Shown: positions 1 through 56,320 of the stretch, piece by piece
How positions within the stretch are numbered: position 1 is the first letter of the stretch
Layout: each line of letters opens with the position of its first letter
Origin: Mycobacteriales bacterium
Lineage (GTDB): Bacteria > Actinomycetota > Actinomycetes > Mycobacteriales > CADCTP01
Assembly: GCA_035995165.1 (NCBI GenBank)
Contig: DASYKU010000110.1
Span: forward strand, 1 to 56,320
Length of the DNA stretch: 56,320 bases
Reading direction: 5' to 3'
Position numbers and translations under genes: made by a program
Notes under the pieces: generated by a model
Told to the model about the DNA's origin: nothing
The model's database searches: none
What the model saw: the letters and a program-made list of their open reading frames with translations, nothing else

Positions 1-412
1 GTGAGTGGTACGGCCCCGTCGCCACGATCACGGTGTCCGCGGCGATCCGGCTCGCATCGGTGGAGACCAGGAAGCCGGTGCCGGCCGGCTGCGCGGTGAC
101 CGAGGTGACCTCGGTGCCGAAGCGGACCGGCGGACCGAACGAGGCGGCGTAGTCCTGCAGATAGTCGACCACGCCTGCCCGGCTGAGGAAGCCGTCCGGG
201 TCGTCGCCGTCGTAGCTGAAGCCGGGCAGCCGCAGCGACCAGTTCGGCGAGACAAGCGTGAGCGAGTCCCACCGATCGGTCCGCCACCGTTCCCCGACCT
301 GCCCCGCCCGCTCCAGCAGTACGTGGTCCCGGCCCTGCTCGGTGAGGTGGCGGCTGGCGGCGAGACCGGCCTGCCCGGCGCCGATGACGGCGACCTCGAT
401 CCGTTCGTCCAC
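1..412 (-). CDS. FAD/NAD(P)-binding flavoprotein monooxygenase, partial
   Basis: The gene starts at a GTG (412-410) behind a clean AGGAGG six bases upstream and runs off the window, giving 137 N-terminal residues. Residues 6-15 read EVAVIGAGQA, a Rossmann dinucleotide-binding GxGxxG motif, followed by an acidic/arginine segment (LLERAGQVGERWR) typical of FAD binding in CzcO/flavin-containing monooxygenase-like oxidoreductases. A second hallmark, DTVIVATGPYH, lies at about residues 125-135. The family uses NAD(P)H and O2 to oxidise an organic substrate, which cannot be named here. It lies downstream of, and on the same strand as, the LuxR-type regulator, so it may be a target or operon partner of it (inference). 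Confidence 0.85.
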   Translation of the reverse strand, partial: MDERIEVAVIGAGQAGLAASRHLTEQGRDHVLLERAGQVGERWRTDRWDSLTLVSPNWSLRLPGFSYDGDDPDGFLSRAGVVDYLQDYAASFGPPVRFGTEVTSVTAQPAGTGFLVSTDASRIAADTVIVATGPYHS

Positions 413-525
413 TGTGGACCTCCTGGCTTCGGTGGTCTCCCGACGCTAGGAGTGGCACCGCGCAGGCCGCCTCGGCAGAACGGTCCAAGTCCCGGATTAC
501 GCGGTGGGTATTTCTGCGCAGCGGC

Positions 526-2163
526 TCACCGCAGGCCGTGCTCGAAGGCGTAGAGCGCGGCCGCGGTCCGGGACCCCACGCTGAGCTTGGTGAAGATGTT
601 GCTGACGTGGCGGGCCACGGTCCTCTCGCTGAGGACGAGCTCGACAGCGATGGCGTGGTTGGTCCGGCCGGCGGCGATCAGCCGGAGCACCTCGATCTCG
701 CGGAGGCTGAGCCCGGACGCCTCGCCGGCCCGATACCGGCGGGTCAGCGCCTCGATGATGGCGAGGTCGGGGGCGGCGCCCAGCCGGCGGAAGGCCTGCC
801 GCGCGGCGTCCAGCTCCATCGCGGCCGTGTCCTCGTCCCCCAACATCCGGCAAGCCCGCCCGACCAGCACCCGCACCCGCGCCTCCTCGTACGGCGCGTC
901 CAGCTCGCGCCAGAGCTGACACGCCTGGCGGAGAGCGGGCAGCGCGACCTGGGCGCGGCCGTCCCCGAGGTCGACGGCACCCTGCCCGTGCGCCGACCGG
1001 GCGCTGAGGGCGGGCCGGTCGTGCTGCCGGGCGATGGCGGCCAGCTCGGTCGCGCCGGCCCGTGCCGCATCGGCGTCGCCGGCCGCCAGCATGATCTCGA
1101 TCTGTGCCGGCAGCAGGTGCGACCGCTCCAGCGGATCGGTCCGCTCGCCGAGCGAACGCCGGATCGCTGCTCCCGCCAGGTCCGCCCGGCCCTGGGCGAG
1201 CCGGAGCAGAGCCAGGCCCGGCTGCGTCTCCCAGCCGTACTGGCTGGCCCGGCGGTAGGCATCCTCCGCGTCGGTGGTCTCCCCGAGCAGCCGGAGTACC
1301 TCCGCCAGCTCGTAGAAGGCCGCGCCCGCCAGGCCCGCTCCGTACCCCTGGGTCAGCTGCTCGCAGGCGAGCCGGGCCTCCCGGGCCGCGTCCGACCACG
1401 CGCCGCCCAGCCGCAGGAGCTCGGCGCGATGGATCCGACAGACACCCGAGTAGGCGCCGGTGAACTGGGGTTGCGAGTCGCACCAGGCGTTCAGCGCCCT
1501 GATCCACTCCCGCGCCCGGCGTACCTCGTGCAGTTCGTGGCAGGCGACGATCGTGCTGCAGTAGACCCAGCCGGTGACGCGGACGGAAGTGTCCCCGGCC
1601 GTGACGCCCACCATGGCCTCGTCGAGAAATGCGAGACCCTCGACCGGCCGCTCCTGCTTGATCCGGGCGCGGCCCTGCAGATGGGTGGCCAGAGTGACGA
1701 GGTCGAGGTCGCCGCACCGGGTCCCGAGATCCGCCGCGCGGGCAGCCGTCGCGAACGCGGACTCAACGTCACCCCCGGCGAACAGGTGCTCTGCCTCGGG
1801 AATCAGCAGGTACCCGGCCTCGTCACCGCCGGACCGGACCTCGGCCAACCGGCCGGCCCTAGCGATCCACCCACCCGCGTGCCCGAACTCGCCGAGCAGC
1901 GCCAGTGCCTCATGCAGCCAGAACGCGCACCGCATCGCCGGACCCACCGTCCCGGCGTCGACGTGCGCCCCGTAGGCGCGCTCCAGTAGCCGTGCTGCCT
2001 GGTCGCCGCGGCCGAGGATCTGCACCGACTCGGCAAACCGCTCCAGGTCGTCGACCGTCAGCGGCGAGACGGCGTCGACGACAGCGAACTGGTCGCACGC
2101 GTCCGCCCACGCTTGCCGGCGGTGTAACTCCCGGGCGCGCTCGAGGTCGGCGAGCTTTTCCAT
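526..2163 (-). CDS. Large LuxR-family regulator with helical-repeat sensor region
   Basis: 545 residues from ATG 2163, which has a GGAG ribosome site; the reading frame stays open further upstream, but that part has no LuxR-like sequence. The C-terminal ~60 residues are a LuxR helix-turn-helix ([20 protein letters not shown], then [16 protein letters not shown]). The preceding ~450 residues are alanine-rich amphipathic helices in a tetratricopeptide-like pattern. No ATPase Walker A motif is seen, so this is not a full LAL/MalT protein but resembles the repeat-plus-LuxR class. It probably acts as a cytoplasmic transcription activator. The monooxygenase gene follows 113 bp downstream on the same strand. 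Confidence 0.85.
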
Positions 2164-2409
2164 GACGCTCCGCCGACAGTCAAGCGCACAGACGCGGGCT
2201 TTGTCATGTCTTTGGACGGCGTGAACTCGTACGTCGTCGACGGTCGACTCACGAGCGGTACGAGGCTGCCCATCCCTACCGGGCTGCCGGCTTCCGGCAG
2301 GTACCGCCGCCACAGTCACCTGCCGCCGTCCGTGCTCGTCTCGGGACGGTGTCGTTCCGGCGCGCTTGTCGCGCGACCATGACGACGATCCGCAGCTCAG
2401 GCGCGGCCC

Positions 2410-2493
2410 GTGCCCGCCGGTGAGGCTGATCCGCCACCATGCGGTGGAGCGTTGACCCTTGGCCATCGACCGGCAGCTCCAGTGCGTCTCGCC
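2410..2493 (-). pseudogene. Inverted fragment of an IS630-type transposase N-terminal region
   Basis: Read on the minus strand, 2493-2458 encodes [12 protein letters not shown], the signature segment that in intact IS630-family transposases lies just before the helix-turn-helix stretch. Further 3' (2457-2410) the reading degrades, with only patchy resemblance split between frames. The intact part of the transposase begins on the opposite strand at 2513, exactly where the protein should continue after this segment. A short piece of the element has therefore apparently been inverted, or two elements have been joined head to head. The fragment cannot be expressed as a transposase. Confidence 0.55.
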
Positions 2494-3258
2494 TTCCGGC
2501 TTGGACTCCTGGGCGGCCGGGGTGAGCCCAGCGATGGTGCAGCGTGTGTGGTCTGCTCGTGGGCTCAAGCCGGATCTGGTGCGCACCTTCAAGCCCTCCA
2601 ATGACCGCCGTTTCGATGAGAAGCTGATCGATGTGGTCGGCGTCTATCTGAACCCGCCCGACAAGGCGGTGGTGCTGTGCATGGACGAGAAGAGCCAGAT
2701 CCAGGCGCTCGACCGGACGCAGCCGTCGCTGCCTTTGAAGGAAGGCCGGGCCGGAACCATTACCCACGACTACAAGCGCAACGGGACAACGACCCTGTTC
2801 GCCGCGCTGAACGTGCTGACCGGAGTGGTGATCGGCCAATGTCTTCCCAGGCACCGCAACGGCGAGTTCTTGAAGTTCTTGCGCACCATTGACCATCAGG
2901 TCCCCAAGGGACTCCAGATCCACATGATCCTCGACAACTACGGCACCCACACCCACGACAACGTCGTGGCCTGGCTGGACAAGCATCCCCGGTTCCACCT
3001 GCATTTCATCCCGACGTCGAGCTCATGGCTGAACATGGTCGAACGCTGGTTCCGCGAGCTCACCGAGAAAGCCATCCGCCGCGGTGTCTTCAAGTCGGTG
3101 CCCGACCTGATCGCTGCGATCGAGGCATACCTCCAAGCCAACAACAACGATCCCAAGCCGTTCGTATGGACCGCCACGGCAGAGGAGATCCTCGAGAAAG
3201 TCAGCCGAGGCGGGGTCGCACTCGCATCAATCCCCGGCTAATAACGAGACACCACACT
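2458..3258 (+). mobile_element. IS630-family insertion sequence, left end lost or scrambled
   Basis: The element comprises an IS630-type transposase reading frame and a right end finishing ...GAGACACCACAC followed by TAG. IS630 elements insert at CTAG and duplicate TA, and the sequence here (CACAC-TA-G) fits that pattern. No matching left inverted terminal repeat (expected to begin CTAGTGTGGTGTCTCG) was found between 1 and 2500. From 2164 to 2512 there is no intact gene, only decayed and partly inverted transposase sequence. The copy is therefore probably immobile. A second copy of the right end lies at 4473-4519. Confidence 0.75.
2513..3241 (+). pseudogene. IS630-family transposase, N-terminally truncated
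   Basis: From [13 protein letters not shown] onward the frame matches the IS630/DDE-superfamily transposase core: [16 protein letters not shown] (first catalytic Asp), [11 protein letters not shown] (second Asp), and [16 protein letters not shown] (catalytic Glu), ending [11 protein letters not shown]. The frame is open back to 2459, but there it reads antisense through the inverted THWS segment, so those residues are not transposase. The whole N-terminal DNA-binding half (normally ~130 residues) is missing. Catalytic residues are intact, but the protein should not bind its ends. Confidence 0.85.
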
Positions 3259-3260
3259 AG
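3214..3260 (+). repeat. Right end of the IS630-type element, copy 1 of a 47-bp direct repeat
   Basis: The repeat spans the last eight codons of the transposase, its TAA stop and the terminal sequence TAACGAGACACCACACTAG. It is identical at 46 of 47 positions to 4473-4519; the single difference is CCCCGG here against CACCGG there. Both copies point the same way and flank the phosphotransferase gene. Confidence 0.9.
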
Positions 3261-3342
3261 ATACCGGAGGTTTCCGCGCGGCCGAAGGCGACTTCGGGAA
3301 TGCGAAGCACCGTCGATTCGTACCCGCACGACGACACGGTGT

Positions 3343-3447
3343 GAGGCTCACCCGTCCGACGAACTCGTTGTCCCTCCAGGTGATCAGGTAGTCCACCTCG
3401 CCCGCCTGCTCCATCGCGAACCGTTCCAGATGGTGACGCCCCTGACG
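3343..3447 (-). pseudogene. Possible GNAT acetyltransferase remnant
   Basis: The minus strand reads HHLERFAMEQAGEVDYLITW followed by RDNEFVGRVSL. This resembles the region of GNAT N-acetyltransferases in which an ageing 'EVDYLVAW..G.PVGRV' strand pair precedes the acetyl-CoA site. The similarity stops after about 35 residues and the frame then runs into the IS end. If real, it is a gene fragment left by the insertion or rearrangement. The match is short and may be chance. Confidence 0.25.
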
Positions 3448-3462
3448 AATAGACTGGCGCTC

Positions 3463-4407
3463 ATGACCGCCGGCGACTGGAGGGATGGCGGGTTCAGGCA
3501 GCGTCGGCCCTCCGCGGAGACTCTCGCCTGGGTTGCGGCGTCGATGGGCCGGGGCAGTCGCATCGTTGGCCATCGCCGATTGACCGGTGGCGTCTGCTCC
3601 GCCGTGCATCGGCTGACTGTCGAGCGACGTGGAATGCGAACGTTCGTCGTGCTACGGCAGTACCCGGGCGGGCTTGGCCTGCAGGGGAGCTTGGCGAAGG
3701 AGATCGCCAACCTTGGTGTGGTGGCGGGAAGCGGGCTCCCGGTTCCGGGCATCCTGGCTGCTGATGTTGCTGGTGCCTCGACGGGTGGCGCGCCATCGTT
3801 GCTGATGACACGGTTGCCGGGGCATGTTGACCTCAATCCGGCGGAACCGCGGTCGTGGTTGACGAGGATCGCGGAGATTGCTGTATTGCTGCATTCCCTC
3901 GATCTGCCCGCGAAGAAGTTCAGACCTTGGACGGATTCTTGGATCGCTCCTCGAGACGGGTTCCGGGTGCCGGTCGGCGCGCAGAAGCCGGCGGTGTGGA
4001 AGGCGGCGTTCGGTGTCATGGCGGCGGCGCCGCCAAAGGACACTGCCGTCTTTCTGCACGGCGATCTTCTGCCCGTCAACATGCTGTGGTCGCGCGGGAA
4101 GATTACTGGACTCACCGACTGGAACTCCATCCATCGGGGGCCACGCGCGATTGACGTCGGGCACTGTCGGCGATATTTGGCGGCACTCTATTCGCCCGAG
4201 TGGGCGGAGCAGCTTCGGTCGCTCTATGAGTCGATCGCCGGGGCGACTCTCGATCCGTGGTGGGACCTGTATGCCCTGCTGCACTATGACGACAGCGGGC
4301 CGAAGTGGATCCGTGGTCAGGTCGCTGGGCGCCGTCCCGTCGATGTGCCCGGCATGACTTCCCGGGTCGAGGTCGCTATCGAGACAGCGCTGCGGCGCCT
4401 CGGATAA
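3463..4407 (+). CDS. APH-fold phosphotransferase (aminoglycoside/choline-kinase-like)
   Basis: 314 residues from ATG 3463; an in-frame ATG at 3430 is a possible alternative, and neither has a strong ribosome site. The Brenner-type catalytic loop is clear: FLHGDLLPVNMLW (catalytic Asp, metal-binding Asn) followed by LTDWNSIHRGPRAIDVGHC (second metal-binding Asp). The family phosphorylates small-molecule hydroxyls with ATP or GTP; the substrate could be an antibiotic, a sugar or a metabolite, and nothing here decides it. Codon use is visibly less GC-biased than in the neighbouring genes (e.g. GCTGCTGATGTTGCTGGT). With the flanking duplicated IS ends, this suggests acquisition by transfer. Confidence 0.8.
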   Translation: MTAGDWRDGGFRQRRPSAETLAWVAASMGRGSRIVGHRRLTGGVCSAVHRLTVERRGMRTFVVLRQYPGGLGLQGSLAKEIANLGVVAGSGLPVPGILAADVAGASTGGAPSLLMTRLPGHVDLNPAEPRSWLTRIAEIAVLLHSLDLPAKKFRPWTDSWIAPRDGFRVPVGAQKPAVWKAAFGVMAAAPPKDTAVFLHGDLLPVNMLWSRGKITGLTDWNSIHRGPRAIDVGHCRRYLAALYSPEWAEQLRSLYESIAGATLDPWWDLYALLHYDDSGPKWIRGQVAGRRPVDVPGMTSRVEVAIETALRRLG

Positions 4408-4472
4408 CTGCGGGTTCCCTGCTGGTCGCCCTTCCGGTTCTGGCATGCCGCACAGACCCCTGCACGAAGGCC

Positions 4473-4519
4473 GGTCGCACTCGCATCAATCACCGGCTAA
4501 TAACGAGACACCACACTAG
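4473..4519 (+). repeat. Right end of the IS630-type element, copy 2 of a 47-bp direct repeat
   Basis: A solo IS end: it contains the last codons (VALASITG, stop) of the transposase and the terminal TAACGAGACACCACACTAG, with no transposase body before it. It matches 3214-3260 at 46 of 47 bases in the same orientation. The 1.2 kb between the two copies holds the APH-fold kinase. This could be the scar of a lost second IS copy or of a recombination that duplicated the end. Confidence 0.9.
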
Positions 4520-4535
4520 GGCAGGACCGGGGCCC

Positions 4536-6257
4536 CTACAGGTCCACGACGAGGTCGGTGTCGGGCCGGGCGCAGCAGATGAGCACCTGGCCGTCCGGCG
4601 GGAGATCCAGCGGCGTGGGGGAGTACGTCACGGCGCCGGCGAGCAGGGTCGTGCTGCAGGTGTGGCAGACCCCGGTCCGGCAACTCCACCGGGTCGGGAC
4701 GTCGCAGGCCTCGGCGAGTTCCAGCACGCTGGCCGCGGGGGCCGGGTACGGCGTGGCGATGCCGCTGCGGGCGAAGGTGACCAGCGGGCCGGTCCCGGCC
4801 GGCCCCGCCGGTTGGTGCGGCGACCGCAGAGCGCTGCCGATCACGCCGGGGTTGATCGGCGGGAGCGTCCCGAACAGCTCGGTGTGGATGCGGCCGGGGT
4901 CGACGCCGAGGCCGGTGAGCGCGTCCCGCATGTCGGCCATGAAACCGGCCGGGCCGCAGACGTACGCGTCCGCGCCGGGCGGCAGGCCGAGGCCGGCCAG
5001 CGTGCCGGCGGACAGCCGGCCGGACCCGCCGGCCCGATCGGACCGGCTGAAGAACACGTGCTCGTGGGCGTTCCGCAGGGTGGCGAGCAGCGCGTGCGCC
5101 TCGGCGCCGAGCGCCTGCTCGCGGGGTTCGCGGGCCCCGTGGATCCACCAGACGTCGCGGTCGGCGTGCGCCTGCGCCAGCGCCTGCAGCATGGCCAGGA
5201 CCGGTGTCACGCCGATGCCGGCGGAGACGAGCAGGACGGGGCCGGTGCCCTCGCCCAGGACGAACTCGCCGCGCGGCGCCGCCGCGTCGAGGACGGCGCC
5301 GGGATGCAGGTCGCGGTTCAGGTAACCGCTGACCACGCCGTGCGGCTCGTGCTTGACGCTGATCCGGTACGTACCGGCGCCCGGTGCGGACGACAGCGAG
5401 TAGGAACGCACCGCGGCGGGCGGCCCGACGCCGGGGATCCGCAGGGTGAGGTACTGGCCGGCCAGGGCGGCCGGCAGCGGCTGCCCGTCCGGCGCGGCCA
5501 GCTGGATCGAGGAGACGTCGGAGGTCTCGGGCACCACCCCGGTCACGCGCAGCGGCCGGAAGCCGGCCCAGGCGGGCTGGGATCGAGGCGTCGGCTCGAG
5601 GCCGGAGGCCGGCGCGGTGCCGCCGGCGAGCATGTCCCGGAACGACTGTTGCCAGCCCGGGCTCAGCGCCGGGATCCCGGCCGCCCGCCGCAGCGTGGCG
5701 AGGTCGTGTCCGGGCAGGTAGAGCAGCGCGTCGATGTCGGCGACGCTGAGGGCCTGCGGGCCGACCCTGGTCCGGACGACCTCGTCGCCGGCCCGGACGT
5801 GGCCCTCGGTGATGACGCGCAGGTAGAAGCCGGGCCGGTGATGGCTGACCAGCAGTGCGGCCATGTCCGGCTCGCCCAGGCGGAGGCCGACGCGGTAGCA
5901 GGTGACCCGGGGCTGGGTCACCTCGAACTCGGCCTCGCCGATGCGGTACCGGTCCCCGATGCAGACCTGGTCGTCCGGCAGCCCGTCGACGGTGAGGTTC
6001 TCGCCGAACATGCCGTAGCTGAGGTCCGCGCGCCCGAGGTGCTTCTGCCAGTGCCGGTAGGACTCGGCCTGGTAGACGAGCACGGCCCGCTGCTCGCCGC
6101 CGTGCCCGGCCAGGTCGCCCTGTCCGTCGCCGTCGATGTTCAGCCGGCGCACCATCGCCGGACCCGGCACCGGGAACTTCCACGCTCCCGTGTGGACGGT
6201 CCGGCCCTGCCAGGCGACGTCCCGCGGCAGGCCGACGTTGACGGACAGCAACACCAT
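4536..6257 (-). CDS. MOSC domain fused to ferredoxin-NAD(P)H reductase with C-terminal 2Fe-2S domain
   Basis: 573 residues from ATG 6257, with GGGAGGA seven bases upstream. Residues ~1-215 are a YiiM-like MOSC domain plus its trailing 3-alpha module (MFGENLTVDG; VTQPRVTCYRVGLRLGEPDM with the MOSC cysteine). Residues ~235-465 are an FNR-type FAD/NAD module (VRSYSLSSAPG for flavin, LLVSAGIGVTPVLAML and VCGPAGFM for NAD). The tail (~490-573) is a plant-type ferredoxin: CDVPTRWSCRTGVCHTC, then LICCARP. MOSC proteins bind a molybdenum cofactor or persulfide sulfur. The fusion suggests a self-contained electron chain from NAD(P)H to a Mo/S site, such as N-hydroxylated-compound reduction (inference). 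Confidence 0.9.
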   Translation of the reverse strand: MVLLSVNVGLPRDVAWQGRTVHTGAWKFPVPGPAMVRRLNIDGDGQGDLAGHGGEQRAVLVYQAESYRHWQKHLGRADLSYGMFGENLTVDGLPDDQVCIGDRYRIGEAEFEVTQPRVTCYRVGLRLGEPDMAALLVSHHRPGFYLRVITEGHVRAGDEVVRTRVGPQALSVADIDALLYLPGHDLATLRRAAGIPALSPGWQQSFRDMLAGGTAPASGLEPTPRSQPAWAGFRPLRVTGVVPETSDVSSIQLAAPDGQPLPAALAGQYLTLRIPGVGPPAAVRSYSLSSAPGAGTYRISVKHEPHGVVSGYLNRDLHPGAVLDAAAPRGEFVLGEGTGPVLLVSAGIGVTPVLAMLQALAQAHADRDVWWIHGAREPREQALGAEAHALLATLRNAHEHVFFSRSDRAGGSGRLSAGTLAGLGLPPGADAYVCGPAGFMADMRDALTGLGVDPGRIHTELFGTLPPINPGVIGSALRSPHQPAGPAGTGPLVTFARSGIATPYPAPAASVLELAEACDVPTRWSCRTGVCHTCSTTLLAGAVTYSPTPLDLPPDGQVLICCARPDTDLVVDL

Positions 6258-6417
6258 CGATGCGTCCTCCCTGGTGGTCCGACCAGGGTCACTATCGCGG
6301 GTCTGCGGTGTGCTCGCGCCGGTGTGACTCCCTGGTCGGATGCCGGGGCCGACGGCGTGGGCGCTGAGGACCTCGCTCATGAGCCGACCTGGGCCCGGAC
6401 GAGGTGCAGCCCGTCAG

Positions 6418-7242
6418 TCAGCCCGGGCGGGTCTGGAGTCCGGCGGCGTGGTCCGGCACGTAGGTCTGCATGTCGCGGGGCGTGCGGCGGTAGCCGGTCG
6501 AGGGCGGCCGGTCCGGTAGCGCCAGGGGCGATGCCGGGACCGGCGCGTACGGAACGGATGTCAGCAGGTGGGAGATCATGTTGAGGCGGGCGCGGCGCTT
6601 GTCGTCGGCCTCGACCACGTGCCAGGGCGCTTCCGGTAGGTCGGTGTGCACGAACATCTCGTCCTTGGCCCGGGAGTAGTCCTCCCAGCGCTGTATCGAC
6701 TCGAGGTCCATCGGCGACAGCTTCCAGCGCCGCATCGGATCGTCCAGCCGGGCCGCGAATCGTTGCTGCTGCACGGCGTCGCTGACCGAGAACCAGTACT
6801 TGCGGAGCAGGATGCCGTCCTCGATGAGGAGCCGTTCGAAGATCGGCGCCTGGTGCAGGAACCGCTGGTGCTCCTGCTTGGTGCAGAAACCCATGACCCA
6901 TTCCACGCCGGCCCGGTTGTACCAGCTGCGGTCGAACAGGACGATCTCGCCGGCCGCGGGCAACTGCTCGACGTAGCGCTGGAAGTACCACTGGCCGCGC
7001 TGCCGCTCGGTCGGCGCCGGCAGCGCGGCGATCCGGGCCACCCGGGTGTTGAGGAACTGGGTGACGCGCTTGATCGCGCCACCCTTGCCCGCCGCATCCC
7101 GGCCCTCGAAGATCACGACCAGCCGCGCGTTCTCGGCTCTGACCCATTCCTGCATGACGACCAGTTCGCTCTGCAGGCGGACCAGCTCGCGCTCGTAGAC
7201 CTTCCGCGTCAGTGTCGGGCGCGGCTCGTCGCCGTCGGCCAT
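6418..7242 (-). CDS. ppk2: Polyphosphate kinase 2 (PPK2)
   Basis: 274 residues with GGGAGGGG ahead of ATG 7242. Walker A is FEGRDAAGKGGAIKR (about residues 45-59); the Walker B/lid region is VLFDRSWYNRAGVEWVMGF, and the lid continues to WKLSPMDLESIQRWEDY. These are diagnostic of single-domain PPK2 enzymes, which move phosphate between inorganic polyphosphate and (d)NDP or NMP in the cytoplasm. Length and motif order match one-domain class I/III enzymes; the class cannot be settled by eye. It stands alone, separated by 160 bp from the MOSC fusion and 111 bp from the Nudix gene. Confidence 0.93.
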   Translation of the reverse strand: MADGDEPRPTLTRKVYERELVRLQSELVVMQEWVRAENARLVVIFEGRDAAGKGGAIKRVTQFLNTRVARIAALPAPTERQRGQWYFQRYVEQLPAAGEIVLFDRSWYNRAGVEWVMGFCTKQEHQRFLHQAPIFERLLIEDGILLRKYWFSVSDAVQQQRFAARLDDPMRRWKLSPMDLESIQRWEDYSRAKDEMFVHTDLPEAPWHVVEADDKRRARLNMISHLLTSVPYAPVPASPLALPDRPPSTGYRRTPRDMQTYVPDHAAGLQTRPG

Positions 7243-7353
7243 CGCGTCCCCTCCCCGAGGGCGGCTGCCGTACCGGCCGGTGCCGGAGCGCCGGCCTCAG
7301 GCTCTCACCGACCCCGACGCCGGTCCACCGGGACGGTTCCTCCGGGCGGGCAG

Positions 7354-7959
7354 TCATTTCCAGGCGAAGACCGGCTGCTCGAGGTGGGCGACGCGGGTGT
7401 GCCGGCCGTGCAGGGCGACCTGGCAGAACTGGAAGATGATGGCGGCGGTCGGCGCGTGCAGGTACCGGCCGAGGAACGGCAGCTGGATCACCGGCGCGTC
7501 CGATTCCGGGATCTGGAGCAGGCGCGGGGGCACGTCGAGATCCGCCAGCGGTACGACGTGGATCCGCTGGACCTCGGTCTCCGCGCCGGCGTAGTCGTCC
7601 CGGCCGGGACCGCCCCAGCAGACGACCGGCGTCATCACGTAGCCGGACCGGGTCACGTAGTCGTCGAGCACGCCGAGTACGTCCTCGGGGCCGAGCGCGA
7701 GACCGGTCTCCTCGGCGAGCTCCCGCAGGGCGGCACCCTCGGCGGTCTCCGCGGCGTCGCGGCGGCCGCCGGGCAGCGCCCACTGCCCGGCGTGCGCCCG
7801 GAGTCCGGCGGCTCGGCGGGTGACCAGCAGGGAGGGGACGGAGTCGGCCCGGACGACGCAGAGGGCGACCGAGGCCGCCTTCAGCTCGGGCCGGTCGCTG
7901 GGCCGCCGGTCGAAGCCGGCCAGGTTCGCGCCGATGCGGGCGCGCAGGTCCTCGCTCAT
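7354..7959 (-). CDS. Nudix hydrolase (CoA-pyrophosphatase-like)
   Basis: 201 residues. The Nudix box is complete: ALPGGRRDAAETAEGAALRE followed by LAEETGL, i.e. GX5EX7REUXEEXGU with metal-binding glutamates. The family hydrolyses nucleoside diphosphates linked to another group. Size and the context of CoA metabolism favour a CoA- or ADP-ribose-type pyrophosphatase, but no CoA-specific motif was certain. Its ATG overlaps the stop of the truncated phosphotransferase upstream (ATGA, 7956-7959), so the two are translationally coupled. Confidence 0.88.
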   Translation of the reverse strand: MSEDLRARIGANLAGFDRRPSDRPELKAASVALCVVRADSVPSLLVTRRAAGLRAHAGQWALPGGRRDAAETAEGAALRELAEETGLALGPEDVLGVLDDYVTRSGYVMTPVVCWGGPGRDDYAGAETEVQRIHVVPLADLDVPPRLLQIPESDAPVIQLPFLGRYLHAPTAAIIFQFCQVALHGRHTRVAHLEQPVFAWK

Positions 7960-8342
7960 GCCGAGCCCCGCAACGCCCGATGGGGCAGGCCGGCCAGGGC
8001 GCCGGCGTCGACCGCGATGGCCCGGTCGATCAGTTCCGGACCGATGACGGCGTCGTCGGCGCAGAACGCGTGCACCCCCGGCACCGGGACGTCGGTCTCC
8101 CGCAACGCCCGCAGGACCCGGTGTTCTCGCCGCAGGTCGTGGGCCGAGGGCAGGACGGGCCCCAGCGGCGGCCGGCGCAGCACCCACTGCCGCTCGCCCC
8201 GGGAGACGAAGAAGGTGAGGTTCGACCGGCCGCCGGGGGCGAGCTCGATGTCCGGGGGCGCCGATCCGTCGGCGCCGGCATTGCCGGCCATCCACCGCCC
8301 GAGGGCGGTCACGTCCAGCGCGCCGGGAGGAATGACGGTCAC
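7956..8342 (-). CDS. Truncated acyl-CoA-dehydrogenase-associated phosphotransferase (APH N-lobe only)
   Basis: 128 residues from GTG 8342 behind GGGAG. Residues ~30-95 match the N-lobe of FadE36-like phosphotransferases (GGRSNLTFFV, RQWVLRRPPLGPVLPSAHD, REHRVLRAL, then VPVPGVHAFCADDAVIG). Intact homologues are ~340 residues with an HGDxxxxN catalytic loop; here the chain switches at PELIDRAIAVDAGALAG and stops. An internal deletion that removed the catalytic C-lobe is the simplest reading. The product should have no kinase activity, but its ATGA overlap may preserve it as a leader for the Nudix gene. Confidence 0.65.
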   Translation of the reverse strand: MTVIPPGALDVTALGRWMAGNAGADGSAPPDIELAPGGRSNLTFFVSRGERQWVLRRPPLGPVLPSAHDLRREHRVLRALRETDVPVPGVHAFCADDAVIGPELIDRAIAVDAGALAGLPHRALRGSA

Positions 8343-8396
8343 GGTGGGCTCCCAGCGTGCGCTTCGATTGGGCGGACCGACCACCCGTACGCCTGA

Positions 8397-8414
8397 TGAG
8401 CAAGCGCTCGCTCA
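8397..8414. promoter_or_regulatory. Operator-like palindrome, site A
   Basis: TGAGCAAGCGCTCGCTCA, an 18-bp inverted repeat with one mismatched pair. It lies between the truncated phosphotransferase (minus) and the TetR regulator (plus). It shares the GAGCrrrCGCTC core with sites C and E and also resembles the KstR2-type motif AnCAAGnnCTTGnT. It is likely an autoregulatory operator for the neighbouring TetR gene. Confidence 0.55.
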
Positions 8415-8511
8415 CTGTACTATGACGGTGTCCCGCGGGCCCCGGCCCGGGCGCTCGATCGGCTACCGACCGGATCTACGCGATGAATCGGTGAGAGGGA
8501 GCGATACCGAA

Positions 8512-9150
8512 ATGCCCAAGGAATCAAGAGCTGCCGAGCAGGTGCGGGCCTTGATCTCCGGAGGTTTCTTCGACAGCCCCTGGCATTCGTCCGACGAGAA
8601 GATCTTCCGCGCCGCCCTGGAGCTCTTCGCGGAGAAGGGCTACCACGGCACCTCGACGCGGGCGATCGCGCAACGGGCCGACATGAGCCCGGGCGCCCTC
8701 TACTCCCACTACGAGTCGAAGGGCGACATCCTCTACCGCATCGTCCGGATCACCCACGAGGGCATGCTGCGCCAGCTGCAGATCGCCATGACCCGCCAGA
8801 CCGATCCGATCGAGCGACTCCGGGACCTGGTCGCCTGCCACGTGCGTTACCACGCGGAGATGAGCATCGCCGCCCGCGTGGCGAACTACGAGTTGCACTG
8901 TCTCGACCCGGACCGGATGGCGGAGATCTCCCAGCTGCGGCAGCTGATCGAGGCGACGGTGAAGGACACGCTGCTGCTCGCCGAGGGTGCCGGGCTGGTC
9001 AAGACCGGCGACATCACGCTGGCCACGATCATGGTGATATCGCTGGGCATCGACGTCTCGCGGTGGTTCCGGCCGGACCACGGAAGCAGCCCGGACGAAC
9101 TCGCCGCGTTCTACTCCGCCCACGTCATCACCATGTTCCGGGTTCCGTAG
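8512..9150 (+). CDS. TetR/FadR-type transcriptional repressor
   Basis: 212 residues with GAGGGAG upstream of ATG 8512. The N-terminal helix-turn-helix is typical: IFRAALELFAEKGYHGTSTR, AIAQRADMSPGALYSHYESK. The C-terminal ligand domain resembles the class controlling acyl-CoA catabolism genes, whose ligands are usually acyl-CoA thioesters. It is preceded by palindrome site A, faces the racemase operon, and its last 23 bp overlap that operon's last gene. It is the first candidate for the protein that binds sites A-F; the second is the TetR at 22778. Confidence 0.9.
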   Translation: MPKESRAAEQVRALISGGFFDSPWHSSDEKIFRAALELFAEKGYHGTSTRAIAQRADMSPGALYSHYESKGDILYRIVRITHEGMLRQLQIAMTRQTDPIERLRDLVACHVRYHAEMSIAARVANYELHCLDPDRMAEISQLRQLIEATVKDTLLLAEGAGLVKTGDITLATIMVISLGIDVSRWFRPDHGSSPDELAAFYSAHVITMFRVP

Positions 9151-10276
9151 GCGGCGGTCCCAGCTCGGCGAGCACGTCCTCCGTGTCGTCGCCCGGCCGC
9201 GGCGGCCGCCGGCCGATCCGCGGGGGCGTACGGCTGAAGCGCGGTGCCGGGGCCGGCTGGACGATGCCGTCGATCGTGGTGAACGTCGCCCGGGCGGCCA
9301 GGTGCGGGTGCCGCGGGGCCTCGGCCCAGTCCAGGACCGGCTGGGCGCAGGCGTCGGAGTCGCCGACCAGCGCCGCCCACTCGTCCCTGGTCCGCGTCCG
9401 GAACAGCGCGGCCCACTCGGCCCGGTGTTGCGCCCACTCCGCCGGCGGCGGCTGCCGGAACCGGTCGTCCCGGCCGGCCCGGAAGCCGGTGCGCTCGACC
9501 AGCTCGACGTAGAACCGGTCCTCGATCGCGCCGACAGCGAGGAATCCGCCGTCCGCGCAGCCGTACACGCCGTAGTAGGGGCAGGCGCCGTCGACGACGT
9601 TGGCGCCGCGCCGGTCCGTCCACTCGCCGGTGGCCCGCAGCGCGGCGAACAGCGTCGTCAGTACGGCGGTGCCGTCGACCATCGCGGCGTCGATCACCTG
9701 GCCGCGGCCGCTGCGGGTGCGCTCCAGCAGCGCGGCGAGCACGCCGACGACGAGGAACATCGCGCCGCCGCCGTAGTCGCCGACGAGGTTGAGCGGCGGG
9801 GGCGGCGGCTCGTCGGGCCGGCCGATGGCCCACAGCGCCCCGGTGAGCGCGATGTAGTCGATGTCGTGCCCGGCGCGTGCGGCGAGCGGCCCGTCCTGGC
9901 CCCAGCCGGTCATCCGCCCGTAGACCAGCCGCGGGTTCACGGCGGCACAGTCGTCCGGTCCGAGGCCGAGACGCTCCATCACCCCCGGCCGGAAGCCCTC
10001 GACGAGTACGTCGGCGCTGCCGGCCAGGCGCAGCGCCAGGTCGCGGCCCGGCCCGGACTTCAGGTCGGCGGTCACCGAGCGCTTGCCCCGGTTGACCACG
10101 TCCAGGCGCGGGTCGGGGACCGCCGTCCCGGTGCCGGGCCGGTCCACCCGGATCACGTCCGCGCCGAGGTCGGCCAGCACCATCGTCGCGAACGGGGCCG
10201 GACCGATGCCGCCCACCTCGACCACCCGTACGCCGCTCAGCGGTCCACCCGGACCGTCCTCTGTGGACGGTGTCAC
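9128..10276 (-). CDS. mcr: Alpha-methylacyl-CoA racemase (CoA-transferase family III fold)
   Basis: 382 residues from GTG 10276, which overlaps the stop of the hydratase before it (GTGA). The start GVRVVEVGGIGPAPFATMVL and ADLGADVIRVDRPG are the CaiB/BaiF fold signature. Residues used by M. tuberculosis MCR are recognisable: His in RAGHDIDYIALTG, Asp in NLVGDYGGG, Glu in VGAIEDRFY. This favours racemase over CoA transferase. It would interconvert 2R and 2S methyl-branched acyl-CoAs so that the S form can enter beta-oxidation, which implies a methyl-branched substrate for the island. It is the last gene of the 14981-9128 operon and converges with the TetR gene. Confidence 0.87.
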   Translation of the reverse strand: MTPSTEDGPGGPLSGVRVVEVGGIGPAPFATMVLADLGADVIRVDRPGTGTAVPDPRLDVVNRGKRSVTADLKSGPGRDLALRLAGSADVLVEGFRPGVMERLGLGPDDCAAVNPRLVYGRMTGWGQDGPLAARAGHDIDYIALTGALWAIGRPDEPPPPPLNLVGDYGGGAMFLVVGVLAALLERTRSGRGQVIDAAMVDGTAVLTTLFAALRATGEWTDRRGANVVDGACPYYGVYGCADGGFLAVGAIEDRFYVELVERTGFRAGRDDRFRQPPPAEWAQHRAEWAALFRTRTRDEWAALVGDSDACAQPVLDWAEAPRHPHLAARATFTTIDGIVQPAPAPRFSRTPPRIGRRPPRPGDDTEDVLAELGPPPTEPGTW

Positions 10277-11064
10277 CGGGCACGCCAGACCGGGGCGCGC
10301 TTCTCCGCGAACGCCGCGAGCCCCTCCCGGGTGTCCTCGGTCCGCAGCATCTCCGCCGCCAGCCGGAGCGAGCGCTCCCAGGCCGCGGCCTCCCCGGGCA
10401 CCCCGTCGGGGTCGAGCCCGAGCGCGATCGTCTTGCTCGCCCGGACGGCGAGCGGCGCGTTCCGGCCGATCCGCTCGGCCAGCTCCAGCGCCGCCGGCAG
10501 CACCTCCGCCGCCGGGACGACCCGGTTGACCAGCCCCATCTCCAGGGCCCGCGCGGCCGGGACCGGCTCGCCGGTCAGGATGAGCTCCATGGCCAGCTTG
10601 CGGGGTACCTGGTCGGGCAGCCGGAAGACCCCGCCCGCGGCGGCGATGAGACCGCGGCGGACCTCGGGCAGCCCGAACGACGCCTCCTGCGAGGCCACCG
10701 CCAGGTCGCTCGCCAGCACGAGCTCGGTCCCGCCGCCGAGCGCGAAGCCGTTCACCGCCGCGATCGTCGGGGTCGCGACCGGGTGCGAGACCCACCCGGC
10801 GAAGCCCCACGCGGCCCGCGGGCCGTCGGCCGGCTTGACCGGCTCACCGCGGGCGACGGCCTTCAGATCGGCGCCGGCGCAGAACGAGAGCCGGCCCGCG
10901 CCGGTCAGCACGATCGCCCGGATCTCCGGGTCGCGGTCGGCCGCCTCCAGCGCGTCGCCGAGCGCGACCGACACCGCCAGGTCGACGGCGTTGCGCGCCT
11001 CGGGCCGGTTGATCGTGAGCACGACCGTGTGGCCGTGCCGCTCACTGAGTACGACAGGCGTCAT
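10273..11064 (-). CDS. Enoyl-CoA hydratase/isomerase family protein
   Basis: 263 residues, the usual crotonase length, from ATG 11064 (ATGA overlap with the previous gene). Oxyanion-hole segments are present: TGAGRLSFCAGADLKAV and NGFALGGGTELVLASDLAV. The second catalytic-Glu region reads GLPEVRRGLIAAAGGVFRLP. It likely hydrates a trans-2-enoyl-CoA in beta-oxidation. It is the fifth gene of the operon beginning with the thiolase. Confidence 0.9.
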   Translation of the reverse strand: MTPVVLSERHGHTVVLTINRPEARNAVDLAVSVALGDALEAADRDPEIRAIVLTGAGRLSFCAGADLKAVARGEPVKPADGPRAAWGFAGWVSHPVATPTIAAVNGFALGGGTELVLASDLAVASQEASFGLPEVRRGLIAAAGGVFRLPDQVPRKLAMELILTGEPVPAARALEMGLVNRVVPAAEVLPAALELAERIGRNAPLAVRASKTIALGLDPDGVPGEAAAWERSLRLAAEMLRTEDTREGLAAFAEKRAPVWRAR

Positions 11065-12074
11065 CGCGGTGCGAGTCCTCTCAGCGCGGCCGTCAGCGCG
11101 ACCGTCGTCGCGGGTTCGTCCAGCCCGGTCACGGCGACCTGGAGGACCAGCTCCCGGACGCCGCTGCGGGCCAGCGACTCCTCGATCCGCCCCACCTGGT
11201 CGCGGCCCTCGGCGGCGGTCCCGGCGATGCAGTAGTCCTCGACCATCTCCTCCGGTACGTCCCGGGCGAGCCGTTCCCAGTCGGGACCGATCTCCCGGAA
11301 CCGGGCCGCCACCACGGCGGGGACCTGCTCCCACGGCGAGCCTTCGAGGCGGCGCCCGTAGCTGGGCGTGGACAGGTAGAACGCGAGCGTGCGGCGGGCC
11401 GTGTCGCGGGCCTGGCCGCCGTCGTCGGAGATCGCGGTGATCACCCATTGGCTCAGCCACAGGTCCGCCGGGTCCGCGGCGGCCAGCGCGGCGCGGACCT
11501 GCTGCTGGCCCTGCTCGCTCGCCGCCAGCGGGTGCAGCAGGATGCCGTCGGTCCAGGCCGCGGCGCCGGCCATCATCGCGGCGTTGAAGCCGGAGCCGTA
11601 GACCGGCAGCGGCGGCAGCCCGGCGAGCCGGGCCTTGCTGTCGACGCCGTCGACCTCCACGTCGTAGAACGCGCCGTGGAACGACACCAGTCCGGTCGAG
11701 GCCTCGAGGACCCGGATGACCGCCACGGTCTCCCGCAGCCGGGCCACCGGCTTCTCGTCCCGGATGCCGAACCACCGCCAGCGCATGCCCTTCGTGCCGG
11801 CTCCGAGGCCGAGGGCGAAGCGGCCGCCGGTGGCCTCCTGCAGGTCGAGGGCCGCGGCGGCCAGCGCCAGCGGATGCCGGGTGAAGCCGTACGCGATGCC
11901 GGTCCCGACCCGCAGCGTCGTGGTGGCCGCGGCGATCACGCCGCAGCGGACGAGCGCGTCCCGCCCGGGGAACTCGGTGGTCCAGGCCCGGTCGAAACCC
12001 GACGCCTCGGCCAGCCGGGCCAGCTCGGGCAGCGGTTTCAGGTGCGGGGTGGCGAAGACGATCGATCTCTGCAC
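11061..12074 (-). CDS. LLM-class flavin-dependent (probably F420) oxidoreductase
   Basis: 337 residues from GTG 12074 with GAGGAGG nine bases upstream. The luciferase-like TIM-barrel pattern is clear: GFDRAWTTEFPGRDALVRCG, TTTLRVGTGIAYGFTRHPLA, and GRFALGLGAGTKGMRWRWFG. Actinobacterial members usually use coenzyme F420, or FMN as monooxygenases. In a CoA-catabolic operon it may desaturate, reduce or hydroxylate an acyl-CoA, which is inference. A second LLM gene in the island (26272) is only distantly similar. Confidence 0.85.
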   Translation of the reverse strand: MQRSIVFATPHLKPLPELARLAEASGFDRAWTTEFPGRDALVRCGVIAAATTTLRVGTGIAYGFTRHPLALAAAALDLQEATGGRFALGLGAGTKGMRWRWFGIRDEKPVARLRETVAVIRVLEASTGLVSFHGAFYDVEVDGVDSKARLAGLPPLPVYGSGFNAAMMAGAAAWTDGILLHPLAASEQGQQQVRAALAAADPADLWLSQWVITAISDDGGQARDTARRTLAFYLSTPSYGRRLEGSPWEQVPAVVAARFREIGPDWERLARDVPEEMVEDYCIAGTAAEGRDQVGRIEESLARSGVRELVLQVAVTGLDEPATTVALTAALRGLAPR

Positions 12075-12088
12075 GGCCGTCGGCCTCC

Positions 12089-12934
12089 TCACTGCAGGGC
12101 GTCGAGACCGGCCTGGTGCTCGCCCGCGCCGAAGGCGCGGATCGTCTCCTTCAGGCCGTCCCGCAGGATCATCTCGTTGAGGTACCGGACGCTCCTCGTC
12201 CCGTGCAGGAAGGCGTCGGTCTCCGCACCGAGCGGCATGATCGTGCTCCAGCCGGCGATGTCGGCGGCCCGGTTCACCGCCGCCTTCTTGATCGACAGCA
12301 CGTCCGGCGGGGTCAGCGCGATCCGGTGGCCGAGCGCCCGGACGTCGTCGAACACCTCGTCGTCCGGGACGGCGTAGTTGGCCCAGCCCCACTCGGCGGC
12401 GGTGGCGCCGCTGATCCGCTGGCCGCCCTGGAACGAGAGCTGCTTGGCCCGCTTGGGCCCGACGAGCGGCACCCACATCGGGCTGACGTAGCCGCCGCCG
12501 ACCGGGATGCTGGGCACCCCGATCTGGGCGTTCTCGCCGACCACGGTCAGGTCGCAGAGGGTGGCGAGCTGGGTGCCGCCGGCCATGCAGTAGCCGTGCA
12601 CGGCGGCGATGACCGGCTTCGGGTGCCGCCACGCCTTCATGAAGATCTCGACGTTGCGCTCGAGCCGGCGCCGGTCCTCGACCACCGATCGGTGGGCCAG
12701 GCCGGCGATCTCCTCCTCGTCCCGCTCGATGTCGTAGCCCGCGCAGAAGGCCCGGCCGGCCCCGCGGATCGCGATCACCCGCGTCGCCCGGTCGGTGGCC
12801 AGGTGGTCCAGGGCCGCGTCGAGGCCGTCGAGCAGAGCCCCGTTCATCGCGTTCAGCCGCTGCGGGCGGTCCAGGATCAGCCAGGTGAGCGGACCGTCCG
12901 CCTCCAGCCGGATGTGCGGGAACTCCTGTGCCAC
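12089..12934 (-). CDS. Enoyl-CoA hydratase/isomerase family protein
   Basis: 281 residues from GTG 12934, chosen because AGGAGG lies eight bases upstream; GTG 12964, which overlaps the preceding stop, is an alternative that adds ten residues. Crotonase motifs are GAGRAFCAGYDIERDEEE and VHGYCMAGGTQLATLCDLTV. The tyrosine in CAGYD and the C-terminal region PMWVPLVGPKRAKQLSF are distinctive of a subgroup seen in steroid and terpenoid clusters. It acts on an enoyl-CoA as hydratase or isomerase. Confidence 0.88.
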   Translation of the reverse strand: MAQEFPHIRLEADGPLTWLILDRPQRLNAMNGALLDGLDAALDHLATDRATRVIAIRGAGRAFCAGYDIERDEEEIAGLAHRSVVEDRRRLERNVEIFMKAWRHPKPVIAAVHGYCMAGGTQLATLCDLTVVGENAQIGVPSIPVGGGYVSPMWVPLVGPKRAKQLSFQGGQRISGATAAEWGWANYAVPDDEVFDDVRALGHRIALTPPDVLSIKKAAVNRAADIAGWSTIMPLGAETDAFLHGTRSVRYLNEMILRDGLKETIRAFGAGEHQAGLDALQ

Positions 12935-12960
12935 GGCGTCGTCCTCCTGCGTTCTCGGGG

Positions 12961-13794
12961 TCACCAGGTGAAGAAGCCCGCGCCGGACTTCTGGCCGAGG
13001 CGTCCCTCCGCGACCATCCGCTCCAGCAGCGGCGGCGGGGCGAACCGGTCGCCGTAGACGGTCGCGAGGTAGCGGGCGATGTCCAGGCGGACGTCCAGCC
13101 CGACGAGGTCGGTCAGCCGCAGCGGTCCCATCGGGTGCCCGTAGCCGCCGGTCATCGACCGGTCGATGTCCTCGGCCGTGGCGATGCCGGACTCGAGGAT
13201 CCGGATCGCCTCCAGGCCCAGCAGGACGCCGAGCCGGCTGGTGGCGAAGCCCGGCGAGTCCCGTACGGTGATCGCCTCCTTGCCGATCGCGCGCACGATG
13301 TCGAGGGCCTGCCGCAGCGCCGGATCACCCGTCGCGGGGGCGACGACGATCTCGACGAGCTGCTTGGCCCACACCGGGTTGAAGAAGTGGAAGCCGAGGA
13401 CGCGGTCCGGGTGCCGGAGCGGGCGGCTCAGCTCCTCGATGGACAGCGAGCTGGTGTTGGACCCCAGCAGGATCGGATTGCGACCCTCGATCTCGCGCAG
13501 CACCTCGTGCTTGAGGGCGAGCCGCTCGGGCGCGGACTCGATGACGACGTCCGCGCCGGCCGGGAGGTCGCCGATCCGCGGCACCAGCCGGAAGCAGTCC
13601 CGGGCCCGCTGAGCGTCCACTTCGGACAGTTTGCCGCGGCGTACGCCGTCCTGGACCACGGCTCCGAACCGGACCGCGGCCCGGTCGCGCGCCGCCTCGT
13701 CCGGCTCGCAGGCGACGACCGGGATGCCGCGGACGGCGAAGGCGTGGGCGATGCCGAGACCCATCGAGCCGACCCCGACCACCCCGGCGATCAT
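12961..13794 (-). CDS. 3-hydroxyacyl-CoA dehydrogenase
   Basis: 277 residues, matching stand-alone HADH (~280). The NAD Rossmann motif is VVGVGSMGLGIAHAFAVRG at the N-terminus. The catalytic-region signature is LLGSNTSSLSIEELSRPLRH, RVLGFHFFNPV (catalytic His). The C-terminal domain starts SPGFATSRLGVLLGLEAIRI. It oxidises L-3-hydroxyacyl-CoA to 3-oxoacyl-CoA with NAD+. Its ATG overlaps the thiolase stop (ATGA), so product and next-step enzyme are coupled. Confidence 0.93.
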   Translation of the reverse strand: MIAGVVGVGSMGLGIAHAFAVRGIPVVACEPDEAARDRAAVRFGAVVQDGVRRGKLSEVDAQRARDCFRLVPRIGDLPAGADVVIESAPERLALKHEVLREIEGRNPILLGSNTSSLSIEELSRPLRHPDRVLGFHFFNPVWAKQLVEIVVAPATGDPALRQALDIVRAIGKEAITVRDSPGFATSRLGVLLGLEAIRILESGIATAEDIDRSMTGGYGHPMGPLRLTDLVGLDVRLDIARYLATVYGDRFAPPPLLERMVAEGRLGQKSGAGFFTW

Positions 13795-14981
13795 TCGGCC
13801 AGCTCCACGGCCACCGCGATGCCCTGGCCGACCCCGATGCACATCGTCGCGATCCCGCGCCGGCTGCCCTCGCACCGCATGCGGGAGACCAGGGTCATGA
13901 GCAGCCGGGCACCGGAGGCGCCGAGCGGGTGCCCGATCGCGATGGCCCCGCCCCAGGCGTTGACCCGGTTCGGCTTCCACTCCAGCTCCTCGATGCACGC
14001 GACCGCCTGGGCGGCGAAGGCCTCGGTGAGCTCGATGGTGCCGACGCTGGCGTGGTCCCAGCCGATCTTGGCCAGCAGCCGGCGGGTCGCGGTGACCGGG
14101 CCGTCCAGCGCGTCGGGGTGCACCCCGACCGAGACGGCACCGGCGATGCGGCCCAGCGGGGTGAGACCGAGGCGTCGTACGGCCTGCGGGCCGGCGAGCA
14201 GGATGGCGGCCGCGCCGTCGTTCATCGGCGAGGAGTTGCCGGCGGTGACCGTGCCGCCGGGCCGGAACGCGGGCCGCAGCCGGGCCAGCGACTCCGGGTC
14301 CGCGGCCGGCCGGATGCTCTCGTCGCGGGTCAGCAGCGCCAGGCCGTCCGGGTCGCGACCGGGGATCGTGTCGGCGTCGAAGCTGCCGCCGTCCCAGGCC
14401 CGGGCGGCGAGCTCGTGGCTGCGGGCGGCGTACTCGTCCTGCCGGGCCCGGGAGACGCCGTACCGCTCGGCGGTCAGCTCCGCGCACTCGCCGAGGGTCA
14501 GCGCGCCGTACCGCTGCGCCCAGCGCGGATTGACGCCCCGCCATCCCAGCCGGCTGTCGTACAGCTCCTGCGTACGCGGGTAGGCCCGATCGGGGCGCGG
14601 CAGGATGAACGGGGCCCGGCTCATCGACTCCGAGCCCCCGGCGATGCAGAGGTCGACGTCGCCGGAGCGGATGGCCCGGGAGGCGGTCGCCGCCGCCTCC
14701 AGACCCGAGCCGCAGAGCCGGTTGACCGTGTAGCCGGCGGTGCCCTCCGGCATCCCGGCCAGCAGGGCGGCGGTCCGCCCGACGTTGCGGGAGTCGTCCC
14801 CGGCCTGGTTGGTCGCGCCCCACACGACGTCGTCGACCTTGTCCGGCGGCAGTTGCGGGTTGCGGGCCAGCAGCTCGGCGATCGCCGAGGCGGCGAGGTC
14901 GTCGGCGCGGACGCCGGCCAGGGCACCGCCGGCCTTGCCGAACACCGTACGGACGCCGTCGATGAAGTACGCGTCTGCCAT
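13791..14981 (-). CDS. Thiolase (acetyl-CoA C-acyltransferase)
   Basis: 396 residues from ATG 14981; the frame is open to 15029, but family members begin at this position. The nucleophile is Cys90 in NRLCGSGLEAA. The active-site His is in GGAIAIGHPLGASGAR and the second Cys in CIGVGQGIAV, the full thiolase II set. It cleaves 3-oxoacyl-CoA with CoA. It is the first gene of the minus-strand operon 14981-9128 (thiolase, HADH, hydratase, LLM, hydratase, racemase); palindrome site B sits about 60 bp upstream. Confidence 0.94.
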   Translation of the reverse strand: MADAYFIDGVRTVFGKAGGALAGVRADDLAASAIAELLARNPQLPPDKVDDVVWGATNQAGDDSRNVGRTAALLAGMPEGTAGYTVNRLCGSGLEAAATASRAIRSGDVDLCIAGGSESMSRAPFILPRPDRAYPRTQELYDSRLGWRGVNPRWAQRYGALTLGECAELTAERYGVSRARQDEYAARSHELAARAWDGGSFDADTIPGRDPDGLALLTRDESIRPAADPESLARLRPAFRPGGTVTAGNSSPMNDGAAAILLAGPQAVRRLGLTPLGRIAGAVSVGVHPDALDGPVTATRRLLAKIGWDHASVGTIELTEAFAAQAVACIEELEWKPNRVNAWGGAIAIGHPLGASGARLLMTLVSRMRCEGSRRGIATMCIGVGQGIAVAVELAE

Positions 14982-15039
14982 GGGCCACAGATCCCGGGGT
15001 TGGGTGGTCGGCGCCACATCATCAGGCACCGACCATGAA

Positions 15040-15057
15040 AACTAACGTACGTTCGCT
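15040..15057. promoter_or_regulatory. Operator-like palindrome, site B
   Basis: AACTAACGTACGTTCGCT: the halves AACTAACGT and (reverse complement) AGCGAACGT differ at two of nine positions. It lies 59 bp upstream of the thiolase start in the 262-bp divergent gap with the Liv transporter operon, on the thiolase side. Confidence 0.6.
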
Positions 15058-15161
15058 CTACTCGCAATGAGCCCGCGTGTGCTCCGTCTGGCCCTGCTGA
15101 CCTGCGCGGTAATGAGTCCTTGACAACGCGGACCGGTGTCGGCAATCCTCTCCAGGCACAG

Positions 15162-15179
15162 AGCGGACGCTCGTTCGCT
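15162..15179. promoter_or_regulatory. Operator-like palindrome, site C
   Basis: AGCGGACGCTCGTTCGCT: the halves AGCGGACGC and AGCGAACGA agree at seven of nine positions. It lies 65 bp upstream of the LivG-type ATPase start, on the transporter side of the divergent gap. Together, sites B and C would place both operons under the same repressor. Confidence 0.6.
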
Positions 15180-15243
15180 TAACTCTTCCCAAGCCACATC
15201 GGATCAGCGATGTCACTTCGAGCGACAGACGGGAAGCGCCGCT

Positions 15244-16041
15244 GTGCCGACCACCGGAGAGCTCGACACCGCACCCGGGGACACCTCGGTGGTGCTGGTC
15301 GGCGTCGTCAAGGCGTTCGGCGCGTTCCGGGCGGTCAACGACGTCAGCCTGTCGTTCCGGGCCCGCGAGACGGTCGGCGTCGTCGGGCCGAACGGGGCCG
15401 GTAAGACGACCCTCTTCGGCCTCATCTCCGGTGCGCACCGGGTCACCTCGGGCCGGGTCCAGCTCCGCGGGGTCGACGTCACCCGGCTCGGGCCGCTGCG
15501 GCGGGCCCGCAAGGGGGTGTCCCGGACCTTCCAGACCGCCCGCGTCTTCCCGGCCCTGACCGTCCGGGAACACCTGGTGCTGACCCTGCCGGAATGCCGC
15601 GACCGGCGGTTCGCCTGGGCGCGGTCCCGCACGGCGCTCCCGGCGGGGGTCGAGGACCGCATCGACGCGGTCGCCGCCGACTACGGGCTGGACGGCGTCC
15701 TGGGGGAGCCGGCCGCGAGCCTGCCGCAGGCCCAGCGCAAGATCCTCGACCTGGCCATGGCCCTGCTGGGCGACCCGGACGTGCTGCTGCTGGACGAGCC
15801 GACCGCGGGGGTCGCCAGCGACGACCTCGCCGTCATCCAGAGCCTGCTCGCCGACCTGCGCCGACGGCACCCGGACATGACCGTCATCCTGTCCTCGCAC
15901 GACGCCGACCTCATCGCCCGGCTGTGCTCGCGGATCGTCGTGCTGGTGCGGGGCGAGGTCCTGGCCGACGGCCCGACCGAGGAGATCGTCCAGGACGAGC
16001 GGGTCCGCGCGGCGTACTTCGGGGACGTGCTCGATGTCTGA
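15244..16041 (+). CDS. livG: Branched-chain-type ABC transporter ATP-binding protein (LivG-like)
   Basis: 265 residues from GTG 15244 (GGGAAG upstream). Walker A is GPNGAGKTTLFGLI; the signature region reads LPQAQRKILDLAMALLGDP, as in LivG proteins rather than a canonical LSGGQ; Walker B is VLLLDEPTAGV; the H-loop is ILSSHDADLI. It energises the importer together with the LivF-like protein, whose start overlaps this stop by 8 bp. It is the first gene of the plus-strand operon 15244-23398. Confidence 0.92.
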   Translation: MPTTGELDTAPGDTSVVLVGVVKAFGAFRAVNDVSLSFRARETVGVVGPNGAGKTTLFGLISGAHRVTSGRVQLRGVDVTRLGPLRRARKGVSRTFQTARVFPALTVREHLVLTLPECRDRRFAWARSRTALPAGVEDRIDAVAADYGLDGVLGEPAASLPQAQRKILDLAMALLGDPDVLLLDEPTAGVASDDLAVIQSLLADLRRRHPDMTVILSSHDADLIARLCSRIVVLVRGEVLADGPTEEIVQDERVRAAYFGDVLDV

Positions 16042-16792
16042 GGGCACCGGCGGCGCGCTGCTCGCGGTCGAGGACCTGCAGGCCTGGTACGGCCGGGCGC
16101 AGGTCCTTTTCGGAGTGTCGCTCGAGGTCGCGCCCGGGCAGATCGTCGGGCTGGTCGGGCGCAACGGGGCCGGCAAGACCTCCCTGCTGCGGTCGATCAT
16201 GGCGGCCGGGATCAGCCGGGCCGGCCGGATCTCGCTCGCCGGGCGCGACGTCTCGTCGCTGCCCACCGAACGGCTGGCCCGGGCCGGGATCGCCTGGGTA
16301 CCCGACGACCGCCGCATTCTCGCCGGCCTGACCGTCCGGCAGAACCTGGAGATGGCCCGCAACGCCGCCGTCGGCCGGACCGCGATCCCGGTCCGCGAGC
16401 TGTGCGACACCTTCCCGATGCTCGGCGAGCTGCTCGGCAAGCACGGCGACGAGCTCAGCGGCGGCCAGCAGCAGATGATCGCGATCGCCCGCGGGCTGGC
16501 CACCCGGCCGCGGGCGCTGCTGCTGGACGAGCCGACCGAGGGGCTGGCCCCGCTGGTCGTGCAGGAGCTCATCGCCGTCATCAAGGAGATCCCGCGGTCC
16601 TTCGGCGTCGGCGTCCTGCTGGTCGAGGAGAACCTGCGGGCCGCCGCCGCGCTGTGCACCGACGTCTGCGCGCTGAAGCTCGGCCACGTCGCCTACCGCG
16701 GGCCCTTCGAGCAGCTGATGAACGACCGTGCCGCGCTCGACCGGATCCTCGCCCTGGCCAGTACCTCCGAGCTGGAGGAGATCGACGGCTGA
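16034..16792 (+). CDS. livF: Branched-chain-type ABC transporter ATP-binding protein (LivF-like)
   Basis: 252 residues. Walker A GRNGAGKTSLLRSI, signature ELSGGQQQMIAIARGL, Walker B LLLDEPTEGLAPLVVQEL and the switch segment VLLVEENL match LivF. It forms the ATPase pair with the preceding gene on the cytoplasmic face of the importer. The operon continues with the binding protein 52 bp downstream. Confidence 0.93.
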   Translation: MSEGTGGALLAVEDLQAWYGRAQVLFGVSLEVAPGQIVGLVGRNGAGKTSLLRSIMAAGISRAGRISLAGRDVSSLPTERLARAGIAWVPDDRRILAGLTVRQNLEMARNAAVGRTAIPVRELCDTFPMLGELLGKHGDELSGGQQQMIAIARGLATRPRALLLDEPTEGLAPLVVQELIAVIKEIPRSFGVGVLLVEENLRAAAALCTDVCALKLGHVAYRGPFEQLMNDRAALDRILALASTSELEEIDG

Positions 16793-16844
16793 GCTCGCTC
16801 GGCCGCTCCACGATGCCCGTCCGCCATTCCCGAAGGGAAACTCC

Positions 16845-18092
16845 ATGAAGAGAAACCACGCGGGCGCCGCGGCCTTCGTGCTCGCCTCGATGCTCGCCCT
16901 GTCGGCGTGCGGGGGCGGCGGCTCCTCCGGAGGCGGCGGCGCGTCCTCCGACACCGTGTCCGTCGGCCTGCTCGCCCCGCTGACCGGTGCGCTCGCCGGG
17001 GTCGGCACCGGCTACAAGCTCGGCCTCCAGGCCGCCTTCGACGAGGCGAACGCCGGGGGAGGAGTGCTCAACGGCAAGAAGCTCACGATCACCACCGTCG
17101 ACGAGAGCCCGACCGACAGCTCGGTGTCCACCCAGGCGATGCGGAAGTTCGCGAGCGGCGGCTCGAAGATCGTCGTGGGGGCGGCGCTCTCCCAGGACTG
17201 CATCGCCTCGGCCCCGGTCGCCCAGCAGCTGAAGATCCTCAACATCTCGCCCGGATGTGGCGTCGCCAAGCTCATCGGCCCGAACCGGCTGTCCAAGACG
17301 TTCTTCTCCTCCGCCGGCAACGACGCGATGCAGGCGTACGGCCTGTCGAAGACGCTCACCGAGAAGTTCCCGAACGTCACGACGCTCTACTCGGTGAACT
17401 ACGACTACGTCACCGGCCGCGAGGTCTCGGGCGCGATCCGCAAGAGCTTCCAGGAGACCCTCAAGGTCGGCGGCAACGACTACTTCGTGCCGCTGAACGC
17501 GGTCGACTACGGCGCGACCGTGTCCGCCCTGGCGGCCAAGGCGACCGGTACGGCGGCGACGCAGGGCCTGATCCTCACCAACTACGGCTCCGGGGCGCTG
17601 GCCTTCCTCAAGCAGGCCGGACAGGCGGGCCTGCTCGACCGGTTCGCCTTCATCGGCACGGCGTACCAGTTCTACGCGCCGGCGGTCGCCTTCAAGGGCG
17701 CGTCCCCGAAGGTCTGGGACGCCTACGTCTACGTGCACCACGACATCCACGACAACGCGGCGAACACGAAGTTCGTGGCCGAGTACCGCAAGCTCTCCAG
17801 CGGCGCCTACCCGAACGACTGGGGCTTCTCCGGCTACATCACCGGGCTCGCCATCGTCCAGGCCCTGAAGAAGGCCAACAGTGACGACGTCACCGCGCTG
17901 AACACCGCGCTGGAAGGCATGACGATCGACGGGCCGACCGGGTCGTTCACCATCGACGCCAACACCCACCACTTCCAGATGCCGGAGGTCGTCGGCGAGA
18001 TCGGGGGCGATCCGGCGGCGACGGAGGGCGTCAAGCTCTACGACAGCGAGGTCATCCCCGGCGCCGAGGCCAACAGCAAGCCGCTCGGCTAG
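16845..18092 (+). CDS. Branched-chain-type ABC transporter substrate-binding lipoprotein
   Basis: 415 residues. A lipoprotein signal peptide is evident: basic MKRNH, a hydrophobic stretch and lipobox LSAC with Cys22, followed by a glycine/serine linker. The mature part begins VSVGLLAPLTGALAGVGTGY, the periplasmic-binding fold of LivJ/Leu-Ile-Val receptors (PF13458 type). It would be lipid-anchored outside the membrane and decide what the importer carries. The islands of CoA enzymes on both sides suggest a carboxylic acid rather than an amino acid (inference). Confidence 0.93.
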   Translation: MKRNHAGAAAFVLASMLALSACGGGGSSGGGGASSDTVSVGLLAPLTGALAGVGTGYKLGLQAAFDEANAGGGVLNGKKLTITTVDESPTDSSVSTQAMRKFASGGSKIVVGAALSQDCIASAPVAQQLKILNISPGCGVAKLIGPNRLSKTFFSSAGNDAMQAYGLSKTLTEKFPNVTTLYSVNYDYVTGREVSGAIRKSFQETLKVGGNDYFVPLNAVDYGATVSALAAKATGTAATQGLILTNYGSGALAFLKQAGQAGLLDRFAFIGTAYQFYAPAVAFKGASPKVWDAYVYVHHDIHDNAANTKFVAEYRKLSSGAYPNDWGFSGYITGLAIVQALKKANSDDVTALNTALEGMTIDGPTGSFTIDANTHHFQMPEVVGEIGGDPAATEGVKLYDSEVIPGAEANSKPLG

Positions 18093-18127
18093 CGGCGCGC
18101 CGGACCTCGACCGCGGAAGGCGGGCTC

Positions 18128-19015
18128 ATGCTGCAGTTCATCGTCTCGGTGATCTCCGGAGTGACGGCCGCGGCTCCGCTGTTCCTGATCGCCAGCGGGC
18201 TCACCCTGATCTACGGCGTGATGCGCGTGCTCAACTTCGCGCACGCGGCGCTGTTCATGCTGGGTGCCTACTTCGCGGTCGAGCTCTCCGGGGGAAACAA
18301 CTACGGGGTAGGGAAGTTCGTCCTGCTCGGGCTCGGGTCGGCGGCCATCGTCGGCGCCATCGGCCTGGTCGTGGAGCGGCTGGCGTTCCGGCCGCTCTAC
18401 GACCGGCCGCCCGAGATCACGCTGCTCGCCTCGTTCGGCCTGTCCCTGTTCCTGGTGGGTCTGACGAACAAGGTGTGGGGCACGGACCCGCTGACGCAGC
18501 CGCTGCCGGCGGCCCTGTCCAAGCCGGTGCACATCGACCGGGCGTCGATCTCGCTGTACTCGCTCGTCCAGCTGGCGATCGCGGTCGCGGTCGCCGTCGG
18601 CCTCATCCTCGTCCTGCGCCGGACCCGGTTCGGGACGAACGCCCTCGCGGTGGCCGAGGACCGGGAGATGGCCGCGGTGATGGGCATCTCGGCCCGGCGG
18701 GTGAGCATGCTGGTGTTCGTGCTCGGCAGCGCGCTGGCCGGGCTGGCCGGCGCGCTGATCGCCCCGACCGTCTCGGTCGACGTGGGTCTGGTCCCGTCCA
18801 CCCTGATCTCCGTGTTCGCGGTCGTCGTGATGGGCGGCCTGGGCACGATCGAGGGCGCGGCGCTGGCCGCGCTCGCGATCGGGCTCGTCCAGAGCCTGAC
18901 CACGAGCTACCTGCCGACGATCCAGCCGTACTCCTTCGTCCTGCTGCTCGCGGTGTTCCTGGTCCTCCGGCCGCAGGGGATCCTCGGCCGCCGGCAGCTC
19001 AGCAGTGAGGCGTAG
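18128..19015 (+). CDS. livH: Branched-chain-type ABC transporter permease (LivH-like)
   Basis: 295 residues, almost wholly hydrophobic with about eight membrane segments. LivH signatures are present: LIASGLTLIYGVMRVLNFAH near the N-terminus, GTNALAVAEDREMAAVMGI (the cytoplasmic coupling loop to the ATPase), and VVVMGGLGTIEGAALAALAI. It forms half of the transmembrane channel with the next gene, which starts immediately after its stop. Confidence 0.93.
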   Translation: MLQFIVSVISGVTAAAPLFLIASGLTLIYGVMRVLNFAHAALFMLGAYFAVELSGGNNYGVGKFVLLGLGSAAIVGAIGLVVERLAFRPLYDRPPEITLLASFGLSLFLVGLTNKVWGTDPLTQPLPAALSKPVHIDRASISLYSLVQLAIAVAVAVGLILVLRRTRFGTNALAVAEDREMAAVMGISARRVSMLVFVLGSALAGLAGALIAPTVSVDVGLVPSTLISVFAVVVMGGLGTIEGAALAALAIGLVQSLTTSYLPTIQPYSFVLLLAVFLVLRPQGILGRRQLSSEA

Positions 19016-20104
19016 ATGGCTCTGACGAGACCAGCACCGCCCGCGGGCCCGTCGCGGTCCCGGGTCTCGACCCTGTGGCGGCGCCCGCCGGCCGGCTCCG
19101 GTCGAGTCGCCCTGCTCTGGCAGGTCCTGGCCGTGGCGGCGGTGCTGCTGGCGGCCGGGTTCGCGGTGCCGAACTCGGCCGGCCCCGAGCTGCTCGCGGT
19201 CCTCACCGTGGCGCTGTGCTACGTGCTGCTGGCGTTGGGGACGAACGTCGTCCTCGGCTGGTCCGGGCTGGTCACCTTCGGCCAGGCGGCGTTCTTCGGC
19301 ACCGGGGCGTACACGGTCGCGCTGACCCGCGAGAAGGAATGGTCCGGGCAGAAGACGGTCCTGCTCGCGCTCGTGGTCGCCGCCGTCCTCGGGTACGTCT
19401 CGTTCTGGCTGCTCTCGCGCTACACGCACATCGCCTTCGCGATGCTGACCCTGGTCTTCGGGCAGTTCCTGGTGCTGCTGGTGTCGGGCACGCACCGGCT
19501 CGGGGCCACGGACGGCTTCGGCGGGATCCTCCGCGCGCCCTTCTTCGGCGCCGACACGATCACCGACGTCCAGTTCTGGTGGCTGGTGTTCGCCGTGCTG
19601 GTGGTCGCGGTCGCCCTGTACTGGTGGCTCTACCGCCGGGTGCTGGTGCTGCGGATGTTCGCCGGCCGGGAGGACGCCGGCCGGCTGGAGACCCTCGGTT
19701 ACGACGTGCGCCGGCTCCGCGCGACGGCCGGGTCGATCGGGGCGGTGTTCAGCGCCGCCGGCGGGGCGCTGTTCGCCCAGTACACCGGTGCGGTCAGCCC
19801 GACCGTGCTGCAGTTCGAGCTGTCCGGCATCGCCGTGTTCATGTGCGTGATCGGCGGCATGCGCCACCTCTGGGGACCGGTGATCGGCGCGGTGCTCTAC
19901 ACCCTCACCGTCAACTACTGGCTACAGTCCAGCCAGCTGGCCACGCTCTACCTCGGCGCCATCTTCGTCGTGGTCATGCTCGTGCTGCCGAGCGGCCTGC
20001 TCAGCATCGGCACGCTCGTCCGGTCCCGGCTGCGGCCCGGCGGTCTCCGCCCGGTGGGCCGCCGGCGACCAGCGGGGAAATCGGCCCGCGGGACGGCGGC
20101 ATGA
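19016..20104 (+). CDS. livM: Branched-chain-type ABC transporter permease (LivM-like)
   Basis: 362 residues with a ~35-residue basic N-terminal extension before the first membrane helix. LivM features are ALGTNVVLGWSGLVTFGQAA and FFGTGAYTVAL, a coupling loop around REDAGRLETLGYDVRRLRAT, and VFMCVIGGMRHLWGPVIGAV. It completes the permease. Its stop overlaps the next ATG (ATGA), tying the transporter to the cyclase-family enzyme. Confidence 0.92.
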   Translation: MALTRPAPPAGPSRSRVSTLWRRPPAGSGRVALLWQVLAVAAVLLAAGFAVPNSAGPELLAVLTVALCYVLLALGTNVVLGWSGLVTFGQAAFFGTGAYTVALTREKEWSGQKTVLLALVVAAVLGYVSFWLLSRYTHIAFAMLTLVFGQFLVLLVSGTHRLGATDGFGGILRAPFFGADTITDVQFWWLVFAVLVVAVALYWWLYRRVLVLRMFAGREDAGRLETLGYDVRRLRATAGSIGAVFSAAGGALFAQYTGAVSPTVLQFELSGIAVFMCVIGGMRHLWGPVIGAVLYTLTVNYWLQSSQLATLYLGAIFVVVMLVLPSGLLSIGTLVRSRLRPGGLRPVGRRRPAGKSARGTAA

Positions 20105-21075
20105 CCGCGGCGGGCACCAACGCGGTCGGCCGCCGCGGGGTCGAGGTGCCGTTCGACGCCCTGCCGGAGCTCGGCTCCTCGGGCCTGCGGCACGCCTGGG
20201 ACGTGTTCGGACGCGACGACGAGATCGGGACGCTGAACCGGGTCACGGCCGAGGCCACCAGGGCCGCGGCCGCGCTGGTCCGGACCGGCGAGCGGGTCTC
20301 GCTGGACCTGCCGATCACGATCCCGGACCCGCCGCTGTTCAACCGGCAGCCGGTCAGCCACGTCGTCTACGAGCTGGACCGCAACACCTGGGACGACCGG
20401 CTCGACGGCCTGCAGCTGCAGGGCTCGACGCAGTGGGACGGCCTGCGGCACATCAGGGCCCGGGAGTTCGGCTTCTACGGCGGGTGGCAGGGCCCCCCGG
20501 ACAGCGAGCCCACCCGGCTGGGCATCGCGCACTGGACCGACCACGGCATCGTCACCCGCGGCGTGCTGGTCGACCTGACCGGCGGCGACTCGCTCGACCC
20601 GTTCCGCACCCGGGCGTTCACCGCCGAGCAGCTCGCCGACGCGGTCGCGACCCAGTGCGGGCCGCTGCGTCCCGGCGACGTCCTGTGCATCCGTACCGGG
20701 TGGACCTCGCGGTACCAGGCGATGACCGCCGAGCAGCGCAGGGCGCTCGCCGCCCGGGACGCCGACGCGGCCACCCGGCAGTGGGCGGGCCTGGCCGGCA
20801 GCGACGACATGGCCCGTTTCCTCTGGGACGCCGGCGTCGCCGCGGTGGTCTGCGACAACCCGGCCCTGGAGGTGGCGCCCGGCGATCCCCGGGTCGGTGA
20901 TCTGCACCGGCGGCTGATCCCGTGCCTCGGGTTCGCCGTCGGGGAGCTGTTCGCCCTGGACGGGCTGCTGGCCGCCTGCCGCCGGCTGGGCCGGCGCGAG
21001 TTCCTGTTCGTGAGCGTGCCGATGAAGCTGGCCGGCGGGGTCGGCTCGCCCGGCAACGCGGTGGCGGTGCTGTGA
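20101..21075 (+). CDS. Cyclase-family (kynurenine-formamidase-like) hydrolase
   Basis: 324 residues. The family metal-binding motif HxGTHxDxxxH appears here in the variant form LQGSTQWDGLRHI, known from a subgroup in fungi and actinobacteria that keeps only Asp and the last His of the canonical set. Later segments GDVLCIRTGWTSRY and VAAVVCDNPALEV match the family. Members hydrolyse formamides or lactone/cyclic carbonyl bonds. Its position between transporter and ligase suggests it opens an imported lactone or removes an acyl group before CoA activation (inference). Confidence 0.75.
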   Translation: MTAAGTNAVGRRGVEVPFDALPELGSSGLRHAWDVFGRDDEIGTLNRVTAEATRAAAALVRTGERVSLDLPITIPDPPLFNRQPVSHVVYELDRNTWDDRLDGLQLQGSTQWDGLRHIRAREFGFYGGWQGPPDSEPTRLGIAHWTDHGIVTRGVLVDLTGGDSLDPFRTRAFTAEQLADAVATQCGPLRPGDVLCIRTGWTSRYQAMTAEQRRALAARDADAATRQWAGLAGSDDMARFLWDAGVAAVVCDNPALEVAPGDPRVGDLHRRLIPCLGFAVGELFALDGLLAACRRLGRREFLFVSVPMKLAGGVGSPGNAVAVL

Positions 21076-21088
21076 CGGAGGCGGTGGG

Positions 21089-22681
21089 ATGAGACCAGCT
21101 CGTACGCAGTCCGACCTCGTCGGGGACATGCTGGCCCGGGGCGCGCGGGCGACACCGGACCGGGTGCTGTTCTCGCAGGGCGGCGAGGGCGGCCGCACGT
21201 ACGGGGAGGCCGACGGCCGGGCCAACCGGTTCGCCAACGGGCTGCTGGCCGCGGGCCTGGTGCCCGGGGACCGCGTCGCCGTCTGGGCCGACGACTCCGT
21301 CGAGTACCTGGAGACCTACCTGGCCGCCGCCCGGGCCGGGCTGGTCATGGTGCCGATCAACGCCCGGCTGACGCCGATCGAGGCCCGGGTGCTCGTCGGC
21401 GACGCGGCGCCGCGCGCGGTGCTGTTCTCCGACCGGCTGGCGCCCGCCGTCGAGTCGCTGTTCGACCCGGCCGAGCTGGCCTACGTGGGCGCGTTCGGGT
21501 CCGAGCGGGTGCTGGGCGCCGTCCGGACCGAGGACACGATCGCGGCCGGCCGCGACTCGGCCCCGCCCGCACCGGACGAGGACGACCTGTTCGTCATCGC
21601 CTACACCAGCGGGACGACCGGCGTGCCCAAGGGCGCGATGCTCACCCACCGCTCGGTCAAGGCGACCGCGCGGATGAACGCGCAGTCCTACCGGCTGCCG
21701 ATCGGCAGCGTCGGCGCGTACACGGGGTCGATGTCGTTCGTCGGTACGGTCTGCGCCTTCGCCATGAGCCACCTCTACGTCCGCGGCTCGGTGCACCTGC
21801 TCGGCCGGTGGGACCCGGCCGCCGCCGTCGACCTGGTCGAGCGGCAGCGCGCGAACTGGATCTACGTGCCGTCCCCGGCGATGGAGGACATGCGGGCCGA
21901 GCTGTCCCGCCGGCCGGCGGCCCTGGATGCGCTGACGTCGGTCTTCCACTCGGCGTCGAAGGTCTCGCCGGAGAAGGTGGCGCGGCTGATCGAGGTCGTC
22001 GGGCACCGCTACGTCGAGGGCTGGGGGATGACCGAGTTCAGCGGTGGCATCTGCACCGCGACGACGGCGATCGACAGCGCCGGGCTCGGCGACGCCGTGG
22101 ACATCTTCGACTCGGTCGGGCGCCCGACCGTGGACGCCGAGATCGACGTCTGGGACGGCGAGGGCAACCCGCTGCCGCACGACGGCCGCGCCGAGGGCGA
22201 GCTGGTGGTCCGCGCGGCGAACCTGATGGCCGGTTACTGGCAGCGTCCGGAGGTCAACGAGAAGGTGCTGGCCGGCGGCTGGTTCCGCTCCGGCGACATC
22301 GGGCGGATCGATCCGGCCGGGTACGTCTACGTCTCCGAGCGCCGGACGGACATGATCTCCTCCGGCGGGATGAACGTGTATCCGCGCGAGGTCGAGGACA
22401 CGATCCTGCAGCTGGCCGGTGTCCGGGAGTGCGCGGTGGTCGGCGTGCCGCACGAACGATGGGGTCAGACCGTCGTCGCGGTCATCGTCGCCGACGGCGC
22501 GATCACCCGGGAGCGGGTGCTCGCGCACTGCCGGGAACGGCTGGCGGGCTACAAGAAGCCGACGCGGGTGGTGTTCACCGGCTCCCTGCCGCGGACGGTC
22601 AGCGACAAGGTCCGCCGTACGGAGATCCGCGAGTGGGTGACGGCAGGAGCGTCCGGGGCGACCGGACCGCTGGGTGCCTGA
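21089..22681 (+). CDS. Acyl-CoA synthetase (AMP-forming)
   Basis: 530 residues. The adenylation core is complete: YTSGTTGVPKGAMLTHRSV (P-loop-like A3), GWGMTEFSGG (A5), GGWFRSGDIGRID and VSERRTDMISSGGMNVYPRE (A7/A8 hinge). The A10 lysine lies near the end in RTVSDKVRRTEIR. It activates a carboxylic acid to its CoA ester with ATP, the entry step for the pathway. It closely resembles the synthetase at 37863, including the shared substrate-pocket stretch YTGSMSF..TVCAFAMSHL, so the two are duplicates with probably related substrates. Confidence 0.93.
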   Translation: MRPARTQSDLVGDMLARGARATPDRVLFSQGGEGGRTYGEADGRANRFANGLLAAGLVPGDRVAVWADDSVEYLETYLAAARAGLVMVPINARLTPIEARVLVGDAAPRAVLFSDRLAPAVESLFDPAELAYVGAFGSERVLGAVRTEDTIAAGRDSAPPAPDEDDLFVIAYTSGTTGVPKGAMLTHRSVKATARMNAQSYRLPIGSVGAYTGSMSFVGTVCAFAMSHLYVRGSVHLLGRWDPAAAVDLVERQRANWIYVPSPAMEDMRAELSRRPAALDALTSVFHSASKVSPEKVARLIEVVGHRYVEGWGMTEFSGGICTATTAIDSAGLGDAVDIFDSVGRPTVDAEIDVWDGEGNPLPHDGRAEGELVVRAANLMAGYWQRPEVNEKVLAGGWFRSGDIGRIDPAGYVYVSERRTDMISSGGMNVYPREVEDTILQLAGVRECAVVGVPHERWGQTVVAVIVADGAITRERVLAHCRERLAGYKKPTRVVFTGSLPRTVSDKVRRTEIREWVTAGASGATGPLGA

Positions 22682-22777
22682 CACCCTGGTGGTCCGGTGC
22701 CGGTCGGCGGTGCGCGAGCCGGTCCGTACCAGTGGTGGCAGGATGCCGTCTTGGTCAGCACGAGAGGCATCGCGACG

Positions 22778-23398
22778 ATGACAGCAGCAACCACGCCCGG
22801 CCCGGGTGCGCAGCGCCGGCAGGGCAAGCGCACCCAAGAGGCGATCTACCAGGCGGCGATCAAGGCGTTCGCCGAACGCGGCTACCTCGGCACCAGCCTC
22901 CGCTCGCTCGCGGCCGAGGTCGGGCTGGAGGTCGGCAGCCTCTACCGGCACTTCCCGTCCAAGGAGGACCTGCTCTACAACATCATCCGGACGGCCAGCG
23001 ACGACTTCTACGCGCGGCTCACCGAGGCGGTCGCCCGGGCGGACGCCGACCCGGTGTCGCGGCTGCGGGCGCTGATCGAGGAGACCGCCCGCTACCACGC
23101 CCTGCACCGGGCGCAGAGCTTCGTCGGCAGCGTGGAGATCCGGGAGCTGACCCGCCTGCACTACAAGCACGTGATCAAGCAGCGGAACATGGTCGAGAGC
23201 CTCTACAAGTCGCTGATCGCCGAGTGCGTGCAGATCGGCTACTTCCCGGCCGGCACCAACATCTCGATCACGGCGAACTTCCTCGTCTCGATCGGCACCA
23301 ACGTCGCGTCCTGGTACGACCCGTCCGGCGCCCTGACGCCAGAAGAGGTGGCCAGGATGGCCGCGGACTTCGGGGTCCCGGTCGGCGGGCGCGGCTAG
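22778..23398 (+). CDS. TetR/FadR-type transcriptional repressor
   Basis: 206 residues from ATG 22778; the frame is open from 22697, but residues before this ATG have no TetR character and GAGAGG lies upstream. The helix-turn-helix is AIKAFAERGYLGTSLRSLAA followed by VGLEVGSLYRHFPSKEDLLY. The C-terminal domain resembles the other TetR of the island (8512). It is the last gene of the Liv operon. Its stop overlaps the stop of the convergent dehydrogenase gene within the tetranucleotide CTAG (23395-23398). It may sense the CoA product of the synthetase beside it. Confidence 0.9.
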   Translation: MTAATTPGPGAQRRQGKRTQEAIYQAAIKAFAERGYLGTSLRSLAAEVGLEVGSLYRHFPSKEDLLYNIIRTASDDFYARLTEAVARADADPVSRLRALIEETARYHALHRAQSFVGSVEIRELTRLHYKHVIKQRNMVESLYKSLIAECVQIGYFPAGTNISITANFLVSIGTNVASWYDPSGALTPEEVARMAADFGVPVGGRG

Positions 23399-24336
23399 CG
23401 CGCGTCGAGCAGGAAGCCGGTCACCTGGTCCCGCAGCCGGGACCGGCCGCCGAGCAGGGCCTCCAGGACCTCGGTGGTGCTCCGCGTCGCCGCCGCGGCG
23501 GCCAGCTCGGCCCGGTCCGCCTGCGAGCCCGCCACCCGGCCGATCTCCTCCAGCAGGAGGTCCACCGCGACGAGCCCCTCGTGCGCGGCGACGGCGCTGT
23601 GCAGCCCGCGGCCGGCCCCGGTGCTCGACTCGATGGCCCGCGCCGCCTCCAGCCAGGCGACGTCGCGGGTGGCGGCGACGTCGGCCAGCCGGTGCTTGGC
23701 CGCCTGCCCGACCCAGCGGTCGCCCCGCCCGCCGGCCAGCCGGCTCAGCGTGCCGGCCAGGTACGGAAGACGCGCGTCGGCCAGCCCGACCAGGATTCCG
23801 GCGGCCCCGGTCCGCAGCAGGTCCCGTACCCGGGTCATCGCGGCCGGATCGAGGGTCGCGAGCAGGTCGCCCTCGGCCCGGGGGAGACCGTCGAGGGTCA
23901 CCCGCCAGTCGGGGGCGTCGGGGGACAGCGTGAACAGCAGCGCGCCGTCGCCGTCCGCCGCCAGCACGGCCGCCGGCGTCCCGGCGCCCAGCCGGACCGC
24001 CTCGCCGCGCAGCGACCAGCCGGCCGCCGTCCGCTCGGCCCGCAGGCCGGCCGCGGCCAGGAACGGCTCGTCGTCGCCGGGGAGCAGCAGGCCGACCGGC
24101 CCGGCCGGCAGCGCGCTGGTCACCGCGCGGACGGCGAGATTGCCGAGGAGCGTGAGGGCGAAGGTGCCGTCGACCCGGGCTGCCTCGGCCAGCCCGGTCA
24201 CGTGCCTCGCCAGGTCCGCGAGCACCGCCCCGGAGTCGGCGAGGGCGGCCTGGGGCGAGCCCGCGGGATCGGCTGCCGCGTACGCACGGCATTCCGCGGC
24301 GAAGGCGGACTCCGCTTCGTCGAGACCCGCGTACAC
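23395..24336 (-). CDS. Acyl-CoA dehydrogenase-like small subunit
   Basis: 313 residues from GTG 24336. It is about 70 residues shorter than a standard acyl-CoA dehydrogenase and has helical, alanine-rich N- and C-terminal regions with a central beta part (GWSLRGEAVRLGAG), but lacks the WxTS FAD-contact motif and the GGTxEIQR tail. It follows the full-length dehydrogenase (24339) with no gap. This matches the two-subunit dehydrogenases of mycobacterial sterol breakdown (FadE26-27, FadE28-29), in which one subunit lost flavin-binding residues. A heteromer with the 24339 product is therefore likely. Confidence 0.75.
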   Translation of the reverse strand: MYAGLDEAESAFAAECRAYAAADPAGSPQAALADSGAVLADLARHVTGLAEAARVDGTFALTLLGNLAVRAVTSALPAGPVGLLLPGDDEPFLAAAGLRAERTAAGWSLRGEAVRLGAGTPAAVLAADGDGALLFTLSPDAPDWRVTLDGLPRAEGDLLATLDPAAMTRVRDLLRTGAAGILVGLADARLPYLAGTLSRLAGGRGDRWVGQAAKHRLADVAATRDVAWLEAARAIESSTGAGRGLHSAVAAHEGLVAVDLLLEEIGRVAGSQADRAELAAAAATRSTTEVLEALLGGRSRLRDQVTGFLLDAR

Positions 24337-24338
24337 CG

Positions 24339-25490
24339 CTATGCCCCCGCCGCGAGCAGGAGTTCCTGGGCCACGATGTTGCGCTGGATCTCGTTGGACC
24401 CGCCGGCGATCGGATGGATCAGGGCGTCGCGCAGGAACCGCTGCATCGGGTACTCCATCGTGTACGAGTAGCCGCCGAGCACCTGCATGCCGAGCCGGGC
24501 CGCGTCGACCGCCGCATCGGTGCACTTGATCTTGGCGGCCGAGGCGGCCGTGGTCGACGGCATCCCGGCGGTCTCCAGCGTGGCCGCCCGCAGCATCAGG
24601 GCCCGGGCGCCCTCCACGGCGATCGTCATCCGGGCCAGGTGCTGGCGGACCGCCTGGAAGTCGCCGATGGCCACCCCGAACTGCTTGCGCTGTCCGACGT
24701 ACGCCGCGGCGACGTCGAGAGCGGCCTGGGCCATCCCGGTGCACATGGCGCTGATCGCCAGCCGTTCCCGGTTCAGGCTGGACACCAGGTGCAGCCAGCC
24801 CGAGCTCGGATCGCCCAGCAGCTGCGAGTCCTCGACCAGCACGTCGTCGAAGAAGATCATGCAGGACGGGTACGGATGCAGGCCCAGCTTGGGGATCGTG
24901 CTGATCGTGACGCCGGGGGTGTCGGTGTCCACGACGAACATGCCGATGGCCGACTTGGCCGGGCCGTCCGAGGTCCGCATCATCACCAGCAGCCGCTCGG
25001 ACAGGGACGCGCCGGTGCAGAAGATCTTCTGCCCGTTCAGCCGCCAGCCGCCGTCGGCGCGGGTGGCCCGGCTGCGGATGGCGGCCGCGTCGGAGCCCGC
25101 GTCGGGTTCGGTGAGCGCGAACGCCATCATCGACTCGCCGCTGATCAGCGGCGGCAGCCAGCGTTCCCGCTGCTCCTCGGTGCCCAGGTCGCGGACGGTC
25201 TTGCCGCACGTCAGCACGCTGATCACGAACGCCGAGGCGAGCGGGCCCATGGCCCGGCCCAGTTGCTCCACGATGATGGCCTCGTCGAGCGGATCGCCCT
25301 CGGAGCCGCCGTACCGCGCGTCGAAGGGGATGCCCTGCCACCCGAGCTTCGCCATCTCGCGGAACAGCTCGGACGGGAACTCCTCCCGCTCGTCGCAGGC
25401 CCGGGCGAGCTCCGGCGGGCAGCGGTCGGTGAGGAACTCCCGGGCCATGTCCCGCAGTACCGACCGGTCGCCGGTGAGCTCGACGTTCAT
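24339..25490 (-). CDS. Acyl-CoA dehydrogenase, large subunit of a probable heteromer
   Basis: 383 residues, with GGAGG just upstream of ATG 25490. FAD-binding motifs are MAFALTEPDAGSDAAAIRSR and LNGQKIFCTGAS; the C-terminal pattern is GGSNEIQRNIVAQELL. At the position where medium-chain enzymes have the catalytic Glu (YEGT), this protein has AGGS, so the base must sit elsewhere, as in isovaleryl-CoA-type enzymes. It introduces a 2,3 double bond into an acyl-CoA and passes electrons to ETF. It is the first gene of a two-gene operon; palindrome site D is ~25 bp upstream of its start. Confidence 0.92.
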   Translation of the reverse strand: MNVELTGDRSVLRDMAREFLTDRCPPELARACDEREEFPSELFREMAKLGWQGIPFDARYGGSEGDPLDEAIIVEQLGRAMGPLASAFVISVLTCGKTVRDLGTEEQRERWLPPLISGESMMAFALTEPDAGSDAAAIRSRATRADGGWRLNGQKIFCTGASLSERLLVMMRTSDGPAKSAIGMFVVDTDTPGVTISTIPKLGLHPYPSCMIFFDDVLVEDSQLLGDPSSGWLHLVSSLNRERLAISAMCTGMAQAALDVAAAYVGQRKQFGVAIGDFQAVRQHLARMTIAVEGARALMLRAATLETAGMPSTTAASAAKIKCTDAAVDAARLGMQVLGGYSYTMEYPMQRFLRDALIHPIAGGSNEIQRNIVAQELLLAAGA

Positions 25491-25514
25491 GGGCCTCCGT
25501 CGCGATGGTGGACG

Positions 25515-25532
25515 AGCAAACGTACGTTCGCT
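25515..25532. promoter_or_regulatory. Operator-like palindrome, site D
   Basis: AGCAAACGTACGTTCGCT, the cleanest copy: the halves AGCAAACGT and AGCGAACGT differ at one of nine positions. It lies in the 119-bp gap between the divergent dehydrogenase (start 25490) and hydratase (start 25610) genes, close enough to both starts to block either promoter. Confidence 0.65.
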
Positions 25533-25609
25533 TATCGTCAGGGTCGGCTGATCGGCTGTCAAGACGAGGTCCCTTGACCAGGCGCGACCGATCCGGATTG
25601 GATGTCGCT

Positions 25610-26275
25610 ATGCGATCGCTCAGTAAAGACAGTCCGATCGTTCAGGAGCCGGGCGAGCTCCTCGTCGAACACCGGGGTCGCGTCCGCTGGGTGACGCTCA
25701 ACCGGCCGCACCGGCTCAACGCCTTCACCTGGGACCTGCGCGACCGCCTGCTGGCGGCGCTCACGGTCGCACCGGGCGACGACCTCGACGCGATCGTCCT
25801 CACCGGCGCCGGCCGGGGTTTCTGCGCCGGCGTCGACCTGGACGTGCTGCGGGACGAGGCGGACGTGCCCCCGCCCGCACGCCGGGCCGACCTGGAGCGG
25901 GCCCAGCAGATCGTGCAGCTGATGAGCGGCGCGCCCTGCCCGGTCGTCGCGGCGGTCAACGGCGTCGCCGCCGGCGGCGGCTGGGGGCTGGCGCTGGCGG
26001 CCGACGTGGTGGTCGCGGTCGAGTCCGCCCGGTTCGTGACCGCCTTCGTCCAGCTCGGGCTCGTCCCCGATCTGGGCTTCGGCTACCACCTGACCCGGCG
26101 GGTCGGGCCGATGGCGGCGAAGTCGATCATCATGCGCGGGCGCCGGCTGGACGCCGCCGAGGCGCTGGCGCTCGGGGCGGTCGACGTCGTGGTGCCCGCC
26201 GGCGAGCTGGTCGCCCGGGTCGAGGCGCTGCTGCCGGGGATCGTCGCCGACGGCAAGCGACCGGCCGCGCGATGA
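25610..26275 (+). CDS. Enoyl-CoA hydratase/isomerase family protein, short C-terminus
   Basis: 221 residues from ATG 25610. The crotonase core is intact: LTGAGRGFCAGVDLDVLRDE and VNGVAAGGGWGLALAADVVV, with VQLGLVPDLGFGYHLTRRVG holding the second active-site region. It ends about 40 residues earlier than normal (after ALLPGIVADGKRPAAR), so the C-terminal helices that help form the trimer and cover the active site are missing. The stop is embedded in the ATG of the next gene (ATGA at 26272-26275), so the shortening looks settled rather than a fresh frameshift. Confidence 0.85.
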   Translation: MRSLSKDSPIVQEPGELLVEHRGRVRWVTLNRPHRLNAFTWDLRDRLLAALTVAPGDDLDAIVLTGAGRGFCAGVDLDVLRDEADVPPPARRADLERAQQIVQLMSGAPCPVVAAVNGVAAGGGWGLALAADVVVAVESARFVTAFVQLGLVPDLGFGYHLTRRVGPMAAKSIIMRGRRLDAAEALALGAVDVVVPAGELVARVEALLPGIVADGKRPAAR

Positions 26276-27297
26276 AGGTCGGCTACGTCCTGGACACCCA
26301 CTTCGGCCCGTACCGGCAGCCGGTGCCCGCCCCGGCACTCACCCGGACCCGGCTGGAACTGCTGGCCGAGGAGGCCCGCCGGGCCGACGCGGCCGGCTTC
26401 GAGGGCGTGTACGTCCCCGACCGGCACGCCCGGACGGAATGCGCGGTGGCCTCGCCGCTGGTCCTGCTGTCCGCCCTGGTGCCGCACGTGCCCCGGGCCC
26501 GGCTGGGCGTCTTCTCGCTCGTGCTCACCGCGTACCACCCGATGCTGGTGGCCGAGGAGGCCGCGCTGGTCGACCTGCTCAGCGCCGGCCGGCTGACCCT
26601 GACGATCTCGATGGGCTACCACGAGGCGTACTGGCGGCAGTTCGGGATCGACGGCCGGCAGCGGATGTCCCGGTTCGAGGAGTCGATCGACATCCTCAAG
26701 CTGGCCTGGCGGGGCGAGCCGTTCAGCTACGACGGGCGGCGCTTCCCGCTGGACCGGGTGCTGTGCACGCCCCCGCCGTACCAGCCGGGCGGGCCGCCGC
26801 TCTGGATCGGCGGGGAGTCCGGCAAGCAGATCTCCCGGGCCGCCCGGCTGGCCGAGGGCTGGGCGGCCGGCATCACGCCGCTGGACCCGGCCCGGTGGGC
26901 GGCCAAGGTGGAGCGGTACCGGACCGAGGCCGGCGAGCTCGGCCGGCCGTCCGAGGTCGTGCTCATGCGGGACGCGTACCTGGCCGAGGACTACGCGACC
27001 GCGGCCGCGCTGGCCGGCCCGGGCATCGTCGGCGAGCAGCTCTTCTACTTCCAGGAGAACGGGCTGCAGCCGATGAACCGGGACTTCGCCTCGGCGGCGG
27101 ACTTCACCATCGACAAGCTCCGCCCGCACGTCGTGATCGGCGGACCGGCCGACTGCCTCGAGCAGATCCAGCGGCTGGAGGCCGACTTCGGGGTGGACAC
27201 GCTGCTGCTGCGGCTGCGCCGGCCGCTCGGCCCGGAGCCGGAGCAGGTGCTGGAGTCGATCGACCGGTTCGCGGCCGACGTCCTGCCTCACGTCTGA
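26272..27297 (+). CDS. LLM-class flavin-dependent (probably F420) oxidoreductase
   Basis: 341 residues. The luciferase-like fold is shown by AGFEGVYVPDRHARTECAVA, LGVFSLVLTAYHPMLVAEEA, and RLTLTISMGYHEAYWRQFGI, then PLWIGGESGKQISRAARLAE, a common flavin phosphate-binding segment. It is likely an F420- or FMN-dependent reductase or monooxygenase acting on a pathway intermediate. It is coupled to the short hydratase upstream and converges with the 27288 gene (10-bp tail overlap). Confidence 0.85.
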   Translation: MKVGYVLDTHFGPYRQPVPAPALTRTRLELLAEEARRADAAGFEGVYVPDRHARTECAVASPLVLLSALVPHVPRARLGVFSLVLTAYHPMLVAEEAALVDLLSAGRLTLTISMGYHEAYWRQFGIDGRQRMSRFEESIDILKLAWRGEPFSYDGRRFPLDRVLCTPPPYQPGGPPLWIGGESGKQISRAARLAEGWAAGITPLDPARWAAKVERYRTEAGELGRPSEVVLMRDAYLAEDYATAAALAGPGIVGEQLFYFQENGLQPMNRDFASAADFTIDKLRPHVVIGGPADCLEQIQRLEADFGVDTLLLRLRRPLGPEPEQVLESIDRFAADVLPHV

Positions 27298-27842
27298 GCG
27301 GGCCGCTCCCCGGCGCGGGCCGCCATCCCGGCCACGATCCGCCGATGGGCCGGGCTGGTCAGCAACGCGGTCTGCAGGTCGCTCTCGAGCGCGAGCGCCG
27401 CGGTGAGGTCGGCCCCGGCGACCGAGTCGACCATCCGCTTGGTGCTGGCCAGGGCGCCGCCGGCGAACGACCCCAGCTCGGCGGCGAGCGCCGCGGCGGC
27501 GGCCTCGGCGTCGTCGGCGGTCTCGATCGCGAGCCCCAGCCGGACCGCGTCGGCGCCGGTGGCCGCGCCGTCCCAGACCGCGTCGGTGGCGGTGACGACC
27601 AGGTCGCAGGCGCCCAGGACGGTCGCCGCGGCCGGGGTCACCCGGCCGGTGGCGACGCCGACCGAGATCAGGTCGTACGCGCCCAGCTCCGCCGCCAGCC
27701 GGGCCGCCTCCGCGGGCGCCGGATCCGGCTGTCCCACCGACACGACGACGACCTCGGCGTCGTCGCCGCGGGGAGCCCGCCCGCGCAGCCGGGCCGGGGT
27801 CGCGCCGGTCACGACGACGCGGCGGGGTCGGGTGTCGCTCAC
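27288..27842 (-). CDS. Degenerate crotonase-like protein
   Basis: 184 residues from GTG 27842 (GTGA overlap with the CoA-transferase gene). Only parts of the enoyl-CoA hydratase fold can be seen: GACDLVVTATDAVWDG resembles the strand after the oxyanion hole, VRLGLAI the following loop, and GGALASTKRMVDSVAGADL the C-terminal helices. The N-terminal half and the oxyanion-hole glycines are not recognisable. It is either a decayed hydratase or a non-catalytic partner, perhaps completing the C-terminally short hydratase at 25610 (speculative). The call is uncertain. Confidence 0.5.
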   Translation of the reverse strand: MSDTRPRRVVVTGATPARLRGRAPRGDDAEVVVVSVGQPDPAPAEAARLAAELGAYDLISVGVATGRVTPAAATVLGACDLVVTATDAVWDGAATGADAVRLGLAIETADDAEAAAAALAAELGSFAGGALASTKRMVDSVAGADLTAALALESDLQTALLTSPAHRRIVAGMAARAGERPAQT

Positions 27843-28651
27843 GGTGCTGCCTCCCGGAAGCTGGGGGATGTCTTCCACGCCCGGGCCAGGGTGCCGAGCG
27901 CGGCGGTGCGGCCGACCGGATCCTCCAGCCCGGACAGGCCGAGCGGGTCGACGACCCGGCGCAGGAGGTCGAGCTCCTCGGCCGACGGCTCCGGGATCGG
28001 GCGGGCGCCGTCCTGTGCGACCGGGAAGCCGGTCAGCTCGGCGAGCTCGGCCGCGGACACCGACGTGCCGCGGCCGGTCACCAGCGTCGAGTCCCCGGGT
28101 CGTTCCAGGACGGCGAGCGGGGTGATCACCCGGGCCAGCCGGCCGCGCCCGCCGGGCCGTGGCGCGGTGACCGTGTCGACCTCGGGCACGAGGGACGCGG
28201 GATCGTGCCGCGGCAGGTACGCGACGACCCGGCCGGCCCGTTCCAGCAGGTCCGGCAACGCCACCGGCCCGACGAGGTGCCGGATCCCGCGCGGGCTGCG
28301 AACCAGCTCGGTGTTGATGCGCAGCCGCTCGTCGACCTGGGCCGGCCGGACGAACTGCAGCGTCACCGCTCCGGCCGCGATGGCATCGAGAATGTCCATT
28401 CTGGACAGTCGGGCCCGCGCGCTACCGCCGCCGGACCAGGGGCGGACGAGGTAGTCGGCCAGGTCCCGGGCGGCCGGGTCCAGCGCCCCCGGCATCAGCA
28501 GCCGTACGGCGGGGGCGTGCAGTTCCCGGGCGAGCAGGACGGCGGCCAGCGCCAGCGGGGTCCCGACGCCGACGACGACGCTGTCGTCGGGAGCGACCTC
28601 CCGGGCGAGCGCGACGATCAGCCGCTCCCGCTCGCCGGCCGGGCCGGTCAC
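27839..28651 (-). CDS. CoA-transferase beta subunit (GctB/IpdB-like)
   Basis: 270 residues from GTG 28651, overlapping the alpha-subunit stop (GTGA). It shows the family I pattern: SVVVGVGTPLALAAVLLARE at the N-terminus and GAVTLQFVRPAQVDERLRIN, equivalent to the FxGAAQVDxxGNxN stretch of GctB/IpdB proteins. IpdAB, despite its homology to CoA transferases, is a ring-opening hydrolase in mycobacterial steroid breakdown; whether this pair transfers CoA or opens a ring cannot be told from sequence alone. Confidence 0.78.
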   Translation of the reverse strand: MTGPAGERERLIVALAREVAPDDSVVVGVGTPLALAAVLLARELHAPAVRLLMPGALDPAARDLADYLVRPWSGGGSARARLSRMDILDAIAAGAVTLQFVRPAQVDERLRINTELVRSPRGIRHLVGPVALPDLLERAGRVVAYLPRHDPASLVPEVDTVTAPRPGGRGRLARVITPLAVLERPGDSTLVTGRGTSVSAAELAELTGFPVAQDGARPIPEPSAEELDLLRRVVDPLGLSGLEDPVGRTAALGTLARAWKTSPSFREAAP

Positions 28652-29322
28652 GGCCGCGCTCCCGCCGCGTCGATCAGGTCGAGGTCGGGCGGGTACGCCC
28701 CGGCCATCCCCAGCGGCCGCGCCCCGCCCGGCTGGACCGCGACGGCGGTCACCTCGGCCGCGGGCAGCAGCAGGACCGACCCCGGCGGTGCGACCCGGAC
28801 CCGGCGCTCCACCGTCACCAGCACCCGGTCGGCCGCGCCGGCCAGCAGGCGGTCGTCCTCCTCCATCGCGTCCAGCGGGCAGCTGTGGACGTCGCCGGCG
28901 CCGTCGATCAGCGCGGCGTGCAGCAGGCACACGTCGTACCGGGCGGCGGGGACCGGACGGCCGAACGCGTCGGGCAGCGTGGCGACGCCGGTGGCGGTCG
29001 CCCGCAGCGCCGCCCAGTACTCGAACTCCGTACGGAGCCGGCGGTCGAGGTCGTCCGTTGTGGACAGTGCCCGGCTGATGCCGAGCACGTCCCGGCCGAG
29101 GTAGCCGTACTCCAGCTCGGCCAGGCAGCCGGCCGCGGCCAGGATCTCCGCGTCCAGCGAGGCGAGGAAGGCCGAGTAGCGCAGCGACCGCCGCCCGGCG
29201 GCGGCCACGGCCCGGACCAGGGCGATCGGCTTGCGCCACAGCGGCAGCCCGCCGGCCACGACCCGGTCGCCGTCGCGCACCAGCGCGGCGAGCGCGGCGA
29301 GCGGCGGCCCGGCGTCGGTCAT
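28648..29322 (-). CDS. CoA-transferase alpha subunit (GctA/IpdA-like)
   Basis: 224 residues. N-terminal DRVVAGGLPLWRKPIALVRA corresponds to the IpdA segment with GGxxxxRKPMAFVR; later CLLHAALIDGAGDVHSCPLD and AADRVLVTVERRVR match the GctA core. It is shorter than GctA (~300) or IpdA (~290). Start overlaps the dehydrogenase stop (ATGA) and its own stop overlaps the beta-subunit start, so all four genes 30476-27288 are translated as a coupled string. Confidence 0.78.
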   Translation of the reverse strand: MTDAGPPLAALAALVRDGDRVVAGGLPLWRKPIALVRAVAAAGRRSLRYSAFLASLDAEILAAAGCLAELEYGYLGRDVLGISRALSTTDDLDRRLRTEFEYWAALRATATGVATLPDAFGRPVPAARYDVCLLHAALIDGAGDVHSCPLDAMEEDDRLLAGAADRVLVTVERRVRVAPPGSVLLLPAAEVTAVAVQPGGARPLGMAGAYPPDLDLIDAAGARP

Positions 29323-30476
29323 CCGGCCGGGCGGTCGCGCGGCATTCCGAGCGACCGCGCGACGAACGACTTGGACACCTCGTTGGTGCTCGGCCCGAGC
29401 AGGGCGACGTGCGCGTCCCGGAAGTAGCGCTGCATCGGCGTCTCCATCAGGTAGCCCTGCCCGCCGAGGATGCGCATGCCGGCGTGGCTGGCGGCGAAGC
29501 CGGCCTCGGTCGCCGCGACCTTGGCCATCATCGAGAAGCGGGCGGCGGCCGGGTCGCCCGCGTCCTGGAGGCGGGAGGCCTCGTACAGGAGCTGGCGGGC
29601 CGACTCCAGCGCGATCGCCGCGTCCGCGACGTAGTGCTGGATGACCTGGTTCGCGCCGATGGGGCGGCCGAACGCCTCGCGCTGGCCGGCGTACGCGATC
29701 GCGTCGTCGAGGGCGGCCCACCCGTTCCCCAGGGCCCAGGCCCCGGCCAGGATGCGTTCCTTGTTGAGCATCGGCACCAGGACCCGCCAGCCGTTGCCGA
29801 CCTCGCCGAGCACCTGGTCGGCGGAGACCCGGACGTCGTCGAGGAACACCTCGTTGGTGCCGGTCGAGCGCAGGCCCAGCGGCCGCAGCGGCCGGACCTC
29901 CAGACCGGGCGCGGTCGTCGGCACCAGGAACACCGTCAGCCCGTCGCTGCGCCGCTCCTCCCGGCTGGTCCGGGCCAGCAGGACGAGGTGGTCGGCGACC
30001 TGGGCCGAGGTGATGTACGTCTTCTGCCCGTTGAGCACGAAGTCCGCGCCGTCCCGGACGGCCGAGGTGCGCAGGGCGAACAGGTCGCTGCCGCCGCCGG
30101 GCTCGGTGAACGCTCCGGACAGCCGGATCTCGCCCCGGGCGATGCGCGGCAGGAACCACGCCCGCTGCTCCGGGGTGCCGGACCTGTCGATCGTCAGGCC
30201 GCCGAAGCAGACGGTGATGAGGAACGCGAACGCGGCGGCCACCGAGTGCCGGGCCAGCTCCTCCATCACCAGCGTGGTCTCCAGCAACCCGGCGCCCTGC
30301 CCGTCGAACTCCTCCGGCAGCGGCAGGCCGAGCAGCTCGCTGTCGGCCAGGGCCTTCCAGATCTCCTCGGGGAAGCGACCCTCCTCGTCCCAGGCCCGGA
30401 CCAGGTCCCGGTCGGCGGTGCGGGCGCACAGGGTGCGCACGGTGTCCTGGAGGGCGCGCTGCTCGGCGGTCAGCAT
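29319..30476 (-). CDS. Acyl-CoA dehydrogenase
   Basis: 385 residues from ATG 30476 (GGAG ten bases upstream); an in-frame TTG at 30515 would add 13 residues and press against the operator. FAD motifs are LSGAFTEPGGGSDLFALRTS and LNGQKTYITSAQ; the C-terminal helix region is GGQGYLMETPMQRYFRDAHV followed by LLGPSTNEVSKSFVARSLG. The tail GPSTNEVSK departs from the usual GGTxEIQR. It introduces a double bond in an acyl-CoA using ETF. It is the first gene of the operon with the CoA-transferase pair. Confidence 0.9.
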   Translation of the reverse strand: MLTAEQRALQDTVRTLCARTADRDLVRAWDEEGRFPEEIWKALADSELLGLPLPEEFDGQGAGLLETTLVMEELARHSVAAAFAFLITVCFGGLTIDRSGTPEQRAWFLPRIARGEIRLSGAFTEPGGGSDLFALRTSAVRDGADFVLNGQKTYITSAQVADHLVLLARTSREERRSDGLTVFLVPTTAPGLEVRPLRPLGLRSTGTNEVFLDDVRVSADQVLGEVGNGWRVLVPMLNKERILAGAWALGNGWAALDDAIAYAGQREAFGRPIGANQVIQHYVADAAIALESARQLLYEASRLQDAGDPAAARFSMMAKVAATEAGFAASHAGMRILGGQGYLMETPMQRYFRDAHVALLGPSTNEVSKSFVARSLGMPRDRPAG

Positions 30477-30530
30477 CGGGTCGATCAGCTCCAGGATGCT
30501 CGGGGCGGCGATCAATCGCTCGCTCTATGG

Positions 30531-30548
30531 TGAGCGGACGCTCAGCGT
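30531..30548. promoter_or_regulatory. Operator-like palindrome, site E
   Basis: TGAGCGGACGCTCA (30531-30544) is a perfect inverted repeat of six-base arms around GA, followed by GCGT. It shares GAGCGGACGCTC with site C. It lies 55 bp upstream of the minus-strand dehydrogenase start (30476) in the divergent gap with the double-length dehydrogenase. Confidence 0.55.
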
Positions 30549-30619
30549 AAGATGCCGAGTGCCGACGGTCAAAGGCGGTTGGATCCCGTTGACGGTAGCT
30601 CAGCGCGCTCGTTAGTGTG

Positions 30620-30637
30620 AGTGAACGTTCGTTCGCA
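30620..30637. promoter_or_regulatory. Operator-like palindrome, site F
   Basis: AGTGAACGTTCGTTCGCA: the inner bases TGAACG/CGTTCG align with sites B-D (shared GAACGTTCGTTCGC core). It lies 33 bp upstream of the double-length dehydrogenase start (30670). The pair E and F mirrors the pair B and C at the other transporter/thiolase divergent promoter. Confidence 0.58.
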
Positions 30638-30669
30638 TAGTCGACGATGGTGTCCGCGAAGGGGTGGCG

Positions 30670-32907
30670 ATGGGCGCACCGGAAGCGGTGTCGGAGCGGC
30701 CCGCCTTCTACGCGCCGCCCGAGGACGTGCTGCTCCGCCGAGCCGCCCTCCGGCGGTTGCTGACGGACCGGCACGGCCCGGCCGCGGTGCACCCGCGGAT
30801 CGTCGGCGACGAGCCGGCCGACCCGGCGCTGTGGCGGGAGCTGGCGGCGGAGATGGGCGTCTGCGCCGTGCTCGTGCCGGCCGAGCTGGACGGCCTCGAC
30901 CTCGGGTACGCCGACCTCGCCATGATCGCGGGTGAGCTGGGCGCGGTGCTCTACGGCGGCCCGTTCTGGGGCACCGCGGTGCTCGCCCTGCCCGCGCTGC
31001 TCGCCGTCCGGGACGAGCCGGGAGAAGCCGCCGACCTCGTCCGGGCCGCGGCGGCCGGCGAACTGACCCTCGCCCTCGCCTTCCGCGGCGCCACGGCGAC
31101 CCTGCCCCGAGAGGTGGACGGTCGGCTCAGCGGGCGGGCCGCGCTCGTGGTGGACGCGGATGCCGCCGACGTGCTGTGCGTGGTGGCGGCGAGCGGGGAC
31201 GGGCTCGGGCTGTTCGCGGTCGACCGGGCCGACGCCGGGGTGGTTCCGGTGGAGAGCATCGACCCGACCCGCCGGCTGGCCGACGTCACGTTCGGCGGCG
31301 CCCCGGCCCGGCGGCTGGCCGGTGACGCCGGGACCCGACACGCGATCGCGGCCGCCGTCCGCGCCGGCCGGATCGCCGCGGCCGCGGAGGCCGTGCGCGG
31401 CGCCGAGGAGACCCTCCGGCTGGCCGTCGCGTACGCCCGGCAGCGCGTCCAGTTCGGCCGGCCGATCGGCGTGCACCAGGCCGTCAAGCACAAGTGCGCC
31501 GACGGGCTCATCGCGGTGGAGACGGCGAAGGCGACGCTCGGCTATGCCTGTGCCGCGGCCGACGACGGTGCGCCCGGCGCGGACGACGCGGTGCTGGCGG
31601 CGAAGGTGACCGCGACGGACGCGTACGTCCGGGTCGCGGCCGACTCCATCCAGATCCACGGGACCTTCGGGTACACCCGCGAGGCGCTGCCCCAGTCGTA
31701 CTTCCGCCGGGCCCGCTGGCTCTCGCTGCAGCTCGGCTCGGCCGGCCCGGACCGCTCCGCGCTCGCCGCGTCCGTGCTGGCCGAGCCGGCCGGGGACGAG
31801 CTGTTCCCGGCCCGGATGCCGGCCGCGGACGACCCGCGCCGGGAGCCGGTCCGGGAATGGCTGGGGGAGCACCCGGCGCCGACCGGGCGGGACCTGCTGG
31901 ACGGCGGCTACCTGGTGCCGCACTGGCCGCCGCCGACCGGGCTCGGCGCGAGCGGCGACCACCTCGTGGTCATCGAGCAGGAGCTGGGCCGGGCCGGCGT
32001 CGCGCGGCCGCCGTACCCGCTCGCCCGCGACTTCGTCGCCCCGCTCATCGCCGGGTCCGGTTCGCCGGCGCAGCAGGACCGCTACCTGGGCCCGATGCTC
32101 AGCGGCGAGGAGATCTGGTGCGAGCTGTTCAGCGAGCCGGAGGCCGGTTCCGACCTCGCGTCGCTGACCACGTCGGCCACCCGCTCCGGCGACGGCTACC
32201 TGGTCAACGGCGTGAAGATCTGGACCTCACAGGCGCACCTGGCCACCTGGGGCCTGCTGCTGGCGCGTACCGACCCGGACGCGCCCAAGCATCGGGGCAT
32301 CTCGTGCTTCGTGGTGTCGATGTCGGCGCCGGGGGTGACGCTGCGGCCGATCGCCAGCATGGAGAACGAGCCGAAGTGGTGCATGGTCTTCCTGGACGAC
32401 GTCCGGCTGACCGACGAGGACCGCATCGGCGCGGAGAACGCGGGCTGGCGGATCGCCCTGGACGTCCTCGCCAACGAGCGGCTGTCCATGTCGGCCACCC
32501 CGGGCCTGCTGTGGGGGGAGGGGCCGACCTTCGCCGACCTGCTCGGCGTGGCCCGCGGCCTCGACCTGCCCGACGACCTGCGGCAGCGGCTGGCCACCGG
32601 GTACGCCGAGGCCCTCGCGCTGCACGTCATGCGGACCGAGGCGCTCGGCGGTCTCGGCTACGCCAGCAGCCGGGACCCGGAGACCGTGCCCGAGGTACGC
32701 CGGGCGCTGGCCGACGCGCACGGGCAGGCGATGCTGGAACTCTGGCGGGACCTGTACGGCGACGCCGGCGTCGCGCTCGATCCCGCCGGTCCGGACGACT
32801 GGAGCCGGCACTACTTCGCCGCGCGCTCGCTGACCCTCGGCGGCGGTACGTCGGAGATCCAGCGCAACATTTTGGCCGAGCGCGTGCTGGGTCTTCCGCG
32901 CGCATGA
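30670..32907 (+). CDS. Double-length fused acyl-CoA dehydrogenase (FadE34-like)
   Basis: 745 residues, two acyl-CoA dehydrogenase domains in one chain; ATG 30670 is preferred over GTG 30664 on ribosome-site spacing (AAGGGG). Domain 1 (about 15-365) keeps the C-terminal helical part (RQRVQFGRPIGVHQAVKHKC) but has a weak FAD region. Domain 2 (about 385-745) is complete: CELFSEPEAGSDLASLTTSA, NGVKIWTSQAHLATWG, and GGGTSEIQRNILAERVLG. M. tuberculosis FadE34 (ChsE3) has this architecture and acts on a sterol side-chain CoA ester, replacing an alpha2beta2 heteromer. A bulky or branched acyl-CoA is therefore plausible. Its stop overlaps a possible upstream start of the mutase gene. Confidence 0.9.
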   Translation: MGAPEAVSERPAFYAPPEDVLLRRAALRRLLTDRHGPAAVHPRIVGDEPADPALWRELAAEMGVCAVLVPAELDGLDLGYADLAMIAGELGAVLYGGPFWGTAVLALPALLAVRDEPGEAADLVRAAAAGELTLALAFRGATATLPREVDGRLSGRAALVVDADAADVLCVVAASGDGLGLFAVDRADAGVVPVESIDPTRRLADVTFGGAPARRLAGDAGTRHAIAAAVRAGRIAAAAEAVRGAEETLRLAVAYARQRVQFGRPIGVHQAVKHKCADGLIAVETAKATLGYACAAADDGAPGADDAVLAAKVTATDAYVRVAADSIQIHGTFGYTREALPQSYFRRARWLSLQLGSAGPDRSALAASVLAEPAGDELFPARMPAADDPRREPVREWLGEHPAPTGRDLLDGGYLVPHWPPPTGLGASGDHLVVIEQELGRAGVARPPYPLARDFVAPLIAGSGSPAQQDRYLGPMLSGEEIWCELFSEPEAGSDLASLTTSATRSGDGYLVNGVKIWTSQAHLATWGLLLARTDPDAPKHRGISCFVVSMSAPGVTLRPIASMENEPKWCMVFLDDVRLTDEDRIGAENAGWRIALDVLANERLSMSATPGLLWGEGPTFADLLGVARGLDLPDDLRQRLATGYAEALALHVMRTEALGGLGYASSRDPETVPEVRRALADAHGQAMLELWRDLYGDAGVALDPAGPDDWSRHYFAARSLTLGGGTSEIQRNILAERVLGLPRA

Positions 32908-32945
32908 GGCCGCCAGTGACACCGTCGGAAAGGGGCCCGGTCGGG

Positions 32946-34517
32946 ATGGACATCCGGACTGAGAGCGACATCCCCGTCGCCGAGTCGTACGGGCCGGGCG
33001 ACGTGGGCGCGGCACCCGAGCCGGCGGGCACGTTCCCGTTCACCCGGGGCGTGCACCACGAGATGTACCGCTCCCGCCCGTGGCGCATGCGCCAGTACGC
33101 CGGCTACGGCACGGCGACGGAGACCGTCGAGCGCTGGCAGACCCTGCTGCGGGAGGGCCAGAACGGCATCAGCTGCGCGTTCGACCTGGCCACGCAGCTC
33201 GGGCTGGACTCCGACGACCCCGAGGCGACGCCGGAGGTGGGCCGTCTCGGCGTGGCCGTGGACACCCTGGCCGACATGGAGGGCCTGTTCGCCGCGCTGC
33301 CGCTGGACAAGATCGCGGCCACGTTCAACATCAACGCGCCGTCGGCGATCATCTACGCGCTCTTCCTCGCCACCGCCCGGCAGCAGGGCGCGGACCTCAC
33401 CCGGGTATCGGGCACGCTCAGCAACGATCCGCTGGTCGAGTTCATCGCCCGGGGGCTGTGGCGGGTGCCGCCGCGGGCCGCCCTGCGGCTGTTCGCCGAC
33501 ACGTTCGAGTCCAGCCTGGAGAACACCCCGAACTTCTACCCGATCAACATCCGGGGCTGCCTGTTCTACGAGGCCGGCGCCTCGGACATCCAGGAGATGG
33601 CGTTCGTGCTCTCCTGCGCGAAGGAGTACCTGCGGACCCTGGTCGCCCGGGGCATGGACGTGAACGTCGTCGGCCGGCGGTTCTCCTTCATGATGTTCGC
33701 CGACCACAACCTGCTGGAGCAGGCGGCGAAGTTCCGCGCCGCCCGGCGGATGTGGGCGCACATCTGCCGGGACGAGTTCGGCGCGACCGACCCGTCGGCG
33801 ATGAAGTTCCGGGTGACCGCGCCGGTCGGCAGCTACAACTTCAAGATCCAGCAACCGGAGCTGAACATCGTGCGCGGGGCGTACGGGGCGCTCGCGGCGG
33901 TGCTCGGCGGGTGCCAGGCGATGCTCGTGGCCGGCTACGACGAGGCGTACGACATCCCGACCGAGCACGCCGCGCTGCTGGCGCTGCGGACCCAGCAGGT
34001 GCTCGCCGAGGAGTCCGGGGTCACCAAGGCGGTCGACCCGCTCGGCGGCTCCTACTACGTCGAGGCGCTGACCGACGAGATGGAGTCGCGGGCCGCGGCC
34101 CTGATCGCCGAGATCGACGGGCTGGGCGGCATCGTGCCGGCCATCGAGCAGGGCTTCCCGCAGCGGGCGATCGCCGACACCGCCTTCCAGACCGAGCAGA
34201 GCATCGAGTCCGGGACCAAGCGGGTCGTCGGCGTGAACTGCTACGTCATGGACGAGGACCGGGACAACCCGGTCCCGCTGCACCAGGTCGACGACACCGC
34301 GCGGACCCGCCAGCTGGCCGCGCTCGCCGAGCACCGGCGGACCCGTGACCCCGGTCCGCTGGCCGGCGGGCTGGCCGCGCTGGAGACCGCCGCCCGCGGC
34401 GAGGCGAACCTGATCGAGCCGGTCATCCGCGCGGCCGAGGCCGGCGCGACGCTGGGCGAGATGATGGACCTGCTGGTGGCCGAGTTCGGGGAATACCGTG
34501 AGTCGTTCTCCGCGTGA
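32946..34517 (+). CDS. B12-dependent acyl-CoA mutase, large subunit, divergent active site
   Basis: 523 residues from ATG 32946; an in-frame ATG at 32904 overlapping the previous stop is possible. The methylmalonyl/isobutyryl/2-hydroxyisobutyryl-CoA mutase barrel is unmistakable (FPFTRGVHHEMY, RQYAGYGTA, DPLGGSYYVEALTDEMES, KRVVGVNCYV). Tyr51 and Arg181 correspond to the Tyr89/Arg207 pair of methylmalonyl-CoA mutase. However, the family histidine (SGYH, His244) is Leu206 here, the QSLHTN segment reads QAMLVA (residues 324-329), and the stretch after MKFR (VTAPVGSYNFKIQQ) is unlike any member known to me. The B12 domain is a separate gene, as in Icm and Hcm. It likely rearranges the carbon skeleton of an unidentified acyl-CoA. 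Confidence 0.88.
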   Translation: MDIRTESDIPVAESYGPGDVGAAPEPAGTFPFTRGVHHEMYRSRPWRMRQYAGYGTATETVERWQTLLREGQNGISCAFDLATQLGLDSDDPEATPEVGRLGVAVDTLADMEGLFAALPLDKIAATFNINAPSAIIYALFLATARQQGADLTRVSGTLSNDPLVEFIARGLWRVPPRAALRLFADTFESSLENTPNFYPINIRGCLFYEAGASDIQEMAFVLSCAKEYLRTLVARGMDVNVVGRRFSFMMFADHNLLEQAAKFRAARRMWAHICRDEFGATDPSAMKFRVTAPVGSYNFKIQQPELNIVRGAYGALAAVLGGCQAMLVAGYDEAYDIPTEHAALLALRTQQVLAEESGVTKAVDPLGGSYYVEALTDEMESRAAALIAEIDGLGGIVPAIEQGFPQRAIADTAFQTEQSIESGTKRVVGVNCYVMDEDRDNPVPLHQVDDTARTRQLAALAEHRRTRDPGPLAGGLAALETAARGEANLIEPVIRAAEAGATLGEMMDLLVAEFGEYRESFSA

Positions 34518-34956
34518 GCCGTACCGGGGCCGGGTGCTGCTGGCCAAGCCCGGTCTGGACGGCCACGACCGCGGCGCGCTGGTCATCATGCGCGCGCTGC
34601 GGGACGCCGGCTTCGAGGTCATCTACACCGGACGGCGGCAGACCTCGGCCCAGATCGCGGTCGCGGCGATCCAGGAGTCGGTCGACGTGATCGGGCTGTC
34701 CATCCTGTCCGGATCCCACGTGGAGCTGAGCCGCCGCGTCCTGGCCGAGCTGGCCCGCCGGGACGCGGCCGACATCCCCGTCGTGGTCGGCGGGACCGTC
34801 CGGCCGCAGGAGCACGCGGAGCTGGAGCGGCTGGGCGTGGCGGCGGTGTTTCCCACCGGGACCCCGCTGGCGCAGTGCGTCGAGGGCGTCGCCCGGGTGC
34901 TGGCCGAGGACCCCGAGGACCCCGAGTCCGTCGTGAGCAGCCATGCGGCTGGCTGA
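34498..34956 (+). CDS. B12-binding small subunit of acyl-CoA mutase
   Basis: 152 residues from GTG 34498, overlapping the large-subunit gene by 20 bp. The cobalamin-binding fold is complete: LLAKPGLDGHDRGALVIMRA contains the DxHxxG motif with the His that ligates cobalt, GLSILSGSHVEL the SxL motif, and PVVVGGTVRPQEH the GG motif. It matches small subunits such as IcmB/HcmB and pairs with the 32946 product. Its intact base-off motif argues that the divergent large subunit still works with adenosylcobalamin. Confidence 0.93.
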   Translation: MSRSPREPYRGRVLLAKPGLDGHDRGALVIMRALRDAGFEVIYTGRRQTSAQIAVAAIQESVDVIGLSILSGSHVELSRRVLAELARRDAADIPVVVGGTVRPQEHAELERLGVAAVFPTGTPLAQCVEGVARVLAEDPEDPESVVSSHAAG

Positions 34957-35866
34957 GTGCTGGGGCCGGGACGGCATCCAGGCCGAGCGTCCCGTCCGGA
35001 CCGAGGACAAGCTGGCCGTGATCGCGGCCGCGGGCACGTTCGGGGCCGGGCGGGTGGAGGTCGCCTCGTTCGCGCGGCCGCAGACCTGGCCGCAGTTCGC
35101 GGACGCCACCGAGGTCGTCGCCCGCTTCGACCGCCGCCCCGGCGTCGACTACCTGGTCTACGTGCCGAACCTGCGTGGCTACCAGCGGCTGGCCTCGGTG
35201 CCGGGTTTCGCCGAGCGCGTCGACTCGGTGCTCGTGGCGATCGCGTCGTCGGAGTCGTACAACCGCAAGAACGTCCGGCGCGGCACCCGCGAGGCCCTGG
35301 CCGAGATCGACGAGGTGGTCCGGGCGGCGACCGAGGACGGCTTGAAGGTGATCGGCTGCGTCGGCACCGCCTGGTCGTGCCCGATCGAAGGGCCGGTGCC
35401 GCCGGCGCAGGTCGTCGAGCTCGTCGGCTCGCTGCTGGCCGCCGGGGCCACGGAGGCGATGCTCGGCGACACGACCGGCGAGGCCGACCCGCGCACGGCC
35501 GCCGCCCTCGTCGACCTGGTACGGACCGAGTGCGGGGTCCCGCTCACCGGCCACTTCCACGACATGCGCGGCACCGCCCTGGCCAACGCGATCGCGGCGG
35601 CCGGCGCCGGCGCCGACTGGATCGACTGCGCGCTCGGCGGGATCGGCGGCCACCCGCCGGACGAGCACCAGGCCGCCTCCGCCGGAAACCTGTGCACCGA
35701 GGACTTCGCGGCCGTCGCGACGAGCAGCGGGCTGGTCGACGGCATCGACCTGGAGGCGGCGCTGGCCGCGGGGCGGCTGGCCGAGTCGGTGCTGGGGCGG
35801 CCGCTGCTGAGCCGGGTGCAGCGGTCGGGGCTGCCCGCGGCCCGCGCCCCGGGGGGACCGTCGTGA
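34943..35866 (+). CDS. HMG-CoA lyase-like DRE-TIM metallolyase
   Basis: 307 residues. N-terminal CWGRDGIQAE holds Arg9/Asp10, equivalent to the lyase RD(G)xQ motif; EVASFARPQTWPQFAD is the EVxSF strand; the metal ligands are in GHFHDMRG (His204, His206), with Asn249 in SAGNLCTEDF. The catalytic cysteine of HMG-CoA lyase (GGCP) is replaced: residues 235-238 read GGHP, His237. It is therefore a lyase or aldolase of this superfamily, but probably not a true HMG-CoA lyase. It overlaps the B12 subunit gene by 14 bp and may cleave the mutase product or a hydroxylated form of it (inference). Confidence 0.82.
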   Translation: MRLAECWGRDGIQAERPVRTEDKLAVIAAAGTFGAGRVEVASFARPQTWPQFADATEVVARFDRRPGVDYLVYVPNLRGYQRLASVPGFAERVDSVLVAIASSESYNRKNVRRGTREALAEIDEVVRAATEDGLKVIGCVGTAWSCPIEGPVPPAQVVELVGSLLAAGATEAMLGDTTGEADPRTAAALVDLVRTECGVPLTGHFHDMRGTALANAIAAAGAGADWIDCALGGIGGHPPDEHQAASAGNLCTEDFAAVATSSGLVDGIDLEAALAAGRLAESVLGRPLLSRVQRSGLPAARAPGGPS

Positions 35867-36240
35867 CCGAGCTGATGACGTACGACCGGATGGCGCTGGG
35901 CCGGCGGTTCACGCCGGTCGGGTTCACCGTCGATGCGGCGACGCTGGCGGCGTACCGGTCGATCGCCGGACGCGTGTCGGACACTCCGACCGGCCTGCTG
36001 GCGATCCAGGCGCGCCGCGCGTACCTCAGCGAGGGGACGATGCCCAGCGGCGGCGTCATGGCGAGCCTGGAGGTGGAGACCCTCGGGCCGCTGCCGCCGG
36101 ACACCCCGCTCCGGGCCTCCGCCGTCGTGACCGACCGGGCCGAGCGCAAGGGCCGCGGCTGGGTCACGATCGACGTGAGCTTCGCCGCCGGTGCCGCGGA
36201 GTTCGCCCGGGTCCGCGTGCTCGGGGTGTGGCCGCTGTGA
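35863..36240 (+). CDS. MaoC-like hotdog protein, non-catalytic partner
   Basis: 125 residues from GTG 35863 (GTGA overlap). The sequence has a hotdog-fold rhythm: FTVDAATLAAYRSIAGRVSD, then GTMPSGGVMASLEVETLGPL, ending in RVRVLGVWPL, but lacks the GDxNxxH catalytic motif. In the HadAB/HadBC and ChsH1-ChsH2 hydratases such a subunit holds the acyl chain while a second one does catalysis. The next gene supplies the catalytic motif, so the two form one hydratase. Confidence 0.72.
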   Translation: MTELMTYDRMALGRRFTPVGFTVDAATLAAYRSIAGRVSDTPTGLLAIQARRAYLSEGTMPSGGVMASLEVETLGPLPPDTPLRASAVVTDRAERKGRGWVTIDVSFAAGAAEFARVRVLGVWPL

Positions 36241-36587
36241 GCGAGCAGGTCGTGATCGACGCCGAGCTCGTCCGGGCCTGGGCCGACCTGTCCGGGGACC
36301 ACAACCGGCTGCACACCGACCCGGAGTTCGCCGCCACCACCCGCTACGGCCGGTGCATCGCGCACGGCCCGATCCTCGCCTCGATCGTGGGCGAGCTGCT
36401 GGCCACGTACGCGCCCCGATCTGCGGTGGCGTACCGGTTCGTCGCCCCGGTGTACGTGCCCAGCACCGTCACCGTGTCCGTCACCCGCCACCCGGCCGGC
36501 GCGGACGTGGAGTGCGTCGACCAGGACGGGACCACCGTGCTGACCGCCCGGGCGTCCTGGACGTCCTGGACGGATGGCGCGCCGTGA
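36237..36587 (+). CDS. MaoC-like enoyl-CoA hydratase, catalytic subunit
   Basis: 116 residues from GTG 36237, with GTGA overlaps at both ends. The hydratase-2 motif is complete: DLSGDHNRLHTDPEFAATTR with catalytic Asp and His, and GRCIAHGPILASIVGELLAT forming the active-site helix. It would add water to a trans-2-enoyl-CoA to give the R-3-hydroxyacyl-CoA, together with the preceding subunit. R stereochemistry would differ from that of the crotonase-type hydratases in the island. Confidence 0.87.
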   Translation: MSEQVVIDAELVRAWADLSGDHNRLHTDPEFAATTRYGRCIAHGPILASIVGELLATYAPRSAVAYRFVAPVYVPSTVTVSVTRHPAGADVECVDQDGTTVLTARASWTSWTDGAP

Positions 36588-37828
36588 CCGACTCCGCTCA
36601 GGACGCGTGGCGGTCGCTGGCCGGCGCCCGGGTGCTGCTCCCGTCCGGGTGCGGGTTCCCGGCCGAGTTCGTGGGCGCGATCGGCGGCGCGCTGACCGGC
36701 CGCGAGCAGGTCGAGATCGTCGCCGGCCTCGTGCTGACCGGCTACGGCTTCCTGGCCGAGCTGGCCCCGTACGTGCGCCTCACCACCTGGCAGTACGCGC
36801 CCGGGGTCGCCGCGGCCGGGAACGTGTCCTTCCTGCCGCTGCGCTACTCGCAGATCGTCGGGACGTTCGGTCCCGGCGGCGCGTACCCGGTCGACGCGCT
36901 GGTGCTGCACCTGTCCCCGCCGGCCGCGGACGGCTTCTGCACGCTCGGGGTGTCGCCGTCGTACCTGGCGCCGCTGGCCGACCGCGTCCCCCGCCTGATC
37001 GGCGTCGTCAACGAGCACATGCCCACCACCACCGGACATCGGCGGGTGCACGTCGACCAGCTGGAGCGCCTGGTCCGGCTGGACGCGCCGCTGACGGAGT
37101 TCGGCCGCAGCGGCTGGGACGAGGTCGATCGCGCGGTCGCCGGCAACGTCGCCGGCCTCGTCCGCGACGGCGACACCCTGCAGATCGGCCTCGGTGGCAT
37201 CCCCGAGGCGCTGCTGCAGCACCTGTCCGGACACCGCGACCTCGGCCTGGTCGGGATGCTCACCGACGGCGCGATGCAGCTGATGGAGGCCGGGGTGGTG
37301 ACCGGGGCGCGGTACACGCCGCACCCGGGCGCGGTCGAGGTCGGCGAGGTCATGGGCAGCCGGGCCCTGGCCGAGTACGCCGCGGCCCACGACACCGTCC
37401 GCGTCGTCGGGGCCGACTACGCGATGAGCCCGGACACGTTCGCCCGGGTGCCGGGTCTGGTCGCGGTGAACTCCGCCATCGAGGTGGATCTCGGCGGCCA
37501 GGTGAACGCCGAGACGGTCGGCCACCGGATCGTCTCCGGGGCCGGCGGCCAGTGCGACTACATGCAGGGCGCGCTGCTGTCGCCGGGCGGCCGGTCGGTG
37601 ATCGCGATGCGCTCCACCGCCCGCGGCGGCCGGTCCCGGATCGTGTCCGCGCTGGGCGAGGGCTCCGTCGTCACCACCCCGCGTACCGCGGTGACCCACG
37701 TGGTCACCGAGCACGGCGTCGCCGGCCTGGCCGGCCGCACCCTGCCCGAGCGGGCGGCCGCGCTGGCGGCCATCGCCGACCCCGCCCATCGGGCCGAACT
37801 GCTCGACGCCGCCAAGCGGTGGGGCTGA
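36584..37828 (+). CDS. Acetyl-CoA hydrolase/transferase family CoA-transferase
   Basis: 414 residues from GTG 36584 (GTGA overlap). The Cat1/AbfT-type pattern is present: GDTLQIGLGGIPEALLQHLS for the nucleotide-like loop and VNSAIEVDLGGQVNAETVG, whose Glu is the residue that becomes the covalent CoA thioester. C-terminal VVTEHGVAGLAGRTLPERAA is also typical. It likely exchanges CoA between an acyl-CoA and a free acid such as acetate or 4-hydroxybutyrate-like substrates, giving a second activation route beside the ligase. It is the last of six overlapping genes. Confidence 0.88.
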   Translation: MTDSAQDAWRSLAGARVLLPSGCGFPAEFVGAIGGALTGREQVEIVAGLVLTGYGFLAELAPYVRLTTWQYAPGVAAAGNVSFLPLRYSQIVGTFGPGGAYPVDALVLHLSPPAADGFCTLGVSPSYLAPLADRVPRLIGVVNEHMPTTTGHRRVHVDQLERLVRLDAPLTEFGRSGWDEVDRAVAGNVAGLVRDGDTLQIGLGGIPEALLQHLSGHRDLGLVGMLTDGAMQLMEAGVVTGARYTPHPGAVEVGEVMGSRALAEYAAAHDTVRVVGADYAMSPDTFARVPGLVAVNSAIEVDLGGQVNAETVGHRIVSGAGGQCDYMQGALLSPGGRSVIAMRSTARGGRSRIVSALGEGSVVTTPRTAVTHVVTEHGVAGLAGRTLPERAAALAAIADPAHRAELLDAAKRWG

Positions 37829-37862
37829 CCATGACGTACCCGACCCGACGCGAGGAGGCCCC

Positions 37863-39443
37863 GTGACCGCTCAGGGCGTACGACCCGACCTCATCGGGGA
37901 CATGCTCACCTTCGGAGCGCAGCGCAGCCCCGATCGGGTGCTGTTCGCGATCGAGGGCGGCGACTCGCGTACTTACTCCGAAGTGGACGGACGCGCGACC
38001 CGGTTGGCGAAGAGCCTGCTGGGCCGCGGGTTGCGGCGCGGCGATCGCCTCGCCGTCTGGGCGGACGACTCCGTCGAGTACCTGGAGACGTACATGGCGG
38101 CGGCCCGGGCCGGGCTGGTCATGGTCCCGGTGAACAACCGGCTGACCCCGCAGGAGGCCCGCTACATCGTCGAGGACGCCGACGCGCGGGCCCTCCTGGT
38201 CTCCGACGGTCTGGCCGAGCGGGCCGACGCGACGTTCTCCGCCGGCGACTTCGCGCTCGTCGGCACGTACGGCCAGGACACCGCGCTGGGCGCGACCCGC
38301 TTCGAGGACCTCGTTGCCGGCGACGGCGTGGACGCGCTGCCGCAGCTGGACGAGGAGGACCTGTACATCATCGCGTACACCAGCGGCACGACCGGTTTCC
38401 CCAAGGGGGCGATGCTGACCCACCGGTCGCTGAAGAACCTGGCCCGGATGAACACGGTCTCCTATCACCTGCCGCTGGCCTCCGTCGCCGCGTACACCGG
38501 CTCGATGTCGTTCACGGCCACCGTGTGCGCCTTCGCGATGAGCCACCTGTTCGTCGGCGGGTCGATGCACCTGCTCGGCAAGTGGGACGCGGGCCGCGCG
38601 GTCGACCTCGTCATCCGCCGCAGCGCGACCTTCGTCTACGTCCCGACCCCCGGCATGGCGGACTTCGGTGCGGCCGTACGGGAGCGGCCGGAGGCGCTCG
38701 ACACGCTGACCACGGTCCTGCACTCGGCCTCCAAGGCCCCGGCGCAGCGGCTGGCCGGCCTCGCCGAGGTCGTCGGGCCCCGGCTGGTCGAGGGCTGGGG
38801 GATGACCGAGATCAGCGGCGGGATCGTCACCGCCTTCACCGGCCGCGACATCCTCGGGCCGTGCGACGCGATGGACCTCTACGACTCCGTCGGCCGGGTG
38901 ACGGTGGACGCGTCGGTCGAGATCGTCGATGAGCAACGGCGGCCGCTGCCGCACGACGGCAAGTCCGAGGGCGAGCTGGCCGTGCGGTCGACCTCGCTGA
39001 TGGCCGGCTACTGGCATCGTCCGGAGGCGACCGCCCAGTCGATGCAGGACGGCTGGTACTACAGCGGGGACATCGGTTCCATCGACCCCGCCGGCTACGT
39101 GTACGTCCGCGAGCGCCGGGTGGACATGATCGTCTCCGGGGGCATGAACATCTACCCGGCCGAGGTCGAGGGCGTGATCGCCACCCTCGAGGGCGTGGAG
39201 GAGGTGGCCGTCGTCGCCGCTCCCCACGAGCGGTACGGCCAGACGGTGGCTGCCGCCGTGGTCGTCGCCCGCGGCGCGCGGCTGACGGAGGCCGACGTGA
39301 TCGAGCACTGCCGCCGGCACCTGGCCAGCTACAAGAAGCCGACCGTGGTGCGATTCGTCGGCGAGCTGCCGAAGACCGTGAGCATGAAGCTCAAGCGCCA
39401 GGCGATCCGCGCGGCCCTGTTCGACGGGGACCGACCGTCGTGA
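37863..39443 (+). CDS. Acyl-CoA synthetase (AMP-forming)
   Basis: 526 residues from GTG 37863 with GAGGAGG upstream. Adenylation motifs: YTSGTTGFPKGAMLTHRSLK, GWGMTEISGG, YYSGDIGSIDPAGYVYVRER and VSGGMNIYPAEVEGV, with the C-terminal Lys in KTVSMKLKRQ. It is a close paralog of the synthetase at 21089; the pair agree through most of the protein, including LPLASVAAYTGSMSF. Both sit at the distal part of an operon. They may activate an acid and its shortened product, respectively (inference). Confidence 0.93.
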   Translation: MTAQGVRPDLIGDMLTFGAQRSPDRVLFAIEGGDSRTYSEVDGRATRLAKSLLGRGLRRGDRLAVWADDSVEYLETYMAAARAGLVMVPVNNRLTPQEARYIVEDADARALLVSDGLAERADATFSAGDFALVGTYGQDTALGATRFEDLVAGDGVDALPQLDEEDLYIIAYTSGTTGFPKGAMLTHRSLKNLARMNTVSYHLPLASVAAYTGSMSFTATVCAFAMSHLFVGGSMHLLGKWDAGRAVDLVIRRSATFVYVPTPGMADFGAAVRERPEALDTLTTVLHSASKAPAQRLAGLAEVVGPRLVEGWGMTEISGGIVTAFTGRDILGPCDAMDLYDSVGRVTVDASVEIVDEQRRPLPHDGKSEGELAVRSTSLMAGYWHRPEATAQSMQDGWYYSGDIGSIDPAGYVYVRERRVDMIVSGGMNIYPAEVEGVIATLEGVEEVAVVAAPHERYGQTVAAAVVVARGARLTEADVIEHCRRHLASYKKPTVVRFVGELPKTVSMKLKRQAIRAALFDGDRPS

Positions 39444-39458
39444 CCGGAACGGCCTGAC

Positions 39459-39623
39459 GTGGATTTCGCCGCCGACGAGCGCACCCGCGGGCTGTCCGGA
39501 CAGGTTTCGGACTTCCTGAAGGAGCAGGTGTATCCGGCGGAAGCCGTCCTGGCGGCCGGTCAGTCTCGCAGGCCGCGCCAGCGGGGGTGGCGGAGGCGGC
39601 CGTCGGAGCCGAGTTCGGCGTAG
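39459..39623 (+). pseudogene. Decapitated acyl-CoA dehydrogenase N-terminus at the island edge
   Basis: From GTG 39459 the first 33 codons read MDFAADERTRGLSGQVSDF and LKEQVYPAEAVLAA, the standard opening of an acyl-CoA dehydrogenase of the class with MDFxxSxRxxxL...VYPAE. Similarity ends near 39559, after which the frame runs antisense through the DNA ligase gene to a stop at 39623. The break coincides with the ligase stop codon (39560). The rest of the dehydrogenase is not in the window, so a deletion or insertion joined the island to unrelated sequence here. Confidence 0.72.
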
Positions 39624-40531
39624 GCGACCTCGCCGCCGAGTTCCGGTCGGACCCAGTGGGCGCGGCGGGCGAACTCGCGGGGGACGGGGACGGCGTCGAA
39701 CGGTGACGTCGGGGTCGACAGTGGTTCGAGGCGGCGCAGGAGGTCACGCAGAACGGCGTCGGTGAAGCCGGTGCCGACGTTGCCGATGTAGGCGAGTCCG
39801 TCCGGTGTGGACAGTCCCATGAGGAGGGAGCCGACGGTGCCCGCACGGCGGCCTTCGCCGGGGTTCCAGCCGCCGATGAGGATGTCGGCGGTCTGCAGGT
39901 TCTTGATCTTGCGCCACTCCTTGCTGCGCTGCCCGGGTCGGTAGGTCGAGCTGGTCCGCTTGGCGATGACCCCTTCCAGGCCCTGGGCGGCGGTGGCGGC
40001 GACGAGGTCCGGGCCGCCGCCGATCCAGGACGGCGGGGTCTGCCAGGCCGGCCCGGCGAGGTCGAGGTCGTTGAGCCGGGTCCGGCGTTCGACGTAGGGC
40101 CGGTCGAGGAGTGAGCGTCCGTCGGCGACCAGGACGTCGAAGATCATGTAGGTGACGGGGTAGCGGCCGACGAGGCCGCGGGCCTCGGCGTCGTCGGTGA
40201 CGTGCATCCGGTGCTGCAGCCGCCCGAAGGACGGCCGGGCGTCGGCGTCGAGGGAGACGAGCTCGCCGTCGAGGACGACGGACATACCGGCGAGAGCGGC
40301 CCCGAGGGGATGGAGCTCGGGGTAGCGAACGGTGATGTCACGGTCGGTCCGGGACATCAGCCGCAGCCCGCCGTCCTCGGCGTAGGCGACGGCGCGGACG
40401 CCGTCCCACTTCACCTCGTACGCCCAGAGGTCGTCCTGCGCCGCCGGCGGGAGCTCGCTGAGCGTGGCCATCATCGGCCGGATCAACGCCGGCAGCCGAC
40501 CCCGGCCGGCCGGGTCCCTCGGTTCCGCCAT
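39560..40531 (-). CDS. ATP-dependent DNA ligase (LigD ligase-domain type)
   Basis: 323 residues. Motif I is YEVKWDGVRAVAY, with Lys41 the AMP-accepting residue; motif III is MIFDVLVADG; motif IV GLEGVIAKRTSSTYRPG; motif V SKEWRKIKN. The C-terminal OB fold ends with ARRAHWVRPELGGEVAYAEL, the hallmark of LigD-type ligases. It carries only the ligase domain, without the polymerase or nuclease domains of full LigD. The family seals breaks in non-homologous end joining; Ku was not found in this window. It lies 75 bp after the formate dehydrogenase operon on the same strand. Confidence 0.93.
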   Translation of the reverse strand: MAEPRDPAGRGRLPALIRPMMATLSELPPAAQDDLWAYEVKWDGVRAVAYAEDGGLRLMSRTDRDITVRYPELHPLGAALAGMSVVLDGELVSLDADARPSFGRLQHRMHVTDDAEARGLVGRYPVTYMIFDVLVADGRSLLDRPYVERRTRLNDLDLAGPAWQTPPSWIGGGPDLVAATAAQGLEGVIAKRTSSTYRPGQRSKEWRKIKNLQTADILIGGWNPGEGRRAGTVGSLLMGLSTPDGLAYIGNVGTGFTDAVLRDLLRRLEPLSTPTSPFDAVPVPREFARRAHWVRPELGGEVAYAELGSDGRLRHPRWRGLRD

Positions 40532-40606
40532 TCCGGCAGTGTCCCTTGCCGCCGTCGCCGGTTCAGCGCCGGTCGAGGCCCGGCCAGGACTTCCAACGGG
40601 GCCCGG

Positions 40607-41566
40607 TCAGGGAGCGGGTGGGAGGTTCTGGACGTGCTGGAAGCCGAAGCGGCCCTTGATGCAGAGGTGGCCGTGGGTGACCGAGTGGTCCGCCGGGCTG
40701 GTGACGTTGACGATCGAGTTCTGCTGGACGTGCAGTTCCAGGTTGCAGCCGACGCCGCAGAACGAGCAGATGGTCGTGGTGACGACCTCCTCGTCGGGGT
40801 GCCAGTCGTCGGCCTCGCGCAGCTCGTGCTCGCGGACGGACTTCAGGGCTCCGGTAGGGCAGACGCCGATGCAGTTGCCGCAGTAGACGCAGGCGGACTC
40901 GGGCAGCTCCGCGTTGAACTCGGTCGCGATGCGCGCGTCGAAGCCGCGGCCGGCGGCCGCGATCGCGAAGGTGAACTGGGCGTCCGTACCGCAGGCCTTG
41001 ACGCACTTGTAGCACATGATGCAGCGGGAGTAGTCCCGTACGTAGAGGTCGTTGTCGACCTTCACCGGCTGCTCGACCGTCGCGGCCGTCGTGCCGTCGG
41101 GGGCGTGGTGGTGGCCGGCGTGCCGGGAGTCGCGGTCGGTCGAGGGTGGTGCCGGCGGGCCGTAGCGGGCCGCGTCGACCCCGTACGCGCCCATCCAGCG
41201 CTGGACGTCCGGGCTGGCCTGGGACATGTCCGCGGACGAGGCCAGCAGCTCCAGCACCATCCGGCGGCTGTGCCGCACCTTCTCCGAGTCGGTGCGCACC
41301 ACCATCCCGTCCTCGGCCTTGCGCGCGCAGGACGGCACCAGCGCCCGGGAGTTCTCGACCTCCACCACGCACACCCGGCAGGCGTTGACCGGGTTCAGGT
41401 TCGGCGCCCAGCACAGCGTCGGGGTGTCGGCCTGCTCGGGCGTGCCCTGGTCGTGCAGCGCGTCCAGGATCGTCGCGCCCTCGGGTACGCGGACCTCCGT
41501 GCCGTCGATGGTCAGGGTGACCAGGCGGCCGATCTGCCCCAGCATCACCGGGCTGGTAACGGTCAT
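40607..41566 (-). CDS. Formate dehydrogenase iron-sulfur subunit (N-terminal half of the alpha chain)
   Basis: 319 residues. Cysteine motifs in order: a NuoG-type [2Fe-2S] domain (TLCWAPNLNPVNACRVCVVE with CARK), two [4Fe-4S] ferredoxin motifs (CIMCYKCVKACG; CVYCGNCIGVCP), and CSFCGVGCNLEL with HGHLCIKGRFGFQHV. The last is the [4Fe-4S] module that normally begins a molybdopterin formate dehydrogenase. The protein stops right after it (NLPPAP), and the sequence that should follow opens the catalytic gene at 45324. Electrons pass from the Mo site to this chain and on to the FMN subunit. Its ATG shares one base with the previous stop (TGATG). Confidence 0.9.
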   Translation of the reverse strand: MTVTSPVMLGQIGRLVTLTIDGTEVRVPEGATILDALHDQGTPEQADTPTLCWAPNLNPVNACRVCVVEVENSRALVPSCARKAEDGMVVRTDSEKVRHSRRMVLELLASSADMSQASPDVQRWMGAYGVDAARYGPPAPPSTDRDSRHAGHHHAPDGTTAATVEQPVKVDNDLYVRDYSRCIMCYKCVKACGTDAQFTFAIAAAGRGFDARIATEFNAELPESACVYCGNCIGVCPTGALKSVREHELREADDWHPDEEVVTTTICSFCGVGCNLELHVQQNSIVNVTSPADHSVTHGHLCIKGRFGFQHVQNLPPAP

Positions 41567-43413
41567 CAGTGCGGACCCCTTCCCGTGCGCGAGCCGTTGA
41601 GCGAGGGCGGTGCGTCGAGCAGACCCAGCGACAGCGCGGAGCGGATCGCCGCCGGCGCGGTCTGCCCGAGCCCGCAGATCGAGGCGTCCTGCATGACCCG
41701 GGCCAGGTCGTCGAGCAGCGCGAGCTCGGTGTCCCGCGAGCCGATCGGAGCGTTGCGCTCCAGCCGGGCCAGCGCCTCCTCCTGCCGGACGGTGCCCACC
41801 CGGCAGGGCACGCACTGCCCGCAGGACTCGTCGCGGAAGAACGCGGCGATGCGCCGCAGGGTACCGGTGAGGTCCGCGGCGGTGTCGAAGGCCATCACGA
41901 CGCCCGAGCCCAGCGTGGCGCCGATCTCGCGGGCGCCCTCCAGGGTCAGCACGACGTCGAGCTGGTCGGGCGGGACGAACCCGCCCGCCGCGCCGCCGAG
42001 CAGGATCGTGCGCAGCTCCCCGCGGATCCCGCCGGCGAGCACGAGCAGCTCGCGCAGCGTGGTGCCGAACTCCACCTCGTAGACACCGGGCGTGCCGACC
42101 GCACCGGACACGCAGAACAGCTTGGTCCCGGTGGAGCGCCCGCCGCCGATCGACGCGAACGCCGGCCCGCCGACGGCGAGCACCTCGAGCACGTTGTAGA
42201 GCGTCTCGACGTTGTTGATCACCGTGGGCTTGCCGAACAGCCCGCTCACGCTCGGGAACGGCGGCTTGTTGCGGGGCTCGCCGCGGAAGCCCTCGATCGA
42301 GTTGAGCAGGGCGGTCTCCTCGCCGCAGATGTACGCCCCCGCGCCGCGGCGCAGCTCGATGTCGAACGCGAACCCCTCGCCCATGACGTCGTCGCCGAGG
42401 TAGCCGCGCAGCCGGGCCGCCGCGATCGCCGTCTCCAGCCGCCGGGTGGCCAGCGGGTACTCACCGCGGATGTAGAGGTAGCCGCGCTCGCAGCCGGCGG
42501 CGTACCCGGCGATCGTCATCGCCTCGATCAGGCCGAACGGGTCGCTCTCCATGAGGACCCGGTCCTTGAACGTGCCGGGCTCGGACTCGTCGGCGTTGCA
42601 GACCAGGTAGTGCGGCCGCTCCGGCGCCTTGGCGACGCCGTCCCACTTCATCCCGGTGGGGAACGCGGCGCCGCCGCGACCGGTCAGCGACGCGTCCGTG
42701 ATCTCCCGGACGACCCGGCCGGCGCCCATCTCGACCGCCCGCCGCAGGGCCGTGTAGCCGCCGGCGGCGCGGTAGCTGTCCAGGCTCTCCGGGTCGACGA
42801 CCCCGACGCGGCGCAGCAGCCGCAGTCCCGCCTGCCCGGTCTGCGGAACGCTCACCGAGGTGTCGCCGAACGCCGCGTCCGCCGCGGCGAAGTCGGCGCC
42901 CAGGACGGTCTCGGTACGGGCCGGGGCCAGGCTGAAGTCCGGCGCGCCGGCCCGCTGGAACAGCACCGCCGGCGCCCGCTCGCACAGCCCGAGGCACGGG
43001 CTGCGTACCACGGTGGACTGCTCGGGATCGAGGCCGTCGAGCCCGGCGATGATCTCCTCACCGCCGAACGGGCCGCAGGCCACGTCGTCGCAGACATGCA
43101 CGACGCGGGGCGGCCGGGGCTCGGTCGAGAACATCGCGTAGAAGGTCGCGACCCCGTACACGTCGGCCGGGGGGACGGCGAGCACCCGGGCGACGTGGTT
43201 CAGCGCCCCCGGGCTGATGTGGCCCACCGCGTCGGACACCGCGTGCAGCGCCGGGAGCAGCATGTGCCGCCGTCCCCGGGCCGCGTGGCCGCCGTCCACG
43301 AACCGCCGGTCGGGTCCCGGTACGTCGTCGGCGCCGCGGAGCGCGTCGAAGACCGCGTCGACGACCTCGGTCTCCTGCGGGGTCGCTTCGGCATCGGACA
43401 GGCGAAGATCCAC
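41566..43413 (-). CDS. Formate dehydrogenase NAD/FMN subunit (NuoE-NuoF fusion)
   Basis: 615 residues from GTG 43413, directly after the catalytic gene stop. Residues ~20-165 are NuoE-like with a [2Fe-2S] site (CDDVACGPFGGEE; CLGLCERAP). Residues ~195-600 are NuoF-like: GRGGAAFPTGMKWDG and GAGAYICGEETALLNSIEG bind FMN and NADH, and ESCGQCVPCRVGTVR plus a downstream Cys (CGLGQTAP) hold the N3-type [4Fe-4S] cluster. This is the diaphorase part of a soluble NAD-dependent formate dehydrogenase, with E and F fused as in several actinobacteria. Confidence 0.93.
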   Translation of the reverse strand: MDLRLSDAEATPQETEVVDAVFDALRGADDVPGPDRRFVDGGHAARGRRHMLLPALHAVSDAVGHISPGALNHVARVLAVPPADVYGVATFYAMFSTEPRPPRVVHVCDDVACGPFGGEEIIAGLDGLDPEQSTVVRSPCLGLCERAPAVLFQRAGAPDFSLAPARTETVLGADFAAADAAFGDTSVSVPQTGQAGLRLLRRVGVVDPESLDSYRAAGGYTALRRAVEMGAGRVVREITDASLTGRGGAAFPTGMKWDGVAKAPERPHYLVCNADESEPGTFKDRVLMESDPFGLIEAMTIAGYAAGCERGYLYIRGEYPLATRRLETAIAAARLRGYLGDDVMGEGFAFDIELRRGAGAYICGEETALLNSIEGFRGEPRNKPPFPSVSGLFGKPTVINNVETLYNVLEVLAVGGPAFASIGGGRSTGTKLFCVSGAVGTPGVYEVEFGTTLRELLVLAGGIRGELRTILLGGAAGGFVPPDQLDVVLTLEGAREIGATLGSGVVMAFDTAADLTGTLRRIAAFFRDESCGQCVPCRVGTVRQEEALARLERNAPIGSRDTELALLDDLARVMQDASICGLGQTAPAAIRSALSLGLLDAPPSLNGSRTGRGPH

Positions 43414-45324
43414 TCAGTTCCCACTCCCGGCCGGAGCCTTCTCGATCCGTACGGCCGTCGCCTTGAACTCCGAGGTCCCCGACTTGGGGTCCCAGGCGTC
43501 GTTGGTGAGGACGTTGACGTCGACCTCCTCGGTGAAGTGCGGCGTGAACGACGCGAGCCCGGGCCGCAGGGACCGGTCCAGCCACACCGGTGCCTGCACC
43601 GACCCCCGCCGGGACGTGACGAGGACGTGGTCGCCGTTGGCGATGCCCAGCCCGGCGGCGTCGGTCGCGTCCATCCGCAGCGACTCCTGGCGGCGCAGCG
43701 GCGAGCTGTACCCGCCGGTCTGCACGCCGGAGTTGTAGCCGTCGAGCACCCGGACGGTGGTGAGCCGGATCGGGTACTCGGGCGTGAGCGTGTCCACCGG
43801 CGGCACGTGCTCCACCGGCGTGAACGGTGCCGGCGTCCCGAGAGCCTCGCCGGACGCCCACAGCCGCGCGTGCAGCATCGGCGTACCCGGGTGGTCGAGC
43901 TCGGGGCACGGCCACTGGAGGCCGCCGAGCTCGTCGAGCCGGGCGTAGCTCATGCCCTGGTGCCAGTTGAGCGAGACCGAGCGCAGCTCGTCCCAGACCT
44001 GCTCGGCGGTCGGCTGGCCCCAGTCGTGACCCATCCGGTCGGCGATCGCACAGATGATGTGCGTGTCCGGGCGGGCCTGGCCGGGTGGGTCGAGGGCCTT
44101 GCGGATGCGCTGCACGCGCCGTTCGGAGTTGGTGACGGTGCCCTCGTACTCGCACCAGTCGGCCGCGGCCGGCAGCACCACGTCGGCCATGTCGGCCGTC
44201 GCGGTCCGGAAGATGTCCTGCACGACCAGGTGGTCGAGCCCTTCGAGCATCTTGCGCGCGTGGCCGGCGTTGGCCTCGGACTCGGCCGGGTTCTCCCCGA
44301 TGCAATACAACGCCTTGAGCTGGCCGGTCTCCATGGCCTCGAACATCTGGGACAGGTGCATGCCGGTCTTCGGCGGGATGGTGGCGCCCCAGACCTTCTC
44401 GAAGCGGTCGCGGGCGACGTCGTCGGCGAGGTCGTAGCCGCCCGGCAGCTTGGACGGGATGGCGCCCATGTCGCCGCCGCCCTGCACGTTGTTCTGCCCG
44501 CGCAGCGGGACGAGGCCCGAGCCGTAGCGCCCGACGTGCCCGGTGAGCAGCGCCAGGTTGATCAGCGCGAACACGTAGTCGGCCGCGTTGTGGTGCTCGG
44601 TGATGCCCAGCGTCCAGCAGATCTGGGCCCGGTCGGCCCGCGCGTACGCATGCGCCAGCTCCCGGATCAGCACGGCCGGGACCTTGGTGATCTCCTCACC
44701 GCGCTCCAGCGTGTAGGGCTCGACCGTGGCCTTGTAGTCCTCGAACCCGGACGTGGCCCGGCCGACGAAGGCCTCGTTGGCCAGGCCGGCGTGGATGATC
44801 TCCCGCCCGATGGTGTTGGCCAGCGCGATGTCCGTGCCCACGTCGAGGCCCAGCCAGCCGTCGGCCCACTGCGCCGTGGACGTCCGGCGGGGATCCACCG
44901 AGTACATCCGGCAGCCGCGCTTCAGCCCCTGCAGGGCATGGTGGAAGAAGATCGGGTGCGTCTCGCGTGCGTTCGAACCCCACAGGATCAGCAGGTCGGC
45001 GTGCTCAGCTTCCTCGTACGCCGAGGTGCCGCCACCCGCTCCGAAGACTGTCGTCAGACCGACGACGGAAGGAGCGTGTCAAGTTCGGTTGCAGGAGTCG
45101 ACGTTGTTACTGCCCATCACCGCTCGCGCGAACTTCTGCGCGGTGTAGTTCATCTCGTTCGTGGCCTTGGAGCAGCTGAACATGCCGAACTCGTCCGGCC
45201 CGACGCCGCGGAAGCCGGCGGCGGCCCGGTCCAGTGCTTCGTCCCAGGTGGCGGGGCGGAGCACGCCGTTCTCCCGCACCAGCGGCTCGGTGATCCTGAC
45301 GTGACGGGGACGGCGACGCCTCAT
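43414..45324 (-). CDS. fdhA: Selenocysteine-containing formate dehydrogenase, molybdopterin catalytic subunit
   Basis: 636 residues if the in-frame UGA at 45081-45079 (codon 82) is read as selenocysteine. ATG 45324 has GGAGGG five bases upstream. Before the UGA the frame reads FSCSKATNEMNYTAQKFAR and NNVDSCNRT; after it, HAPSVVGLTTVFGAGGG, WGSNARETHPIFFHHALQG and VDPRRTSTAQWADGWLGLDV, with no frame change. Sec falls exactly where E. coli FdhF has Sec140 (V-U-HGPSVAGL) and Cys homologues have T-C-HAPSV. C-terminal motifs (LPAAADWCEYEGTVTNSERR; LTTVRVLDGYNSGVQTGG) are standard. The usual N-terminal [4Fe-4S] domain is absent and encoded at 40607. It oxidises formate to CO2. Gene callers will split it at the UGA. 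Confidence 0.92.
45037..45081 (-). promoter_or_regulatory. UGA(Sec) codon and SECIS-like hairpin
   Basis: Directly after the UGA, the minus-strand RNA can fold: CGCUCC (45076-45071) pairs with GGAGCG (45042-45037), and GUCGUC (45066-45061) pairs with GACGAC (45055-45050), leaving the apical loop GGUCU (45060-45056). In E. coli fdhF the SelB-binding loop is also GGUCU and also begins at nucleotide 19 after the UGA. Sequence, loop and spacing therefore agree with a bacterial SECIS element. Synonymous choices here (GTC GTC ... ACG ACA) appear to preserve the stem. Confidence 0.88.
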
Positions 45325-45416
45325 CGACCCTCCAACTGGCGAGGACAGGACTGTGTAACACCCACGATAGTTGACCGAACGCGGTCCTCGGCACCCTCAG
45401 GATCGGGCAGCCGCCG

Positions 45417-46130
45417 CTACAGCCGGACGCGGGCCTCGTGGAGTCGTTCGTAGTGCGGGCGACTGCGGTCCGCCGCCTCCCGGGCGGCGCCGGCGAGCTC
45501 GACCGGCCGCGGCCGGTACGGCCGGAAGCCGGTGGAGGCGAGCACGGCGCCGTACCAGTGCGGCGCCCAGACGCCGTCGGAGTCCCGCGGCCCGGCCGGC
45601 CAGCGCAGCATCCGGTCGGTGAACTCCACGCCGGCGACGTCGCAGAGCCAGCGCAGGTGTCCCTCCGGGTCGCGCAGGAAGTCCGCGGCGTCGATGACGG
45701 GGACGCCGGCGCCGAGCTGGTCGTAGAGCTCGCCCTGCTGGACCAGTCCGATGTCCTCGGCCAGGACGTCCGCGCGCGAGCGGACGTAGGACGCGACGAC
45801 CTCGGCCGGGTCGCGGATCAGCAGCACGTTCGTCAGCGCCGCGATCCAGTCCCGGGGCAGCTGCGGGAGGAGGTGGTGCGTCATGTGCTTCTGGTAGTAG
45901 ACGCCCTCGACCGGCGCGGTGAGCTCGTGGACCACCAGCGGCCAGGAGGTCTCGCCCGCGGCGATCACCTCGTCACGGGCGGGATGGTCCAGGCCGGTCT
46001 CGCGCAGGTAGTAGGCGTAGAGCGGCTCGTCGACCACGCGCGTGTCCGGCCGGTTCTCCCACGAGCGCATCAGCGCGGTCGAGATGTTGCGCGGGCCCGA
46101 CCACACCGCCAGCCGCACCCCGCCGGTCAC
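45417..46130 (-). CDS. Sulfotransferase-like protein
   Basis: 237 residues from GTG 46130 (GTGA overlap with the aminotransferase). N-terminal VWSGPRNISTALMRSWENRP is a P-loop-like 5'-phosphosulfate site, and NVLLIRDPAEVVASYVRSRA the 3'-phosphate motif RDPxxxxxS. These are the two PAPS-binding motifs of the sulfotransferase superfamily, here in the compact form often found beside or fused to branched-chain aminotransferase-like proteins. Substrate and even sulfotransferase activity are unproven. Confidence 0.78.
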   Translation of the reverse strand: MTGGVRLAVWSGPRNISTALMRSWENRPDTRVVDEPLYAYYLRETGLDHPARDEVIAAGETSWPLVVHELTAPVEGVYYQKHMTHHLLPQLPRDWIAALTNVLLIRDPAEVVASYVRSRADVLAEDIGLVQQGELYDQLGAGVPVIDAADFLRDPEGHLRWLCDVAGVEFTDRMLRWPAGPRDSDGVWAPHWYGAVLASTGFRPYRPRPVELAGAAREAADRSRPHYERLHEARVRL

Positions 46131-47068
46131 GGCGCGCGCCGCCCGGCGACGTCCTCGCGGACGAGCTCGCGGTAGAGCTCCTGCAGTCGTCCGACCATCG
46201 GACCGCGGCGGCCGTCGCCGATGCGCCGGCCGTCGACCGTGTGCACCGGCACCAGGCCGGCGAACGTCCCGGTGACGAAGGCCTCGTCCGCGCTGTAGAC
46301 CTCGGTCAGGCTGAAGCTGCGCTCGCGGGCCGGGATGCCGGCCCGCTCGCAGACCCGCAGCACGTTGCCGCGGGTGATGCCGCCGAGGCAGTACATGCCG
46401 GTCGAGGTCCACACCTCGTCGCCGCGCACGATGAAGAAGTGCGTCGAGTTGCAGGTGGCGACGAACCCGTGCGGGTCGAGCATCAGCGCCTCGTCCGCGC
46501 CGGCGGTGTAGGCCTGGATGCAGGCGGTGATGTCGTTGAGCTTGCTGTGCGAGTTGAGCTTCGGGTCGAGCGTGTCCGGCTGGGCCCGGCGTACGTGGAC
46601 GGTGAACAGCGTCAGGCCTGTCACGGCTGTGGCCGGCAGCGGGTCCTTGTGCTCGGCGATGATCACCAGCGTGGCCGGGCCGGCCGACATGCGCGGGTCC
46701 TGGTACGGCGTCGACTTCGGCCCCCGGGTCACCATCAGCCGGACATGCACACCGTCGCCGTCCATGCCGTTCGCCTGGAGCGTCCGGTAGATCTCGGCGG
46801 TCAGCTCGTCCCGGCTGCGGCCGACGTCCAGCGCGATCGCGGCGGCGCCCTCCCACAGCCGGTCGAGGTGCTGCTCGAGGAACGCGGGGTGCCCGGCGCT
46901 GACCCGCAGCCCCTCCCAGACGCCGTCGCCGAGCACGAATCCGGCGTCGAACACGCTCACCACGGCCTGCCCGCGCGGGACGAGCCGGCCGTCGACGTTG
47001 ACCAGGACGTCCGCGTTGCGCGGGTCGTCGGCATGGTCGTGGGTGCCGTGCGCGGTCGGGTGGTCCAT
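46127..47068 (-). CDS. Class IV aminotransferase (branched-chain/D-amino-acid type)
   Basis: 313 residues from ATG 47068 (GTG 47071 directly before it is an alternative). The PLP lysine is Lys176 in LNSHSKLNDITACIQA; phosphate-binding regions are VSVFDAGFVLGDGVWEGLRV and GGITRGNVLRVCERAGIPAR. Folds of this class transfer amino groups on branched-chain or D-amino acids, or lyse aminodeoxychorismate. The translational coupling to the sulfotransferase-like gene suggests a joint two-step modification of an amino-acid-derived compound (inference). Confidence 0.88.
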   Translation of the reverse strand: MDHPTAHGTHDHADDPRNADVLVNVDGRLVPRGQAVVSVFDAGFVLGDGVWEGLRVSAGHPAFLEQHLDRLWEGAAAIALDVGRSRDELTAEIYRTLQANGMDGDGVHVRLMVTRGPKSTPYQDPRMSAGPATLVIIAEHKDPLPATAVTGLTLFTVHVRRAQPDTLDPKLNSHSKLNDITACIQAYTAGADEALMLDPHGFVATCNSTHFFIVRGDEVWTSTGMYCLGGITRGNVLRVCERAGIPARERSFSLTEVYSADEAFVTGTFAGLVPVHTVDGRRIGDGRRGPMVGRLQELYRELVREDVAGRRAP

Positions 47069-47087
47069 CACCCCTGTGTTCTACCGG

Positions 47088-47123
47088 ACCCCACCGCCGC
47101 GGCTTCGACCGCGGCGGCGGGGT
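47088..47123 (-). terminator. Strong hairpin, probable transcription terminator
   Basis: CCGCCGCGG (47094-47102) and CCGCGGCGG (47109-47117) form a perfect nine-pair stem around CTTCGA, extended by five more pairs after one mismatch (ACCCC with GGGGT). It begins seven bases after the stop of the 809-residue gene reading leftward and lies before the aminotransferase start. No U-run follows, as is common in actinobacterial terminators. Confidence 0.6.
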
Positions 47124-47129
47124 GGCCGG

Positions 47130-49559
47130 TCAGGTGGCGGGGATGAGGGTGTCGGTGGTCGCGGTGTAGTCGGTCTGGTGGACCTGGCCGTCCAGGTCGA
47201 TGCGGGTGCTGCGGTGCCGGAAGGTGCGCCGGGCCGGGTTGTGGATGGCGATGTGGACGTCGCGGGTCGCGACGTCGGTGCCGGCGAACTCCACCCGCAG
47301 CGTGCGGTGGTAGGCGGCGTCCGGGTCCTCGTACTCGAGGTCGATCGCGACGCTGCGGACCGTCGCGGGGTTCCAGGCCGGGACGATGCTGATGTCCAGG
47401 CGTGCGGCGAACGGGTCCACGACCGCGACCCGGGTGGACGTGGTCGTCACCGGGTCGGTCGTGACGACGGAGCCGTCCGGGAGCGTGTGCACGAAGCGGT
47501 ACGTGAACTCCTGATGCGTACGGTCGGGCATCCGGATCCGCCAGGTCTGCACCGGGCTGTCGGCCTTCACCGTCAGCGTCGAGTGCTGCTCCCAGCCGCC
47601 GGGGTCGGCGTACGTCAGCTGCACCTCGGTGAACGAGAGGGAGTCGGGGTCGATGTCGGTGGGCTCGACCGTGACCTCCAGGAAGCCCAGCCGGCGGGAC
47701 GGGTCCAGCTCCAGGGTCCGGTCGTCCGTCTCGCCGCTGAACGTGTACGAGATGTCCTGGGCGTGCCACGGGCCGGACGCCGCGAAGTTGTACTCGACGC
47801 GGTACCGGTAGTCCATGTCCAGGGCGGCGTTCATGAACGGCGTGAACTGCTGGGTGCCGGTGTGCGCCTGGTCGAAGATCAGGTCCGTGGTCTTCGGACC
47901 GCCCGGATCGTCGTCCCGGCCGTAGCTGAGGGCGACGTTGATGCTGACCAGCCCGAGCGCGGCGAAGTCGACGCCGCACTGCACGTCCACGGTGAAGACC
48001 CGGAAGAACGGGTCGTCCAGGTCGACATCCAGGAAGTGGGTCGGGCCGGAGAGGGACCCGGCCAGCTCGCTGAAGAAGCCCTGCGGGGCGTAGACGCGCT
48101 GGACGGCCTCGGAGCGGTCCAGTTCCAGCGAGACGTGCTTCTGCTCGGTCTTGCTGACGTACTTCAGCTTGAACGAGACCAGGGCCGAGCTGCCGCCGGC
48201 CGGAAGGCCGCCGGCTCCGGGCGTGCCCGTCGCGCCGGGCGGACGGACCGGGCCGGCCGGGGGAGTCGCGGTTCCGCCGGGCGGGCGGACCGGGCCGGCC
48301 GGCGGAGTGCCGGTGGCACTGCCGACCTGGCCGCCGCCGAGGGCGCCCGAGACCGCGTTGCCGACCGCGGCACCGACGGCGGTCCCGAGCGGGTTGCCCG
48401 CCGCGCCGGCGGCCGGGATCGCGCCGCCGGGCGGGATGGCGCCGCCGGGCGGGACGGGTCCGCCGGGCGGGATGGCGCCGCCGGGCGGGATCGCGCCGCC
48501 GGGCGGGACGGGTCCGCCGGGCCGTACGGGTCCTCCCGGCGGGACCGGACCTCCGGGCGGGACGGGCCCTCCGGGCGGGACGGGCCCTCCGGGCGGGACG
48601 GGCCCGCCGGGCGGGACGGGCCCGCCGGGCGGGACGGGCCCGCCGGGCGGCGTCGGAGGCCGTACCACCCCGGCGGGCGGCGGCTGCACCAGCGGCGGCC
48701 GGACCACGCCCGGCGCCGCCCCCACGGCCGGCGCCGGCGTCGTCGGCGTCGACCCGGGCGACAGCGACGGCTCGAACCAGTCCTTCAGCAGCTTGTCGCG
48801 GAAGAAGTCCAGGGCCCACTGCTCCTGCGTCGACACCTGGTTGTCCGGTACGAAGTCGGCCACGGTGATCTTGATCGCCCCGGTCTGCTTGAGCCATTCG
48901 AACGCGGCTTCCAGACCCGCCTTCACCCAGTACACCTGGGCTTCCAGGCCCACCGAGAGCTGCTGGTAGCAGACGGCGAGGTCGGCCTCGATCGTGACGT
49001 GCAGGGCCGGCCGCAGCCCGGTGAAGGTGAGCTCGTAGATCACCCCGATCGGCGCGGCGCCCTGCTGGAACGCCTGCTTCAGGATGGTGGCGCCGGTGGT
49101 CGACAGCTTCAGGCTGAACGCGGCCTGGTTGTCGCCGTACAGCGAGGGCACCGACGCGCCGAGGATCTCCTCCACGGCGACGAAGGCACCCGGCGTCGCG
49201 GTGGTGCCCGCGGACCCCTGCACGTTCAGGGCGATGCACTGCACCTCGCCCTGGTCGAACGGGACGGGCGAGAGCACCGGCCGCCCCGGCGCCAGCTGCT
49301 CCAGCTGAGCCTTGATCGACTCCGCCTCGCCGGCGTCCAGCCGCAGGTCGACCTCGAACATGAGGAACCCGCCGCCCCGGCCGCCCTCGTCGACGGCCGC
49401 GTTGCGGAAGGTGATCAGCGTGAACTCCGGCTCGTCGGTGACCGGCCGGTGGGCCAGCCGGACGGGCGCCGGCAGGTACCAGAACAGGTTCTCGTCGGCG
49501 TGGTCGCGGAAGACCGTGACGCCGTCGATCACCAGTGAGCTCGCTCCGAGCTGCAGCAT
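47130..49559 (-). CDS. Unrecognised paralog-family protein with PPGGPV repeat (paralog 1)
   Basis: 809 residues, GAGGGG before ATG 49559. No known domain was recognised. The N-terminal module (1-245) shares with its neighbours a pattern DGVTVFRDHADENLFWYLPA, GGGFLMFEVDLRLD, PSLYGDNQAAFSLKLSTTGA and PIGVIYELTFTGLRPA. A proline-glycine linker follows (~265-375, hexapeptide repeat), then beta-rich repeats starting DLDDPFFRVFTVDV, with recurring strands of the type TYADPGGWEQHSTLTV. No signal peptide or membrane helix is visible. It is the last gene of a four-gene operon. The collagen-like linker suggests a long flexible spacer between two folded parts. Confidence 0.85.
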   Translation of the reverse strand: MLQLGASSLVIDGVTVFRDHADENLFWYLPAPVRLAHRPVTDEPEFTLITFRNAAVDEGGRGGGFLMFEVDLRLDAGEAESIKAQLEQLAPGRPVLSPVPFDQGEVQCIALNVQGSAGTTATPGAFVAVEEILGASVPSLYGDNQAAFSLKLSTTGATILKQAFQQGAAPIGVIYELTFTGLRPALHVTIEADLAVCYQQLSVGLEAQVYWVKAGLEAAFEWLKQTGAIKITVADFVPDNQVSTQEQWALDFFRDKLLKDWFEPSLSPGSTPTTPAPAVGAAPGVVRPPLVQPPPAGVVRPPTPPGGPVPPGGPVPPGGPVPPGGPVPPGGPVPPGGPVPPGGPVRPGGPVPPGGAIPPGGAIPPGGPVPPGGAIPPGGAIPAAGAAGNPLGTAVGAAVGNAVSGALGGGQVGSATGTPPAGPVRPPGGTATPPAGPVRPPGATGTPGAGGLPAGGSSALVSFKLKYVSKTEQKHVSLELDRSEAVQRVYAPQGFFSELAGSLSGPTHFLDVDLDDPFFRVFTVDVQCGVDFAALGLVSINVALSYGRDDDPGGPKTTDLIFDQAHTGTQQFTPFMNAALDMDYRYRVEYNFAASGPWHAQDISYTFSGETDDRTLELDPSRRLGFLEVTVEPTDIDPDSLSFTEVQLTYADPGGWEQHSTLTVKADSPVQTWRIRMPDRTHQEFTYRFVHTLPDGSVVTTDPVTTTSTRVAVVDPFAARLDISIVPAWNPATVRSVAIDLEYEDPDAAYHRTLRVEFAGTDVATRDVHIAIHNPARRTFRHRSTRIDLDGQVHQTDYTATTDTLIPAT
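48418..48651. repeat. Thirteen tandem 18-bp units encoding PPGG(P/A)(V/I)
   Basis: Thirteen consecutive 18-bp units, e.g. GGGCCCGCCGGGCGGGAC, encode the hexapeptide PPGGPV, with PPGGAI and one RPGGPV variant on the minus strand. The units nearest 48651 are almost identical in DNA, whereas those nearest 48418 vary at several positions, as expected of recent expansion at one end by slippage. The tract is a likely site of length variation between strains. Confidence 0.9.
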
Positions 49560-49571
49560 GGCGCAGTCCCC

Positions 49572-51827
49572 TCAGTCGCGCGCGACGGCCAGGTCGGTGG
49601 CCCGCGTCTGCGTCCAGCCCCTGGTCTTCTTCAGGCCGTTGGTGTGGTGGTAGGTCAGCCGGTACCGGTAGGACGGGTCGTCGGTGTAGTCGAGCCCGAA
49701 GGTCTGCGGCGGTCCGCCCGGCACGAACGTGAGCTCGGCCAGCGGGGTCTCCGAGTCCAGCGGCGCGGCCGTCACGACCACGTCCCGCAGGCCGGTGGCG
49801 TCGGCTCCGGCGAGGTCGGCCGAGACCATGACCACGTTGTGCCGCGGCAGGTCGGGCCGGACGATCAGCCGGGTGTCCACTGTGGACGACGGTCCGGCCG
49901 CGACCGAACGGCCGTCGTGGTAGAGGATCGTGGCCTTCCAGGTGACCCGGCGTTCCTGCGGGTCCTGCAGGTCGACGCTGAAGGTCTGGGTGGCGTTCGC
50001 CTGGGTGGTGAACTCCATCGACTGGTCATAGCTGACGCCGTGCGGCGTGTTCTCGTAGTGCAGGTCGACGAACATCCGGTCGATCTGGGTCCAGTCGACC
50101 TGGGGGCTCACCGAGATCGTGCGCTTGGCCGGGAACGGATCGCGGATCCGGATCTCGCCCTCGTCGGTGCTCGTCCAGTCCTGCAGATGGTCCTGGCGGC
50201 CGTCCGCGCCGAGGTAGCGCACGCGGTAGTCGAAGGCGGCGGACGCGCCGGCCATCACGAACTGCACGTAGTTCCAGCCCGGCACGGCGGCGGACAGCTC
50301 GACCGTGGACTGCTGCAGTACGTCGTGCTGCGGGTCCGCGTACCGCAGCGAGACCTCCAGCGAGGACCAGCGGTCCCACGGCACGCCCTCGGTCCGGATC
50401 GGGACCGTCTCCAGCCGGAACAGGTCGTCGGTCCGGACCTCCCAGACCTCGGTGTCGTTCGGCTGCGGCTGGGTGTGCAGGGTCAGCGGGCGCTGCAGGT
50501 CCTCGACCTGGGTCAGGTTCACCGTGAGCGAGACCTGGACCGGCATGTCCATCCGGTCGCCGTCGAGGACCGACGTCCAGTCGACCTCCTTGTCCACGCC
50601 CGGGCCGTCGATCACCACCGACTTCGCCTGGTCGTGGTAGCGGAGCTCGGCGTCCACCGAGGAGATGTGGCCGGTGCCGGTGTCCACTCTGGACAGAACC
50701 CGGACCATGCGCCGCTGGAACCACGGGTCGTCCAGGTCGATGTCGTTGACGAAGGTCGGCGTCCGCGGCAGCCCGGAGGCGGCGATGGTGGCGGCGATCG
50801 CGTTCAGGTGGCCCTGTGGGTAGATCGAGCGCTTGACCGTGACGCGCTCGCTCATCGTGACGTCCAGCCGCTTCTTGTCGATCCGGCTGTAGTGGGTCTG
50901 GTTGTAGTGGAACGAGGGCAGCAGGCCGCCGCCGGTGGCGTGCTGCCGGTTCCAGGTCTCGAGCAGCTCGGTGGCCTTGTCCCAGCCGTCCGGCTGCGGC
51001 TTGGTGGGGTCGATGGTGGCCGTGAAGAACGCGTCGGTGATCATGTCGCGGACCTCGGCCACCGCGCGGTCCCGGCTGGTGATGACCGACTTGGTGTCCT
51101 CGCCCTCCGGCACGAACGTGTCGACCTGCAGGTCGATGACCCGGTCCTCGATGAGCTTGTCGACCGCGTCGGAGATCTCGGTGGAGAAGAACGCCGAGTC
51201 GACGCCGAAGCTCGTGTCCAGCCGGTCCTGCAGCCGGTCCCAGTCGATGTGCAGCCGGACCGAGTACGCCGGGCGCAGGGCGAGGAAGCTCAGCGAGTAC
51301 ACGACGCCGATCGGCGCCAGCTCGCCGTCCAGCGATCGGACCACGAGCACGGACGAGTCCTGGTCCAGCTCGGCCGAGACGGCGGCGCGGTTGGTGCCGT
51401 ACAGGCTCGGCTTGGCCGGGTGCGAGATCTTCACGACGAACCGGGGGGAGCCGTCCGGGGCCGGTGCCGCGGCGGCGTCGTCCTGGGTGCCGAGGATCGT
51501 GAGGTTGACGGTGCCGTCCTCGAGCGGCACCGGCACCAGCCGCGGTACGTCGGTCAGGTGCAGCGCGTTGCGGATCGCCTGCGCGGCGCCGGTGAGCACG
51601 TCCTGGTCGACCCGCAGGTCGACGTCGAAGTTCAGCATCCCGCCGTTGTGGCCGGCGCCGGACTTGAAGCGCAGCAGGGAGAACGCGGGGATCTCCCGGC
51701 CCTGGTCGTCCACCCGGACCGACAGCCGCGGCTGGGCCGGCAGGTAGTACCACTGCAGCGGGTCGGCGTGGTCGGGATAGCAGGTGAGCCCGTCCACCGC
51801 GACGTACGGGGGGTTCAGGTAGAGCAT
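49572..51827 (-). CDS. Unrecognised paralog-family protein (paralog 2)
   Basis: 751 residues, perfect AGGAGG six bases before ATG 51827. The N-terminal module repeats the family pattern: DGLTCYPDHADPLQWYYLPA, QPRLSVRVDD, NGGMLNFDVDLRVDQD, PSLYGTNRAAVSAELDQDSS, APIGVVYSLSFLALRPAYSV. A central region with IDLDDPWFQRRMVRVL opens a series of beta-sandwich-like repeats, each with a strand resembling YNYVQFVMAGASAAFDYRVR and aspartate-rich turns. No signal peptide, membrane helix or catalytic motif is seen. It lacks the PPGGPV linker of paralog 1. Function unknown. Confidence 0.85.
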   Translation of the reverse strand: MLYLNPPYVAVDGLTCYPDHADPLQWYYLPAQPRLSVRVDDQGREIPAFSLLRFKSGAGHNGGMLNFDVDLRVDQDVLTGAAQAIRNALHLTDVPRLVPVPLEDGTVNLTILGTQDDAAAAPAPDGSPRFVVKISHPAKPSLYGTNRAAVSAELDQDSSVLVVRSLDGELAPIGVVYSLSFLALRPAYSVRLHIDWDRLQDRLDTSFGVDSAFFSTEISDAVDKLIEDRVIDLQVDTFVPEGEDTKSVITSRDRAVAEVRDMITDAFFTATIDPTKPQPDGWDKATELLETWNRQHATGGGLLPSFHYNQTHYSRIDKKRLDVTMSERVTVKRSIYPQGHLNAIAATIAASGLPRTPTFVNDIDLDDPWFQRRMVRVLSRVDTGTGHISSVDAELRYHDQAKSVVIDGPGVDKEVDWTSVLDGDRMDMPVQVSLTVNLTQVEDLQRPLTLHTQPQPNDTEVWEVRTDDLFRLETVPIRTEGVPWDRWSSLEVSLRYADPQHDVLQQSTVELSAAVPGWNYVQFVMAGASAAFDYRVRYLGADGRQDHLQDWTSTDEGEIRIRDPFPAKRTISVSPQVDWTQIDRMFVDLHYENTPHGVSYDQSMEFTTQANATQTFSVDLQDPQERRVTWKATILYHDGRSVAAGPSSTVDTRLIVRPDLPRHNVVMVSADLAGADATGLRDVVVTAAPLDSETPLAELTFVPGGPPQTFGLDYTDDPSYRYRLTYHHTNGLKKTRGWTQTRATDLAVARD

Positions 51828-51860
51828 GGTCGACCTCCTGGAGGCGAGCGGTGGCGGGGG

Positions 51861-54005
51861 TCAGACCGGGGGCAGCGGCGGCAGGACGAGCTCGAGGTCG
51901 TCGGTGCTCGCCTCGGCCAGCGGCCGCTGGCTGCCGTCCTTGAGGTAGTACACGGCCGACATCGAGTAGTCGCGCGGCGAGCTCTTGTCCGGCAGCTCGA
52001 CCGTCCACGTCACCGAGGTGCCGTCGCGGAAGAGGAGGTCCTTGTCCTGGCGGGTGTCCGGATCGGTGCCGTACCGCAGGGCCACCCGCACCAGCGCGAC
52101 CTGGCTGAAGTCGATCAGGTCCGGGACCACGGTGACGGCCAGCTTCCGCTCGACGTGCTCGCCGATCGTGATGGTGCCGGTGGTGGCGGTCGTCGGCTCG
52201 ATCGTCTCGACGGTCCCGTCCTGGCGGCGGATGCTCCCGCTGTAGGTCACCGTTCCGGCGGCATGGTCGAGCACCGGGAACGACCAGTCGAGGAACGTGT
52301 TGTCCTTGTCCAGCGCGCCGGAGAAGTGCGTCGAGTAGTCGTTGGGCGCGTCGGTGTAGGTCAGGTCGACCATGATCGACTCGATCTCGGTGCTGAGGTC
52401 GCCCTCGGCGACGACCATCACCTGGCGCAGGTCGTTGAAGGGCGAGTTCACGTAGATCTGGCGGGCGGTCTCGCGCCACGGGGTCGACAGCGTCTTGCCG
52501 TCGGCGGTCCGGTAGTCGATCTTGTACGTCACCGCGTTCGTCCGCGGTTCGAAGATCGCCTTCTCCAGCCGGTGGGTCGGGTGGCCGGAGTCCAGGACGT
52601 ACTGCTCCTCGATGGGGGGCAGCGTCGATGGCGTGTAGCGCACGGTCACCAGGGCGGTGGGGATCTTGGCGAAGTCGATGTTGCCGGCGGTGACGTCGAC
52701 CAGCAGCAGGCCGGTGTCGTCGACGCCGATCGTCAGCTCTTCCAGCTTGCTGGTCCGCGCGGCCACCTCGTACGGCTGGGCGGTGTCCTTGAAGTTGACC
52801 CGGTAGCTGTACCGGTACTCCGGCGGCTTGCCGTCCAGGAAGCAGGAGAACGTGCCGGTGTCGTCGGCCTTGCCGAAGTGGAGGTCCTGGACCACAGGGT
52901 GGTTGCCGTCGAACTCCAGGTGGACGTCGACGCTGTGGATCGGCAGGTTCTCCAGGTCCGCGTTCAGCCGGACGGTCACGTCGAGGGTGCGGAAGAACGG
53001 GTCGTCCAGGTCGATCGTCTGCGCGTAGTCCCCCCACACGATCGGCTTTCCGCCGCCGTCGGTGAGCGAGGTGATGTTCGGCAGGGTGCCCTGCGGGTTG
53101 AAGGGCCAGAGGCTGGCGCTGCTCTCGGTGATCGTGTAGCTGAAGTCGTCGATCTTGATCTTCTTGTAGCTGCGCCGGATGTCCTCGTAGTCCTCGATCA
53201 TCCCGCGGTCGCCGTCGTACTGGCCGAGCTGTTCGAGCATCTTCTTCGCGACCGTCTGCTCCAGCGTGTTCATCAGGCTGGCGCGGATGTTGTCGACGAC
53301 GGTGGTGTTGGTGACGATGCTCGAGGTGATCTCGACCTTCATGACCTCGGACGACCGGATCTTCTCCTGGATCTCCTCGGTCCGCAGGTCGTCACCGCAG
53401 GTGGGGTTGTCGTCGGTGATGTGCTGGACGAACTCGTAGTACTTGTTCGAGTGGAAGCTCGCGGTGCCGCTGATCGGCGGGAGCTTGACCCAGGCGTTCA
53501 TCTCGTAGCTGACCTGGATCACGCCGCCGCTGCCCTGCAGGGCCTGCTCGAAGAAGGTGGCCCCCTCCTGCGAGAGCTCCATCGTGAACGGCGTGATGTT
53601 GTTGCCGAACAGCGACGGGCTCATCGGGTTGGTCACCGACTCGATCAGCATGCCGCCGTCGGAGACGAAGTTCAGCTTGGCCGTGCCCTTGGCCCACTGG
53701 ATGGTGCCCAGCTTGACCTTGGCGCCCGGCCGGGCCCGGCCGGCCTGGGCGGTCAGGTCCGCGATGATCTTCGTACGGACGTCCTCGTCGACCGCGAACT
53801 CCGCGTCGAAGATGATGAAGCCGCCGCCGAACGAGCCGTCCGGACGCTTGCGGGGGCTGCGGAACTTCAGGTACTTGAACACCAGCTTGCCCTGGTTCCA
53901 GCGGAACCGCGGCTGCTCGGGCAGGACGTAGTAGGTCAGCTCGTCCCGGTCGTCGCCGTACACCTGCAGGCCCTGCAGGGTCTGCACCTGGTCGATCTTC
54001 AACAT
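51861..54005 (-). CDS. Unrecognised paralog-family protein (paralog 3)
   Basis: 714 residues, GGGAG before ATG 54005. Family features: LQVYGDDRDELTYYVLPEQP, GGGFIIFDAEFAVDEDVRTK, SPSLFGNNITPFTMELSQEG, and TIDLDDPFFRTLDVTVRLNA at about residue 335. The middle contains a charged helical segment (TEEIQEKIRSSEVMKVEITS) with MKVEITSSIVTNTTVV that neighbours lack. The C-terminal half is tandem beta-rich repeats (ALVTVRYTPSTLPP, SIMVDLTYTDAPNDYST, LVRVALRYGTDPDTR), each of about 95 residues. Spacing to its neighbours is short, so the four genes form one operon. Confidence 0.85.
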   Translation of the reverse strand: MLKIDQVQTLQGLQVYGDDRDELTYYVLPEQPRFRWNQGKLVFKYLKFRSPRKRPDGSFGGGFIIFDAEFAVDEDVRTKIIADLTAQAGRARPGAKVKLGTIQWAKGTAKLNFVSDGGMLIESVTNPMSPSLFGNNITPFTMELSQEGATFFEQALQGSGGVIQVSYEMNAWVKLPPISGTASFHSNKYYEFVQHITDDNPTCGDDLRTEEIQEKIRSSEVMKVEITSSIVTNTTVVDNIRASLMNTLEQTVAKKMLEQLGQYDGDRGMIEDYEDIRRSYKKIKIDDFSYTITESSASLWPFNPQGTLPNITSLTDGGGKPIVWGDYAQTIDLDDPFFRTLDVTVRLNADLENLPIHSVDVHLEFDGNHPVVQDLHFGKADDTGTFSCFLDGKPPEYRYSYRVNFKDTAQPYEVAARTSKLEELTIGVDDTGLLLVDVTAGNIDFAKIPTALVTVRYTPSTLPPIEEQYVLDSGHPTHRLEKAIFEPRTNAVTYKIDYRTADGKTLSTPWRETARQIYVNSPFNDLRQVMVVAEGDLSTEIESIMVDLTYTDAPNDYSTHFSGALDKDNTFLDWSFPVLDHAAGTVTYSGSIRRQDGTVETIEPTTATTGTITIGEHVERKLAVTVVPDLIDFSQVALVRVALRYGTDPDTRQDKDLLFRDGTSVTWTVELPDKSSPRDYSMSAVYYLKDGSQRPLAEASTDDLELVLPPLPPV

Positions 54006-54021
54006 GACGGTCTCCCCGTGG

Positions 54022-55452
54022 TCAGAGCTGGACGGTGGCGATGGTGGAGCGGACGGAGGACTGGACCCCGGGTACGCCGCCCGGGGTCACCAGCAGGCTG
54101 AGCAGGAGCTGGCCGGCCAGCTCCGGACCGCGGCTGACCACGAACCAGCTGGCCTGCCAGGTGTCCGGGCCGAACCGGACGGTCCGGCGGTCCGGCGAGC
54201 CGCGGTCCTCGGGCTGGTAGAAGACGTCGGCGTCGACGGCGGTCGCGCCGGCCTCGTGCAGGTGGGTGGCGTCGACGGTGACCTGGGTCAGGCCGAGGTC
54301 GGCGGGGGAGAGGTGCCAGGGGCCGCGCCCCCGGGGCAGGGTCGCGCTGTACGCGGGACCGGCCGCGTACCGGGTGGTGACGGCCAGCGAGTCGCCGTCG
54401 GGGACGGACACCGGGTCGCTGAACGGGGCGGCCAGGACCGCGCTCCCGCCCGCGGTGGCGACCTCGACCCGGGCCAGCGGCGCGTCCTGGGCCGCGAAGC
54501 CGAGGGCGACCGGCACCTGGGCCGCGGGCCCGTCGGGCGGCCCGGGGTCCGCAGCGCCTCCCGCCACCAGCACGTGCGCCGAGGGGGAGCCGCGCAGCCA
54601 CTGGCCGACGTCGGCCGTCCGGACCAGCGGCTGGTGGTGCGGGCGGTGCGCGGTCGCAGCCGCCGTCACCACCGTCGTGCCGTCCGTCCCGATCGGCGGT
54701 CCGGGCGGCGGTGCCGTCATGCCGATGGCGGACGGCCCGGCCGGTGGTGCGGCCGAGGCGATGGCCGCGAGCAGGCGCTGGGACGCGTTCCGGTCGGCCT
54801 CGGCCGCCAGGTCCGCCTCCTCGGCGTCCGGCCCGTCCGGTCCGGGCCCGGGGGCGGCCGACCGGGTGCGCTCGATCAGGCCCGCGGCGACCAGCGCCTC
54901 GATCCGGCCCACCAGCGCGTCGGTGTCCGCGCCGGGCAGGTCCTGCGCCCAGGGCCCGAGCTCCGCGGCCAGCACGGTGGTCGCGCTGCGGCCGCGGGTC
55001 AGCGTGGCCTGGACCTCGATCTGGAGCAGACCGGGCTCGCCGACGCAGGCGCGCCGCACCAGCTCCAGGTGCTCGCTCACGTCGACGGAGAACAGGGCCG
55101 TGTACGGCGGCGTGCCCGACGAGCCGACCCGGGCCAGCTCGATGCGCTCACCCCGGACGGGCATCAGGACGAGCGCGACGGAGGAGACGATGAACGCGTC
55201 CGGGCTGACCGCGAAGTCCGCGGGCGTCCGTTTCAGCGACGCCGCGACCCGGTCGCGGATCGCCGCCAGCTCCGGCTCCGCCGGCCACCAGCGCACGCCG
55301 AGGGTGAGCAGTCCCGTCCGGTCGGAGACGTAGAGCATCGCGGCCGGGACGCCGTCGGCGTTCGTCTCGGGACCGGGGTCGGCGGGGACGATCCGGATCG
55401 CGGCCGGGACGCCGTCGTCCACCTCGTACGTGACGGTTGCGGGCCGGGTCAT
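54022..55452 (-). CDS. Unrecognised protein, divergent member or partner of the paralog family
   Basis: 476 residues, first gene of the operon. It lacks the YYLPxxPRL opening but shows fainter echoes of the family pattern (ELAAIRDRVAASL; GTPPYTALFSVDVSEHLELV; LLQIEVQATLTRGRS). A proline/glycine-rich stretch (GMTAPPPGPPIGTDGTTV) divides it at about residue 250. The C-terminal half has a single beta-rich repeat resembling those of paralogs 1-3 (VTVDATHLHEAGATAVDADV). No known domain, signal peptide or membrane helix was recognised. It could set the operon's first product, e.g. an end piece of an assembly (speculative). Confidence 0.75.
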   Translation of the reverse strand: MTRPATVTYEVDDGVPAAIRIVPADPGPETNADGVPAAMLYVSDRTGLLTLGVRWWPAEPELAAIRDRVAASLKRTPADFAVSPDAFIVSSVALVLMPVRGERIELARVGSSGTPPYTALFSVDVSEHLELVRRACVGEPGLLQIEVQATLTRGRSATTVLAAELGPWAQDLPGADTDALVGRIEALVAAGLIERTRSAAPGPGPDGPDAEEADLAAEADRNASQRLLAAIASAAPPAGPSAIGMTAPPPGPPIGTDGTTVVTAAATAHRPHHQPLVRTADVGQWLRGSPSAHVLVAGGAADPGPPDGPAAQVPVALGFAAQDAPLARVEVATAGGSAVLAAPFSDPVSVPDGDSLAVTTRYAAGPAYSATLPRGRGPWHLSPADLGLTQVTVDATHLHEAGATAVDADVFYQPEDRGSPDRRTVRFGPDTWQASWFVVSRGPELAGQLLLSLLVTPGGVPGVQSSVRSTIATVQL

Positions 55453-55742
55453 GGCCTCGTCGACTCACTCATGGGCGGGTTGCCTCCGGATCGGCCGAGC
55501 GGGATGCGACTCCCCATGTAGAGCGGCGCCGGCCGTCCCAGATACCGAAGTGCGAGCAGAACCTGCACCGGACCGCGATGTATCTCAGCGGGTCACCCGC
55601 GCTCTTGTACTCGAACGGCGCACCGGACCGGTGCGGCCACGGCAGCGGGCCGACAGCCCTGCTGCACAAGGGAATTCGACGACGGGCGCCGGCGACGCGC
55701 GTGCGGCACCGCAGATCGGGATCGCTCACGGGGGAGGCAGGA
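55453..55742. other. Divergent intergenic region of the paralog locus
   Basis: 290 bp between the minus-strand operon (start 55452) and the plus-strand paralog (start 55743). It must hold the promoters for both. I see no open frame with coding character, no copy of the site A-F palindrome and no tRNA-like fold. Confidence 0.5.
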
Positions 55743-56320
55743 ATGCTGGTGTTGCCGGAGCTGCCGCTGGGCTTCGCCTCGTCGGTGTACGCCGACGACG
55801 CCGATCCCCGCGTGTTCTACGTGGTTCCGGCGGTCCCGCGCATCCGGACGGACGACCAGGGCGGGCGCGCGCTGGTGTTCTACAAGTACCGGTCGGTGCC
55901 GCCGGGGGAGACCGAGGCCACCGGCGGCGGCTTCCTGGAGTTCCAGACCGAGCTCGCCCTCGACGACGCCGAACGCGACCGGATCCTGCAGGCGCTGCGG
56001 TCCCGGGCGGCCGATCCGGTGCTGAGCACGCCGGTCTATCTGGACGGTACGGCCGAGCTCGTCACGTTCACGCCGGCGCCCGGTGGTCTGGTCGAGGCCA
56101 TCGAGGGATCCGCCCATCCATCGCTGTTCGGGGACAACGCGGCCGCCTTCGCGCTGACGCTCTCGCGGGACGGGGCCGTCCTGCTCTGGGACCAGCTGCG
56201 GGAGAGCCCGTCCCCGGTGGCGGTCCGCTATCAGCTCAGCATGCTGGCGCGGCTGCCGGCCGGGAAGGTGCACGTCTGGCTCCGGCCGGGGCCGCTGCGG
56301 GACGCCTGGGACCAGGTGGC
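55743..56320 (+). CDS. Unrecognised paralog-family protein (paralog 4), N-terminal part, cut by window end
   Basis: ATG 55743 has GGGAGG six bases upstream; 192 residues are visible. It carries the family N-terminal module on the opposite strand: GFASSVYADDADPRVFYVVP and AVPRIRTDDQ, then GGGFLEFQTELALDDAERDR, PSLFGDNAAAFALTLSRDGA and VRYQLSMLARLPAGKVHV. The conserved order shows that it is homologous to the three large minus-strand paralogs. A divergent copy shows the locus is larger than the operon and continues beyond the window. Confidence 0.88.
   Translation, partial: MLVLPELPLGFASSVYADDADPRVFYVVPAVPRIRTDDQGGRALVFYKYRSVPPGETEATGGGFLEFQTELALDDAERDRILQALRSRAADPVLSTPVYLDGTAELVTFTPAPGGLVEAIEGSAHPSLFGDNAAAFALTLSRDGAVLLWDQLRESPSPVAVRYQLSMLARLPAGKVHVWLRPGPLRDAWDQV

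Follow-up and report, generated by a model that had tools for sequence, protein, structure and literature searches.

The whole stretch of DNA analysed here (56,320 nucleotides, referred to as the window) carries on its minus strand a formate dehydrogenase catalytic gene whose reading frame is crossed by a TGA, raising the question of whether this codon ends the gene or is read as selenocysteine (Sec). The frame (43414..45324) runs from an ATG at 45324, preceded at 3 nt by a ribosome-binding site read from the sequence (GGAGGG, 45333-45328, minus strand), to a stop codon at 43416-43414, and the TGA at codon 82 (45081-45079) is its sole break. Reading through this codon yields a protein of 636 residues with molybdopterin and dinucleotide-binding domains, in which Sec82 stands in the context ...SCNRT-U-HAPSVVGL.... 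An earlier, sequence-only reading of the window had placed a single UGA at this NRT-U-HAPSV site and had foreseen that automated annotation would call a truncated 81-residue ORF and a headless dehydrogenase. Both points hold, and translation table 11 indeed yields an 81-aa ORF (45079-45324) and a headless 497-aa frame (43414-44907, with its ATG at 44907).

Selenocysteine machinery in the genome

The same reading had implied that the organism has selA, selB, selC and selD, with selB and tRNA-Sec as the decisive pair, and a search of the window's genome (G000; 5.37 Mb in 162 contigs) recovered both of these as well as the other components. A tRNA-Sec with a UCA anticodon was found at C62:3058-3149 (72.3 bits, cut-off 47), adjoined on the opposite strand by a selD-like gene in Cys form. 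At its end, contig C62 holds selA and the front portion of selB; the remainder of selB runs from base 4 of contig C82, and fdhD comes next at C82:1335-2078. The product of the latter scored 145.8 bits against TIGR00129 (cut-off 140.9), identifying it as an FdhD sulfurtransferase that would be available for the cofactor, while selD and selA were recognised by reading translations. The selA-selB-fdhD cluster is therefore probably cut inside selB by an assembly gap, and tRNA-Sec, SelA, SelB and SelD are all encoded in this genome. The selD and tRNA-Sec genes lie ~20 kb from the selA-selB end of C62.

Conservation of the UGA and its hairpin

Scanning the named genomes and 395 genomes of the class revealed TGA at codon 82 in 78 genes (the window's included) and TGC or TGT at the same codon in 26 close homologues, so that the UGA stands where homologues have Cys. 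The 77 other TGA loci come from several phyla, and the whole frame downstream of the codon is conserved in them at 62-87% identity. This conservation across loci, together with a constraint on synonymous sites that was seen only in TGA genes (see below), refutes the idea that the gene is dead or of the Cys type and that its TGA arose by nonsense mutation or by a sequencing error. We attach virtually no probability to it, even if TGA is a stop in table 11 and the window's hairpin taken alone is no better than chance. The sequence-only reading had judged a nonsense mutation improbable at this residue and had named a TGC or TGT at the codon as refuting; the 77 further TGA loci speak against such an error.

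The distribution of tRNA-Sec followed that of the codon, since matches of at least 53 bits occurred in 28/32 other genomes with the UGA form versus 4/26 carrying the Cys form (p 3e-8 by Fisher's test, which ignores kinship). The four UGA-form genomes with no such match are all draft or metagenome assemblies, and the tRNA-Sec is probably missing from them because these assemblies are incomplete. Four genomes (G132, G154, G208 and G227) combine a Cys-type operon with a strong tRNA-Sec, and these probably use Sec in other proteins.

The candidate bSECIS hairpin directly behind the UGA (45037..45076, minus strand) consists of a lower stem (45076-45071/45042-45037), an upper stem (45066-45061/45055-45050) and a GGUCU loop (45060-45056). 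The loop has its first base at nt 19 behind the TGA, and the annotated fdhF gene of E. coli carries the identical loop at the identical 19-nt distance (a match in 5,368 E. coli genomes), in agreement with the likeness that the sequence-only reading had pointed out. A second UGA formate dehydrogenase of the window's genome (L017; G000:C91, about 18.3-19.3 kb), which is of the long type with an intact N-terminal CPYCAVGC domain and reads ...NQARI-U-HSSTVPGLG, likewise has its GGTCT loop at nt 19.

Taken by itself, however, the window sequence was not decisive for a SECIS element. Its hairpin folded no better than shuffled sequences (z -0.59), with an energy that is ordinary for the composition, and the pattern TGA-N18-GGTCT is expected 1.19 times by chance in a window of such make-up and is thus not significant. 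Rfam yielded no matches in the window at gathering scores; the SECIS_3 family aligned in the right register but reached only 14.3 bits against a gathering score of 63, so this model was not taken as proof.

It is the comparison with relatives that decides. Among 189 four-fold degenerate codon sites in the 78 TGA genes, exactly five were invariant, and these are the consecutive codons 87-91 (GUC, GYC, GGU, CUG, RCG) that make up the upper stem and loop. All five sites vary in the 26 Cys genes, where GGT is never used. Because the amino acids are nearly equal in TGA and Cys genes, the constraint acts on the RNA. In the homologue alignment, the upper stem was paired in 99.7% of cells, and its pair 45062/45054 occurs as U-A, U-G and C-G, which constitutes covariation at one pair. 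Pairing is weaker in the lower stem (81.6% of cells). Changes on both sides of a pair were counted in 22 cells of the whole structure, a number reached by none of 500 shuffles in a control that ignores kinship. A hairpin with a G/U-containing apical loop has thus been kept as RNA directly behind the UGA, as expected of a selenoprotein gene, and the SECIS claimed earlier from a single sequence stands on the comparison of TGA with Cys genes, not on the fold of the window or on the family model.

These data also bear on the reading in which the UGA is a true stop and the 81-aa peptide and the headless dehydrogenase act as separate proteins, the latter from the later ATG that opens the 497-aa frame. 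A protein initiated there would be without its active site and would retain the cofactor pocket only in part, homologues carry Cys at codon 82 and read on, and the invariant hairpin would be left without a reason, so that we consider the chance of a true stop to be next to nil. The predicted Sec82 in a single read-through protein is retained below.

The displaced [4Fe-4S] domain

The read-through protein has the catalytic domain of a formate dehydrogenase alpha subunit with its Sec/Cys-His pair, residue 82 (Sec or Cys) and H83 being invariant among the aligned catalytic proteins. It aligned with positions 52-672 of the TIGR01591 profile (E 2.3e-186), leaving positions 1-51 unmatched and the score of 620.8 below the cut-off of 666.25. 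A Pfam search of the catalytic protein found Molybdopterin and Molydop_binding, and no Molybdop_Fe4S4. In an AlphaFold model (pLDDT 77.6), the protein matched E. coli FdhH at residues 55-696 (Z 39.3, 2.5 A over 597 residues) and FdsA at residues 305-938 (Z 34.9, 2.9 A over 610 residues), both times again without the N-terminal domain.

Two further genes follow on the minus strand. The second (41566..43413) starts with a GTG directly behind the stop codon of the catalytic gene and encodes a NuoE-NuoF fusion of 615 aa with a thioredoxin-like [2Fe-2S] domain, an FMN/NADH-binding domain and a [4Fe-4S] site (PF01257, PF01512, PF10531, PF10589), a fusion that is also present in Methylorubrum extorquens FDH1. 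The operon hence holds the NuoE- and NuoF-like diaphorase parts of an NAD+-dependent formate dehydrogenase. The third gene (40607..41566), whose start overlaps the NuoEF stop (TGATG), encodes an iron-sulfur subunit of 319 aa. Besides a [2Fe-2S] motif and two ferredoxin-type [4Fe-4S] motifs, this protein has at its C-terminal end the formate dehydrogenase alpha [4Fe-4S] domain that the sequence-only reading had overlooked. This Molybdop_Fe4S4 domain (CxxCxxxC...CxK) lies at 40625..40783 on the minus strand (PF04879, E 2.6e-19), and residues 265-314 of the third protein matched positions 1-50 of TIGR01591. When both proteins were aligned with the single chain of Rhodobacter capsulatus FdsA (PDB 6tg9), the third protein covered residues 22-303 and the catalytic protein residues 307-933, placing the break between FdsA residues 303 and 307. 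Modelled by itself with AlphaFold, the third protein gave a low-confidence structure (pLDDT 54). On the other side of the catalytic gene, at 47130-54005 (minus strand), the window holds three neighbouring ORFs of 809, 751 and 714 aa with no Pfam match; the 809- and 751-aa ORFs have similar-looking N-termini, and the former contains a PPGGPV repeat of ~100 residues.

The arrangement recurred among relatives. Wherever a homologous locus extended as far as a visible third gene (69/69; 67 Sec, 2 Cys), the order was catalytic, NuoEF, FeS, and in each of these loci the third gene ends with CxxCxxxC...CxK. The four cysteines and the lysine of this motif (C267, C270, C274, C302 and K304) were invariant in an alignment of 19 third proteins, as were all ligand cysteines. 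A His-Cys3 (N5-like) cluster motif was absent from 69/69 split third genes, and is no distinguishing mark since, by the pattern used, it is also missing from 15 of 18 fused genes. At one UGA locus, L098 from a Chloroflexi metagenome assembly, no third gene lay within reach, and about 2.6 kb of unrelated genes (7911-10515) separates the catalytic gene from NuoEF. By eye, the inserted genes include an ORF resembling DUF262 and a pair of toxin-antitoxin type; the locus also has a second NuoF-like ORF further on.

N-termini are often lost in one-genome annotations, and the missing domain might in principle reflect a wrong start, a frameshift or an assembly break in one genome, with the Sec part being right. 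Against this stand the strong ribosome-binding site at the ATG, the absence of CxxCxxxC from the 150 codons upstream of Sec/Cys in 104/104 catalytic genes, the constant place of the domain at the end of the third gene, and the fact that no homologue found in the clade carries the domain on the catalytic gene itself, which together make such an artefact extremely unlikely. The pairing of the terminal domain with the catalytic subunit is predicted from sequence, and the domain might serve another partner. We regard this as very unlikely given the conserved operon order, the overlap of genes two and three, and the fused homologues that hold both halves as one chain, with the split falling at FdsA 303/307. 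The alpha subunit is accordingly split into two polypeptides, encoded in permuted order.

The fused homologues (18 loci, with the FeS and catalytic halves in one chain) indicate how this order may have come about. They show two orders, NuoEF-[FeS-cat] and [FeS-cat]-NuoEF, and comparison of L132, L137, L138, L140, L149 and L150 with L046-L050 and L139 revealed that the formate dehydrogenase operons of this class represent three cyclic rotations of one order (NuoEF-FeS-cat, FeS-cat-NuoEF and cat-NuoEF-FeS). The last of these would be obtained if the operon were duplicated in tandem and the copies then lost opposite ends. In a tree of the catalytic domain, for which the program warns of long branches, all split-type genes included, Sec and Cys, formed one clade (45 rows, support 100/100), which besides Actinomycetota also holds metagenome bins labelled Chloroflexota, Planctomycetota, Eremiobacterota and others. 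Within it, an 11-row Cys clade is set apart from the Sec rows, with the Sec side weakly supported. At E 1e-150, plasmid records gave no match. On one contig of Pseudonocardia parietis DSM 45256, the Sec formate dehydrogenase operon occurs twice (L061 and L062), ~380 kb apart.

Proposed working and relation to known enzymes

In all, the three genes very probably form an operon for a cytoplasmic NAD+-dependent formate dehydrogenase with Sec recoding and a split alpha subunit, the recoding and the gene split both being evident from the comparison among relatives. SelB with Sec-tRNA(Sec) would bind the hairpin just behind UGA 82, leading to insertion of Sec as the active-site metal ligand; SelB-dependent insertion of a Sec at the metal is established for E. 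coli FdhH, from which we infer it for the window's enzyme. The fused homologues, the exact break point and the shared operon suggest that the catalytic protein assembles with the third gene product into one FdsA-like unit. Known enzymes pass electrons from the cofactor to the [4Fe-4S] cluster of domain I by way of a conserved lysine (Lys44 in FdhH). Here, both this first cluster and the conserved lysine that lies between it and the cofactor would come from the C-terminal domain of the third protein, so that the first electron transfer would cross a subunit boundary. Electrons would then pass via two ferredoxin-type clusters and a [2Fe-2S] cluster to the NuoEF protein and on to NAD+. The bis-MGD content, the catalytic direction and NAD+ as partner are likewise proposed.

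The operon shares its domains (catalytic, FeS relay, NuoE and NuoF) with FdsABG of R. capsulatus (PDB 6tg9/6tga) and FDH1 of M. extorquens (7vw6/8j83). In those enzymes, however, FeS relay, proximal [4Fe-4S] and catalytic domains form one alpha chain, whereas the window operon has two chains, a permuted gene order and Sec. Because the alpha subunit is divided over two genes, we describe the operon as working like FdsABG, as a split variant and not as FdsABG itself. With E. coli FdhF, the catalytic protein has in common the Sec at the same site, the loop at the same distance and the FdhH fold, but FdhF, a component of formate hydrogenlyase, holds the [4Fe-4S] domain within the catalytic chain itself, while the window's enzyme has this domain on the third protein.

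The Sec enzyme as such belongs to a kind that is already published. The main text of PMC7176365 describes three Sec formate dehydrogenases in Actinomycetospora chiangmaiensis DSM 45062, one of which, FDH3 (FdhA3/FdhB3/FdhC3), has subunits of 640 (Sec), 614 and 316 aa that were all present in the proteome, is called a cytoplasmic, NAD+-dependent formate dehydrogenase and has a predicted SECIS. Compared by this description only, the window operon (636 with Sec, 615 and 319 aa) consists of the same three genes with similar sizes and Sec in the first. Moreover, the Actinomycetospora congeners L063 and L069 carry the same operon, with catalytic genes 84 and 82% identical to the window's, and FDH3 is thus the apparent counterpart of the window's Sec enzyme. 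In A. chiangmaiensis, formate accumulates without selenite and hardly does so with selenite, indicating selenium-dependent formate removal (PMC7176365).

The sequence-only interpretation was therefore supported with respect to Sec and incomplete in missing both this precedent and the displaced domain, and it is the split alpha subunit that deserves further attention. The split is not discussed in the main text of PMC7176365 (no occurrence of 'split'), and no description of it was found in the open-access literature, which is weak evidence of absence. Chances seem about even that we are dealing with a clade, undescribed as such, in which a circular operon permutation has put the relay lysine and the first [4Fe-4S] cluster with its four cysteines on another polypeptide than the Se/Mo active site, so that the first electron step crosses a subunit boundary.

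In the matched formate dehydrogenases of known structure, active site and first cluster reside in one chain, and the split offers a testable case with both on separate chains, which could help formate dehydrogenase engineering by module exchange. Automatic annotation has two obstacles to recognising the catalytic gene, its UGA and its missing domain, so that Sec-dependent formate oxidation in aerobic actinobacteria is easily overlooked.
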